The translations under genes were made by a program, and so were the position numbers. From Diphasiastrum complanatum (lineage: Eukaryota > Streptophyta > Lycopodiopsida > Lycopodiales > Lycopodiaceae), in the NCBI GenBank assembly GCA_029204225.1, contig CM055104.1:43367148-43431147 (forward strand): DNA of 64,000 nt, written 5' to 3'. Below, piece by piece: positions 1 to 64,000 of the stretch (within the stretch, counting starts at the first letter, position 1; each line of letters starts with the position of its first letter). Under the pieces are notes generated by a model. That model had not been told where the DNA came from. It did not search any database and saw nothing but the letters and a program-made list of their open reading frames with translations.

Positions 1-3000
1 GTAGATTGTGAGGGGCCAATATGCCAGGGCACCCAGCAGGCCCAGGATGGAATTGAAGAAGGGAAATGCCATAGATATCATTGTTGTGAGGATGACAAAA
101 GACGTCCTCCACACTATCCTGAAGATTGTAAGATGGTCGAGGCTGGATTTCTTCTGCAACGGAAGTACTGCATGTGAAGGTTGCTTCTCGTTTGGCATTA
201 TTTTCCTTTGGAAGTAAATCGAAGCATGAAACTCCACGAATCCGAAGATGGGCTGTGCAGTCACCTACCAAACAATCAGAGAATGCACCGGAAATATTCT
301 TGAGATCCGGAACACCAACATCCCGACAGCTTGAAATATTTTTTGAAGTGCATTAAATCAGATACTAACCTGATACGCACCCACGAGTCGAACGATGATA
401 AAGAGGTTGGCTAGATCAACCAGCCAGAAGACGTGCCGATATGATACCAGAGCTGAAAGAAGGTTTCCAGGCGTTTTGTCCCCGTAGGCTGCATAGCCAG
501 TGCCACCCAATGCCATGTAAAACATGGTGGTGTAAACTATCCCGATTAATAATGTTTTCCTCATCGTTTTGTTCTCTGGAGGTGAGGAGCTTAAGGTATC
601 CTACATATTTTTGGCAGCCACAGTAGATTGTTTAGAAGTACTTATAATTTTGTCTGATCACTTCAAAGTTTGATAAAAAACATTACTGTATAAAGAGGAT
701 GATTGCAGTATAGGAGATTTGCCCGAGGAGAAAATTTTAATGGAAATGTGTAGTTGCTTCAGTCAAAAAGTTTATACTCAAACCTGAATTTCGATCAAGA
801 TGGATGTAAATAGAAAGCTGTAGCACATGTTTCCTATTGCCTGAAGGACGCCTAGTGTTTTCTGATATGTCGTCACGTGAACCAGCATGTTACTTCCAAC
901 AAGCACTCCAAAAGAAGTGCCATGGGAGTGGCCATGCTCTGAAACCAGCAAAATGAAACCTTATGCAGAGCTCTTTGAATCCTCTAAAGGATGTGTCCAA
1001 GAAACTTGTAATCATCCACTTATTTAGTATTTCAGGATCAGAATAAAAAAATTGACCAACCCCACGTTAATTAATGTGATACAATGCTTTTATGCTGAAT
1101 CTCATCTAGAGGAAACTCTTAATCACAACAGGAGATTGATTTCTCTTCTTCTAGAAGCTCTCATAAAAAGCGAGGTTGAGCCACTGGAGATCGATTGACT
1201 GTATAATGTTATCGATGCGTTTACACAATAATATTCATGACAGGGTGGTTTATCTCCAAATAATCAGTTATGCTAATTCTATTTAAATGTTTCAGAGGCT
1301 CATCATAGACCTTAGCTGATTGGATTGAAAGATACTTGTGAATTCTGAGCTCTTCAGAAAAGTTTCGTTAGTGAATATGCCAATGCAGTACACTATACCC
1401 GAAGCTTTGATTGCGCTGAGAGAGAGGACGATGAAAGAGTAGGAAAACGACATTACGGTGGCCAGGATCGAGAGCCACCTCACTCTCTGCATATCTTGCA
1501 GCTGCGAGAAGAAAATCTGTATTCCTCCGAATATGAGCGTGTAGCGCCCAGTAACAGCGTCGCAAGGCGTATTCTTCCCATGTTTTCGATAGCATACGGA
1601 TTGGGCGATGGCTCTGAAGCATCACAAATAAAAACATGGAGATTAGTGTTAGGATCTAGGACCACTGCAGCAGCTAAAACGCCTGACTATGCGGCTTGTT
1701 GTTTTGAATATACTCATTAAAGGCAAGCGGAAGGGAGGGATGATCTTGCATTCTGCAGCAGGGGTGAACTCACGCTATACTGGATGAAGCCACAATCGTA
1801 AAGGCAACTGTTGCACCGTAGAGATCAGCGTACTGAGCTAGTGCACAAAACCAAGCTTGGCGTTTTCCTGGTATAACATACAGAAAATAACAATCGTCAT
1901 ATCTAAGGAGAGATTCCACTGAGCACGGAGAGGACTTTTTTGGCTGCTAACACGAGAACTTAGAAGGAGGCGAGAAGAGTAAGCGATCGGTAAAAAAACA
2001 AGCCCGACTTCTTTGCCACATGTCCTGAACTGGTGGTAGGATCATGCTGTACATCTGAGACAGAACCATAGAGAATGTAATCCGTTTTCCATTGATTTTT
2101 ATAAACGTGTTACCCTTGCTACGTTTTTCACAGCAGCATAACTTTGATATTGTAGGATATAGTCTTCATATCAATTATCTCTAGAAGATGGGGATGTGAG
2201 TGGATAGTTCGATCGGATTTCCAGGATTCATTTTCAGCTTTCTCTAAATGTTGGGATGTATGTACGGATCTTTGGCGTAAATCATTTCAGGACTATGAGC
2301 CGTGAATCATTTTATCTGCTGCTTATAAACCCAAAACATGAAACTGAGATGAATGATAATGACGTTTATGTGTTCTGTATGTTTGCAATATTCTTGATGA
2401 ACCAGGTTCTCTAGCTTATATCTAATTTATGATTGATCTTTCGATGGCCAGTATTAAGCCACTGTAATCAGCATGGTTGAGCTAAGTGAATATTCAATGT
2501 AGCTTTCTGTAATGAATTTGATTATCTAGCAGGCAGCATGTTAGGTGGAACTTTTAAATGTGTAAAAGAAACGATATCAGTTAGGGGAGAGTTATTCAAT
2601 TCCGTTATGCACAATCTGTAAGAAATAGTAAGCTGAGCTATAGAGCCATTAACCAAGTAGAGATGAATTTATGAATAGGTTATTGCCATTTCTTGACAAC
2701 GAAAGAGAGTCAACGCACACAATGCTTACATACACACCTAGAATAGCATTGACGCATTTTGTGTAGGTGTGGTTGCGAGCGCCAGCAGCGGGATCTGGGT
2801 GTCGATAGCAATCGGATAGAAGTGATGAAGAATAGAGAGTAGCAAGAGCTAACAAAACGAGAATGATAGAGCCAGCGACCCAGCCTATCTGAGACATGCT
2901 CCATGCGAGAGATAACACTCCAGCGCCTGAAACTGCAGTGACCAGATGAGCTAGAGCCGTCCACTCGTTTCCTGCAATGAACAATCATCTTCCACAAAGA

Positions 3001-3200
3001 TTGAATTGTAGCCTTTGATGACATTGCCTCTTGCAACTAAATTGTGAAACGCCATATTATGATCATGCACTATCCAACACTCCAAGTGCAGTGTTTTCAG
3101 TATTCTGACCTGTGCGGGCTGGCCTTCCATCGTCATCAACAGCCATGGACTTCTTTTGGCTCTCAACGGCTCCTTCAATATCCAGCGCTTGTGGAGCCAT
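1..3200 (-). CDS. Amino acid permease (AAP/AAAP family), seven exons seen, 3' end outside window
   Basis: A proton-coupled amino acid importer of the plant AAP group, a multi-pass plasma membrane protein. Splicing was worked out by eye: exons 3200-3110, 2971-2738, 1867-1774, 1613-1399, 938-784, 600-370 and 264-1. All introns have GT..AG ends, and the joined frame is open for 428 codons. The start ATG (3198-3200) opens a hydrophilic N-terminus MAPQALDIEGAVESQ, then the family's RTG..WTALAHLVTAVSGAGVLSLAW first membrane segment (seen as RTG, NEWTALAHL and GAGVLSLAW), DCYRHPDP, CALAQYADLYG, WLSILATVMSF, ILIEIQ|DTLSS and MRKTLLIG, and the final exon FPFFNSILGLLGA. Exon 5 carries an unusual stretch EHGHSHGTSFG where other AAPs have a short loop. 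No stop or frameshift was found, so it looks functional. The last roughly 40-60 residues should lie to the left of the window. Family assignment is secure; subfamily and substrate are not. Confidence 0.93.
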
Positions 3201-3655
3201 GATGATTTGCTTCGGGTCTGTAGTTACTAAAGTTACTCAACACTCAATTGCGGCACAATTGTCTTCCTTTTCCCAACCCACTGATTCAACTACAGCTTCG
3301 GTAGTGAGGAAAAGTTACTGTTTTAACAAAGTGCAGATATTAGTATTATTTAAAAATCATGTAGCAAGAATCCTATCAAGCTCAACTTAAGTTTCTGTCT
3401 CGGGTGTTTTATCATTTGCAAAAAAGAGGTGCCCACTTATACATTCTACAAGCAGACGTCAGCTAAAGTTGCTAGTATCATCACAAGTATTTTAATGTCT
3501 AGTGTAATATGTCATCTATGATTCTAGAGCTGAATCAGTGTTTAGTTTCCTCTGGAGACGAAAGAATGAGAGGGACTTCAAGCACCAAACCACAATCTTT
3601 GTGTATCTACTGTACTCTAGTGATTTAGTGTTTTATATATATATATATATATATC

Positions 3656-3719
<64 letters not shown>

Positions 3720-4249
3720 TCTGTTGTACTATACTGTAGCCATATGTATCATGTCATATTCCAGGCCTGCCCATGAAGGCTGCCTCCAATGTGGCCGACG
3801 TGAGGCACTTGAGAATATTGTGGAATGTGGGGCCCGGGCCTCATAGCTCTCCTGAAAAGCAAAAAGTTCCCACAATTTGAAATGAAAAGTTCTGATCTAA
3901 CGTGCCAACTAAAACTTGTTCCCACTATTTGAAGTAGAAATTTCTCTCTGTGGCAGACATGTGGATACCAAGACTGATTACTCTCAACTATTTAGAAATC
4001 AACATTCTCCATCAAATTCTTTCCCTCTTGCTTGAAAAGCATGTTTCAACTACATTCCACCCAATAGAGTCACATTATGCCCCCCAAAAATGTTTTAAGT
4101 TCTCACTAAAAGATAGAAAGTTTTGAGGTTTCACAAAAATGTGGAAGACAACATTCGCAGCCTCAACTAGTTTAGACTTGAAACATTTTATGCACTTGCA
4201 ATGCAAACCCATAGAATGAGCAAACCATAGGTGATTAACCACCAACAAG
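3201..4249. other. Upstream of the permease, no gene recognised
   Basis: This stretch holds the presumed promoter and 5' leader of the minus-strand permease, then low-complexity sequence. No long conserved reading frame is visible. The small minus-strand frame near 4075-4284 has no recognisable motif. Confidence 0.5.
3633..3716. repeat. Compound microsatellite (TA)n-(GA)n
   Basis: A TA/AT run with one interruption (about 3633-3677) passes directly into a GA run (to about 3716). Confidence 0.95.
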
Positions 4250-4289
4250 CATTGCACAGATTCTCTTTCAAATTTAACTATCATCCTAT

Positions 4290-4341
<52 letters not shown>

Positions 4342-4359
4342 AAAATGTCCATTGGTAAT
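4250..4359. repeat. Left flanking repeat with internal (AT)n
   Basis: About 40 bp beginning CATTGCACAGATT and ending AACTATCATCC precedes an AT run (4291-4339), followed by AAAAATGTCCAT. The same two flanks, near-identical, occur at 11495-11630 around a GT run. The pair brackets the transposase-like and histone-Ulp1 genes in direct orientation. It could be two copies of one small repeat or the relic of a duplication. Confidence 0.8.
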
Positions 4360-4644
4360 CATTAGAGGAGTTACAAACATCAAAAGGGCCGTCTAAGAAA
4401 TGCCACGTCGGACAAAAAAAACGCCGGAGTTTAAAACTCCGACGGACTTTCAGGTCTAGTTTAGCTTAACCTTACTAGTAATGTGTAGTTAACATGACAC
4501 GATTATGACGTATGCAACTGCGACTTCAAGAACCTATGACTCTCATTAACTAACTTTTTCAAATTTGAAAATGAGATTGTGTCCCTCGTTTTAACTAGCG
4601 AGAGAATAAACATAGAATCTCAGGTACGTCATGGATGAATAATA

Positions 4645-7146
4645 ATGTCTACTTTCTTGTTGGTCTGTCAGCTGATGTTTGCGGAGATGTCTCAGTTTCA
4701 TCTACACATTGTTCTCCCTGCCGAGAATGCTCCTATAGCTAATAGAGGAGTAGTGAAAGAATCCACAGTTTCTCCACTTGATATGATCGCTCACAGAATC
4801 AACCAAAGAAAGAATTACGATTTGTGGATTGACGGAAGTTTGTATCCATTGGATCCGAGCTCCATGCAAGCTCCACAATTCCAATCCATCACACAATTAA
4901 TAAAGTTTTTGTGTGACGGAGAAAACGGTTTATTGGGTTATTGTGAAAGATTGACGACTTATGGTGTTGCAAACTCGGTTCAGAAAATATAGAGTTTAGA
5001 ATGTATGTTAAATGGTTTGCTTGCTGACTATAGAGACCGCATTATTACAAACAAAAGAAGATAATGCACGTTTACATAATATTATGTTAGATTTGAATGC
5101 AAGTAATAATCAATTCCAACAAGTTGTTCAGACATTACGTATATCAAATGACTAGTTAAAAGAAAAAACTCGTATACTAGATAAGAAATTAAAAAGAAAC
5201 AAGCGAAAAAGAATTCTGAAGGACATTGATGAGCTTTCGCTAAATGGAGGCCAACGGAGAAAAAGGATTCAAGCATTGTAAGGATTTGATTTCAATCAGT
5301 TTTATTTTAGTTTTGTGAAGTAGCATGAAATTTATTATGTGTCCTATTTGGGTTTCTTGATTTTCATAATCATTTGCAGATCAGCATTGGTTGCAAATGA
5401 GCATCTGAAGGACAATGACCTGATCGGAAAATCATTGAGTTCGGTATTGACAACCAAGTCCACAAAGTTTTTATTGGACAATAATCATTATTCTCGAATC
5501 AAGTCCAAGGTCACTGAGGATTTGATGAACGAGGTCGGTAAGGTAATCGACCGAATGTTAATTCAGGGAGCATGTGATTTCTCGGTATTAGCAGGCAGGC
5601 ATATGCCAGTATATTTAAAATTATTAAAGAGGCTTTTGGACAATTGCATGTAAGAAATTCCCATTCCTTGCCCTTTTCAGATAAGATTGGAGAGAGATGT
5701 ATTGAATAAGGGTATGCAAAATGTCATTGGAATCCCTTTTCACATCAATGAGATTTACAATTCAAAGTCTGGCAATTTGTCATATAATTCTACCAACAAC
5801 TTATTTGTGGATTTGAATCATTTATTGAGATTTATAGTGAAATTTTATAATAATACAAGTGTTAGCATGAGCAAACTTATTCTGGTGGTCAAGCTAGATG
5901 AATCGGAAGTTATAAAAGGACAAAAGTTCGAAAGAGTAAGTATTACTCTCATGAATGGAGCATTGAGCAATGCAACAAACTCAAGGGATCTCAACTTCAT
6001 TGTGCAATTAGAAAACAACATATGGTGGCTAGCATGTTTTCAGGTAAAAAATGGTTGTTATTCATGTGCAATTTCTTTTGGTAATTGTTTTGAATACATA
6101 AAAACTTGTGATTCCATATGTTGAACAGGTTATCAAGGAGGATCACGATGTTCTTTCCTGGATTTTTAGCAGAACAAGTTATCTAGATATCATAAAGGAT
6201 CATATGAATGGCAAAGTACTTAGTGTTCCTGAAAGAGGTGAATTTTTGGTAGAATGGCATTTAGCTGGAGACTTGAAGTCATTGAAATGTATGTTCAATG
6301 TATCTCATGGAGCAAATTTGAAACATCCATGTCTATATTGTATGAAATCATCAAATGACATTTCAAGGAACACAAGAGTTTCAAGATATATTGAAGATCC
6401 CAACTGGAAACCAGTACTACCAATCCCTTTACAAAATGTGCATATTTGCACACTCCATGGAGAGGTGAGGATCATAGAGAAATTAATATATTTTCATATC
6501 TTGTTTGCATGGAATACTAAGCCAGAGTCAACATCAAAACAAGCAATCGCTTGTTTAGAAGAAGTGTTGTCAAAAGCAGGCCTTCATAAAGGCCATGTTA
6601 AAATACAAAAAGATGAAAAGCTTTAGGGAAAAATAGGAAACGTACCCAATAAACCTAGCATAGGAGGAGTCAAAGCTCGTCGTTCTTTATCAAATCATTC
6701 TAAAGAGTCGTCTAAGATCCAATACTCTGTTTGGAAAGATGTTATTTCTGCAACAGAAGACTTTGAAGATAAAGGAACAACAAGGCTAAAGAAGGTTGAA
6801 GTTTGGAAAAAGCTCGATAATATGATTGAAGTGCTTAGAAAAGACACAATTTCATATGCAGATGCACTCCTATTGGAGAAAACAACAATAGAGTTTGTAG
6901 ATGCAGTTCGGGTGGCTTGGGGCTCAGATCACATCACCCACTACATGGTAAGATACATTTGAACAGTGTCTTACAATTTTATAATTTTAGTATAACTTGC
7001 TTGATGGATTCTAACCAATGCATAAATCTTTGATATTGCAGCACATAGCGATAAAGTACGCACAGATTTGGAGGGGGTCAGTTTCCTGGACTCAATATGC
7101 AAAACTGAATTCCAGAAACGACATTCATATATATAGTCTAATATAG
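4645..7146 (+). pseudogene. Transposase-like gene, multi-exon, decayed
   Basis: Probable DNA-transposon transposase of a non-classical DDE-like family. Segments in one orientation: 4645-4992 (ATG start after an A/T-rich leader); about 5010-5277, a lysine-rich coiled-coil-like stretch with heptad leucines; 5380-5649; 5681-6043; 6129-6947; and 7042-7146. Good splice signals are GTAAGG at 5278, TTTGCAG before 5380, GTAAAA at 6044, AACAG before 6129, GTAAGA at 6948 and TTGCAG before 7042. The core motifs are VKLDESEV, then WHLAGDLKSLKCM followed by HPCLYCM, then HICTLHGEVRIIEKLI, then AWGSDHITHYMHI. As I remember them, these resemble an uncharacterised family with D, GD.K, C..C and LH..RI.E motifs in animals and fungi; that is memory, not a search. 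Damage: in-frame stops at 4990-4992, in the coiled coil and at 6624-6626, a frame change near 5030, and a 31-nt pseudo-intron at 5650-5680. A stop-free downstream frame continues past 6626, so decay is recent or partial. Confidence 0.6.
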
Positions 7147-7161
7147 AGCATCTGAACCGTA

Positions 7162-7463
7162 CACGTGTCTCAGTAACGTGCGGTCAAAATTTCCACACGT
7201 GTGGAAACGACGGCGAAATCATTTTGAATGACACGTGTACACTTCGGATCCTAACACGTGTCCTTGCACATGCATGCCAACTATACGATCGTACAACCCA
7301 GTCATCTTGTGACGCGTGTGGGGTCCAGATGTCGCCATGTGTCCTCGCACGTGCATGTCAGCCATATGATCATACGAACCGCTGATGTCCTGACATGTGA
7401 CAGCTCCGTGTGATGACACGTGTGACCACACGTGTGGGGAGCGGAGATATCACATCACACGTG
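7162..7463. promoter_or_regulatory. Array of eight CACGTG (G-box) motifs
   Basis: CACGTG occurs at 7162, 7196, 7232, 7255, 7348, 7417, 7429 and 7458, mostly as ACACGTGT or CACACGTGTG. The copy at 7196 is the centre of a perfect 16-bp palindrome (TTCCACACGTGTGGAA, 7191-7206). Part of the array is an imperfect duplication (about 7254-7316 and 7336-7401). G-boxes bind plant bZIP and bHLH factors. The array lies 300-600 bp before the histone-Ulp1 start codon and directly upstream of a TATA box, so it is most simply that gene's promoter. Confidence 0.8.
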
Positions 7464-7489
7464 TGAATATGATGGGACGTTCCACAGGT

Positions 7490-7498
7490 ATAAAAGGA
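7490..7498 (+). promoter_or_regulatory. TATA box of the histone-Ulp1 gene
   Basis: TATAAAAGG lies 271 bp before the ATG at 7769 and directly after the G-box array. The predicted transcript start is near 7520-7530. The leader includes a run of about 18 C at 7644-7661. Confidence 0.65.
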
Positions 7499-7768
7499 CG
7501 TTTTCGGCTCATATTTCAGTTTCAGATTTATTCGTTCTCTGGCTCTCCTTAGCTTTCTTCGTTCACTTCCGCTCCTCGTTAGACGCATATCGCTACCACG
7601 TGCCCGAGGACCCACATACCAGTATAGCTGCCCGCACCACACACCCCCCCCCCCCCCCCCCTCCCGTCGTGGCGATATGCCATCTCTCATATCGCCATCA
7701 CGCACCTCCCATGTCGGATATCTGCTTTTCCTTCTCATTGGCGCATCATATTGATACCCTAGCTTGAA

Positions 7769-9594
7769 ATGGCCCGTACCAAGCAGACAGCACGCCTTAC
7801 CACATTTGCCCCGCCTCCTCGCCCTCTTCTACAAAGGGTAGTGGGCACCGGTAGGAGAGTAGGTCGGCCCAGAAGACCATGGTTAAGGGATATCAGGAGA
7901 CTTCAGAGGACAAAGAATCTTCTGATTCCCCATGCTCCTTTCTACAGGTCTGTGAGATAGTAACAAGGTCACTCTCACATGATGTTCGTTGGAACATAAC
8001 AGCCTTGGAAGCCCTCCATACTGCCTATGAGGACTTTCAAGTCAAATTCTTTGAGGACTCCACGCTTTGCACAGTGCACGCTAAGAGAGTTACCCTCATG
8101 TCTCAGGACATGCATCTTGTTATGAGACTGAGGAGTACATACGATCAGGTCTTTAAGAGTGGCTTCACCTCTAGGCCACCACCTACAGAGAGAGGTCTTG
8201 TTCCTCAACAAAGAACAAGGAAGCAGACCAAGCCCACCAGGCCTGCCAAGCAAAGGGTGGTACTCAGTGAATCACCATCCCCCCCTCACATCTCTCATCC
8301 TTTGGTTGGACCATCACACCAGTCTGCAGTGCCTTCTTCTCCTCCCACCACCCCTAACTATTCAAGTAGTTCCTCTTCCATTCTCTCCATTCCATCCCAC
8401 AATAACGAGGATATGAACTCGAATGTAGATAAAATAATATCGGATCTAGATTTAAGTTTAATAGGTGATTTTTATAAGGATCTTTTTGTAAGATTTCATG
8501 TTGATCCCAAAGATTCATTTTTGGATTCTGAGAGGTATATAATTTTTGATGAGTATGTTGCCAAAGAAATTGATAAGCTAGGAGGTCAATTTTCTTTTTG
8601 TCTAAGTTCAATTAATTATGTAAATCACATAAATAAAGACTTTTGTAATGCCTTGAAGGAGAAGACCTCAGATATATCAGATACAGTTGTGGAGGCTGGT
8701 TTGATGTATTTTGTAAATAGATGTAAATCCGATGATAGTAAGGACATTGGAGTTGTGTTGTCCTTTTTTGCACACAACCTTCATAGTCCAACTAAGGACG
8801 AAGTATCTTCTCCATACAACCTCGGAGACCAAAGTCTTTATTATTCCATACTGCCAAAAGTAAGTGTTTACATAGAATATATTCTAGTAATATTTTTAAT
8901 AGGTATTGTAATTCCTTTAGTTTAACTAATTATCTCTTGTTTCCAGTAAGCATTGGAGTATGCATATAATCTCCCTTAGGGAAGATTCAGATGGGATCAT
9001 TAATCCCATTTGTTTAAAGATGAACTCCTTAAAGTCTACCCATGTCGAAATGGACGTGATGTACAGCAAAATGTTGCCATTTTTGCCAAGGCCGGATGGG
9101 GCCACTCTAAATAGCCACCTGGAGATTGTTGATGCAAAAGTAAGTATCTCTCATCAAGTATCTGATAGGTAATATGATATATATTTTTTAGAGTGCACAA
9201 CTAACCTATTATACGTTTTGTGATTGAAGCCAGCTCAGCAAGATGATGGACATAGTTGTGGATGGTTCTCCATCCGCAATGTACAGGACTTCTTAGAGTG
9301 GTACATCATGCAATCCGGGGCTTCAGATATACGAAAGGTAAATAGACTAGTGAATGGCCTAACTAAGTTATTTTCGATTTGGTTTTTGATAAGTCAATTG
9401 ACTCAGTTCTTTTGGATTTGCAGTATAAATGTCGAGCATTTTCAATGAATGAGATATATGAGTTTCGTCAACAGATGTTGGTGAACTTATTACCTCATGC
9501 AACACCCAGTCCAGCTACGAAAACGGCAGGCCAATCAAGTCCACAACTGACACTAGTGCAGGGTGGAGATAATCCATATCACTTTGAGCTATAA
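7769..9594 (+). CDS. Histone H3/CENH3-like domain fused to Ulp1-type cysteine protease (one frameshift)
   Basis: The product starts MARTKQTAR, the exact H3 tail through K4, then a short divergent tail and an H3 fold: WLRDIRRLQRTKNLLIPHAPF, RWNITALEALHTAYEDF, FFEDSTLC, HAKRVTLMSQDM. LLIP.APF and loop 1, one residue longer than in H3 and ending in RW, are CENH3-like. A Pro/Ser linker (about 8137-8440) leads to a Ulp1 C48 peptidase: SDTVVEAGLMYF, HW (8951-8956), LKMNSLK where Asp is expected, and QDDGHSCGWF with oxyanion Gln and catalytic Cys. Exons: 7769-8859, 8951-9139, 9230-9337, 9424-9594, all phase 0 with GT..AG introns (the second exon uses TAAG|CATTGG as acceptor). The reading frame shifts at 7954-7960, where the first frame ends SVR-stop and the -1 frame goes on EIVTRS. 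Aligned to H3, about 4 nt are missing. Ulp1 enzymes cleave SUMO-type conjugates and are often carried by plant transposons. Domain calls are firm; function and intactness are not. Confidence 0.8.
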
Positions 9595-9945
9595 ATAATA
9601 GATTAAATAGAGATATACATTTTTTATGTAATGCCCTGTGAATGATTATGGGCATATAGAAAGATAGAGACAATGAGAAAAAACATCCATTGTTAAATAC
9701 AGGACACACATGTACATTCTCAGAAAATGAAAAATATATTGATATTTATGAGAGCTTTTACAAATCTTGTATCTATTATCTGAACAATTCCGTCCAAATC
9801 TTTGCATTTGATTTTCTCTTCATGTCTTTTATGTATCTGCACAAACCTCCGTATCGGGTCAGCCGAACAGAGGATGAAGAAATAACTAGGCAGTTAACAA
9901 ACTATCTTGGGAAAGGCCAAATTCAGACCAGTAGATTACAATTAG
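9595..9945. other. Spacer between convergent genes
   Basis: A/T-rich sequence follows the histone-Ulp1 stop. A plus-strand frame at 9690-9986 has no recognisable motif and overlaps the tail of the minus-strand gene. No convincing gene. Confidence 0.4.
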
Positions 9946-9949
9946 TCAT

Positions 9950-11200
9950 CCGAATATTGACAAAAAGGATAATGAATACAAATTAATATACAAATTCATG
10001 GATTTCACCAATTTTCCATCCAATATAAAGCTGAAATATTCGGGGATATCTTGCTGTAAAAGTGTCAGTTCCGTTCTAATGTAGAATAAGGTCCAGTCTT
10101 GCTCAACCTCAATAGTTATAAGTAAATCCCCATTTGCCATGATATCAATGCATATATGATCAGTGTGTCCAATGTTGTCTAGATCTTGATCTAATGGGGC
10201 CCAAGTACCATTGTGTTCTTTCCATCTCTAATAATGAAACACCATACTAAGCATTTGCTTTTCTATACTATATCTAAATGATATGGATGAATGTTTGATT
10301 CTATAAGAAATATCTGCAATGGATCTTATATCCCAACCTTTGCCCATGAATTTGAATAAAAAATCATCTGATAGATTTTTGCAAACAAACAATGTGGGAG
10401 TTCGATGCACTTTCGTGTTTGAAAAAGAGCTGACAAACAATGACATTGGAACAAACCAGCTTAAGTGCACATTTCTTGATCCAGTACTAGTTTTGAGTGA
10501 CTTTTGTACATCATTATATAGCTTGGAACGAAAGCATTTTATTATATTGTCGTTGACTGCAATCCACCACACGTTATCTTGAAAATTAGGTAGAGGTATA
10601 TACTCTAGTTTTCCATTCCTCCACTTGTGTCTGGAATATACATAGCATCATAAAAAAAAAATTCCAGAATCTGCAAGTTCTTTGGCCGTTCGTCCTCTGT
10701 ATTGCAATTTGCCAATTTTTGAATGGATGACATCTATAATACTTGAACGAGACACCACAGGTTCCCATTCATGTATATTTGAAGGATATAGATCTGCAAT
10801 ACAAAATCATAATAAGCTCCAATTTATAAATACGATTACGTTTTAAAAATGACAAGCAATCCAAAAAACTAAGATACTTACAATTACACTTTCAAAAATC
10901 ATGTGGATTTACAGCCTCCACATTAAGTTCTGAATGCATATAAACATGTTGAATAAGCACCTCTGAAATGGTTTGTCCTCCTGGAGAAACTTTGAAATCA
11001 ATAATCCGCCCTTTCCAATAAGATCCATATGTATACTTGGCCTTTTTCTTTTGGCGAAAAGCCCCTCTCGCCAATGGATGCATCAGTACCCAAGAAGCCT
11101 TATGATATTCACGAGCAATCCATGTACCATCGTCTTCTCTCTCATTATAAAAAATTGCAGAGCATATCAAGGATCTCGGTCTCCTTCTCATCGCCATAGC
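9950..11200 (-). pseudogene. Decayed multi-exon gene of unknown function, possibly third gene of the transposon
   Basis: The first exon starts at about 11197 (MAMRRRPRSL) and contains GTWIAREYHKASWVLMHPLA and YGSYWKGRIIDFKVSPGG, ending at a GTAAGT donor near 10885 with an in-frame TGA just before it. The next segment begins after TTGCAG at about 10797 and runs through WEPVVSRSSIIDVIHSKIGK to a run of about 10 T, where the frame breaks. It resumes as RHKWRNGKLEYIPLPNFQDN VWWIAVN and SWFVPMSLFVSSFS to about 10228, and then in another frame GTWAPLDQDLDNIGHTDHIC with a C-terminal stretch TIEVEQDWTLFYIRTEL..FSFILDGKLV. That last part looks like a small ubiquitin-like or similar beta-grasp tail; this is a weak inference. 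It converges on the histone-Ulp1 gene. I cannot name the family. Several frame breaks make it a likely pseudogene. Confidence 0.45.
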
Positions 11201-11494
11201 TTGAAGAGTTCACATTTGAACTCGTCAATATGAGAGTCCAGAGTATAATAGGCGCCAAATCTATTTGTGAGTCCCAAGATAATTTTAACTTGAGGTTAAT
11301 CCAAGCAGTTTAGTCAACCAGTCGTCGCGCACGCCAGCCAATAGTATGCTTCTAATCTACTGGACCGGAAATTCAAATTTTCCCAAATATGAATTGTGTT
11401 TTCCGGGTCAGGCGAGTTATGTTACATAGAAGCCACTATGTCAAGAACCGATCGGCCCTTCTAAGTTTGAGAACTCCTGTAATTGATGTCGCTT

Positions 11495-11529
11495 CATTGC
11501 ACAGATTTTCTTTCAAATTTAACTATCAT

Positions 11530-11602
<73 letters not shown>

Positions 11603-11630
11603 ACACACACAAAAATGTCCATCAGTGATC
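11495..11630. repeat. Right flanking repeat with internal (GT)n
   Basis: CATTGCACAGATT..AACTATCATCC, then (GT)n at 11532-11598, a short ACACAC stretch, then AAAAATGTCCAT. It is the second copy of the repeat at 4250-4359, in the same orientation, with a different microsatellite motif in the same place. Confidence 0.8.
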
Positions 11631-11740
11631 TCTGGAATATTCATGAAGATTTAGGGACATGCCAGTTGTAGTGCTTATCAACCTACTAGTGACACTTAAA
11701 ATGTCTAAATATCCAACTAACATTATGATAGAATATAGGA

Positions 11741-12160
11741 CTATTGGTTCAGATGCCACTGATAATGCTGATGCACCTGATGTTGTTGATGTCCAAGCTC
11801 CTCGTGCTCCTGCTGGTGAGGGTTCCTAGCCACCTTGGGCAAGAAAATAAATACATAGCATGTAGCCTCCACCAAGGCAACGCGTCAAGGTGTCAAAGCT
11901 CATGGATAAAATTGCCAAGTACCATAACATTACCAAGCTATTGCTGCCTCGGGCCCCATTTCTTAGAGTGATCAAAGATATCATTGATAATTTAGTACTC
12001 GACTACAAAATCACAAGTGAGGTAGTGATTGCATTTCAAGAGGCTAGTGAATGACATTTAACTACACTATATGTAGATGCCTATTTGTGTGCCCAACATG
12101 CCAAAAGAGTGACTCTCATGCCATGAGATTTAATGTTGGCGATGAGAATTAGAAAACTTT
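11741..12160 (+). pseudogene. Second histone H3-like fold, degenerate
   Basis: In one plus-strand frame, an acidic/Pro-Ala N-terminal part (DATDNADAPDVVDVQAPRAP) is followed after two or three stops by an H3 fold: MDKIAKYHNITKLLLPRAPF, then VIKDIIDN, VVIAFQEAS, and LYVDAYLCAQHAKRVTLMP. These align with the H3 alphaN, alpha1, alpha2 and alpha3 landmarks (KYQ..TELLI, PFQRLVREI, AALQEA, LCAIHAKRVTIMPKD). In-frame stops at 11827, 12052 and 12125 and no following Ulp1 region show it is a relic. It is divergent from the copy at 7769 (different tail, no extended loop 1), so it is not a simple recent duplicate. It lies just outside the right flanking repeat. Confidence 0.72.
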
Positions 12161-12312
12161 AGATTTAAAAAGGCCCAATGCCAATGTATTATTATTGTGA
12201 ATGTACATCTAAATTATATAATGGAAGCCCTATGGGTCAAATTTTCATATTTTGTGGAGTCTACTTTGATTTTTTCTCTTCTGTAGATTTCATAAAATAC
12301 ACGTTTTAAAAA

Positions 12313-12512
12313 GATCACGGAGGAGCGCAAAAGTCAGTGCTCTGATTTGGTCAAGACCGCCAATCTGGTGCTCAAGTTGTGATCACGCAGGAGCGCGAGA
12401 CTGGGTGTTCTAACCTGGTCACAGCACTGACGCTCATGGGGCTTCGTGATCACGCAGGAGCAAGAGATTGGGTGATTTGACCATGTCAGAGGGCCCACTC
12501 TCGCACTCCTGT
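12313..12512. repeat. Three imperfect tandem units of about 67 bp
   Basis: Units start at 12313, 12381 and 12448, each with GATCAC(G/C)..GGAGC and a following ..TGGTC or CATGTC segment. No coding potential is apparent. Confidence 0.7.
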
Positions 12513-12973
12513 GTGATCTTTTCTGGGATGATTTTTTCATGCTAAACTTTGCAATACATTGTAACATAGTTCCAATGAAAATGAATAAATAGCAAAACTA
12601 CCAACTGTGAAACACAAATAAGCTACAAAGACACTTTATTGGTACAATTGATTTAAAATAGCTTTTCTCTCACTTGAGAGTAGTCAAGGTTTCAAAATAT
12701 CTGATGCAAGAAGATGAGCATCAGACTATTTGGAAAATGGGCAGCCAGTGGCCGCTCCAGCAACTAATCAATGAAGAAATCTGAACTTTCTGTCAGAGAA
12801 TTGCGAATTATTAGAGAACCTAGTGGTTTTTTGCAAAAAAAAAAGTGAAAAAAAAAAAAAAAAAAAACTGCTTTCTCAAGTTGGGCTTATCTCACCGTTT
12901 CTCCATGGATTTTGGCAATTGGAAGCTCTACGGACTCATAAATGGTAAGGCACCTTTAGTCTAGGCCTCAAAC

Positions 12974-14087
12974 TGTTGGAGAGAGGGAGACAAACGAGTT
13001 GAGAAAAGGTGTCATATATTAGAAACGAAAAATAAACTCAAAGAGGTAAGACGAACACGAACGAGAAACGAACTCGAAACAGAAAATGTTCGTGCACAAC
13101 GGAATGAGCTATACGACTCTCTCCATAAGCATGACTATGCCTATCAAAACGAACAAAACAGTAGTGATGGGAATCACAGCCGTTCTTGATTACGTAGCCA
13201 AACTTTAATAAATGAATGAAACTCTAGGAGAATGGTTTCGCGAATAGTAAGACAAACTATTCATCGCGAATGATTTGCGAAGAGCTAGACGGTGCTCAAC
13301 TGATAATTAGTCGTGAATGATTCACGAAAGACAAGACTAAATGTTAGTCGTCTATTACCAGAAAGAACAACTAGAAAGATCAGACAGAATGAATGATAAG
13401 CATAGCAATATTAACATAGATCTGAACGCAGAACAAAGAATTGTATCAGATTAAGTATATCATGTATACATGTCAATAATGCGGTAGAGCACGAGACAAT
13501 AGCGAACAAAACTGCGTGCCCTATGAGGCTTATACAATCTGTAAAGGAATAAACCTTATTGTTGACAATCAAGAATCAATGCGCAAGGCATCTACTTCAT
13601 CTCATTCATCAACCCATTCACTCAGTAACCTGAATACACAAATGGTATCCAGTATATATACATTATATTACAGGTGTGCAGATGTGGAAAGTACACAGTG
13701 GATGTGTTGTCTGTAAGAGATCGTGGGTGGCTGTAGTCGTTGTCCAATCTATTGCATGGGGTGAGCGTGAAAAGGCTACGATGTCAGTCAGTGCTGAAGT
13801 GATCGTTGGTGATGACAATGCAAAAAGTGCATCCCTCTTACGAGTAGCCTTAGGATTAGATTTATAGGGTGCCTTTGCTTTTAGGGCACCTTTGGCGTTC
13901 TGTAAGATAGTGTCCCTGTCACCATAACATGTGTAAAAACACAGTGTCGCAATTCTTTCGTCTTTTCTTCGTTTGTGTGAATTTGCGTGTAAATATGCAG
14001 ACTGCATGACAACGTTAGTAAATATGCAGCATGAATGGAGGCAGATTAAACTGGGATTTAAGGAGAGTAGAGGGAATAAATCCAACG
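12974..14087 (-). repeat. Probable 3' LTR of a minus-strand copia element
   Basis: The segment has near-inverted ends, TGTTGGA at 12974 and TCCAACG at 14081-14087. On the minus strand it directly follows a polypurine tract (CCCCCCC on the plus strand, 14088-14094), itself next to a copia RNase H terminus. Length is about 1.1 kb. No second copy is in the window, so the left end is inferred from the inverted termini only. Confidence 0.55.
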
Positions 14088-14460
14088 CCCCCCCTTAATT
14101 TGGATCCGTGAATGCCCTGATCTTCAGACTGAGCAATGCACAAAATCTATTGTGTGCAATAACACTGAGTGCTTTCGTGAAGATGTCTGCAACCATGTCT
14201 TGTGTTCTGCAGTACGTTAAGCTCACCTCTCTGTCGAGAACCTCCTGATGTAGTGATATCTGATCTCAATGTGCTTACTCCTAGAATGAAATCTAGGGTT
14301 GGTCGATAAGGCAATAGCACTTTGGTTATCACAAAACAAAATTGTAGAGCTATACTGATACAGATTGATGTTTGACAGCAAATTTCTCAACCAAAATGCT
14401 TCCTTAATAGATTGAGAAGCAGCAATGTATTCTGCTTTAACCAGACAGTTTTGAATGCTC
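14088..14460 (-). pseudogene. Ty1/copia RNase H C-terminal relic
   Basis: The minus-strand translation shows AEYIAASQSIKEAFWLR, FCDNQSAIALS, RSKHIEIRYHYIRE and VADIFTKAL, the end of a copia polyprotein, with frame interruptions. It stops just before the polypurine tract and the LTR to its left. Everything upstream of RNase H is missing. Confidence 0.85.
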
Positions 14461-16035
14461 CCTAATTAAGTTCCGCACTCAATTATTGGCAAATCTTCTT
14501 ATGAATCGACATAGCAACTGTTCCAATAAGATTTACATTATTTGTGGTCTTTATTGATCAAGAAAACAAGAAATGCTCCCATTAGTTGACAGATTCCAAA
14601 TTCTTCAACTAAAAGTAATAGGAACTGTGACCTTAAAAAACTAACTGATTTCAACTCAATAAGGTCATTCACTTTACAAGCGATTTCTGTTTGATCAATT
14701 ACCAACGAGTTAGAACAAATGCAAAACATCCATAGTTACTTCAAATTTTACGTAAACTGGGATTTTCAAATTCCGTTCGATATGGACTTTATCTATAAAA
14801 ATCGATCTAAAGCATCGACTTGGTAGTTTTGCAGTTACCATATTATTTCAAAAGGATTCCAAAACATCCAGCATGCATCAGACATTACATACAATGATTT
14901 CTATTAAAAAAATCAATTTTTTACATAAATTGCCTAAAAACTAGGAAATTAGCTTTTTGAACTAGAATTGCTAAAAATAGCTTCATGCATGAAATTTCTT
15001 TGATCAATCTACTGAACATCTATGAAACATGCATTCAAGCATGCATACAGGTCTATCTATACATTTTCAACAACAGAAGAGCACTACACTGAGTTACAAG
15101 CCTGCATGCATCAGAACAATTCGAAAAAATTTCAAATTTAGTTCAAAAATTGTCAAACTTCCGACAACCATAACTTTCTCTACAAGACACCAAATTGATT
15201 GATGTAAAGCACATTACGGAGGGAGAGTGGGTCTAAAAGGCACTTGCCACATCACCCTACCACCTAGGCTTCACACGTGTGAGCTCTAAATGACAAAGAA
15301 ATCAGGTAGGAGGGCGCACTTTTTCAAGGTACTATCTTCAAATATCCATCTCCAGCCCAATATGCATCCAATTAGAGGTTACAAGAACTTTTATAAGGTT
15401 CATTAAAGAGGCAAAGAGGCTTCTATTAGGTCTAGCAAGCAATCATAAGCTCAGATCATGCAAAAAATGCATTTTTGGACTCCTTCAACCTGCAAAACTT
15501 CAACATTATGGTGTCTAATGCTCACACGACCAAATTGGATGCATGATGGCTCAGAAAAAGAGGAAATCCATCATATATTTAAGCTTGTTTTGAGATCCAA
15601 CAGGTTCAGACCACCATTTGATAGGTATTCATGCTCAAAAAACCTCAAAAATACACTATTTTTTGAATTTTTGAGTCCCCTAATGGTGTCCAATCCTAAC
15701 CAAACTTCATGAAAGACTTGTTAAAGCTTCATTACACCTCTAAAAACATGCATGCAAAATATTGGCTATTAATTTTATGAATTACCACAATTAGTCCAAA
15801 AACCATAAAAAAAAAAAAAGGCATGTTTTTTTACCAATTTTGACCAAAATTTGTGGGTCAAGTCCACAAATAAGTGCAATCAGATCCAAATCCCTGTAAA
15901 TCCATTACATGCAAGCACTAAAAGCTCTAATTTCATTCAAATATAGATTCTATAGCCCATTTCTAGTCTAAAAACCCCAATTTTTGGCTAAAAGTTACTA
16001 TCTAAGCACCCTTTTGACTTTTCAACCCACATGCA
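14461..16035. other. No gene recognised
   Basis: A/T-rich, with recurrent CATGCA words and short A runs. Possibly old LTR or leader sequence; no conserved frame seen. Confidence 0.4.
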
Positions 16036-16680
16036 ATCATTAGATCCACTCAATAATTATTTGTCTAACTCCCTCTCCCTCTCCTTGTTGAAGGGATGCC
16101 AAAGTGAACAACAAACCATCAGTAGTTCTATGTGGGGCGAATTCAATCAGGAATAATTTGTGAAAGGTCTCTATATCTTCGACGGATTCTCCGGGTAGAC
16201 TGTAGTACCATTTCCTTGTAGTTCCCGTCAAGGTAATAGTAAAGTACATCATAATATGGTGTGGATTTGTTATGAGGTTCATCAGACAAGCAGTCCAAAA
16301 TGCATTGATGTGATCTCCAGCACTCTCGTAAGGGGTCCATGAAACTCAGGGGTTGTGCTTCTCAACTTTGATAGGGGTTCTATATCAGCAGGAATTACTA
16401 TAGGTTCATTAACTCGAGCAACCATTGTTTTCGACTGTAAATACTCAGGGGGTTTGAAATAGGATATCAGGTATTTGAAATATGTCCCTTTCTGGAGTGA
16501 TCTCATGGTACTTAAGTTGTTCCTTTGGACTAGGCGGTGTTTTAGTTTCTGATGGACTTTCACTGCTAGTATTCTTTTGGGATCGAGGCAACGTCTTACA
16601 TATGCTTCTGGTAGTGATCGAGGTTCTGCTTCTAAGAAAATATTTTGGTGAGAGTGTCACCTTTTCAATTCGTCGCAATG
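16036..16680 (-). pseudogene. Ty3/gypsy gag relic
   Basis: The minus-strand frames contain the capsid-type motif KWYYSLPGESVEDIETF..LFLIEFAP and, upstream in another frame, ARVNEPIVIPADIEPLS and RSTTPEFHGPL. This matches the retrotransposon gag domain (W..L....S..TF..L...F). Frames are split among at least three phases, and no zinc knuckle or protease follows. Confidence 0.75.
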
Positions 16681-16739
16681 GAGGACCTATGTTGGTGGCT
16701 CTGGAAAAGTCCGATGATCATTTATCATGAAGGGTTCTA

Positions 16740-19700
16740 TTCAAACCATACGATACTGGAATCTCATGAATAATGAGCATTTCGCACATTGTGAATAGTC
16801 ACAAGGGTCAACTACAGTTGAAGTATGGGTAGTCAAGTTCAGGTAATAAAGACATACTTATTTTGAGTTCAGATCAGAAGGTTGTATCCAACAAAGTTTC
16901 ACGTCAGGTTTACCAATATTAGGGATTCTTGCGACAGGGGATTTGTCCCGCCAGAAAGCCCCAGCGAGTGAAAGGGCCCACACTGCCCTACGCGAGTGAC
17001 TAGGGTCTATTACCGCTTCCAACCTTGGGGGTCATCCTAATCACCCCCTGTACTCCCCAATCAATGAGAGTTTTCTAGGCTCTCAGAAGTATGATTGCAA
17101 GGAGATTGACTATTGAGTCCTCAAAGTTGTTCTCAATGTGGTAGAGTGAGAGAATCTCATCATTCTATGAGGTTAGTAGAATATAAAACCACTCTTGGAA
17201 CCAAGTACTAACTGAACCTTAGATATGGTAAGTAATGGTTCAGAAAAGTACTAAAATAGTTACATCTCTTGTTCATTCGTAGTCAAAGATAGGTAAAATA
17301 AATGGTTCACGAGATCTGAGGATCTCCCCTAGATGTTCAGCACCAAAAATTGACACAATACGTTGAATGTAAGCAATTTTCTGTCCAATAAGTATTTTAA
17401 TACTCAAGTACGGTGATTGTGCATAGGGAATATTTCAACCAAGTGATAAATTTGGTCTAAACATCTCATAGACAATCTCCTTCTTGAATAAGGGTCCCGT
17501 TCATCACACACAATATTTCTGCTTTGGTTTGTGTTATGATATCTATTGCTTCTCTTTTACTGCATGTTATGTTCATCGAACGTCATTTACTCAAAAGATA
17601 TTATGGCAAACTTAACCTTGAGTAAAATGTATTTTCCATTTTCAGCAAATTTTCACCCTTTAGAATTTGTTGCATCATAATAGGTGAATGATTGTCAACA
17701 AGTATGCAGTAAAAGGTTTTCGAAATATTTTTGATTATTTCATACATTTACATTGTTGTGTACAATGTCCAAGATCATTCGGGAGTCTATGTATAGGATG
17801 AAATCAATCACTGCACTCGTGTTTTCCAACGAGGGTGTGATTGAATAAGAAAAACTCAAAAAAAACAAAAAGGACAAGATGTTACTTGTATATTCCGACA
17901 AGTATCATCAAGTACCCTTTGTGAAAAAATATATGGGGTTGATTCCAAGCTATAGGGGATATTCCATCCCGTATAGTCAATTAGATGAACTTCTCTCTAT
18001 ATTCCAAGAGAGTTGGCTTATGCAGCGTTAATGAATTCATATTCACAACGACAAAGCTTCAAACATAACTGACAATAATTATCATTTGTACAACAACAAT
18101 ACCTATCAGAATATACATTGCAATACTCATGATTGATTTAGATTTTTCTAGATAGCACAGTTTGTATAGCTGGCACATTTTTTTCTTTTCGTTCTCTTCT
18201 ATTTTTTTTCTCTTTTTTTTCTCTAAATTTAGCCCACTCGATTCATGCTAATAAATATAGAAATGATAATTAAACAAGAATCTTTTATGGAAGCCACATA
18301 GATACAAATGATCATTTACAAACAAGAAACTAAAGACACTATACACATTGAGAAAATCAAATTGTATGTGCATCAACTCTCATAGTGCTGGAAGAGGTAG
18401 AAACGAAGTACGTACCATCAAAGTGTAGAGTCACCGACTGCGTACTGATGTAGGTGAACTTTCTCTGAATCGAAGTATACCCTGGCAATCATCATTCAGA
18501 TTGTTGATGAGGCAAAGTGTGCCAGCGCTCCATAATTAATGCTTGGCAGGTTAACGATGACAGCGCTCGAATGCTCTTTAACAACTGATGTGGTCTTTCC
18601 ACCAAGAGTGCGATTGATAGCCAAGATAATGTGGCTCAACAACGATGATGGCTTAGCTCCAGTTATGCTCTGAAAAAACTCTACAACTATCCAATAGATA
18701 GCTTTATGGCTAGCGCACAAATAGCCAGAAGTTCTTTCATTGTTGATCGTGCATCACTTTGATAGCTTCATAGCTCATCAGAGCATTAGTCAGAGAATCA
18801 GCCCTGTGGTGGAAAGGATAAACTCAAAGCTCCTTTTTTTTGGGTATTTTGTGGATCAGATGTAGATTCAGTACGCTCAAGGTCTGTAGCTCGAGTAGCA
18901 GAAGGTTATGAACTGAGAGAGAGTATGCACTCATGCATGAGACACTGGTGCAACTGCTCTATAGATGACTTCTCCGTTCGAAAAATACTAATGCATACCT
19001 TTTTATGGTCAATATCATCTTAATGATAGCTCTGAAACTATAGTTTAGACAACAGATGCTTCTGAATGGCGATGATGCAATCCGTCACTCAGAAGTATGG
19101 ATCACCCAGAGTGAACCAATGCTTTAACACGCGTGTATAACTATCCATTGATCAGACATCAATCAGAATATTCAACGCTCATAGACTTGCAGGAGACAAT
19201 AGTGATTACCCGGAGAACTACAGATGCATCAGTATGAACCATTTTGCAAGATGTAAGTGAGGCCAGGTATTCTAGCGTTCCAATCATAGATAAACCAGTT
19301 TTCATCAACGCTCATCCATCCTCTCCAAGACATACATACTTTTGAAAATATATGTTTTTTTTTCCTTCTCACACACTCATAACAAGTAGTTCTAAGATAC
19401 TTCCACTCTTTTCCCAAGAATTATTCGTCCACGCTCTTTGAAATTCTCTTCAAAGACTCTCTCTTCTGGCCCCTTAGCATAGAAGGTCCCCCCCCCCTTC
19501 TTATATTCTTTTCCCATGTGAAGGATATTTTTGCCTTTTCTTCAAAACCTCAGGTCAAAGTGTTTTTTGGCCTTCCTTTTGGAGTTTCACTTTGTTATGA
19601 TGATTCCGGATTTTGAACTTCATTTCCGAAGTTGCCCAATGCGTTTCGAGTATTCAGAAGAATGAAGGTGGGTTTGCCGGCAACTTTCGTCATGATAACT

Positions 19701-20520
19701 TCATACAACTTTCCAGGTAGCGCTTTGACACTCAAGCTGAAGAATTGCATTGTAAGATTCAGATGAGCGAAGTTTTTTCTGTCGAACTTCATCTGAAAAA
19801 TTCTTTTGGTCCGACTTTCCTCTTGAAGTTTTCAATATCTTTTACCCTTCAAGTTTATTTTTAAGACTTGAACCGTTATTTGTTTGAAGTCAACTTTTTC
19901 CTTTTGAAAGTGAAGTGTTACCCTTTTTTTTCATGCGTCAAAAACTTTCCCCACATATGTCCGAAGTTTGTTAGGAGCAATTTATTGTCCGTATCAAGCA
20001 AATTATTCACTATCATAAAGTATTGTAGTTAGCTCTATATCAAGCTTTCAAGCTTGAACTCTCTTGAGCATTCTAGCTCAGTCTTTTAGAGATTTATTTT
20101 TTAGTTGTTATTGAGCTACTGCTTATCAACAGAGCTACTTATTATCAGACTTATTCTCAGCTACTCAAAGACAACTTAGAGTGCATGGTTTCTATCTGCT
20201 ATTGTTTTGCACTCATTAACATCTGATTTGTTTTTCTGAATCAATACTATCCTCTTATTGCATTCAGTATATGTTAGAATGCATGCATCTCTGTATTGCT
20301 TTTGTAACTGATACAAATTGTCTGAAAATTCAATACTTCATGTTTGGCTATGTAATCACTTAGTATCTAGCGATTTCAAAGTTAGTTGCTAAAGATTGAA
20401 TGTGATTATCATCACTACTGCTTTGTTCAATTTTTTATAGGCGTAGTCATGCATTGGAAGTAGGACGTTTCCACATTATATTATTCCATCTTATTTCTGA
20501 CATGGTCTAGTTCGCAAGAG
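16740..20520. other. No gene recognised; likely decayed LTR or leader sequence
   Basis: Nearly 4 kb without a conserved frame. A minus-strand stretch near 17335-17365 (TTTTTGGTGCTGAAC) could be the primer-site region of the gag relic to its left; this is weak. The 19.2-20.1 kb part is rich in CTTCAAG/CTTGAAG words and pyrimidine runs. Confidence 0.35.
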
Positions 20521-21008
20521 GAAGTGAGGAGATCAATGCAAGAAAGAAAAGCTCATGATCATTACCATGTAAATTATGCCCTAATGAGCGACATTGTGAA
20601 GTGTCAAGAGCCATTGACTTTTGATGAAGCAAAGGATCTCAAAGAAGGCAAACGGCAATGGAGGAGGAAATGGACTCCTTCCACATGCATGATACATGGG
20701 AGTTGGTTGACCTTTCACCTAGAAAGAAACCCATTGACAACAAGTGGGTGTATATGACTAAGTTTCATGCGGATGGCACGATTGCAAAGCATATGGCATG
20801 CCTAGTGGTAAAAGGCTATGAGCGAAATAAGGGGATTGATTATGAGGAGACTTTTGCTCTAGTAGCCAAGTGGACTACACTATGCCTAATTGGCATCCTA
20901 CTTTGGGTGGAAGATCCACCAAATGGATGTAAAGACTGCATTTCTGAATGGTGACCTAGAAGAGGCAGTATATATGGTCCAACCATAGGGCTTTCTTGAA
21001 GGCACGTG
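20521..21008 (+). pseudogene. Older copia element, left part (pre-RT and RT N-terminus)
   Basis: Frames include CQEPLTFDEAKD, DTWELVDLSPRKKPIDNKWV, HADGTIAKHMACLVVKGYE and GIDYEETFALVAKWTT, then [18 protein letters not shown], the N-terminal half of copia reverse transcriptase. It is cut at ACGTG (21004-21008) by the younger copia element and resumes at 25643. Stops and a short deletion before MDVKTAF mark decay. Confidence 0.88.
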
Positions 21009-21284
21009 AGTTAAAATTAAAGTTAGAATCACTGTGTTACTGTACTGTGGGTCCTATCAGTGGATAAGGATCAGTTGGCCTCGCCACGAGGCAAGTCGAC
21101 GGGACACGCGTCCCGCCAACAGCAACCTGGGTCATGCATGGGTTGCTTGAGTGAACAACTATATGTACAGTGTAATTTCATTTTGAAAAATACAGTTGCT
21201 ATGTGAGCTTGTTGAGGAGAGTGATTTTCTGTCTGTGTTACTGTGTAGCATGATCTGTGTTCTTGTGCAAAGCAAATTCTAAGT
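21009..21284 (+). repeat. 5' LTR of the nested copia element
   Basis: Matches 25367-25642 over its full length. Ends are AGTTAAAATT and AATTCTAAGT rather than TG..CA; the limits are set by the ACGTG duplication and by the primer site that follows at once. Confidence 0.9.
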
Positions 21285-21296
21285 TGGTATCAGAGC
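21285..21296 (+). other. Primer-binding site (initiator Met tRNA)
   Basis: TGGTATCAGAGC, complementary to the 3' end of plant initiator-Met tRNA, directly abuts the 5' LTR. Confidence 0.95.
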
Positions 21297-22240
21297 CATA
21301 CAGGGAGTGTACACAGTACAGTGTCGCCGTTGAAGAGAGATTCGGGAGAACTGTCTTCTGAGAGTTCGGGGTTTTACGGCGGGTTGGAGACGGAAAGAGA
21401 AGCACTAGTGCACGGTTTCTAATTTATAGAGGCTTGCTTAGCTCAGCAGAGGGATTATTAGCATGTGCATAGCTTCAGACAGGGAAAAATTTGGTGAAAA
21501 ATTGACAATTTCGAAGCCAGCTGAAAATTGAAACCGGACTTGGGGTTACAGTTTTTATACATAACTGGTGATTTCTTCGTTGTTTGTGCACCGTTTTGGA
21601 TGCCGTAAGGACAGGAAGGAAGCTAATCACACTGTCAATCAGCCATGGAGAGATTCTGAGGTCTATGTCAGAGATTTGTCTCCAGACAGTTAACCTAGTA
21701 GATTTGCGGTAAAAAGGTGAAAAAGCCACTTTGTCAAGTTGAGCTAAAATCACTATTTCTCCACAGAATTTCCTGACTGAACACTCTACAGTCATGGATT
21801 CAGTAGGGCGACCCTGCTCCAGGCCTCAGATCGTGCTCAAAACAATCCACACGAGAGCTTAATCTGATAATTATCAGAGAAGGGAGGCGCGGCCACAGGC
21901 AGGGAGGTCGCAGGCTGTTCGCGCGCCCAACGCGATGAACAACTTAGTGTACCAAAGACCATAGCGTCTGCAGGAGTATGATTTGATGCCCAGATGTACT
22001 TTGAACCTTTAGATGAGGTGTCAAATGAATCAACGGTCTAGAATCTGTGATGGGAGAGAAATTTGAACCACAAGATTTGGTTCAGCCATTGGATGAGCTT
22101 TGAACAGGGCCTTGAAGAATTGAAGTGCATTCTGGCCTTCAACTTCATTAAAAATTTTCATACTAAAAGTTGAGTTGGGTCCCTTCACAAGTGAAGAGTG
22201 AAGTTTCTTCAAAGTGAAGAAATAGTTCAAATTCAGTAGT

Positions 22241-23650
22241 TTGAAGGTGTTGGATAATGAAACATCTGTTTCACAAGCAAATGGTGAGGTGTGCATGATC
22301 AAGGGGATAGGCACAGTTTCAATCCAACTGCCTGATGGCAAAAGCAGGATGATCAGGGAGGTACTTTACGCACCAGGTTTGAAGAAAAATCTACTTTCTG
22401 TTGGAGTCATTACTGATCAAAAGTTGAAAGTAGAATTCGCCCATGATCGTTGCTTTGTGAAGGATGCGAACCAAAAGTTTAAAGTTATTGCGAATGGAGT
22501 AAGAGAGCCCAATACAAAATTGTACAAGTTGAATGCTACAATCAAGGGGCAACATGGACTTGTATCATCCGTTCCTTCTCAAACTGAGTTGTGGCACAAG
22601 AGGCTTGGTCACTTGAACTTGGGAAGCCTCAGTTTGATGAGAAAATTGGAGATGGTAACAGGACTGTCTACCATAGAGGATCACTTGAAATCAATGTGCG
22701 AATCTTGTGTATATGGAAAGTAGCATCGAGAGAAGTTCAATAAAGGAGGTGTTGCAAGAGCAAAGAACATCCTGGATTTAATCCACACAGATTTATGCGG
22801 GCCTATGAGGACCATGTCCTTAGGAAAAGCGTCGAAAATCAGACATGTAAGAAGATCAAAGTCCTAAGATCAGATAGTGGAGGTGAGTATAAGTCTAATG
22901 ACTTCAATGATCTTTGTGATCAATGTGGGATCAAAAGACAATTTACGCAAGCATACTCCTGCTCTCAATGGTGTAGCTGAACTCAAAAATCGTACGATTG
23001 TGGAGAGTGCCAGATCTATGCTAGTTGAGATGAAACTACCAAAAGATTTTTGGTCAGAAGCATGTAGCACGGTAGTCTATCTTCAAAATAGAAGTCCTAC
23101 CGTTGCCATACCAAAAATAGCACCTGAGGAAGCATTCACAAACAAGAAGCCAAAGGTGAACCACTTGCAAATCTTTGGATGTAAGGCCTTTGTACATATT
23201 CCTAAGGAAGAGAGACGTAAACTTGATGTAAAAGCTATCAAGTGCATATTCCTAGGATATGATGATCGCGTGAAGGGCTATAGATGTTTTGATCCAGTCG
23301 AAAACAAAATCCATATAAGCCGAGATGTTATCTTTGATGAATCCAAGATGTATGAAGATGAAGATGCTGAGAACATAGACACATCCAGTAGGAAAAATGG
23401 TATAGTGAGGATACCACCTGATGATGATCCATTCATTGACCTTCCGAGTGATGAACATGAGGATACATCACAAGATACTACTACTCAACCTCAAGAAACA
23501 GATTGGAGAGGTAGGGACAAACTTTTGGTGCAAGAAGAATTGAAATTGCAAGTGACAAACGCAAGGAGAAAGATGTACCATGGGATACATTTTCACCAGG
23601 AAGCCGATCACCTGACAGAAAGCTCCCTAAATGGTTTGAGAGATTGATGG
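22241..23650 (+). pseudogene. Copia protease end, GAG-pre-integrase and deleted integrase
   Basis: Begins with protease-terminal sequence (GIGTVSIQLPDGK, REVLYAPGLKKNLLSVG), then the zinc-binding region ELWHKRLGHLNLGSL..CESCVYGK and a TAG at 22721-22723. Integrase follows: IHTDLCGPM holds the first catalytic Asp, but the core between it and VLRSDSGGEY is deleted and out of frame near 22810-22860. The third residue region reads NGVAELKNRT. After 22960 the frame changes again and runs through VYLQNRSPT and IKCIFLGYDDRVKGYRCFDP to about 23640. The catalytic core cannot be functional. Confidence 0.88.
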
Positions 23651-23832
23651 AGAGCCGCGACATAGATGACTTTCCAGGATCATCTAACCAGGGAGAGCTA
23701 CGAAGATCAACAAGAGAGAAGATACTACCTGAAAGGTATGAAGCAAATAATGCTCTCTTATCTAGCATTATTCAAAGCAAAGAACCTTCGACTTATAGTG
23801 AATAGAAGGATGATGACATTTGGATCACGGCC

Positions 23833-25314
23833 ATGGGAGAGGAGATGGAGTCAATTGCTAAGCATAGCACATGGGACTTAGTAGAACCACCAGTTGGCAT
23901 GAAACCCATTGGTTGCAAATGGGTATACAGAACTAAGTACCATGCAGATGGAAGTATAGCAAAGCACAAAGCAAGATTGGTGATCAAAGGGTACGCACAA
24001 AATAAAGGCATTGACTATGAGGAGACCTTTGTGCTGGTTTGTAAGTGGAATACTCTACGTCTACTTATTGCTTTAGCTTCACATTTTGGTTGGCCTTTGT
24101 ATCAGATGGATGTAAAATCTGCTTTTCTAAATGGTGAGTTAGAAGAAGAAGTGTTCATGGATCAACCTGAAGGGTTTGTAACGAAAGGATAGGAAAATAA
24201 AGTATGTTGCTTGAAGAAAGCGCTTTATGGTCTTAAACAAGCACCACGTGCGTGGTATAGCAGGATTGATGCCTACTTTCGTTCAAAGGGGATGGTGAGA
24301 ACACATTCTGATCCAAATCTATATGTCTTATGCTTTGATGGTATGGTTGCTTTGATTGCTCTTTATGTTGATGACTTGATTATTAAGGGAAATAATCAAG
24401 AGATGATAGACATGATCAAGAAAGACCTCATGGAACAATTTGAGATGACGGATCTCAACCTGATGCATTACTTCCTTGGAGTAGAAGTGTGGCAAAAAGG
24501 ACATGAAGTGGGTTTAACACAGGTGAAGTATGTCAAAGAGTTGCTGCACAGGTTTAGGTTGCAGGATTGCAAACCAGTAAACACTCCTATTGAACCAGGT
24601 AAAAAGCTTTCTAAGCTTGATGAATCACAGTCATTTGATGCTACACTATATAGACAGTTAGTAGGGAGCTTGATTTACCTTACCACAACTAGACCAGATA
24701 TATGCTATGTTGTTGGCTTTGTAAGTCAGTTTATGGCAGCACCTACGGAAACGCATTGGAAAGTAGCTAAACGCATTTTGCGTTATGTGAAAGGCACTTC
24801 AGAGTATGGCTTGATTTACAGGAAGCATGATGGTTTACCTGAGTTGTGTGGCTATGTGGATGCGGACTGGGGAGGTGACTATGATGATCGTAGATCCACC
24901 ACAGGGTATATATTCCGGTTTTGTGGTAATTGCTTTTCCTGGTCTAGTAAGAAGCAAAGTACAATTGCTCTTTCCACCACTGAAGCAGAGTATAAGGCAA
25001 TGTGTAGTGCTGCACAAGAAGCTATATGGTTGAGACAAATCTTGGAAGAAATTGGCATGAAGCAGAAAAATCCCACGAAATTACATAGCGACAGTCAGAG
25101 TGGCATTCAGCTAGCAAAGAATCTAGTGTTCCATGCAAGAACTAAACACATTGAGATTCAATATCACTTCATACGTGAGAGGCTGCTGAGTTGTGAAATT
25201 CATGTTGTTCATTGTAGCACAGAAGAACAACTAGCTGATATTTTCACTAAACCACTTACTGGAGAAAAGTTTGATAAGTTTAGATCAAAGCTTTCTGTAT
25301 TTAAAGTTTGTTGA
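23833..25314 (+). pseudogene. Copia reverse transcriptase and RNase H, one in-frame stop
   Basis: Almost intact RT to RNase H: GCKWVYRTKYHADGSIAKHK, MDVKSAFLNGELEEEVFM, KALYGLKQAPRAWY, the catalytic YVDD in ALYVDDLII, HYFLGVEVW, VGSLIYLTTTRPDI, YVDADWGGDYDDRRSTTGY, ALSTTEAEYKAM, HSDSQSGIQLAKN and EEQLADIFTKPLTGEKF. A TAG at 24190-24192 separates the fingers from the palm, and no frameshift follows to the TGA near 25314. The upstream coding sequence is broken, so this survives as part of a defective polyprotein. Confidence 0.93.
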
Positions 25315-25366
25315 CTTTAAAGCTATGTATATGACTGTATAAAACTGACTCTACTTTAAGGGAGAG

Positions 25367-25642
25367 AGTTAGAATTAAAGTTAGAATCACTGTGTTACTG
25401 TACTGTGGGTCCTATCAGTGGATAAGGATCAGTTGGCCTTGCCACGAGGCAAGTCGATGGGACATGCGTCCTGCCAACGGCAACCTGGGTCATGCATGGG
25501 TTGCTTGAGTGAACAACTATATGTACAATGTAATTTCATTTTGAAAAATATAGTTGCTACGTGAGGTTGCTGAGGAGAGTGATTTTCTGTCTGTGTTACT
25601 GTGTAGCATGATCTGTGTTCCTGTGCAAAGCAAATTCTAAGT
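25367..25642 (+). repeat. 3' LTR of the nested copia element
   Basis: The 276-bp partner of 21009-21284, preceded by the polypurine tract AAGGGAGAG (25358-25366). Confidence 0.92.
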
Positions 25643-26704
25643 ACGTGTAGATAAGGTACAAGCGTCACATGCATGGTATGGACATATTGACCATTAGATT
25701 CTCTCTCACAAATTTATGAAAACAAGTTCAAATCCTAATCTTTATCTTCTCATAAATGATGATAGCATTGCCTGAGTTGTACTATATGTTGATGACATAA
25801 TTTTCATGTGCAATGATGAGAGTCTCATTCGCTCTATCAAAGCCAGTTTGTGCAAGCAATTTGAAATGACAGATTTAGATCTTATGCATTCTTGGGAGCT
25901 GAAGTATGGCAAAATGGCAATGATATCAGGCAATGTCAAAGCAAATATGTTTTCTTGATTCTACAGGGATTTCACATGAAAAAGTGTAATCCATCCATTA
26001 CTCCATGTGAAGTTGGTAAGAAGTTGTCTCGTGTTGTAGTGGTCAAGTTGATGCTACATTATTTCATCAACTAGTTGGAAGTTCGATTTATCTTACGACT
26101 ACTCACCCTGATATTTGCTATGTTGTGAGCTTAATCAACCAATTCATGTCATTACCTACATTGGATCATTGAAAAGCGGCAAAAAGAATCTTGAGGTACG
26201 TAAAAGACAGATCCAACATTGGCTTGGTTTATATAAGACAAAATGATTTACCTAGATTGCAAGGGTATGTTGGCGCTGATTGGGCTAGCGATGTAGATGA
26301 TAGGATGTCAACTACTAGATATGCTTTCAACTTTGGAAACGCCTTTTTTTAATGGTCTAGAAACATGACACTATTTCTCTTTCGTCGACAGAAGATGAGT
26401 ATAAAGTGTTAAGTTATGCTACTCAAGAAGCTATATGGTTGCGAAGATAAACAAAACACATCCTACTATTATCATCAACGATAGCCAAAGCATGATACAG
26501 TTGGCCAAAATTCTAGTATTTCATGCAAGAGCTAAACAAATTAAAGTAACATATCACTTTGTGCATGAGAAATTACAATATGAAAATATTAGTGGTAAGC
26601 ATTGTTCCACAACGTTGCAACTTGCTGATATATTTACAAAAGCTTTTAGTAAAGACAAGTTTGAGACTTTTAGAACTAATCTTGGTATGGAAATAATCAT
26701 GTAA
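25643..26704 (+). pseudogene. Older copia element, right part (RT C-terminus and RNase H)
   Basis: Continues the element broken at 21008. Multi-frame fragments include ASHAWY, VLYVDDIIF, QFEMTDLDLMH, LSSTEDEYKVLSYATQEAIWL and, intact for 89 residues at 26435-26704, INDSQSMIQLAKILVFHARA and LQLADIFTKAFSKDKFETF. A purine-rich GAGGGAGAGAG at 26809-26819 may be its polypurine tract, with LTR sequence beyond. Heavily decayed. Confidence 0.88.
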
Positions 26705-26999
26705 AAAGTTTCTCTTAAGAACTTCTCAATACTAATGTGTGATACCATCATAGAGGTATGTTCCATGAATAGCATAGTTCTTAGACTAAGTGAGAGACGT
26801 TGATTATTGAGGGAGAGAGTAATGTGTGCTTCTTTTACAGTTATTGTCTAAGTTCAATGGTAACACCTTTTCCTTAGTTCTAGAGATATTGGGCCGATTC
26901 TTTTATGAGCCTTATGTTAAGTACTCAAGTGGTTTTTTTTTGTACTTGATAATTAGTTAGTGTGCATACATAGTTGGTGGTGAGCAATCATGTTCTTCT

Positions 27000-27390
27000 T
27001 GTCTCGAAGTACTTAATGTTCTACTACTGAGTTGTAAGAGGGATCTTCCGTGAATGTAGTGGTTTTAAAGTGCAATATAAATGCCCTTCGTAATGTGGTC
27101 CAATCTTCTTCTTCGGCAGCCTCTAGGTTGAAATACCAATCATTGGTAAAATTAGTGAGGCACAAGTTAAAATACTTCATCATCGACTGGCCATCATTTG
27201 TCTCACAAGTCTTGCAGGCTTTTACATACATTTAGAGAAACCTCGTAGGGTCACCTTGGCCGTTAAACTTTGGTAGCTCTATCTTAGACTGACCTCTATT
27301 ATGGTCCAGGGCATTTCCGATGTTTGCCATGATGGAACTACTACTAGTGAAATTGGTTGTGCCCGTAGTCTCTAATACGCTAGATCTGGT
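27000..27390 (-). pseudogene. Ty3/gypsy gag relic
   Basis: The minus-strand frame has IELPKFNGQGDPT, a stop, then NLCLTNFTNDWYFNLEAA and DWTTLRRAFILHF, the capsid gag signature. It lies downstream of the neighbouring pol relic in its own orientation, so it must come from another insertion. Confidence 0.75.
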
Positions 27391-27394
27391 GGAT

Positions 27395-28315
27395 GTCAAA
27401 GATTTTGGAGGTCGGAGTCTTGCAAATCTTTTTCCTGATCATAAATGCATTAAAATCTAAATGTGAAGGTAGGATTGTTTTTGTATTTTTGATGTTTTTG
27501 AATGTTTTTTGGTTTTGTTCTTTTAGGCACTTCAGTGAGATCACTTTTGGGCAACAATGCTCTATGTTTTTGGGATTTCTATCTTTCCTAGAGCAATTCG
27601 TTAGAAGTAGCACATATCAAGGCACCTGCAATTATAGATCCATCCAAGATCATGATATTTCATATGTTCACCTTACAGATTGCCCTGTAAGGAAGGAGGA
27701 ACATGCCAAAGTTGTGGGCCATCTGCGCTAGTAAACATGTTGACTGTGTAATCATGCTAGAGAGACCACGACCAAACTCCCCTCTACGGCATAACTCGAG
27801 CTCAAAAGTGGAAAGCACCAAAACTCATGCCAGAGTCTCCCATGGAGGGTAACCTATTGGATTATTCTCCTACTAATTGAGTAATCGACATTTTAATCTT
27901 CATCCAGCTTGTTTTTAGACCTGCAAATTTATTCGTGTTTTACACATTCTGCATAACTACTCGGAAACGGCTGACAGTGTCAGGATTTTTGAAATTTTCG
28001 TCTTTCGAAAATTTTCTCTCACTTCGGCTTTTTTGCAAAATGCCAGATGCCTCAAATGTTAAGAAAATAATTTTGGCGAAGACCTTCACATTATTTGCAT
28101 TTTTCGCATGACAATTACATTCATTTCTACAAAGTGACAGTTTACGTTCAAATCTGCAAGCAGACTGTTTACGACCAAAGCCACCGACTTGCATTAATTC
28201 ATCAAGCAAGTAATTTCTGAGAAGTACTAACTAGATGGATGCCAGCACATCACAACCAACTAGATGACGCATTTGACGATTTAATTGCTTAGTATAAATA
28301 GTTGTTCATATTCCT
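27395..28315. other. No gene recognised between gypsy relics
   Basis: Short frames on both strands without motifs; probably LTR or untranslated sequence of the flanking elements. Confidence 0.35.
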
Positions 28316-30770
28316 ACATCTTAAGCATGCGATCCGAGATTAGTTCTCTAGGAGTTCCAAATCTTCCAATGACTTGTTCTAACAGGAATCGCGCCGTTTT
28401 TTTTACTTCTCTTTAGACACTGCCTTTGCTTCATCCCACTTAGTAAAGTAGTCTGTAGCTGCGATAATATAGTGTTTCCGAGATGATGATGTTGGGTGAA
28501 TTGGACTATAAAGTCGATTCCCCATTTTTCAAATTCCCATAATATATGTTTTCGAGATGATGATGTTGGGTGAATTGGACCTATAAAGTCAATTTCCCAT
28601 TTTTCGAATGGTATTGAACTTGGATGGGGATGGGGGACCTAGTCCGATTTACCCTGGTCTCTACACGTTGGCAAATGTCACAAGCTCTAGCATGAGCATG
28701 TGCATCCTTAAACAATGTTGGCCACCAATATCCTACTCTTAAGATTTTCTGACTTGTTAGTTGACCAACAAAGTGTGTACCACAGGCAGAATTGTGACAT
28801 TCCTCTAGGATGAAACTTGTCTCTTCAAGAGTCACACATCTTCTATAGATTCCTTCTACTCCTCTTCGACATGGGATTCCACCTATCAATGCAAAATTTA
28901 AGGCTTGTGTACATAGCTTCCGCTTCTCTTGAGAAGTCATTGTGTCTAGTGTTTTTAAAGTAGACAGATACGTAGCTAAATTAGCATACCATTATGTGAT
29001 CATGGTAAAGTCTATTCACAATAGGTCGTAAATGATCATTTTCCCAATCACTATCATTGGTCGTAATATTTCTCAACTTGCAAATGCAGTCATTTAGACC
29101 TTGTAATCGTGGTGGTTTGCTTTGCAAGTCATAATCAAATTCTTGCAATGACAAAATCCATTTCATTAAGCAACCAGGTGGTTCCAACTTGTTCATCATC
29201 AGTGTGACTGCTTCGCTCTTTGTAAAAACCGTTACTTTCTTGTGTAGAAGATAGTGTCTAAATCTAGTAGCGGCATATGAAATCCCCAGATAGATCTTCT
29301 CAGCTTTTGTATACTTGAGTTCTGCTGCATTTAGTTTACGACCAACAAAGGTGATTGGATGATAGACTTTATTCCATATTTGGGCTAGACAACAGTTAAT
29401 ACAGGTGTCTGTAGTACTAGTGAACACGTAAAATTCACGATCATACATCGGCAGTTTCAATATCGGGGCTTTTGCTAAGTCTTCTTCCAGGTTCCGAAAG
29501 GATTGTTCACATTCCTTATTCCAATTCCACTTAGATTCCTCTTTCAATAATCCAATCATAGGGTAGGTTATTGAGGCATAGGCCATCACGTAGTTTCTAT
29601 AATAGCCTATCCCTCTTAAGAAAGATTGTAATTGGGTAACAGTGGAGGGTGACATAATGGCTAAAAGCATTGTGATCTTTTCTGGACCGGTGGCTATACC
29701 ATAGCGGCTCTGACATGCCCTAATAGTACACCACCATAGGGTACTCCAAATATACACTTGTTGGCATTTAGGGCTATACAAGTAGTAGTACACTTCTGAA
29801 AACATTTTTCAGGTATCGCTAAATGTTCTTTAACAGAAAATGCTCCACATAAATCATCCATAAAGATTTTCAAGTTTCTGTCTAGGATATATTGAAAATT
29901 TTCATTCATAAACCTTTGATGTGTGACTGGAGCATTTGATAAACCGAAAGACATAACGTGATAGGCAAAAACTCCAAAGGTGGTGGTGAAAGTGGTTTTA
30001 AGCTTATCTTCTTCGGCAATGGCTATTTGGTTATATCCAGCAAAATATTCCATGAAAGAGTAGATTTCTCTCCCTACCAATTCTTCTAGCACTTGGTCTA
30101 TAAAAGGCAATGGGTAATAATCTTTTCTCGTATGTTTGTTTAGTTGCTGATAGTCAACACAGACTCAAATTTGAGTAGAATTCTTTTTTGTCGTGAGACT
30201 ATTGGTGAACACCATTCAGTATTGTCCACAGGAAAGATCAATTCAGCTCCTTTCAATCGTTCTAATTCTTTCATACTCCTTCTTTCATGTGAAATGACAA
30301 TCTCCATTGTTTCTGCCTAATGGGTTTAGCATTAGGTTTCAGAGGTATAGTATGCTTCACTAAATCTGGAGGTATTCCTTTCAGATCTGAACAATTCCAA
30401 GCAAATATGTGCTGCTATTTCTTGCACAAGTCCTCATAGGTTTTCTTGTCTTCTGGGCTTACGTGAGCACCTACCTTGATCTTCTTAGGTTCATCCTTTG
30501 TTCCAAGGTTTATAAGACAGATATCAGGCTCCCTAACCTTGGGAGGCAGTTCATCTAGGATATTCCACTCTAAGCCTAGTACATCCCTCAATTCTACATC
30601 TTCATCTGTCGATGTTTCAGAACTGGTATCACTATCAATAAACTCTTCCCATTCAGTTGATGCAATTGGCGCTCTCTCAGATTGAGGTACTTCTGGGTAT
30701 CCATCAACCACTACTCTTTCTTTCCCCCTTCCAAAAACTACTCCAACTTCTATCCTTTTCCTGGGTTCGG
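28316..30770 (-). pseudogene. Ty3/gypsy pol relic (pre-RT, RT, RNase H, integrase N-part)
   Basis: Read right to left. Acidic pre-RT region 30786-30415 (LRDVLGLEWNILDEL, EPKKIKVGAHVSPEDKK). RT 30110-29694 (MPFIDQVLEELVGREIYSFM, YFAGYNQIAIAEEDK, MSFGLSNAP, catalytic site as FMDDL). RT thumb and RNase H 29790-28985 (GIGYYRNYVMAYA, KYTKAEKIYLGISYAATRFR). Integrase zinc-binding domain 28860-28660 (HNSACGTHF, ILRVGYWWPTLFKDAH, CDICQR), and the start of the core (IDFIGP, ATDYFTKW) to about 28320. Frame breaks occur in the pre-RT to RT join, at about 29700 and after 28590. Integrase ends within the core. Confidence 0.88.
28474..28608. repeat. Two-copy tandem duplication inside the integrase relic
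   Basis: About 60 bp (GAGATGATGATGTTGGGTG.. to ..CCATTTTTC) occurs at 28474-28533 and again at 28549-28608 with a few substitutions. Confidence 0.85.
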
Positions 30771-31640
30771 TTGAACCGTTGCACACATCACACCCTTTGA
30801 CATGGTAATGAATATTTTTTTAAACTTAGTGGACCACCACAACCCATGTTGCAGCACTTTTCGGTTGGTAGCTTCGGCAGCGAAATGCCCTCCACCTATT
30901 CCTTCGTGGGCAATACTTATGACTTCAGACACCTCGTGCGTGAGGACACATCGACGTATGATTTCATCATCGCACATGAGATATAGTTGTCTAGCTATCA
31001 ATGTATAGGGGCAACTTGACAATCAACTTGTTTCATTCTATCTTGTTCATCTGGGGGGGGGAGATCCCGACATAAGGAATCCAACAATGTTAGTAGCCCA
31101 CTCAAGGATGGCGTCGATGTGGAACATGAAGGTGTCAAGGAGTTTGTCATCAACCCCGATACTCTCATGAACATTACGAATCCATGAGAGGTGATCAGCC
31201 AGATAGTGTTGCTTACCCTTGCGAATGACTATTTTGAAGCCAAACTCTTGGAGAAGCAGCAGCCACCTAGTGATCTGTGTCCAGTCATGCATGGTCTATT
31301 TACCAGATACAGTAGGGCTTGGTGATCTAAGAAGAAAACAAAGGGATTGGCTAGGAGGTAATGGCGGAATTTCTTCACATTATATACCATGGCTAGTGCT
31401 TTTCGTTCGGTGGTTGCATAGTTCATCACCGCAAGAATCAACTGCCTATGGACATGAAATTCTACAGTCTAGATAGGGGGTTGTAGGATTGGTGTAGTTT
31501 CTAAGGCTTTCTTGAGTTTATGAAATGCCTCAATAGCTTCAGCTATCCATTCAAATTGGATGGTCAATTGGTATATCAAACGAGCCAGTTTGACGAAGTT
31601 CAAGACAAACCCCCAATAATAATTGCAATGTCCCATAAAG
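30750..31640 (-). pseudogene. Second gypsy pol fragment (RT end, RNase H, integrase zinc domain)
   Basis: Minus-strand frames in order: QFEWIAEAIEAFHKLKKAL (RT thumb/connection), LAVMNYATTERKALAMVYNV and KKFRHYLLANPFVFFLDHQA (RNase H), RWLLLLQEFGFKIVIRKGKQ, then ARQLYLMCDDEIIRRCVLTH and GGGHFAAEATNRKVLQHGLW (integrase zinc domain). At about 30770 the zinc domain runs straight into the pre-RT region of the other pol relic, so two elements were joined here by deletion or recombination. Confidence 0.85.
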
Positions 31641-31910
31641 ATCTATACTTTGCGTACAACTCCAGGTTCAAGCAGAGAAAGTATTATGTGTATTTTGTCA
31701 ACATCAATGGTGATACAATGCCTCAAAACAATGTGGCCTAGCACTATGTCGTATGTGACCAGAAATTGGCATTTGGCCAGGTTTAGAAATATGCCGAATA
31801 ATCGACATTGAATGAACACTTTTTCTAAGCATGATAGATGCTCAACTCGAGAGGAGCGATGAGAGAGAAAGATGAGAGAGAGTGAAAATGTGAGAGGGGG
31901 GCGTCACACA

Positions 31911-31911
31911 T

Positions 31912-32005
<94 letters not shown>
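31911..32005. repeat. (AG)n microsatellite
   Basis: A nearly pure GA/AG run of about 95 bp with one GGG interruption, preceded by shorter GA-rich stretches from 31853. Confidence 0.95.
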
Positions 32006-32007
<2 letters not shown>

Positions 32008-32805
32008 TGAGAGGGGCGAACATTATGGCTGATTTTTTTTTAAGGTTAAAATCTGGCGAACATTCAAAATGAAAGGCTGACATGTTCTTACAAAAGAAAC
32101 AAAACTTCAAAGTTGAAGAGATGAATTGATTCTTATTCACTTGAAAAAATCCAAAAGGAAATTTTCAGAATTCTAGCAAATCTGACCCACCTCCACTAGT
32201 TTTATCATCACTCTCTCAATATTGATCGAAATCACAAAAACTCAGTAATTCTGAAAAGCTACAACAAGCTCTATCAGCTTATAGCATCAAATCAATAATT
32301 GAAAGTGATTTTATAGGTCAAATTAGCAACAAAACAGGTGTGAAATCTTTGAAGGAAGAAAACTAGTAAAACTAGAACTAGAAAACAAGATCTACCATAA
32401 ATTTTTGAATACTAATCCAAATGACCTGTCATATGGATCAGATCAAAGCTAAGATAATACTCTATTATATTATGTAAATAAAATTGAAATAAAGACTAAA
32501 ATCAAATCTAAAGAATTCAAACAAAGTGAAAGGAAAATTCTAATCACCTATTTTGATAGTTTTGCAATAGCTTTTGCACATCTCACCCAAATGGCTTGAA
32601 AATTGATGCAAATTAAAGCTAAAACAAAGCTCTACAAATATATGGAATCAAATTAGAAATTAATACCAAAATTGAATGCTGAAAATTCGTTTGAACATAA
32701 CTGAAAATTTAAAAGTTCAAAATTAGCAAAAAGAAAACTACAAAAACAATAAACTCATCAAATCTAATGGACTTCACATAGGATCATCATGAATCATGGA
32801 TCTGT

Positions 32806-32817
32806 GCTCTGATACCA
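32806..32817 (-). other. Primer-binding site of a minus-strand LTR element
   Basis: GCTCTGATACCA is the reverse complement of TGGTATCAGAGC. It implies that an LTR ends just to its right (from about 32818) and that the element's body lay to its left. No coding relic is recognisable at 32010-32800, and the far end of the LTR cannot be set. Confidence 0.7.
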
Positions 32818-35195
32818 AGAAATGTCATGTGTCAAATCCCAAACTAATAGCAATAACAATGATAGTAAAGCTAAATGCAAAAAGAGTAAAAGACAATGAA
32901 GATAACATATCCATAGAATGCTAGAAACACAAAGATATCCATTGAATCACATTAAAAATGACATAAAGAATACAATTAATGAAAATATGAGCACGAATTT
33001 ATGTAGATAGGGCACATGAGACCTAGCAAAGGAGATCCCCATAGCTCACATTCACAAGGAGGAAACAAGAAGCTCTCACTTGCAAATGAGCCAAAAGATC
33101 CCAAAAGTGACGTCTCTTGCTTAGCTATAGACAATGCTCTTACTTTCTAAACATAACTATCTTGAGGGATAGTAAACCCTTATTAAGTAGTTAAATTCAA
33201 TTTTGCTTCTCATTCTATAACTCTACATATCTCTCTCTCCCTCTCTGCCTACGGCGCCAGCTACTCCTATGACCTAACACTCCCTTCTCCTCTCGTGACC
33301 TGACCCATTCTCTCTCTTACCTAACCCTACACCTATAGGCAGCGCTCGTGCCCATGCCACCTGCACCTCACATATAATTTTTTTTTTTTGAAAAGGGTCT
33401 GTTGACGTCAACGCCCAACCGCGCCACCCCCAGACTCAATGCCGAAAGAAAAAAATTAAATTAAATTTTTGGTTTCTTAAATTCTATTTTCTTTTAGGGT
33501 CCAAACATTCTTGGGTGGATGTGGCCAGTTCTGGGCCCCATCCAAGGGCTTTGCGTACTCCTGTACAAGTGAAATTGCGGAAGAATCTGTGGAAGGGGTG
33601 GGGAATTTCACAAAATAAAAGAGGAGGGAAATATATGAAGCATAAAGGGTTTCCAGAGCTGAGTGGTGCTCTTGTTGAGGTTTCAAAAAGAGAGAATCCT
33701 CGATGCATGCAACTACGTCTATCGGATTCAGGCCGACTCCAACTACGACGACCTACTTGATCACAGCTTTGAAGTCACTGAATCGATGCAGTCGATTCCA
33801 TAGCCATCATGAAATAGATTGATTTACAGATTTGGCACAACGGAAGTGCACTATTGCGGAACTTTAGAGCATTATGATCGACTCAAACTATTAATCATAT
33901 AAAGCGATATAATCCATGAACAATTTATCTGCAAGCAAGAATCAATCAGAACAGAAATAAAATAAGCATTCAACATGATGTACACGACCTATATTTAGTA
34001 GAACATTGATTATATAGTTGTGAATAGATACAGTTTGAATGCAGACAAAGTCGTTGTCTTCCTGAAACAATAATATGTGATAATAAAGAGAAAGAACAAA
34101 AAAATTGCGCTTTAAATGTTCGATTGACATGCTAGATCAATTATTGAGCTAATTGATAAGTTGTTAGATATATACACATAGCTGACTAATAAAAGAGTGT
34201 TTAGTCTGTACTTTACAAATGGGATTAAGGCACTACGTGTTGTTAGCAGTCGCTTTTGGACAGTGTCAGATTCTATTAGAGATTCTGTCCAAACGTGATG
34301 AAGCAACACTTGAGTCATCGAATGTTCGAGTCGACTATTTGAGCTAATAGTGACATACGACTAGTCGATGAAGACGATAGTCGATGTGGGATGGTGGCCA
34401 AATAGCTAAACGGTAAATGGTGGTCAAATAGTTGGTGTCGGACAAAGTCGTTGAGGTCCAACGAATAGTCAATCTCAGCTGAGTTGACAAAACATTGTCA
34501 TTGATTTCTTTGTATTTTTGCAAACTGTTAGAAAACAAGTGTATTTATGTAGAGTGTGCAATTGTACAAGTATTTACATACAACAAATAAATGGATCTAG
34601 ATTAGTAATGAGTTAAGGGATGGAGAGGATAGAAATCCAACAACTTTGAGTTGAAAGTAAGCAAAAAATAAGAAACAGAAAGTATACGTACATGCAAGCA
34701 AGCAAAACCCTTGCAAAAATAAAAAAGTCAAGAAAGGAAAACTTTTTACAGATGATGACAAGGGTGAAAACAATTTTATAATGCTCATCCAGAAGCTAGT
34801 AGGCTGTTCGATGTGCTCATTTTTAAAAGTAGTAGCACTCAAGTAATGCCAAGCTTATGCAAGATCAACACTAAGTGATATTCCAACTCAAGACTAAGGT
34901 TGTTGGTGGGGGCCATGTTGAACATAAGATATGCTTTCAAGGCACAATACTTGGTAATAACCATCTACTCTAAAGTCGTATTCTTTTCGGCTGATCCTGT
35001 ACACTTGGCACGAAGAGTTGTTATTTTCAGCTCATTCTGCTGGAGTGCTGACTCATAATTTTCTTTTGAGGCCACAATGTTAAATTTTAATTTGTTATAT
35101 TGTGTCTTATATGTTCCCCTCTTTCGTATTGATGAGAAACACTAGAGGGAAAGTCGATGTCTAGTTGGGCATTTTGTGCGTTGTTGAGAGTCTTG
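32818..35195. other. Probable LTR then unassigned sequence
   Basis: From 32818 to perhaps 33420 this should be LTR sequence belonging to the primer site on its left. 33420-35195 shows no conserved frame; the short frames at 33480-33760 on both strands have no recognisable motif. Confidence 0.4.
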
Positions 35196-35199
35196 GCCA

Positions 35200-38100
35200 A
35201 TCAAAAAAGTGTAGTCAACGATGTGACCTGACTCTTCATGCCATCAACGTACTTCTGGCTCAAGTCGATCTGTTGGGCCATAATAGTTTGGATGGCTTGC
35301 TCATTAGGCTTATTTTTTAGCACATTCATTTGCTGTTGGAGGGCCAAACAATCTCGCTGTGAGACCAGCAAGCTAAAAAGGTGTTTGGCTTGTACTAGCT
35401 TTGCATGTGATTTGGAAAGCCCATAGTGGTGCCTAGAGCTTCTATTCCCAATCTGTGTGACTGGCCTCAACCATCTTGGTAATTAATGAACATAAAATTT
35501 TGTTAGATAATTCAAGTTGACCATTGCACTTTAGATAACATGAAGTGCTCTAATGAGCGACTAGATAGGAAGCAAGAATGTGAATGATTATTTCATTTAC
35601 AAAATGACTTTCGTGATCACTGACCAACTCGATTGGACATCCATATTGTGTAAGAATATGCTCATATAAGAACCGTGCTATAGTTTTGACACTGGCTTCT
35701 TTTACTGCTTTAGCTTCAACCCACTTGATGAGATAGTCTGTGGCTATTATGATGTATCCTGCTTGTGTATAATGAGCAGCTGGACGTATCGGGCCTACAA
35801 AGTCGATTCTCCACTTTTTAAATGGGCTCTAGGTGATGATAGGTTGCAAAGACATCTTTCTATTGGTTTTCAAAAGCATTGGCAAACATCACAGGACCTG
35901 GTGAATTGGTAGACATCCTTGTGAAGGGTTGGCCACTATAATCCAGTATGGAGTACCTTTTTGGTAGTTAAATCAGCTGCAAAATGTCCTCCTCCCATAC
36001 CTTCATGATTGAGTAGAATGATCGTGTCAATCTCCCGTGGTAGGACACATCTACGTAGAATCTAATCTAGCCCTATTTTGTAGAGTTGACTTGCTATCAA
36101 GGTGTAGGAAGTAGCCTTTGAAATTGATTTACATTGCTCTACCCTCCTCATCTCTAGTGGTGGTCGGCCTGTCGTAAGGTATTCAATTATGTATACTGAC
36201 CACTCAGGTACTACATCTACTAGAAATAAGATTGCATATGGGAAACTCATCTTGTACCCCCTTGCTAGGTGGTATGTTACAGATTCTGGATAGATGATTT
36301 GCTAGATAGCATTGCTTTCCCTTATGCACTATGATCCAGAATTGAAACTCCTATAGTAGCAAAAACCACCTGGTGATTCTCTCAATAGTACAAGGTTGGT
36401 TGACAAGGTACAAAAGAGCTTGATGGTCAATGTAAATACTTTTTGACAATATAAACCATGGCCATGGCCTCTCATTCCGTGGTAGTGTAGTTGACCTTAG
36501 CCTGTATTAGTTGCCGACTAGTGAAGTACACATGGTAATCCTTCTTAGACTCCCTCTACTAATGGCATATTTGGAATCATCTGTATGAATGTTAAACTTG
36601 ATGGTCCAATGGGGGACCTAAGGATAGGAACATATACTAATGTCTGCTTCAGCTTATGAAAAGCTTTAGTGGCAAATGGAGTTCACTCGAGTGTGATCGT
36701 AAGTTTGTAGATTGGCATGGATAACTTAGTGAAACAAAATACAAATCTTTGGTAATAATTGTAATGTCCCATGAATTCTAGGATTTCACGTACTATTCCA
36801 GGTTCAAGCAAGCTACAAATATCTGGCATTTTCAAGGTTAAGGGATATGCGGTATAATCGACATTGGATGAGCACTTGTTCTAGGCAATATAAGTGCTTG
36901 ATTTCGTAGGGAGTGCACACAGAGGTCATCTAAGAATATTTCAAGAGACTTCTGGAGAAAGTCCTTGTGAGCGTAACTCATAACTCATTGGAATATGCTT
37001 GGTGCATTGCATAATCCGAATGGCATCACCTTGTAAGCATAGATACCCCATTCAATGGCAAAAGTCATTATATATCTATCTTTAGGAGCGATATGTACTT
37101 GATTGTAGCCACTGCAACCATCTAAAAAGTTATAAGTCTTGTGTCCGACCCTCTCAAGCACAGATTCAGTGAACGGTAGGGGAAACTGATCCCTGGGGTT
37201 CACTACATTGAGTTTCTTGAAATCTACATGGATTCATAACTTTTCACTCTTCTTGGGTATGACCACTATTGGCAATACCCATGAAGCGTGTTCGATCTCA
37301 TAGATGAAACCAACATCGAGTAGTGTTATTAGTTCCTCCTAGATGAGCTAGGCATAATGTGGATTGGATCGGTACAACCTGATTGTGATAGGCTTAGAAT
37401 CCTATACCATCAAAATTGCGTGTATCAATACTTCAGGTGATATGCACTTAAACTCTTGGTAGCTCGAAGCAAAATAGTCTCGATACTCTTGCCACTGTGC
37501 CTTCAAATCCTCAAGTTCTTGGCCTACTACATCCACACCTATCATTACTCTTCTTCTTCTAGATAGGCTAGGTTGAATGACTTTACCTTGGTAGGTCCAT
37601 CAAAAATAGGAGTATTTGAAGATGATGGATTTTTTGAATCAAATCATTAAAGTCTTGATAGCCCCATGTCCACTTCGTCCATGGTACGTCATATATTGGT
37701 TGATCTTCCAAGTCAGGCTCTTGTTTAATTATTCTCCTTGCCTCGATATCTAGTGGAACCATAGGTTCTACTGGAGTAGTCTTCTCCTTATCCTTTTTGG
37801 TCACTCATTTCTTGATCTCCTTGATTGGTTTTCATTCAAATTTCTTAGAAGGGAGATCAACTTGCTTGGTCAGAGCTAGTGGATCTCTTGACTCAATCAC
37901 AGGCTTCTCTGATGAGGCTAAAGATCTGGATGGGATTGGAACTATTGGTTCGACTAGGCTGGATTTTTGGTCGTCATCGCATAATGACACTTCCAGTTTA
38001 TAGATGGCTTCTATGCTTGTATTTGTCCCATCCCAACACTGTAGTGCTCTTGCTATTGGCATTGGTAAGTTCAGATATGTCATGGGGTGGGTCAAGCTGC

Positions 38101-40384
38101 GAAGTAGTTACTATGGTATTTGCCTCATCTCGGAGAGGGATGGCCCTTGATGTTACCGGGTGGTGATACATTTCCATATCCAAGTATCATAGGACTTTCC
38201 CGTCAAAATATTCTCGTCCATCATCAAGCGTAAGCACTAGACACAGTTCGATCACTAGGAACTCACTAATCCCAAGTAGTGGTTCTTGTGGTAAACATTG
38301 AACTTATATCATAAAATTTGATATTTCACAAACGTTGTCCTTTGGCTTGCTCCTCGTCTCTCCTCCAGTGAGAACTCCGTCTTCATTGGCTAGGTCAGAT
38401 TGTGCATAAGAGTTATCACTCGAGTGGTCTATCATGGAATTCAAACAATCAACCAAGGCTAAGGCCTCCATCCAATCAACTATCTCAGTTTGGGAGTCAT
38501 CCTTAATCACTATTTGCCTCCAACATCTCGGGTGTTCTAATAATTTCATGTCTTCTTCTTTAATTCGCTCTATGGTACTCATGAGCTTGTTATCATTTGT
38601 TGTCAATCCGTCGGTTTAACTACCCAAGTGGATGGATCAACCTTCACTGATTTCTCCCGATTTTGTAAGATAATTTGTCCTTTCTCCCATGGAGAGAATG
38701 TGAAGCATGCATCCAAGGTTGTATTGGAGGACCTTATAAGACTGTGGGGTATTGGATAGGTCTAGGATTGCAAAGTCAATCACGAAACGCACAGTGCAGG
38801 CAATCTTCATGTGAACATATGTTGTCATGTCAATAGGTTGCACACTCGATTGATTGGCTAGTTTGATTGTAAAGGACACTAGGTCCATTCCTTGTAGATT
38901 CCAAGCTCAATACAATGTGGATGAGAAAAAGTTTACTCCAGATCCACCATCAATGATAGTAGGTTCTTTTGCAAATCCTTATGCTTGATAAGCAACGTGA
39001 TGTTAGAGGCATATGTTTCTCATCTACCATCGATGTTGTGGATCTGTTGGCCTTTATTCTTGTCTTCTACTCTGACACTATGGATCTGTTCGAGAGATTT
39101 AGTTTCAAGGTAGGGAGTAGCAGCCAAAATTGAGTCTACCCCTTTCGAAGATTCAACCCATTTCTTCAAATCATTCCAAAGGTTTGGGCTACTACGTAGC
39201 ATCATCCCTAAGGGTACACCTATTCTAGAAGGTAGGATTTCTTGCAATTATATCTTTCCTCTCACTTCTAGATAAGGGTCAACATTTTTCTAGGACTCAA
39301 TTGGATGGTGTCTAAATACCTATGGGATGGATATTTCAATCTGTTAATGTGGAGATGGAATCAAGTCTAGCTTTCTCTTAATCTCCCTCCTGCTGGTATT
39401 TGGCCTACTCTACTTCTACACATTTCTTCATCCTTCTAAAGTCAGTAAGCACAATAGCAATCTCTAATCAGCTCTAAAGAAGTGAGCTAGAATGTTCAGG
39501 AGTGTCCAAGCTCACAGGCTTGAGAGAGAGAACGCTAACTATTCAATACTTGATGTCTGATCTTTATGCTTAAGATGTAGGAATATGGACAGCTATTTAT
39601 AATAAGCAATTAGGTTGTCAAATGCGTCATCTATTTGGCTGTGATGTGCTGACATCCATCTAGTTAGGACTTCTCAAAGCAGGGTTTGGTTGACCAGGCA
39701 TATTGCATTGGATAGACTTCAGAGTAGTTTGAAACTCATTGGTGAGTTTCTCCATTTGTAGTTGGTGTTGCTTATTAAGCAACTCCTACTGGGATTTCCA
39801 AAGCTGATTTTGGGTATCGTCGATCAGCTTCGATTCATGGGTTGCATAATGTGATTTACGTTCCCTAGATCTGTCAACATTTGATTTCTCGTCTTCTTCC
39901 TTGATGGCATCAGACATAGCTAACTTTAGGCTCGTATATTCGTCATTGGATCTAAGCTCTCGTCTAATCCATCTTGGAAGGTCGACTAAAAACCAGATGA
40001 TGAGCATCTGTTCGGTGGGCTGTTCTTCTACTTGACCTTTTAAACCCTTGAAACGCTCGATATAGTCTCGTACGCATTCATCCTTTGTCATCTTGATATT
40101 ACTCAAATTGACAAAAAGATTCTCTATCAAACGAAATTGTTTAAAACACGTGATAAATGACTATTTCAGGATTGACTTGTCTATCTTATCTTCACAATCA
40201 AGGTTAAAAAACCAATCACGTGCTTTAGAGATCATGGTCATGGAAAACAGTTGGACCATAGCGTCAGGAGATGTTTCGCCATACACATCACACGCGTTCT
40301 CAAAGATTTGCAAAATTCATTGAGGGTCCGAACTACCGTCAAACTTGGGTAGATCCAACTTGGGTGTTCTCCACAAAACTGAAA
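35200..40384 (-). pseudogene. Decayed Ty3/gypsy element, gag to integrase in order
   Basis: Read right to left. Gag 40384-39786 (PKLDLPKFDGSSDPQ, SKARDWFFNLDCEDK, KDECVRDYIERFKGLKGQV, TEQMLIIWFLVDLPR). Gag end at 39247-39020. Aspartic protease at about 38960-38640 (PTIIDGGSGVNFFSSTL with the DGGSG site). Long pre-RT 38600-37583 (DQPIYDVPWTKWTWGYQDF). RT 37203-36985 (MNPRDQFPLPFTESVLERVG, FLDGCSGYNQVHIAPKDR, MPFGLCNAPSIFQ). RT end and RNase H traces 36900-36300. Integrase zinc and core regions 36250-35600 (RIDFVGPIRPAAHYTQ, ATDYLIKW, VSDHESHF). At 35470-35201 a Gln/Lys-rich coiled-coil-like frame has no known motif. Stops and frame changes occur throughout. The 5' end is lost at 40384. Confidence 0.87.
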
Positions 40385-41476
40385 CAAGAATTAATCTACA
40401 GCATTTTAGAAGTCCAAGAATCAAGAAACCAACCAGCCTTTTTATCTTTGGACATCCCAAGAACATCAAGAACTAGAATGTTGGAGGATATGCAAGATTT
40501 GCACCACATTTCTAGCCTAGTTTACCTGAATGCTGGCTCCTACATTAATCCACAAACAAGAAAAGAAAACTAATCCACTCTAGGAAAGCATCAAATCTAA
40601 TCCACTCTACAATCCACAACCACACACGAAGGAGGGAAGGGCAAGATCATAAATGCATCACTCAAGAAACAAGCATGATCAAGGAGCTCAATGGATGCAC
40701 CAAACTCATGAAGGCTCTTCTCATTTCAGCATGGAGTAGATACAATACACAAAAATCTCCTCTTCTCAAAGAGGGAGTCTCTTAAATAAGCAAGTGAGCT
40801 CCTTAGCTGGCATCCTAGTGGAATTTCCACATTTCACAAATTACAAGTGGAATATTGCTCTCCACTAGAGGTCACCATCAAAAGGTGGCTCACTCTACTT
40901 TCTTTAAGAGGGGTCTACTTGCATTTATTACATTTGCTTAGAAATACTAGTTCCTACATGGTCATTCCATCTTCCGGGATTCACCATGAGGCTTACACAG
41001 TTCTTGCATGTCTATCCTAGCTAGTATTTCTCGGCTGTCATAGTCGGGTCTCAGTCTTCATTAGTCTCGTCTTCTCAGAGACCTCCTCGGTCTAAGGTGA
41101 GAGGTGCTCTTGAGTTGTTCTGTCCGAGTATCTTGGGGATTCGTCAGAATCAGCCAACAATTTGCAAAGCTACAAGTGGAATAATACTCTCCACTAGAGG
41201 TCACCATCAAAAGGTGGCTCACTCTACCTTTTTTTAAAGGGGTCTACTTGCATTTATTACATTTGCCTAGAAATACTAGTTTCCACATGGTCATTCCATC
41301 TTTCGGGATTCACCATGAGGCTTACACAGTTCTTGCTTGTCATTCCTAACTAGCATTTCTCGGCTCTCAGTCTTCGTTCGTCTCATCTTCTCAGAGACCT
41401 CCTTGGTCTAAGATGAGAGGTGCTCTTGGGTAGCTCTATCCGAGTATCTTGGGGATTCGTCAGAATCAGCCAACAG
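40385..41476. repeat. LTR-like insert with internal 320-bp tandem duplication
   Basis: A 1.1-kb non-coding segment lies between two gag relics that face away from each other. Its right two thirds are two tandem copies (about 40835-41160 and 41164-41476) with near-identical text such as GGTCACCATCAAAAGGTGGC and CGAGTATCTTGGGGATTCG. Both copies end in CAGCCAACA. The segment is flanked by the 9-bp direct repeat AAACTGAAA (40376-40384 and 41477-41485). It may be a rearranged LTR or another insertion. Confidence 0.6.
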
Positions 41477-41481
41477 AAACT

Positions 41482-44400
41482 GAAAAGCTTCATCTATTAC
41501 CCATGGTAGTCTATGGCACCGCCAAGGAGTGATACTTGAATCTCGAAGCTCCTTATCTTGCTTCTTGGACCACCCTCAAGGACGCTCTCATCAAGTGTTT
41601 CAAACCATCCAAACTGACTCAGAGCCCGTTCATTCGAATTACCCATATCAAGATGTGTCACAAAGAGTTTGTTCAAAACTACATTGAGCGTTTTAAACGC
41701 CTCAAAGTAGAATGTGTTGATGAAAATATCACTGAACGTATGGCCATAAAACTATTCTTAGTTGGATTGCCTAACTCAAACCAGTTGACCTTTATGATCA
41801 ACTTAAAGATGTGATGATAGATGCTATCCGTGAGGAAGACGAAGGTTCCAACGATGACTTTGACCATCGTGAAAAAAAATCTAAGAATCTGGACCGTCCT
41901 AATCACCCGAAGTCTGACAATATTGCTCAATCTTCTGAACTTCTACATCAAATGGAAACCTGGCAAAAAGCTCAACAATCTCATATGGATAAACTCACTA
42001 CCGATTTCCAAATTGCCATGAAACAGATTGTTGAGAAATCCTTTCCAGCAAGGAAAAATGTCTGGTGTCCAATCTGCTCACAACATCACACTGCTAATGA
42101 ATGCCCTCAACTATGAAACCATTTTCCAGCAGCCACCAGAGCCACCATCTATCGAGCTTACCACCCTTACCCTCCACAACAGCCTATGCCACGACCAGGG
42201 GTTTACCAACCATGACCAACTGCACCAAATCAATACCCATTCCCACGTCAATCATTTGTCGTTAGCCAACCTGCCCCACAAAATGTTGTCCATTATCTTG
42301 ATCCAAATACCATCGATCCGGCCACCTACTATGTGGAAGACAATACTCAAGCGCAGTACTCTACTGAAACGGTTGTTTATTATACCTATGATTCTAATGC
42401 TCAAATAGTGGATCCCAATGCCCAAGCTTACAATCCAAACCAAGCTGTCTTTGCCGCACATCAACTACCCGTAATCTGAAGATGTTTTATCTGTGCAGGT
42501 AAACATGCTAGTATGTTGCCCAGATAAACTCCGCTTTCCTCCAGCTTGTGAAAATTGTGGTATTGAACATCACATAAAGGACTGCCCATCCCGATCTAAG
42601 CCGGCTGCTCCTGTTTGTTCAGTGCAAGTAGAAACCTTACCCATCGAAACACATCTTGCTTGGGTCTTGACTCGGGCACAAACCCAACGCCAAGCGTCTA
42701 CACTTGCACCCAGCAAAACTCAACCACAGGCTATTCCTCCAAGTGAAAATTCAACCCGGATAGTTTACTCTCACCCATCTAAAGAAATTCGGCTGCATCA
42801 TCAGTATCGTCAGCAAATCCGCAATGCCGACCAACCATCTTTCGCTTCCCATAAAGTACCTCACAAGCCCTTTGAAAGCAAAACCCTTGAAGGTACCGAA
42901 GTTTGGGGAGATTTACTACAAGCCAATGTCACTCTTCCTTTCCATGTACTCTAGAAGCATGCTGGCCAGTGGAAACAATAGATCCAATCAAATAACACCA
43001 CCACTACCGAGGAGTTGCCTGAAATGCCCTTACATCTAACCAATCCACTCAGTGAACGAGGCAACATCAAAATCCCAACTACCCATCATCAATCCTGTGA
43101 AGTTTTAGCAGTACTCGATGGTGGCTCCGGTGTCAATATCATTTCCACATCCCTCATGATAGAATGGAATCTGAGAGACAAGCTAGCCAAACCCACTTGT
43201 CAGCTTCAGGTGGCTTATCAAAGTGTAGTCTGACCTACCGGTTTCCTTCCACACGTGCTGATCAAACTAGGAGGTCTCAAGTTTATGTCGATCTCGTAGT
43301 ACTTGATATTCCCAATAATGCCTATTCTTATGAATTACTACTTGGTCATCCATGGCTCACCAATGCATGAGTCGTTCATGATTGGAACAAAGGCCGAGTC
43401 ACTTTTGGAAATCGTGACAGTTCTGTCACCATTGATCAACAAGTAAACTCAAACATGCACACATCCATGACGAAGGATCCTCAACCAGCAACTCGGTATT
43501 TGAGCCATACCAGTCCAGCCACGAAAAAGGTCATTATGTTAAATCTACTGATATCATAAACTGGAGTCATTGTCTAGCTATCATTGATTCTATGAATGCC
43601 GATTACTGTGCTCAACATCAGGATAATTGTACCTCTCCACTCCCGATCGATCACGACCAATTACCTGATCTGGATACACCTATCATTACTATCAATTTTA
43701 TTGATATTCTTCCACACCATAATGAGCTACTAAATGTTGCATGGCTACCTACTAATGAATCAGATGATTTATTCATCCATGACGAGAATGTCTTACGACT
43801 TCAAAATTGCCCAGAAGATTTGGACATTTTTTATATTCAGATCCTCAATTATATGGAGGCACTCCCACTTAGGACCTATCCGCAACATGCGTCCAAGGTG
43901 GAACCAGTTGCCAAGGTTGCAATTGAAAAGTCTGAGACAAAATTCTACTGTCCCAAATGCCCACACTATCCATGGGATCTCTGCGAGAAGGAGACCATCT
44001 TTCAAATTGATGATGAGATCCTCCATGACGTACCAACCGTCCCTCATCCACACACCTCTCCACCACCAAAGCCTCAACCACATGGTCATACTATGAAAGA
44101 GAAAATGAAAAAATTGCTTCAAATTCAACCGTCAGGTGACCTCACAATTGTTAGGGAAGTTCTTGAGATTGCCTCTATTCCTACACTAGCCCCCGCACAT
44201 TCCCAATCACCATCTCGGCAAGAAAAAGACAAGGCCCGCCTCGAATCTCCAGCCCATGATGTTCTTGGACTATACGATCGAGGATGTCACAATCCAATTA
44301 CCCCAAGCTCAACGTGAGCCAACTGGTAATTCACCCTACGAAGGCCATGCACAAACTATAACCCTTTCTCCGAGGGAGCCAAATGAAACCAACGAATATC

Positions 44401-46103
44401 TTGTCCACATTGGAGCTCATCTCAATCGCGAACAACGCAGACGGCTTGAAAAGCTGCTACGCAAATATCGACATGTCTTTGCCTAGACCTATAAAGACAT
44501 GAAAGCCAAAATCAAAGAAGAATTACAACGCCTCTTAGATGAAGTATTTATCTATGAAATTGAGCATACTGAGTGGGTCTCCCCAATTGTCATTGTTTCC
44601 AAGAAAAATGGAAAACTCCGAATCTGTGTCGACTTTAAGAAACTTAACGCCATCACCGAACGTGATCATTTTCCATTACCTTTTGGAGAATCCATCTTGG
44701 AAAATCTTGCAGGAGATGAGGGTTACTCCTTCTTAGATGGCTTTAGCGGATACAATATGATCCAAATCGCTGAAGAAGATCAACATAAAATCGCTTTTGC
44801 CACAGAATGGGGAACCTTCTGCTAGAAAGTCATGCCCTTTGGTCTCTGCAATGCTCCTAGCACCTTCCAATGTGTTATGCAAGCGGCCTTTTCTCATCAG
44901 ATGGGCGATACCTTAGAGATTTACGGTCCTCAAAACTAAACCTTATACGTTAATTGCAGGACAACTCTACAAGCAAGGGCTAGATGGAATTATCCGACGA
45001 TGTCTTACTGAAGGTGAAATACCCTCTATAATTTCTCTCACTCATGAAGATATTTTTGCAGGCCATTTCTCTTCTGAAACAACTGCTAAGAAAATCCTTT
45101 TGGCCGGTTTTTGGTGGCCAACACTCTTCAAGGATACGCACAATTACACTAAGGCTTGTGATGTCTGCCAACGCACAAAACGCTTTCAAAAGACAGACTA
45201 CATGCCTTTACACACTGTAACCACTTATCAAGCTTTCCAAAAATGGGGAATTGATTATGTCGGACCTATTAGTCCTGCTGCTCGACACACACAATCTCAT
45301 TACATCATAGTAGCTACAGACTATTGCACCAAATGGGCTGAAGCAGAGCTGTTTGCAATGCTGACGCTCATTCTACCGCAAAATTTCTCTATGAATAGGT
45401 TATCGTTCGTTTCGGATGTCCTCTAGAGCTTATTAGTGATAGGGGTACACATTTCCTTAACTTTGTCATAGCAAATCTCCTTTCAAATTTTTTTGTGGTA
45501 CATCACAAAAGTTTTTCATACTATCCACGATGCAATGGCCAGGCAGAATCCACCAATAAAATCCTATGTGGAATTCTCACCAAAATCGTCGAATCCAGCC
45601 GATCTGATTGAGAACTCAAACTCCATGCTGCTCTCTGGGCTTATCGCACCACCCCGAAGCGAGCTACAGGCTTAACTCCTTTTCAGCTAACATATGGCCA
45701 AGAAGCTGTTATGCCTGTGGAATTCCATATCCCCTCCCTCCGAATGGCCTATAACCTAAAGCCTGATACTCACCAGAATCTAGCAAACAGGTTATTCCAT
45801 CTGGAGCAACTCTGTGAAACATGACGAATCAGCATCCATGCTCAACAAGTCCACAAACGACGACAAAAAGCATGGCATGATCGATCATTGAAACTTAGAG
45901 ACTTCCAGGTTGGAGATAAAGTCCTACTATACCAGGCCAAAGCCTTCAAATTTTCTGGCCAAGGCCCTTACGTCATCAAAAAAATCTTTGCCTCTAGATA
46001 TGTACAACTCCAAACCCTTCAAGGCGATATCCTCGATACTTTAGTCAATGGGAACCGACTGAGAAAGTACAATGAACCATGTTTTCATCTTGATATGTAT
46101 TAG
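41482..46103 (+). pseudogene. Ty3/gypsy element, gag to integrase, with RT/RNase H deletion
   Basis: Gag from 41536 (YLASWTTLKDALIKCFKPS, EFVQNYIERFKRLK) is truncated on its left. Zinc knuckles WCPICSQHHTANECPQ (42062-42114) and CENCGIEHHIKDC (about 42550-42590). Protease at 43015-43370 (VLDGGSGVNIISTSL, then VYVDLVVLDIP in another frame). Spacer at 43592-44486. RT from 44499 (EWVSPIVIVSKKNGKLRICV, FLDGFSGYNMIQIAEED, VMPFGLCNAPSTFQ), cut near 44935 before YXDD and joined to integrase (PYTLIAGQLYKQGLDGIIRR). Integrase runs to 46103 ([96 protein letters not shown]). About 10 stops or frame changes are visible. The palm C-terminus, thumb and RNase H are missing. Confidence 0.88.
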
Positions 46104-46665
46104 TTGTTTTCTTTTCTACTGTTTTTCTTTATTGCTTGCCTGCCTTTTCGACAAAATTTTTGCTGTGCTTTCTTGTTCAAAACATCAAGATACTATCAGA
46201 TCAGGTATACCAACAGTCTTCTCTGAGAAGACCACAAAAGCCATTAGTTTCCGAAGAATTGTTTCACACCATCTCAGATAAAATTCGCCTGACCTCTTTT
46301 TTATAGTGCACGATTCATTTCTGGCGCCTCCGCAAATTTGTCTTAGAGACAAAAATCTCTAAAAATAGAAAAAGGTAGTTTTTTTCATCTGATATCATAA
46401 CGTTGCCTTGAAATTTGCGACCATCATTATCAAATTGTGGACAATGAGGATGATTTATGAGTGAAGTTGCTGCTAAAAAAAAGTCTATACATAGACCTCC
46501 ACCCTTCTCTCCACGAATTCATTTTAGATTGCTGCTCTCGAGTTCATGCCAAAAATTTTCAAAATTCTCAGAGCAATCTAAAATCACTACTATCATGGCC
46601 TCCCGCGATTCCTCACTCAGTTTGCATCGCCGTAAGTCCCTCGTCCTTATTCAGAGGATATTTTT

Positions 46666-48051
46666 ATGATCTGTATCAAGAATTACGTCGAGCAGCTCAC
46701 CCTGGCCAAGGATATCCTCACAAGCCTTGGCTTTGATCTGACTCTTTTCCAGGACCAGCAGAGTGAGAGCCTCATCCGAGTGGCATACTCCACCTATTCG
46801 GATGAATTCCAAACTTTCAGGCTTACATCTAAGAGTGGTAGCTATACCATCATCAACGTCTCTCCGGGGGATCGCCAGAGCATTGGCTTCCCTAATCTCG
46901 AAGAGACAATCCATGGCAAGGGCACCAGCTATGATGCCAAATACTTTACCAAGTTTCTGATAGAGGACGACAAAATCATTGCCCAAACCAACGACGGGAT
47001 CGCTATACGCCTCATCACGGATCCCCATCTACGGGACGCCTCAGAAATCCTCATCACCATGGTTGAAGTGCATACCGCCAAGATGGATCACATACCACCG
47101 AGCGACCTCTTTTCTTTGACCCTCACCATGGACGATCCCACTCAAAATTACAAGTGGGCTGAGAAGGTAGCAGAGAAGCTGTGCAGAGCTCTGAAAGCCA
47201 GAAAACCAACTACCAAATGTGGGTATCTCCTCCACGTGTTGGTCACCGAACAGTTGGGGTCTAGGGCGGTTGCTGCCATCAAGGAGCTGGATGATCTCTA
47301 TCCAAGCACAAAAAAGCGAGCCACCCCCCAACCGACAGCAGAACCGGTCTCACCAGCCCCACCTATTGAGAAGCAGAAAGGGACGGCGCTCAGCACATAA
47401 GCCGGTGTCCCTCACGACATTCTATCCATCGACATCGGGACGGAGTATGCTAAATCCGGAGGGAGCCTTAAACCCTCTCAGGTCCCAAAGGAGGTCCTAG
47501 AGCAGTAGACGGCCTTACTTCACCAGGCCCAGCAATGCAAGAAAGCAATAGCGGCAGCAGCAGGCAGCTCAATGGCGGCAGACACTTCAGGCTCTGGTCC
47601 TATGGGCATGGTTCCGTCCACACATGCAACCTCCTCTCCATCACTTGCTCTCACACTCCCACCACCACCCCCACCATTTACTGCCACCTCCACACCCTCA
47701 CTAACTCTCAACATGGGCTTCACTTCTCCAATTTCACAAAAGCCCTCACCTGTACAAACCTCCACCCTACTTGACTCCACAGTCAACGTAGATGATTTTG
47801 CATTACAATTACTCACCGCACTTCCATCAACCGCTGTCACCACTAAGCCAATCCACGCATCTCCGCCACGCAGTATTTCTCCACCTCTTTCACCCATCAA
47901 CCCTCAATCACCTCCACCTATCTTTCATACATCTCCATCTAATGCTGCTCCCAATTTTCTACCCCGTACCCTAGCTACACACGCACCCTCCTTGACATTG
48001 GTCCTTGAGAGTTGTTATCCCTTGCAGCCTAAAAAGTGGTATGGTTGGTGA
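46666..48051 (+). CDS. Extra ORF downstream of integrase in the gypsy element (relic)
   Basis: A 244-codon open frame at 46666-47400 begins MICIKNYVEQLTLAKDILTS. It is predicted to be soluble, with no membrane segment or signal peptide, and includes KWAEKVAEKLCRALKARKP and AVAAIKELDDLYPSTKKRA. After TAA at 47398-47400 the same frame resumes and crosses a TAG near 47508. It continues as a Pro/Ser/Thr-rich stretch (LTLPPPPPPFTATSTPSLT) to a stop at about 48051. Position after pol and before the 3' LTR is where env-like or accessory ORFs lie in some plant gypsy elements. Nothing resembles an envelope glycoprotein. Base composition is richer in GC than its surroundings. I do not recognise the family. 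Confidence 0.5.
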
Positions 48052-48211
48052 ATGAGCTTCAATACCCCTAGGGGGACAATATACTATGTGGCAATTCGAC
48101 AATGGTGCTATGGTGGACCTTCAGAAAGAAAAAACAAGGCTGGAGAAGGAAAACAAACAACAACAGTTGTAGATCCAGAACCTCACAAATCATAATCAAC
48201 AACAGTAGCAG

Positions 48212-48888
48212 ATGCTACTCCACCTCAAGAACCAGCTCCACCTGAAGGTATCCAACATGCAGTATACCATCGATCACCTCAAAGTCGAAAGGGATGAGGC
48301 TGTAGTAGATGCACAAGCCACACGTTCCGCTATGAAGAAACAGTGGGAATTGTTGGACTTCAACGACTTCGCACCACCAGCTATTCCTGAGGGAACTGCC
48401 ATTCCAGTGGTGGCCAATCAAACGCTGGCCCAAAAGTTGAAAGTCACGATGGAACAGCACTCAAAATTACAACAATCATACCTTGCTTCTGTCGAGGCCC
48501 TGAACCAGCACATAGCCACCTAGAAGACCGCTTAAAGGCCGCTGTCCAATCGACACCGTCGGTTCATGCAGAGCATGCCCAATTCCATGATTCGGGGCAC
48601 CACTTTGATGGACAGATGGTGGAGATGGAGCAGGATTCCAACAGCCTCCTCCTACAACTCAAGGCTCCTCTTTTCAAGCCCCTAGAGCAAGGAGCTCAAG
48701 CACCAACCAATCCGTCAAGCTCTGGGAGTACCAGCTCCCAACATTATCTTTTTCCTTCCACCGCTTCTAACCCTCTCAACACCACTAACCCCCTATTCAT
48801 TCCACGACAATTTTCTCCTGAGTCACAAAGAATTGCTGAAGCTAACCCTCACCTCCTCTCTCTCCTGAAAACACGAGATTGCCTCTGA
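48212..48888 (+). pseudogene. Continuation of the extra ORF, coiled-coil-like, broken
   Basis: 48212-48523 encodes a Gln/Lys/Leu-rich, probably coiled-coil segment (LKNQLHLKVSNMQYTIDHLK, LAQKLKVTMEQHSKLQQSYL). 48616-48888 encodes a Ser/Pro-rich low-complexity tail. Frames differ from the 46666 frame and stops separate them. Best read as the 3' part of the same accessory ORF. Confidence 0.4.
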
Positions 48889-49079
48889 GGCACCAACCAT
48901 CCGGCATAGAATCACGCCCTAGAACCGAGCAAACACATAAAGAAGCAGTCAAACTCCTGGATCCACAACCTCTCTAGCATCATCAGCTCTTCCTACAGAG
49001 TAAGACCTCAATGGCATGGTATATCGAAGCTCTTTCCTACATGCGCACAAATCCTTATTACTATCCAGTAGCGAGGCTT

Positions 49080-49690
49080 AAATAATAATAAAATAGCTTA
49101 ACTTAGACTTGGGAAACTTAAGATTAGAAATATTTTATCTTAAGTTTTCCTAAGTTAAGAAACTTTCAAGTTCTAAATTTTTAAGTTAGAAGTTCTAGAA
49201 AGGCCAAAAACAGACTAGTCCCATACCCTCCTTGCCATAAAAGGAGAGATATTTGCCTTGTAAACAACACTATGAAATTATGCAAAATTGCTCTCTATTG
49301 AGATTACCATTCTATTTCTTTGTGTTCCCATTGGAAGGTGCATAGCTTGAGAGAAGATGCTCAGGCCTCCTCTTGCCTCCTTTCATTGGCTTATTGTGGC
49401 ATGTTTTTATTGGTTTATTTAGTTAGCAGCAACTTATCTTTCAAACCCTCTAGGTTTCAATCTAGGTCTTAGTTTAGCAATCTTGCTAGTTGGGTTTGCC
49501 TTACCAAGGATTTTTATTATTGTTTCTAATTAGCTTTATTTCCATTTCGGACACTAGTTGGGTAAGCCTTAGAGCTCTCATCCTTGTTGATTCTTTGCGT
49601 ATTTCCGTTGAAGCTTGTTGTAGAAACTTAAAAAGTGGACGAATCTCTACATCCCTATACTACACCCGCAAGTAGATCTAGCCATCGCAC
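49080..49690 (+). repeat. Possible 3' LTR of the plus-strand gypsy element
   Basis: Non-coding A/T-rich sequence follows the last frame and includes a TATA-like CCATAAAAGG (about 49236) and a short internal palindromic area (CTTAAGATTAG.. and TATCTTAAGTTTTCC). The left LTR has been lost, so limits cannot be checked inside the window. Confidence 0.35.
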
Positions 49691-50040
49691 ACACTAGAAA
49701 TACTTCCAACATTATGTTTTTGTTCTTATCTATGAAATGAATTTAAACAGCTGAAATGAGCTTAATGAAAATTGCGTTCAGTTTCATTTGGTCACTATAT
49801 TTTCACTATTGTTAGAAATAGATGTATTCGTTAGCTAGATTAAGTTATTTTCTAAATGTAGATAGTTAACAATGACTGAAGAAACCGCAAATTCGATTGT
49901 ACCATCATACATGAAAATTTGCTAGCAATTGAGTATTGCACTCTCGAATATGAAGTACATGAATAATTTAAGAGGCCAACAAATAGAAATTTTAGCAAAC
50001 CAAGTAAAATTGTTTCTTCTCTAAATCTTGTATTCCAGCT

Positions 50041-51242
50041 TGAAACTTATTCAAGGGAGAAGAAAGAGAACAAAAGTCAGAAATTGTTGAAAATTGGCTT
50101 ATGAAATGGAGCAGCTATTTTAGTCTTGACGGAGTTTCCAAGGAGAAAAAGATTGAAAGCCATGTCTCGTTTCTTTGTGGCAAAGCATCATCTGGGTGGC
50201 GAGATCTAACAATCAAATCCACCACTTTGGATGTATTTGCGAAGGTATTCAAAAACATATTCGTCATTGCAAATGACATGAATTATTAGCAAAAGTTCAT
50301 GAATTAAAAATTGATAATAAGATTTTGGACTCTTATATCTAGGAATTTATAAATCTCTGGAATCGAGTTCTTAGTCGAAAATAGGCATTATTTCACTTTC
50401 GAGGAGGGTGATAAAGTGCTTACGTTTTCTTGAAATAATTTTGTTCATCCATCAGACATGATTTCTATAGTTAATATAACAGAAGCATTTGATGAATTAG
50501 AGTAGGAAGTTTTTCCAATGTTTGCAATGCCTCTTTTGGATTTTTCTGGATGTAGCTAAACAGTTGTGAATTTTCTACAATTCTAAACTCATCAACTTTA
50601 GATCATGAACAAACAATAAAAAATCAAACTATAAGTGAATTTCAAGATGTTTTTCCAACTAAATTACCTCATAGTTTATAGCCATCTAGGTCAGTAGATT
50701 CCTGGTACTTAACCTATCTCTAGGCAACCTTACAGGTTTTCTCAGAAGGAGGAGACCGAGATTACAAATCAAATAGAAAACTATATGAGAATGAGACATA
50801 TCCAACCTAGTAACTCACCATGGGGTGCTCTTGTTCATATGAAAGCAAAGAATGATGGAGGTTTTCAGATGTGTATGGATTATAAGAGATTAAATAAGGT
50901 AACCATTATTTAGGATGGACGACTTGTTAGGTCACTTAGGTGGAGCTAAATATGTCACTAAGATTGATCTTAGAATAGGGTACCATCACATAAGAATTAA
51001 GCCAAAAGATGTGCAAATCACTAGATTTTTCACAAGATTTGGTCATTATGAGTTCTTGGTATTACCTTTTAAATTTACAAACACACCAACAACATTCCAA
51101 CAAATGATGAACAATTGATCTCATCCATGTTTGGGGAACTTTGTGGTAGTGCTTTTAGATTATATTCTTGTCTAAGTAGAACCTTTGAGAAACACATAGA
51201 ACATATCAAAATTTATTGACAAAACTTCGTCAGGAGTTACTC
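50041..51242 (+). pseudogene. Ty3/gypsy gag and RT relic
   Basis: A gag fragment at 50101-50290 (HVSFLCGKASSGWRDL) and a reverse transcriptase fragment at about 50745-51200 (EETEITNQIENYMRMRHIQP, DGGFQMCMDYKRLNKV, a short deletion, then MDDLLGHLGGAKYVTKIDLR, GYHHIRIKPKDVQ, FGHYEFLVLPFKFTNTPTTF). The RT style is that of chromovirus-type gypsy elements and differs from the 41-46 kb element. The catalytic YXDD region reads LLDYILV, and the relic ends where the copia LTR begins at 51243. Confidence 0.82.
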
Positions 51243-51708
51243 GTAGTACGGCCTTCAACCTGAGAAACAAGTAGCAATTGATTTGGTTTCATTTGGATCA
51301 CAAAAACTCAATGTACATAGTGAACTAGCTTGAGATTGCCAATGAGCTCCAAAAATATTCTATCTTCTCACTATGGAGAGAGGTAATACATAGCAAATTC
51401 GACTTCCTTCTTGAAGTTCGATGGATTTCCAGCATGTAATAAGGAAGTTAACTCACTCTCCTTGACCTAAAATAAAACCCTAGCATAGATCCTAGAGTTA
51501 TGCTTGGTAGGTAGCTAGTTTGTCAAATTTTCACCTTAAACTTGGGTGTAGGTCCTATAAAGTAGGGATGACCACCAAATAGACATGACCAACTCTCTTG
51601 ACTTGACCTAACCTATATTAGGAGTGGGTTGCCACGTGGCATCTTGGCGAACCCAATTATACACAATATTTACAAAGTTCTACATGTCTAGATTTGCCAA
51701 CATAGGCA
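51243..51708 (-). repeat. Truncated 3' LTR of the copia-derived element
   Basis: Aligns with 54783-55445 apart from the 55127-55320 insertion and a few small indels. The purine-rich stretch to its right (GAGGAGGAGTG on the minus strand, 51713-51723) is the likely polypurine tract. Its terminal 200 bp are missing at the junction with the RT relic. Confidence 0.88.
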
Positions 51709-51786
51709 ACTTTTCACACTCCTCCTCAAATCTAGCCTTGGAAACAATAATGTAACTATATACAATTCTAAGACCTGATCTTAACA

Positions 51787-52435
51787 TCAGAAATGAATCA
51801 TATTCAGGTTTAGAAGATGACTAATGAGCCCCCAAAGATGAGGATATGATCTATCACCATATCCAAGATAGAGCTTCTTTGATCTTGATCTCCTCCAAGA
51901 TGAATTGAAGAGTCTTGATTCTTCCTTGCACCTTTGCACTTGATTTCTTCCATGTTGAGTGAAGATGCATGAACTTGAAACTTGCTTCTCCTTGATCTTT
52001 ATGCTTCTCTTTGAATGAAATCTGATGTCTCCATGTCTTGTGAAAATCACATTGATCAAGATCACAAAACATGTACTTGCTAATATTACCAAGATTTATC
52101 ATGCTAAAATGACTAGTCCACAAACCATCAAAAGTAAGCATGATTTTCCTAATCTTGTAATTACAAGTGATCTTGAACTTCATGAGGCTACATACTTGCT
52201 TATGGATATAAGTGTCCTTCAAGAATGTTTCACTTATTCTCATAAGAAGCTTACAATTTGCCTCTCCAAAAGAAAAAGCACATTTTTCAAAACAATGAGT
52301 GATTAACTCATTCTTGCTCTTCCAAAATTTGAGAGCACTCATTTGATCAAACAACCAATTTACTTTTAATTGGTTCGTAACAATTTTTAGATCACTAAGA
52401 CATAAAAACTTGTTCTCAAATGAGTCATTACACAT
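51787..52435 (-). other. 193-codon open frame of unknown origin inside the copia-derived element
   Basis: A long minus-strand open frame (52435-51854) occupies the place of RT/RNase H, but its translation (e.g. KFWKSKNELITHCFEKCAFS) matches no retroelement motif I know. Composition is consistent with a chance frame in A/T-rich DNA. Low confidence that it is coding. Confidence 0.2.
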
Positions 52436-52441
52436 CTTATC

Positions 52442-53860
52442 TTAAACTTCCTTCTTGATGAAGCCCTCAAGTTTCCTCATGTAGTTCTCATAGCATACCT
52501 CAATTTGCCTCATGTAGATCTCATAGCAAAATGGTTCATCAAGCATTGAAGTAAGAAAAGTGTTGAAAGTGAATGGTTGAGAATCCTCCCCTTGATTACC
52601 TTTGCCAAGATAAGTGAGCCTTGAAGGCTCGGCCCTTGCATTTGTGGATCTTCTTGGAGCACTTGATCTTTGAGGTGGATCCTCAAGATCTCCATCACTT
52701 TGTTGCTCCTCCTCAATCCTTGTAAGATCATTGACACCATGGATGGATCCAAGCATCTCTTGCATAAACATCTAAGAATGTTTCATGCATATTATCATCA
52801 CTACTTGGTACATGAGAAAAAGAGTGTACATTTGAATGAATGATTTCCTCTTTTGCCATAGCAATTTTAGCATCCAACTTAAACAAACTACCTTGTTTAG
52901 CACCATTTGTTATGCAATTATCATTCTTCATGATGGAACAAACTCCATGCTTGAAGTGAACATCTAAACCATCATCCATTAGTTGTCCAACACTAAGCAA
53001 GCTCTTGGTAATTGATGGTACAAAAAAGACATTGTCTAGATCCATCCTTTTGCTAGATCCTAGACTTAATGAGATGGTACCAATACCATCTATCTTACAT
53101 TCTTGATCATTTTCTAAAGAAATGAATTTAATAGCACCATTGAAAGAGTGTAAGGTTGAGAATGTGTCCTTTTGGAAAGTCATGTGGGAGCTAGCCCCAC
53201 TATCAATCTACCAAGTGTCCTTTGAGTTGCTTTTGCTTGTTGGAGTGGATGTAGATGCCATCAAAGATGAGATCTCCATCATCTTCATATGCAAGGTTCC
53301 CTTGTTTGTCCTCCTCCACTTGTGCTCTTAGCCTCTCGTAACATTCAGATGCATAATGCCCCTTCTTTCCACAAAAGAAGCATTTTTGCTTTGACTTGTT
53401 CTTTGAGCTTGATGCATCATCCTCTTCTCCTCATGCTTTGTAGAATCTGATTCCTAAGCATGAGAACCCTTGAAGTGTTACTAGATTCATAGATTAATTT
53501 CAAAGACTCCCAAGCCTCTCTAGCACTAGTACATGCTGATATGTCGCTCAAAAATCATTGCTCACATTCATCTTCACACAATGAAGTGCAAGCCTAGATC
53601 TCTTCTTGTATCTAGCTAACTCATGTGCACCTAGAGGTTCATCTTCATCTTCAGTCAAGAACTCATAAAGGTCTTGGAGCACCAAGAGTGACTCCATCCT
53701 AACCTTCCAAATAGTATAATTTGTAGAATTCAATCTCTCACTAGCTTCTAGAAGGTATGCTCCAGCATATCCCATCTTACTAGTGACTTCTACAAACAAG
53801 AAATAGATTCGATTGACTTGAAAACTCACAAAAGTCTCACACTTGCAATGTTTCACTCAA
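52442..53860 (-). pseudogene. Copia gag, protease and pre-RT linker relic
   Basis: Gag N-part 53856-53548 (ERLNSTNYTIWKVRMESLLV, LQDLYEFLTEDEDEP). The zinc-knuckle area at about 53440-53340 reads as C...CG.KGHYASEC in broken frames. Protease and pre-integrase start at 53183-52771 (CKIDGIGTISLSLGSSKRMD, LDNVFFVPSITKSLLSVGQL). Linker 52771-52442 (DLEDPPQRSSAPRRSTNARA, EPSRLTYLGKG), normally located just before RT. The integrase that should lie between the last two is deleted. Confidence 0.8.
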
Positions 53861-54570
53861 ATTTGATTTCTAATCCAACAAATGGACTTATAATCACTGT
53901 TCTATCACTTTCTCACAAAGCTGGAATGAAGATAAGATGAAGTGAAAACTACTTTCAAACAAATCTTGCCAAGAAATGGATTTGATTGTCTCTAGAGACT
54001 CACTAAGGTCTCTCTTTTGTAGGGTTTCACACAACTTAGATTTCTAATCCAAAAAATAGACTTATAATCTCAATTCTAGCACTCCCTCACAAAGTTGGAA
54101 TGAAGATAAGATGATGTGAAATCTACTTACAATCAAATCTTGTCAATTTTGGCTATTTTTGGACAATAACATGACTAAATCTCCCTCACACTTTTTGATG
54201 TACTTTCAAGACCTGTAAAACAAGTTTAGAGGACCTGATTTTAGCCTAGATTAATTAGATTTCATGACCCTATGTCAAATCTAATCAATGGCACTCAATC
54301 TTGGTAGCTTATCCTAAGATTTCCACCAAAAATTACATCAAAAGCTCACAAATTGAATTTCTTTGGATCAATTGAATACCATGCATTAAATGCAGGTTCA
54401 GAGGGTGCCCACACATGTGGACAGTACGGATTTGGACCCCTACCAAGTTTGGGATCAAATCTCCTCACCAAAATCAAGATTCTAGCTTGCCCTCTCAATA
54501 CTAGTTTTTAGCACCAAAACTTGCTAAAAATGGATTTGCATTAGATCAATGGCTTATGCTCTTGTACTTG

Positions 54571-54582
54571 GCTCTGATACCA
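54571..54582 (-). other. Primer-binding site of the copia-derived element
   Basis: GCTCTGATACCA, the complement of TGGTATCAGAGC, lies immediately beside the LTR end TGTGAAAG at 54583. Confidence 0.9.
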
Positions 54583-55445
54583 TGTGAAAGTACTGTACTT
54601 TAGGACCATAAACGGATCTACAAAAGATCCACAAGAGTGATTGGATGCTTGCTTAACAATCTATCAAAAAACTAGACACAAAAAAGTTGATCTAGATTGG
54701 CAATTTGACAAACAACAAGCATTAACAATCAAAAGACTTGATCAACATTAAAATCCGAGCCCACACGTGTGTACTACAGGATGTAGTACGACCTTCAACC
54801 TGAGAAACAAGTAGAAATTGATTTGTTTTCATTTGGATCACAAAAACTCAATGTACATAGTGAACTAGCTTGAGATTGCCAATGAGCTCCAAAAATATTC
54901 TATCTTCTCACTATGGAGAGAGGTAATACATAGCATATTCGACTTCCTTCTTGAAGTTAGGTGGATTTCTAGCATGTAATAAGGAAGTTAACTCACTCTC
55001 CATGACCTAAAATGAAACCCTAGCCTAGATCCTAGAGTTATGCTTGGTAGGTAGCTAGTTGGTCAAATTTTCACCTTAAACTTAAGTGTAGGTCATATAA
55101 AGTAGGGATGACCACCAAATAGACATAATAGACCCTTTAGTCTAATCATTAGTAAATGAAAACACTCCCTCTAGTTATACTCTAAGCTTTTCAAAAAAAC
55201 AATATGAATTGACACATTAATCAAAGGCAGCTTCAATAGCTCAATCATTCCAAGTGCTAAAGCCATTAGAATGTAAACATGATACTAAATTGCTGATATC
55301 TCGATAAAATAAATAGACTCTCTTGACTTGACCTAACCTATATTAGGAGTGGGTTTCCACGTGGCATCTTGGCATTACATGTGTGGGACCCAATTATACA
55401 CAATATTTACAAAGTTTTATATGGCTAGATTTGCCAACATAGGCA
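54583..55445 (-). repeat. 5' LTR of the copia-derived element with a 195-bp insertion
   Basis: On the minus strand it begins TGCCTATGTTGG and ends ACTTTCACA, i.e. TG..CA. A segment at about 55127-55320 is absent from the other LTR. It is bordered by AATAGAC on both sides, as expected for a small insertion with target duplication. Confidence 0.87.
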
Positions 55446-57873
55446 AGAGTGGCCTCCCTGAGTGGTGTGCAATCAAGAAAACTTGAACTCAATATATAAA
55501 ATAATCAAAAAATAATAAGTACAAATATGTACAATAAAAACTAGAGATTCGAAATAAATTACACGCATAACACACAAAGGGGCCCAACAATCATGTTAGA
55601 AAATTTTCCAATAAGTTTATATTAAATATAGTAGTTATTTAGATCATAATTAATGTCCTCCATGGTAGTCTAGTTGAATAAGATTGTTGGTGTTGATTAT
55701 AATGAGTGATATTCCTCAATCTAGCAAGTTGGAAGTTGAATATTGCAATGGAGACCCATGGATAAAAATGTGAAGATATTTTAATGTGTGATGTTGCCCC
55801 ACCCCAAATAAGTTGGATAAGAGTGTTACATGTGGCAAATGGATACCCTAGGCTCTTATCCCTCCACCCCTCCACGTGGAATGTGGACATTTTCAAACCC
55901 AAAATTGGCTTGGCCTAGGATGTTGATGTTTAATATAGATATTGGAATTATCATATTTCCACCATCATTCGAGGGCATGAGAGCTCTAGCCTCCACTATC
56001 ATCTTTTCATAGTTAGTAGCTCTCCATCACTTTGCAATAAGGGAGACCCAACGCCATCCAAGGGTGTGCAAAGCTTGTGCTTTCAATGTCATATTCTGAG
56101 CTCTCGCCATCACTTTCCAATAAGGGTGAGACCCAACATCGTCCAAGGTTGTGCAAAGCTTGTGTACCTTCATTGTCATATTGTGAATGAGAGCTCTTGC
56201 TTCCACTATCATTTTTTTGTAGTTAAGAGAGCTCTCCATCTATCTTTCTATAAGGGTGGGACCAAAGGTGCAAGAGTTGGAATTAAGCTTCTCCTTAGAT
56301 ATTGTAAATAATCATGCCACATTACTAGTAGGAACAAAGCTAACAAAGTATAGAAATGATGGGAAAACCCATGATCAAACAAGTGGAATCTAGATTATTT
56401 CTTAAAGATAAGTATTACAAAAATATTTAGGATTTCTTTTATATAAGCATGTACCTTTTGAGTATGAGTATTAGTCCATAGAAAACCAAGAATCTTACAA
56501 AATGAATGTTTATTTTGAAAATAACTCAAAAAGCATTGCTCAAGAAAATCGGCAAAGTATAGGAATATAACTTGCATTGTTCTCAAAATTTGGCATCATG
56601 AAGATTTCAACGATTTTTTTATATATGTACAAACCCTTTTTTGAGTAATAGTCCTCAAAATTTCGAGAAACTTTAAAAAGTTCAGGTTATTTGAGGATCA
56701 CCCAAAAAAATGTTTTGTCGAGAGAAGAAAAGAAAAAAACGTTTTGTGCGCATGGGTCAAAAAGGATTTCCGAACTCTTGATGCCCAATTAACAATATTG
56801 CAACTGAAGTGAGAGGCTGATTTTTTTGTGAGCAAGTATTTGTTGGTTCCATGGATACTTAGAGATTAGGTGCACTCACATCCATGGAAGAACGAGGTAA
56901 ACCCACAATAAAATTATGGGACAAATAGTTAGTGCTTGGTTTAGTCATTTCTTAGCATGCTGGAGCTCCCTTCACAATCCATCATGCAACCACCACCACC
57001 CACCTGATGCATGCCTACCACTCCCTTCTCTTTCCATGCATTATCGGTAGCTACTGATGGTTGTTGCATATTCTTTCTCGATTTTTGTTATGCCATGCCC
57101 TCTACTGTAGCATGAAGCTGCATCAAGATAGTTATTGTTGGATTCTGAAACCCTACTGCAGTTTGCCGTGTTTGAGATTGCTTTGTTACATATTCTGCCT
57201 GCTTTGCTTTCATTTCATCAGAGATTGGAAGTTTCATGGCTTAATTGTCTGTTGGTAGCTGCTTGATTTCACGCACACTTATGTGGGTCTCCTTAAACAG
57301 GTATTGGTGCCATCATTCTGCTGCTTTCTCTGAATTTTATTGTGAAATCTGATCTGGGCACTTGCCTGATATCTTTTGTCTGTATCTTATCAATTCGAAA
57401 GTTTATGAGTTGATTGTATCTGTTTAATTTCAAAGACATTTGGGTCTATTTCAACATGTGCTGGTGCCTTAATTCTGCTGCTGTCCCTGAATACTACTTT
57501 AAAATCTGATCTGAGGTTTTGTGTGAAAGGTTTTCTCTAGTACACACTAATTCTCCTTAACTATGCTTCCAACTCTTTAATTGATCTGCTTTTCTACATT
57601 GTTCAATTTTCCTGCAACCTGAGATCGATCCATGGACTCTAACAGCAACCTGCTTAATTGATACTATTGCGATCTCCGCATGTCATGCACATCTTCCTTT
57701 CCATTTCACCTGTCAAATTGGTGCAACTTGAGCTCACCCTTGCTTGAATTGAGGCTGGAGCTGCTGTTGCCACCGGATTCGTACTACTGGGATTTCTGAT
57801 CAAGCTTCATCTTGATTGAACAGTTCAGTATGTTAAGCATCTGCTTCTGTATTTATTTTTGAAATTGATCTAT
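55446..57873. other. Upstream region of the GH5 gene
   Basis: No conserved frame. It contains the tandem repeats at 55979-56262 and, from about 57040, pyrimidine-rich sequence that probably includes the promoter and leader of the GH5 gene. An intron in the 5' leader is possible but cannot be shown. Confidence 0.4.
55979..56262. repeat. Imperfect tandem repeats of about 85 bp
   Basis: 56021-56101 and 56102-56190 share CCATCACTTT.CAATAAGGG, GACCCAAC..C.TCCAAGG and TGTGCAAAGCTTGTG. The flanking pieces 55979-56043 and 56192-56262 are partial further copies (GAGCTCT.GC.TCCACTATCAT). Confidence 0.8.
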
Positions 57874-59856
57874 ATGATGTCACTTCATTTCTCCTGGCCT
57901 GGGCAATTGTTCAATGGGAAAGGAAGCAGCACACACAGCTTCCTCAAATGCGCACTTGTATCCGTGTTTTCGCTCGCCTTCGCACAGATTCCTGTGGTGA
58001 GCGCAGAGTTTCATGTCAACACAGCCACTGGAAGAATTGTGGACAAATATGGCAGAGAGAGGCTGTTTCACGGCCTCAACGTGGTGATGAAAGGCCCTCC
58101 TTGGCATCCTCACACCGACGCTTTCGATCCTCGAAATTCATTCTGCGAGGGAGATATTAAGCTGATGAGGAAGTGGGGCATGAATGTGGTGAGGCTAGCG
58201 GTGATGTGGCCTGGCGTGGAGCCTACGCAGGGAAATATAAACGCTACATATCTCCAGATCATGCGTTCAATTGTTCGCAAACTACACTCAGCAGGTATAT
58301 ATACTTTAATTGAGTTCCATCAAGATTTGTTTACCTCTCAATTCTGCGGTGAGGGCGTACCAGGGTGGGTTTTGGGCGACACTGTTAGCGATCATCCTAA
58401 AAGCAAACTGTACAATTCCCAGCAGGCTTTTCATCCATCGCGGAGCTTACGAGGGTTAATAGGCCGGCGAAAGAAAGCTTGGGGAGACTCTACTTTCAAA
58501 TCGTATGAATCTGCTGCAACTGAAGCATTAAGTGCACTTGAAAGGGATCTAGATTGCCAGCAAATGTTGAGGAATCTTTCGCATTTCCCAGAGCCTTTAA
58601 GCAGAAGATGGGTTAGAGATTTTGATCAAGGAACAAGCCAGGAATTGCAGGAGAAGTGCGGCAGCCCTAATTGGTTCTGGTTCTACTTTTCATATTCTGT
58701 TTCCAAGGCATTCCAGGATTTGTACGAGAATCGATGGGGATGGGCAGATCTTCTCGCTGGATATTGGAAGGCTGTTGTAGAAACTTTCAAGAAGGAGAAG
58801 GGTGTGCTTGGATATGAGCTCATGAATGAGCCTTGGGCTGGAGATTTTTACACGGATCCCTTGCTACTACTTCCAGGAATTGCTGATAGGATTAACTTAG
58901 CACCATTCTATGAAAAGTTGCAGGCAGCTGTGAGGTCTGTTGACAGCGAAAGAATTATTTTCTTCGAATCTCTCACCTTTGATGATGTCTTGTGTGGATT
59001 CTCCAGTGTTCCTGGAGGAGAGGTATTTAAAAACAGGTCAGTTCTGAGTTATCATTACTACAGACCACCAAATCTGAGCCCCAGACAAGCTTTCAGAGAG
59101 AGATTGGGGGAAGGGAAAAGACTTGGATGTGGAACAATGCTGACCGAATTTTTTATCAATAGAGAAGGTAGCAGCAGCAGGTGGCTCTCCAAGAAACAAC
59201 ATGAATCTCTCTCTGCTTGGGATAGCCTTTGTGCAAAATGGAAGCTTTGTAGCTGTAGTAAGTCTGTGCCTTTCTGTGCCAACAAAATGAGCAACAACTT
59301 GGAACAAGTTTGCTTTCAATTGCAGTCTTCTGAACGCCAGAAATTGTCTGCAGAGATGGAAGCTGGAAAGGATTCAGTCGAAGAGGTTTTGGCTGAATCA
59401 GACAGCTATGTTCAGTCTTGGATAGGATGGGAGTACAAAGCATTTCTCAACAAGACAGGGTCAAACATAGACCAATCACTTTTTACTGATGATGGACAAG
59501 TAAACCTGAACCTGGCAAAGAAGCTTGCTAGGACTTACCCTCAAGCAGTTGCTGGGAAGATTATTTCATTTTCATTTGATCCAGTCTTTGCCAGGTTTTC
59601 TTTGGTCTATTTTGTTGAAAGATTGCTGCACAGCCAAGCTGAGGAAGAAAATTTAGTGTCTGTAGATGTTGATAACAGCAAGCACTGTACCCAGATTTTT
59701 GTGCATCGTCAGTTTCATTATCCCTTAGGTCTTGATGTGAAAGTGAGTGACAACTGCCTTGATGTAAAGGAGGAAGAGAGAATCATTACCATATGTCATA
59801 GCAACCATTGTCTTAGAAAAGTTGTGCAGGTTGAAATTAACAGAAGAAAGCCTTGA
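57874..59856 (+). CDS. Secreted endoglycoceramidase-like glycoside hydrolase, family GH5
   Basis: Predicted to hydrolyse the bond between oligosaccharide and ceramide in glycosphingolipids, or a related beta-glycoside. One uninterrupted exon, about 660 residues from the ATG pair at 57874/57877 (the open frame extends to a TTG at 57859). Residues about 23-44 form a signal peptide with cleavage near VVSA|EF. Family motifs: LFHGLNVVMKGPPWHP, GMNVVRLAVMWPGVEPTQG, IEFHQDLFTSQFCGEGVPGW, GYELMNEPWAGDFY with general acid/base Glu about 319, SVLSYHYYRPP, and GTMLTEFF with nucleophile Glu about 425, then SWIGWEYKAF. A C-terminal beta domain follows (KIISFSFDP..). Two stretches look longer than in the bacterial and animal enzymes I recall: about 166-265 and a Cys-rich insert at about 440-515. 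No stops or frameshifts. Plant members are little known; glucosylceramide is a plausible plant substrate, by inference. Confidence 0.93.
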   Translation: MMSLHFSWPGQLFNGKGSSTHSFLKCALVSVFSLAFAQIPVVSAEFHVNTATGRIVDKYGRERLFHGLNVVMKGPPWHPHTDAFDPRNSFCEGDIKLMRKWGMNVVRLAVMWPGVEPTQGNINATYLQIMRSIVRKLHSAGIYTLIEFHQDLFTSQFCGEGVPGWVLGDTVSDHPKSKLYNSQQAFHPSRSLRGLIGRRKKAWGDSTFKSYESAATEALSALERDLDCQQMLRNLSHFPEPLSRRWVRDFDQGTSQELQEKCGSPNWFWFYFSYSVSKAFQDLYENRWGWADLLAGYWKAVVETFKKEKGVLGYELMNEPWAGDFYTDPLLLLPGIADRINLAPFYEKLQAAVRSVDSERIIFFESLTFDDVLCGFSSVPGGEVFKNRSVLSYHYYRPPNLSPRQAFRERLGEGKRLGCGTMLTEFFINREGSSSRWLSKKQHESLSAWDSLCAKWKLCSCSKSVPFCANKMSNNLEQVCFQLQSSERQKLSAEMEAGKDSVEEVLAESDSYVQSWIGWEYKAFLNKTGSNIDQSLFTDDGQVNLNLAKKLARTYPQAVAGKIISFSFDPVFARFSLVYFVERLLHSQAEEENLVSVDVDNSKHCTQIFVHRQFHYPLGLDVKVSDNCLDVKEEERIITICHSNHCLRKVVQVEINRRKP

Positions 59857-60130
59857 TGATCATAAATCCAATGGTTTTGTTCTTTGGCAATGCAGTGGGT
59901 CATTCACAAATGAAAATAATGCTGCCTATATTCTAAGCAGGAATCAAACCAGGACTACAGTGAAACACATACTTTTATTTAGCTATACATTGGAAATGTG
60001 TGAGGCAAATCTTCCCTATGGTGGAAAGTTTGGAGTGATGGTTCCCCAGCATTGGCAACTATAGGTCTAGAATCATGTAATAGGCAATCACCATCACATA
60101 GGCAATCAATCTACTCTATGATAACACTTT

Positions 60131-60375
60131 ATGTGGACATGACCATTTATCGTGTGAAGACATGACATCTTATTAGATATATCACAGATCTAGCCCTAAT
60201 TGCATTCTTCTTGTTGCATAGGCCCACCTAGAATTTGATGTCAACAATGTGGACATGACCATTTACCGTGTGAAGACATGACATCTTATTAGATATATCA
60301 CAGATCTAGCCCTAATTGCATTCTTGTTGTTGCATAGGATTGCAAGATTCCACCTAGAATTTGATGCCAACAATG
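60131..60375. repeat. Tandem duplication of about 120 bp
   Basis: ATGTGGACATGACCATTTA.. to ..CACCTAGAATTTGATG.CAACA occurs at 60131-60246 and again at 60247-60375. The second copy has an extra ATTGCAAGATT segment. Confidence 0.92.
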
Positions 60376-62180
60376 TGTTGCCATACAAATGGCATGATAT
60401 GGTCATTACGGAACCAAAGAAAACGATCAAGCCTAATATGGGACATAAGTTTACTACTAGTCCATTGTCAACATTGGCCATAAATGTTTTGGAGCAAAGA
60501 GTGGTAGAGTTTCAAAAAGCATCTTATCTCACTACTGCTATATCTTCTCCCACACAACCAACAACATCTCTACTCACAGCCACAAATGCATGCACGATGA
60601 CATTTCTACTTCCAAATCACCTCCATTGCACCATTAATCCCTCATATACATCCACATCCACCTCTGCCCCTACCATATGTTATATTCCTCCCATTTACCT
60701 GCAAAATTATCAAAATTTTGAAAGAATCTAGAGGAGATGATAGGTGATGCTATTCTTGGCTTTTAGTGTGGAGTTGGATAAGCAATCATTAAGACTTACA
60801 AATTTTTGTTTGGACTATGAACAATTATTTTGAAAATATCCACATGGGTTACATGGGAATAATAAGTGTTTCCCATCCCTTATTTAGGGAATTTGGAAAA
60901 ATTGCCACTACTCTTTTCATTTAGGAGGTACCTTGTTATGTGAAAATAGTTTCCTAGATTGTTGCTCGCTTTGACCGTGCAAGGCCCAAGCATCTCTAAG
61001 CCTACTCCTTATTGGATTTGAACTAAGCAAGCTGAACAAGCACTATTGCACTGTTGGATCTTAGAGCCTCTTTTCATGCAGATGATGTCAAATGGGGTGA
61101 ACAGGTCATCATTGCCCTTTACATGTAACCTGGGCATCCGAGTGACCTGCTAGGGGGTTATATAGGTAAATTCAACTATTTTGAGTCGTAAATTTTGAAT
61201 GTCATCTTATAGTTCATCTATTGAATATTAAGAATGTATAACTAATAAGGTTGAAACTAATGTTGTTGTCACATGATAAGAATATATACTTAGAGAATGT
61301 ATCTACATTCAATTTAAGAAGTCTCAAAATATGAATATGGTCTCAATTTATTTGAATTTACTATGGGCCCAAAAATCTGGAATTCAGTAGTTGGGTAGAA
61401 GGGATTGAGAGGGAGGTTGTGATGGATTCACCAATTTTATCCATCAATGTAGATCATTGATGGTATTTTTTATGTCATTATGACATCACCTTACCTTCAC
61501 AAGAAAGGAATTCCTCAATGGGTCTTACAATTTCTCAATTATGTGGAAAAGCTTGTATATCTATGGATTGTAGAAAGGGGAAACCGGCCACACATTACAT
61601 CATTCCTGGAAGGACTGAGGTGAATAAGAAGTGATGAATTGTTGCTCAATGCCTTTGCTGAGAGTTTGGCAATTTTTTTGGTTCAGAATTTGCAAAATTT
61701 CCGAAATGTTCTAATTGTGTGCATGTCTTTAGTGAAAAAGTAATTTCATAGTCACTATGCATCTCTGGGAACATGGTACTGAGTGTTATAGTGGTTTGGT
61801 TAGTGAAGCATGAATACAGTTTTAGTAAAAAGCAATTAGAAACAAATTTTCAGTTTAGTTAGGCAGTTTACGTAAAAAAGTCAATTTTCTAAATGACTGC
61901 ATGTAGACTTTGATTCATGTTGGAAGTTTCAAAATCAAGTCAGTTCGGGGATTTGAATTGATAATAGTGAGATTGAGAGTTCGATGACTATGATTGATTT
62001 TCATAGTTTCAATCCATTTCAATGGAATTTGGAAATCCTAAGTACAAATTTCTGAAAGAGCCAAAATTGTTTCGAATTTGTTTTAAATATGTGGGTTATT
62101 GATTAAAACGAAATTGGCCTAAAAAGTGAATGAACTTATTGAGATGAATGTAATCAATTGATTCAGGAGGTCAAAACTAC
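60376..62180. other. No gene recognised
   Basis: A plus-strand open frame to 60731 carries Thr/Ser/Pro-rich text without motifs; the rest is A/T-rich with no conserved frame. Probably old repeat sequence. Confidence 0.35.
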
Positions 62181-62192
62181 TTTCACTTATAG

Positions 62193-63302
62193 TTGAAGAT
62201 TTTGGGATCTATCAATTACTTAAAACAATTTATAGTTTGGAATGGCGATACCATTCTTGAAAGCAAGATAACCACACTAGTTGTTGGGATAGGCACACTT
62301 AATGTGGTTATACATGTTACACACCTCTCAAAACATGAATGCTTATGCAAAATTTCTACAAAGCTTTTGCATTACATCTCGATTTTGGTAAGTCCTCATC
62401 AACACCAAGCTAACGGACCTCCTGTGGATACAAGGTTGTATTCGGGCATGGACCATGGTGGAGCCCCTGAAGTTGCAGAAGAACAGCCAGATCCACAAGT
62501 AATGCAACCAGGTCCATCTTCATCAAGGACCATACGATAGTGCAAAAGACCAATCAGCGTTGAGGACCAGATCCAGAGATTTTTAGCGCAACATCCTCAT
62601 GAGTCCTCGCGTGGTGGTTGGATTCTCAAGCTTAAGACCTCTGAAATAGAGGCTGACAAAGAATTGGATAAAATAACCGCATTGGGAGAGCAGCCAGCTT
62701 GGAGAGTTACAATTTTTGAGAAAACTCCCGAATCCATTAGGAGTTATGTGGCCAGCCCTCGCCAATTGCTCGTAGATCCGTATTACGTACCAATGCCGCG
62801 CAAGAATAAGTGGAAGGATTTGGGATTAGCCATGGACAAAATTACTATCCATACGCCGAACTGGCCAATCATCCACCAACCTTACAGTTGGAAAATTTTA
62901 GTGGATTTCCACCGAGCACTACAAGCATACCAGCGGGACTCTCCCGATCCAACAGTGAGGCAATCGGCACTGTTTGCAAAAAATTTGACTCTATTGGCAT
63001 CCGTGGCAATGCGATGGGATGATTGCCTTCCTCCTTTGGCATTTGATTCGAATAAGCCAATGGCGTCAGAGAGCATTAAGGATCAGCTGCCTATGGCTAG
63101 ATTGTATTTCCATGCCGCAATGATGGGAGGCTCCTGGAAATCTCGATTCACAGCCTGGACAACTTCAAAGTGGATCGTTGGAGCCCACCATTGTTTTTTG
63201 CCGCACAATTTAGATTTCAACAATGCCCGACTTGATTTCATGGAAGAGGTGCAGTATCATTTAATAACAATTCGACGTGACACAAATAAAAGCCCACGAT
63301 AA
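62193..63302 (+). CDS. Unassigned reading frame just before an LTR, one internal stop
   Basis: A single plus-strand frame stays open from about 62193 to 63302 except for TAG at 62538-62540. The first part ends in an acidic, Pro-rich stretch (PEVAEEQPDPQVMQPGPSSS). The second, about 250 residues, looks folded: DQIQRFLAQHPHESSRGGWI, PAWRVTIFEKTPESIRSYVA, LFAKNLTLLASVAMRWDDCL, PMARLYFHAAMMGGSWKSRF, TAWTTSKWIVGAHHCFLPHN. It ends 35 bp before a polypurine tract and LTR, so it is probably the last gene of a retroelement, in env-like or accessory position, or the only gene of a non-autonomous one. No retropepsin, RT, RNase H or integrase motif is present. I do not recognise the family. Confidence 0.5.
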
Positions 63303-63336
63303 CTGCATCTCACAGGTGTCGTGAGACCGCCACTAG

Positions 63337-63352
63337 TTTTGGTGGGGGATAC
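63337..63352 (+). other. Polypurine tract before LTR
   Basis: TTTTGGTGGGGGATAC lies directly before the LTR start TGTTGGAGGG. Confidence 0.7.
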
Positions 63353-64000
63353 TGTTGGAGGGTTTTCAGATCCCAAGGCAATCCTAACTCTAGTTAATAA
63401 GTGAGAGGGATTTGGCACCCTGCGTGTCTAAGTCCAACCCAATGATCACATAGAGATTCGATAATTAGAAAGTCAATAAAAGGACTTTAGGCCTTTTTGC
63501 GGGACTTTTAATGTCGCAGGGCCTAAATGTCAAGTTAGTGAATAAAGTTGGGTTTCCCTCCAATTTGGATGGTTCTCACTCTTTTTTAAATTTGAATAGT
63601 TAGGGAGGCAGAAATGGACCAATATGATTTTTCAGAGGCCAGGGTCCTCCTCTCTACTATAAAAAGGGACCAATTCGAGTTTGCTACACATGTACATATC
63701 TTCATTTCAATAAAGCAGATTGGTTCTCTTGTGAAATGGATTTATGAATGTCCTTGCTCTCTATCACTTTTCCTCCATCTCTCATGCTTTTATTGTGCTT
63801 TGCTGATTGTTGGATCTGATTGTTATTGGGATTGCATGTTTTTATACATTTTACGAGAGAGAAAGGGAGAGAGAGAAAGAGTAAGCTATCTTCATTGTGG
63901 ATCTAGTGTTAATGGATGTAGTGTTAATGCTTAGGATTAGTGGATGGTAGGGTTAGATGTGAATCTTCCATTTATGTTGAAATTTAAACTATGTTATTGC
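63353..64000 (+). repeat. LTR, truncated by the window edge
   Basis: Begins TGTTGGAGGG after the polypurine tract and contains a TATA box (TATAAAAA, 63658-63665) and AATAAA about 50 bp later (near 63709), as expected for U3-R. Its end and its partner are outside the window or lost. Confidence 0.65.

Follow-up and report, generated by a model that had tools for sequence, protein, structure and literature searches.

The question raised by this locus, in the clubmoss Diphasiastrum complanatum, is whether a histone H3 and a Ulp1-type SUMO protease are encoded there by one gene, and what the product of such a gene would do. The window, that is, the whole stretch of DNA analyzed, is 64 kb long and corresponds to C13:43367148–43431147 in an assembly of 1.745 Gb and 5176 contigs. 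At its position 7769 begins an exact H3 tail (MARTKQTAR), as the first-pass annotation had reported, and the other elements named there were also recovered: an H3 fold, a Pro/Ser linker and, beyond it, the Ulp1 motifs KHW and QDDGHSCGWF. In a check run against Pfam Histone (PF00125), the open reading frame at 7855–8922 scored 51.6 bits (1.4e-13) with a cut-off of 26.4, the first H3 piece taken alone (7769–7957) reached 17.6 bits, and 4/4 relatives tried passed the cut-off. The assignment of the C-terminal half to the Ulp1/C48 peptidases held for the family but fell just short in the window copy: 3/3 full-length relatives tried exceeded the PF02902 cut-off of 20.7 bits (30.2, 28.2, and 24.3), whereas the Ulp1 half of the window scored 19.7.

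The fusion gene lies on the forward strand. Exon 1 (7769–8859) encodes the H3-like domain (7769–8133; tail MARTKQTARL, then alpha-N to alpha-C), a Pro/Ser/Arg-rich linker (8171–8403; dN/dS 0.84) and the N-terminal part of the Ulp1 domain. Exon 2 (8947–9139) holds the catalytic His-Trp and an Asn replacing the Asp, exon 3 (9230–9337) the catalytic Gln and Cys within QQDDGHSCGW, and exon 4 (9424–9594) the C-terminus and the stop codon, at 9594. Read in the family frame, the predicted protein has ∼520 residues, with an H3-like histone connected by a Pro/Ser linker to a cysteine-protease domain of the Ulp1/C48 type. A single window frame (7855–8922) leads from the H3 half across the linker and into Ulp1.

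The window copy is a broken member of this family. Its H3 part is split between two frames by a shift near 7957, where the first frame ends at once, and a second small deletion near 8796 shifts the frame again; in the family frame, it has no stop codons and 2 frame-breaking codons in 521. Because of these two small frame-shifting deletions, two details of the first-pass annotation are partly artefacts. The gene had been described as four phase-0 exons, but the phase-0 reading where exon 1 meets exon 2 is a product of the shift near 8796; relatives have a phase-2 intron 1, and their exon 2 begins at the equivalent of window position 8947. Loop 1 of the histone had been described as one residue longer than in H3, which is a product of the shift near 7957, a break that the original exon plan crosses without remark.

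The proposal that a mobile element encodes an H3–Ulp1 fusion is borne out by the way the two halves are paired across the genome. Searches with the H3 half gave at least 150 matches (150 scored of 6630 candidates) at 72–93% identity, mostly over the whole query, and those with the Ulp1 half at least 327 (129 scored of 8630 candidates); we refer to the family of the window as subfamily A. When the 150 H3 places were compared with 124 places matching the first part of Ulp1, among the matches listed, at least 72 of the 150 were followed, in the same orientation, by the start of a Ulp1 half, at a median gap of 635 nt, and no opposite-strand pair was found within 1.5 kb. At 24/30 H3 loci the Ulp1 half is present at least in part within the 1.5 kb examined; none was found in that interval at the other six (L011, L012, L013, L017, L021, and L023). 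Conversely, all eight loci picked by Ulp1 have H3 upstream, one of them being the window (L035), one the same copy as L005 (L038), and one carrying only part of H3 (L039). Four of the 30 H3 loci (L005, L010, L019, and L030) retain one open reading frame of 364–365 aa that begins at the H3 start with MARTKQTAR, or with a one-residue variant, and continues up to the first intron. The fusion is therefore real and present in more than one copy, and the first-pass annotation, which would have been given up had no homologue with both domains existed in other copies, stands on this point, since other copies carry both. All 23 chromosome-scale contigs bear H3 copies among the matches listed; some of the small-contig places may duplicate chromosome copies.

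Several other origins were considered and rejected. A chance or misread open reading frame is ruled out by the other copies and by the selection described below, and a stand-alone host CENH3 adjoining a Ulp1 element by the frame of the relatives, which crosses both parts. A plasmid origin was discarded as there was no plasmid match, and a viral origin as no confirmed relative was found among viral contigs.

The fusion extends to a second subfamily. The protein closest to the H3 half in a large protein database is P0031 (D. complanatum O6H91_14G014700, 137 aa, annotated as ‘hypothetical protein’), 61–62% identical to the window H3 half over the length of P0031, and protein searches returned no close relative outside D. 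complanatum. P0031 is encoded at 100% identity at C14:7056002 and C14:10130489, and a genome search with it gave at least 150 matches (150 scored of 6678 candidates) at 76–100% identity, with open frames of up to 389 aa; none of these places, which we call subfamily B, coincides with a subfamily A place among the matches listed. P0031 is thus a subfamily B H3 with an open frame of only 137 aa, which has a protein record of its own yet is one of at least 150 dispersed places. In the one B copy read (C9:29905250–29906760), H3, a Pro/Ser/Lys linker and a Ulp1 part 45% identical to that of the window lie in one frame and are followed by a KHW exon. This copy has lost four residues from its H3 part, its frame is broken in the second exon, and its loop 1 is 4 residues longer than in A. 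The partial B protein gave no PF02902 match; the catalytic exons are absent from it. The start MARTKQTARLT is common to A and B copies, and, as far as these sequences tell, the fusion seems older than the A/B split.

We quantified selection on the protein in 19 subfamily A copies (171 pairs), hand-chosen from 32 aligned copies by excluding 12 gap- or stop-rich copies and the near-duplicate L025, with the near-duplicates L009 and L010 retained. dN/dS was 0.169 in the H3 globular core (bootstrap 0.10–0.28), 0.513 in Ulp1 (0.38–0.70), 0.835 in the linker (0.46–1.63), and 0.92 in the H3 tail (0.48–2.11). The 19 copies are the best matches to an H3 query, a choice that biases the H3 value downward; in a control of seven copies picked by Ulp1 (one of eight was dropped for gaps, and one is the window), dN/dS came to 0.228 (H3), 0.365 (Ulp1), 0.609 (linker), and 0.927 (tail). 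The H3 ratio is also lowered by dS, which reaches 0.21 in the H3 core compared with 0.08–0.11 in the other three parts; dN in the core, at 0.035, is the lowest of all parts. Because broken copies drift neutrally, the true constraint is probably tighter than these averages suggest.

Between the subfamilies (five A copies against one B), synonymous sites are saturated. The H3 core has pS 0.71–0.87 and pN 0.19–0.20, Ulp1 has pS 0.71–0.77 and pN 0.34–0.36, and the linker has pS 0.60–0.71 and pN 0.44–0.47. These sequence changes indicate that selection has maintained both folded domains in the two subfamilies, with the linker and most of the tail having drifted. A working fusion protein is likely because selection is seen on both domains.

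Damage to the copies is general. All 32 aligned copies, the window included, are damaged by stop codons or by codons that are partial or missing, and even the least damaged, L019, which has no stops and no frame shifts, has suffered a 3-base loss that removes the Trp beside the catalytic His. For these reasons the family is only possibly active at present; an intact copy may exist among the remaining copies in the genome. Such lesions would also be expected if host H3 and Ulp1 pieces had been picked up by chance and copied as passengers, and captured gene pieces are described as mostly becoming pseudogenes (PMC13317346). We disfavor this explanation, and regard it as highly improbable, because dN/dS is well below 1 in both domains and the same fusion occurs in two subfamilies whose synonymous sites are saturated.

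The fusion is carried as an accessory gene by a DNA transposon that has inverted ends and many copies, and we are nearly certain of the anatomy given here. The transposon copy of the window occupies 4360–11484 on the forward strand (∼7.1 kb) and contains the fusion gene and two others between imperfect inverted ends of ∼32 nt. The left terminal inverted repeat (4360–4391, forward) starts with CATTAGAGGAG and is ∼81% matched to the right one (11453–11484, reverse), which ends with CTCCTGTAAT. In 10-kb stretches aligned with the window, five other copies stop abruptly on the right, at ...CTCCTGTAATG or a slight variation of it. Used as a query, the left end gave at least 40 places over the whole length and one partial (40 scored of 778 candidates), and the 31 left ends read (L047–L077) have 27 different flanks. 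Inverted ends, unique flanks, and many copies identify the element as a DNA transposon. The left end lies 5.2–5.7 kb from H3 in seven copies (2.5–4.9 kb in four others) and H3 lies 3.4–3.7 kb from the right end in five, so a full copy should measure ∼9 kb.

No target-site duplication was found in 6/6 copies with both ends read or in the window; seven further pairs yielded no right end. CACTA/EnSpm elements are marked by CACTA ends and a 3-bp target duplication; the clubmoss element has the ends CATTA...TAATG and lacked a 3-bp duplication in 6/6 copies. Separately, longer, diverged direct repeats of the flank border the element in two of seven copies checked, the window (4250–4360 and 11495–11630) and L043.

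Gene 1 (4672–7140, forward) is a putative transposase, a role that we infer, since it has no Pfam match; neither gene 1 nor gene 3 matched Pfam at E up to 10, and divergence or decay could hide a match. The window copy of gene 1 has a frame shift and three in-frame stops, all of them TAG, as methylation-driven CAG decay would give. In the five copies compared, L042 and L043 have pieces of gene 1, L045 and L046 keep no more than its last exon, and L044 has none of it; in L042 its middle (∼2.9 kb) is inverted relative to the other copies. Gene 3 (9949–11197, reverse; exons 10895–11197 and 9949–10797) is convergent with the fusion gene, is present at least in part in 5/5 other copies read, and has a dN/dS of ∼0.5. 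The putative promoter region of the fusion gene (7137–7500, forward) concentrates 8 of the window's 21 CACGTG motifs, followed by TATAAAAG near 7490. Upstream of the fusion, ACGTG occurs 6–10 times in 4/5 other copies read and three times in L043, where the region is shortened. This CACGTG-rich region could be a binding site of the fusion protein or of the transposase, or simply a promoter.

In some large elements, adenain-like proteases mature the element's proteins. The Ulp1 part could be a maturation protease of that kind, with the H3 part giving the transposition complex a handle that binds DNA or H4. Conservation of both domains and of the catalytic His, Gln, and Cys would suit such a function, but no polyprotein was seen, genes 1 and 3 being encoded in frames of their own, and we consider processing of element proteins quite improbable.

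The catalytic residues of the Ulp1 part are mostly retained, with His, Gln, and Cys each kept in 17/19 copies. The catalytic Asp is replaced by Asn in 18/19 (KMNS in the window) and present in one, and the protease may for that reason be weak or inactive. Papain-type enzymes function with Asn, and from its residues the Ulp1 part is possibly active as an enzyme. It shares the PF02902 match and the HW and Q.....CGW motifs with host ULP/SENP proteases (peptidase family C48), but differs from them in the Asp-to-Asn exchange and in being joined to H3.

The Asn, together with the H3 core being the most constrained part, would also fit a protein that interferes dominantly, sequestering H4 or histone chaperones and so loosening host chromatin, with Ulp1 acting as a non-catalytic SUMO reader. 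Conservation of His, Gln, and Cys would be odd in a pure reader, however, and this alternative strikes us as improbable.

Protein databases hold little of this family. The Ulp1 part of the window had no PDB sequence match at E up to 10, and none of 947 candidates from the protein database matched the Ulp1 half at E up to 10, although its genome copies are many; the annotated proteome may omit these genes. Searches with the whole fusion gave 30 matches, none covering >30% of the query and none listing PF02902 (seven of the 30 sequences were read), and no protein with both domains was returned by the protein-database searches.

The H3 part departs from a canonical histone tail. K4 is kept in all 19 subfamily A copies, R2 in 13 and R8 in 16, while position 9 is Leu in 18 and Ile in one, with Lys in none. 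This is not the conserved, lysine-bearing tail of H3: K4 is matched, but position 9 and the remaining tail differ. Past residue 11 the tail shows little constraint, which speaks against a rich tail code. ‘RPGT’ before alpha-N, which canonical H3 and the CENH3s used for comparison have in common, is altered in the fusion. An AlphaFold model of a natural 364-aa open reading frame was too weak for use (mean pLDDT 36).

The first-pass annotation had ascribed CENH3-like traits to the histone, and part of this description holds. The fusion shares with plant CENH3 (Lycoris, Dioscorea, and Cephalotus; P0045, P0042, and P0036) the H3 fold, LLIP followed by A.F, RW in loop 1, and an IHAKRVTLM-like stretch. 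It differs from them in being multi-copy, transposon-borne, and fused to a protease, in its altered alpha-N start, in an extra C-terminal TYD..FK.GFT, and in the loop 1 of subfamily A. The longer loop 1 of CENH3 is not found in the other subfamily A copies, where the loop has the length of H3 (VRLVTRSLSHDVRW in A, VREIAQDFKTDLRF in H3).

Phylogenetic evidence was likewise divided. In a tree of the core, the transposon H3 domains form one clade (100/100) that joins three plant CENH3s at 93/84, and grouping with three plant or algal H3 sequences was rejected (p-AU 0.027). With two more long sequences, the transposon clade fell outside both CENH3 and H3. When a further H3-like family (type C, below) was added, A and B with CENH3 had a p-AU of 0.23, compatible with that kinship, and a tree joining A and B, type C, and CENH3 had a small advantage over the free tree. 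In simple similarity, canonical-type H3s are equal to or above CENH3, and canonical-type chains top the PDB list (best 80.3 bits, against 75.8 for Schizosaccharomyces pombe Cnp1). On balance, we regard derivation of the H3 part from CENH3 as probable but tentative.

Such kinship raises the possibility that a CENH3-like part directs insertion by guiding the machinery of the element to centromeres or to chromatin that is special in other ways, with Ulp1 clearing SUMO-marked proteins such as KNL2 or other CENH3 loaders. Plant CENH3s are among the close named relatives of the H3 part, the tree at 93/84 points the same way, and the CENH3 loader of plants is sensitive to its SUMO state, KNL2 of Arabidopsis being controlled by SUMO and ULP1d (PMC12903445). 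Also in its favor, 22 of the 150 subfamily B places listed fall within 3.2 Mb of C3. Against it, subfamily A copies, among the matches listed, lie on all chromosome-scale contigs, 17 of these 22 have open frames of a single length (171), which may reflect local amplification, canonical-type H3 chains lead the PDB comparison, and subfamily A has a loop 1 as long as that of H3. We judge such targeting to be unlikely. The cluster itself spans 18.5–21.7 Mb of C3, its 17 like-sized places having the same 171-aa open frame, and may be a local amplification, perhaps near the centromere.

The genome seems full of H3-like domains. A Lycoris CENH3 query gave at least 150 matches (150 scored of 5604 candidates) at 37–56% identity, many in open reading frames of 300–440 aa; the best 13 (54–56%) lie on C11 (nine), C5 (three), and C23 (one), and a host CENH3 was not distinguishable among them. 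In the window, a second, dead H3-like domain with two stops lies at 11866–12153 (forward), ∼380 nt outside the element, and matches Pfam Histone at 7.3e-23 with the stops read as X. It groups at 95/93, on a long branch, with L092 (102–398, C10), in which a 440-aa open frame has its H3-like domain toward the C-terminus. We refer to this further H3-like family as type C.

Elsewhere in the window, a 678-codon stop-to-stop frame (57820–59856) matches glycoside hydrolase family 5 and the GH5 C-terminal domain, and we take it to be perhaps an endoglycoceramidase-like host gene. The window also contains coding pieces of Copia and Gypsy type.

For the role of the fusion, the most economical reading, in our view, is that the protein enters chromatin in the manner of a histone and counters silencing there. 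The H3 part would pair with H4 and dock the enzyme on or in nucleosomes. Having no Lys at position 9, the fusion H3 would be unable to take the H3K9 silencing mark. The Ulp1 part would strip SUMO or a related modifier from nearby chromatin or silencing proteins, and the element would in this way make a locally acting anti-silencing factor, much as is proposed for the Ulp1-carrying VANC/Kaonashi genes of Vandal elements. We assign a probability of roughly 0.5 to this explanation as a whole, an accessory transposon gene for a chromatin-docked Ulp1-type enzyme that counters silencing; that chromatin anti-silencing is the main role has, in our estimate, a little less than an even chance.

Flowering plants offer the nearest precedent. 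Plant transposons with Ulp1 domains have been reported since 2006, and the precise function of the domain in them is described as unknown (PMC13317346). Ulp1-carrying Mutator-like elements (Kaonashi/KIU, and VANC of Vandal) likewise bear a Ulp1-domain gene on a DNA transposon, conserved as if useful; VANC genes with a Ulp1 domain bring about hypomethylation of the element family to which they belong, the part played by Ulp1 being described as unknown (PMC13317346). In those elements, however, Ulp1 is joined to VANC and the ends are non-TIR, whereas in the clubmoss element Ulp1 is joined to a histone and the ends are inverted. Neither gene 1 nor gene 3 of the clubmoss element matched a MULE transposase or VANC-like domain in Pfam. 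Our literature search, covering titles and abstract openings of mostly open-access papers, returned no report of a histone–Ulp1 fusion or of a transposon-encoded H3. To our knowledge, no transposon has been known to encode a core histone variant.

A broader picture, which we offer as tentative and rather unlikely as a whole, is that the transposon would bring its own centromere-type histone with a SUMO-type protease, that this histone would enter nucleosomes at the element or at centromeres and make chromatin that could not be marked at H3K9, and that the protease would erase silencing signals around it. Type C appears to add transposon-like histone families to this genome, and histone capture would then be a strategy used repeatedly by selfish DNA in clubmosses. 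The joining of Ulp1 to a histone points to where the enzyme should act, and makes chromatin deSUMOylation as a means of avoiding silencing a testable idea. For clubmoss genomes, it also means that H3- or CENH3-like genes in current annotations may be transposon genes, of which P0031 is one.
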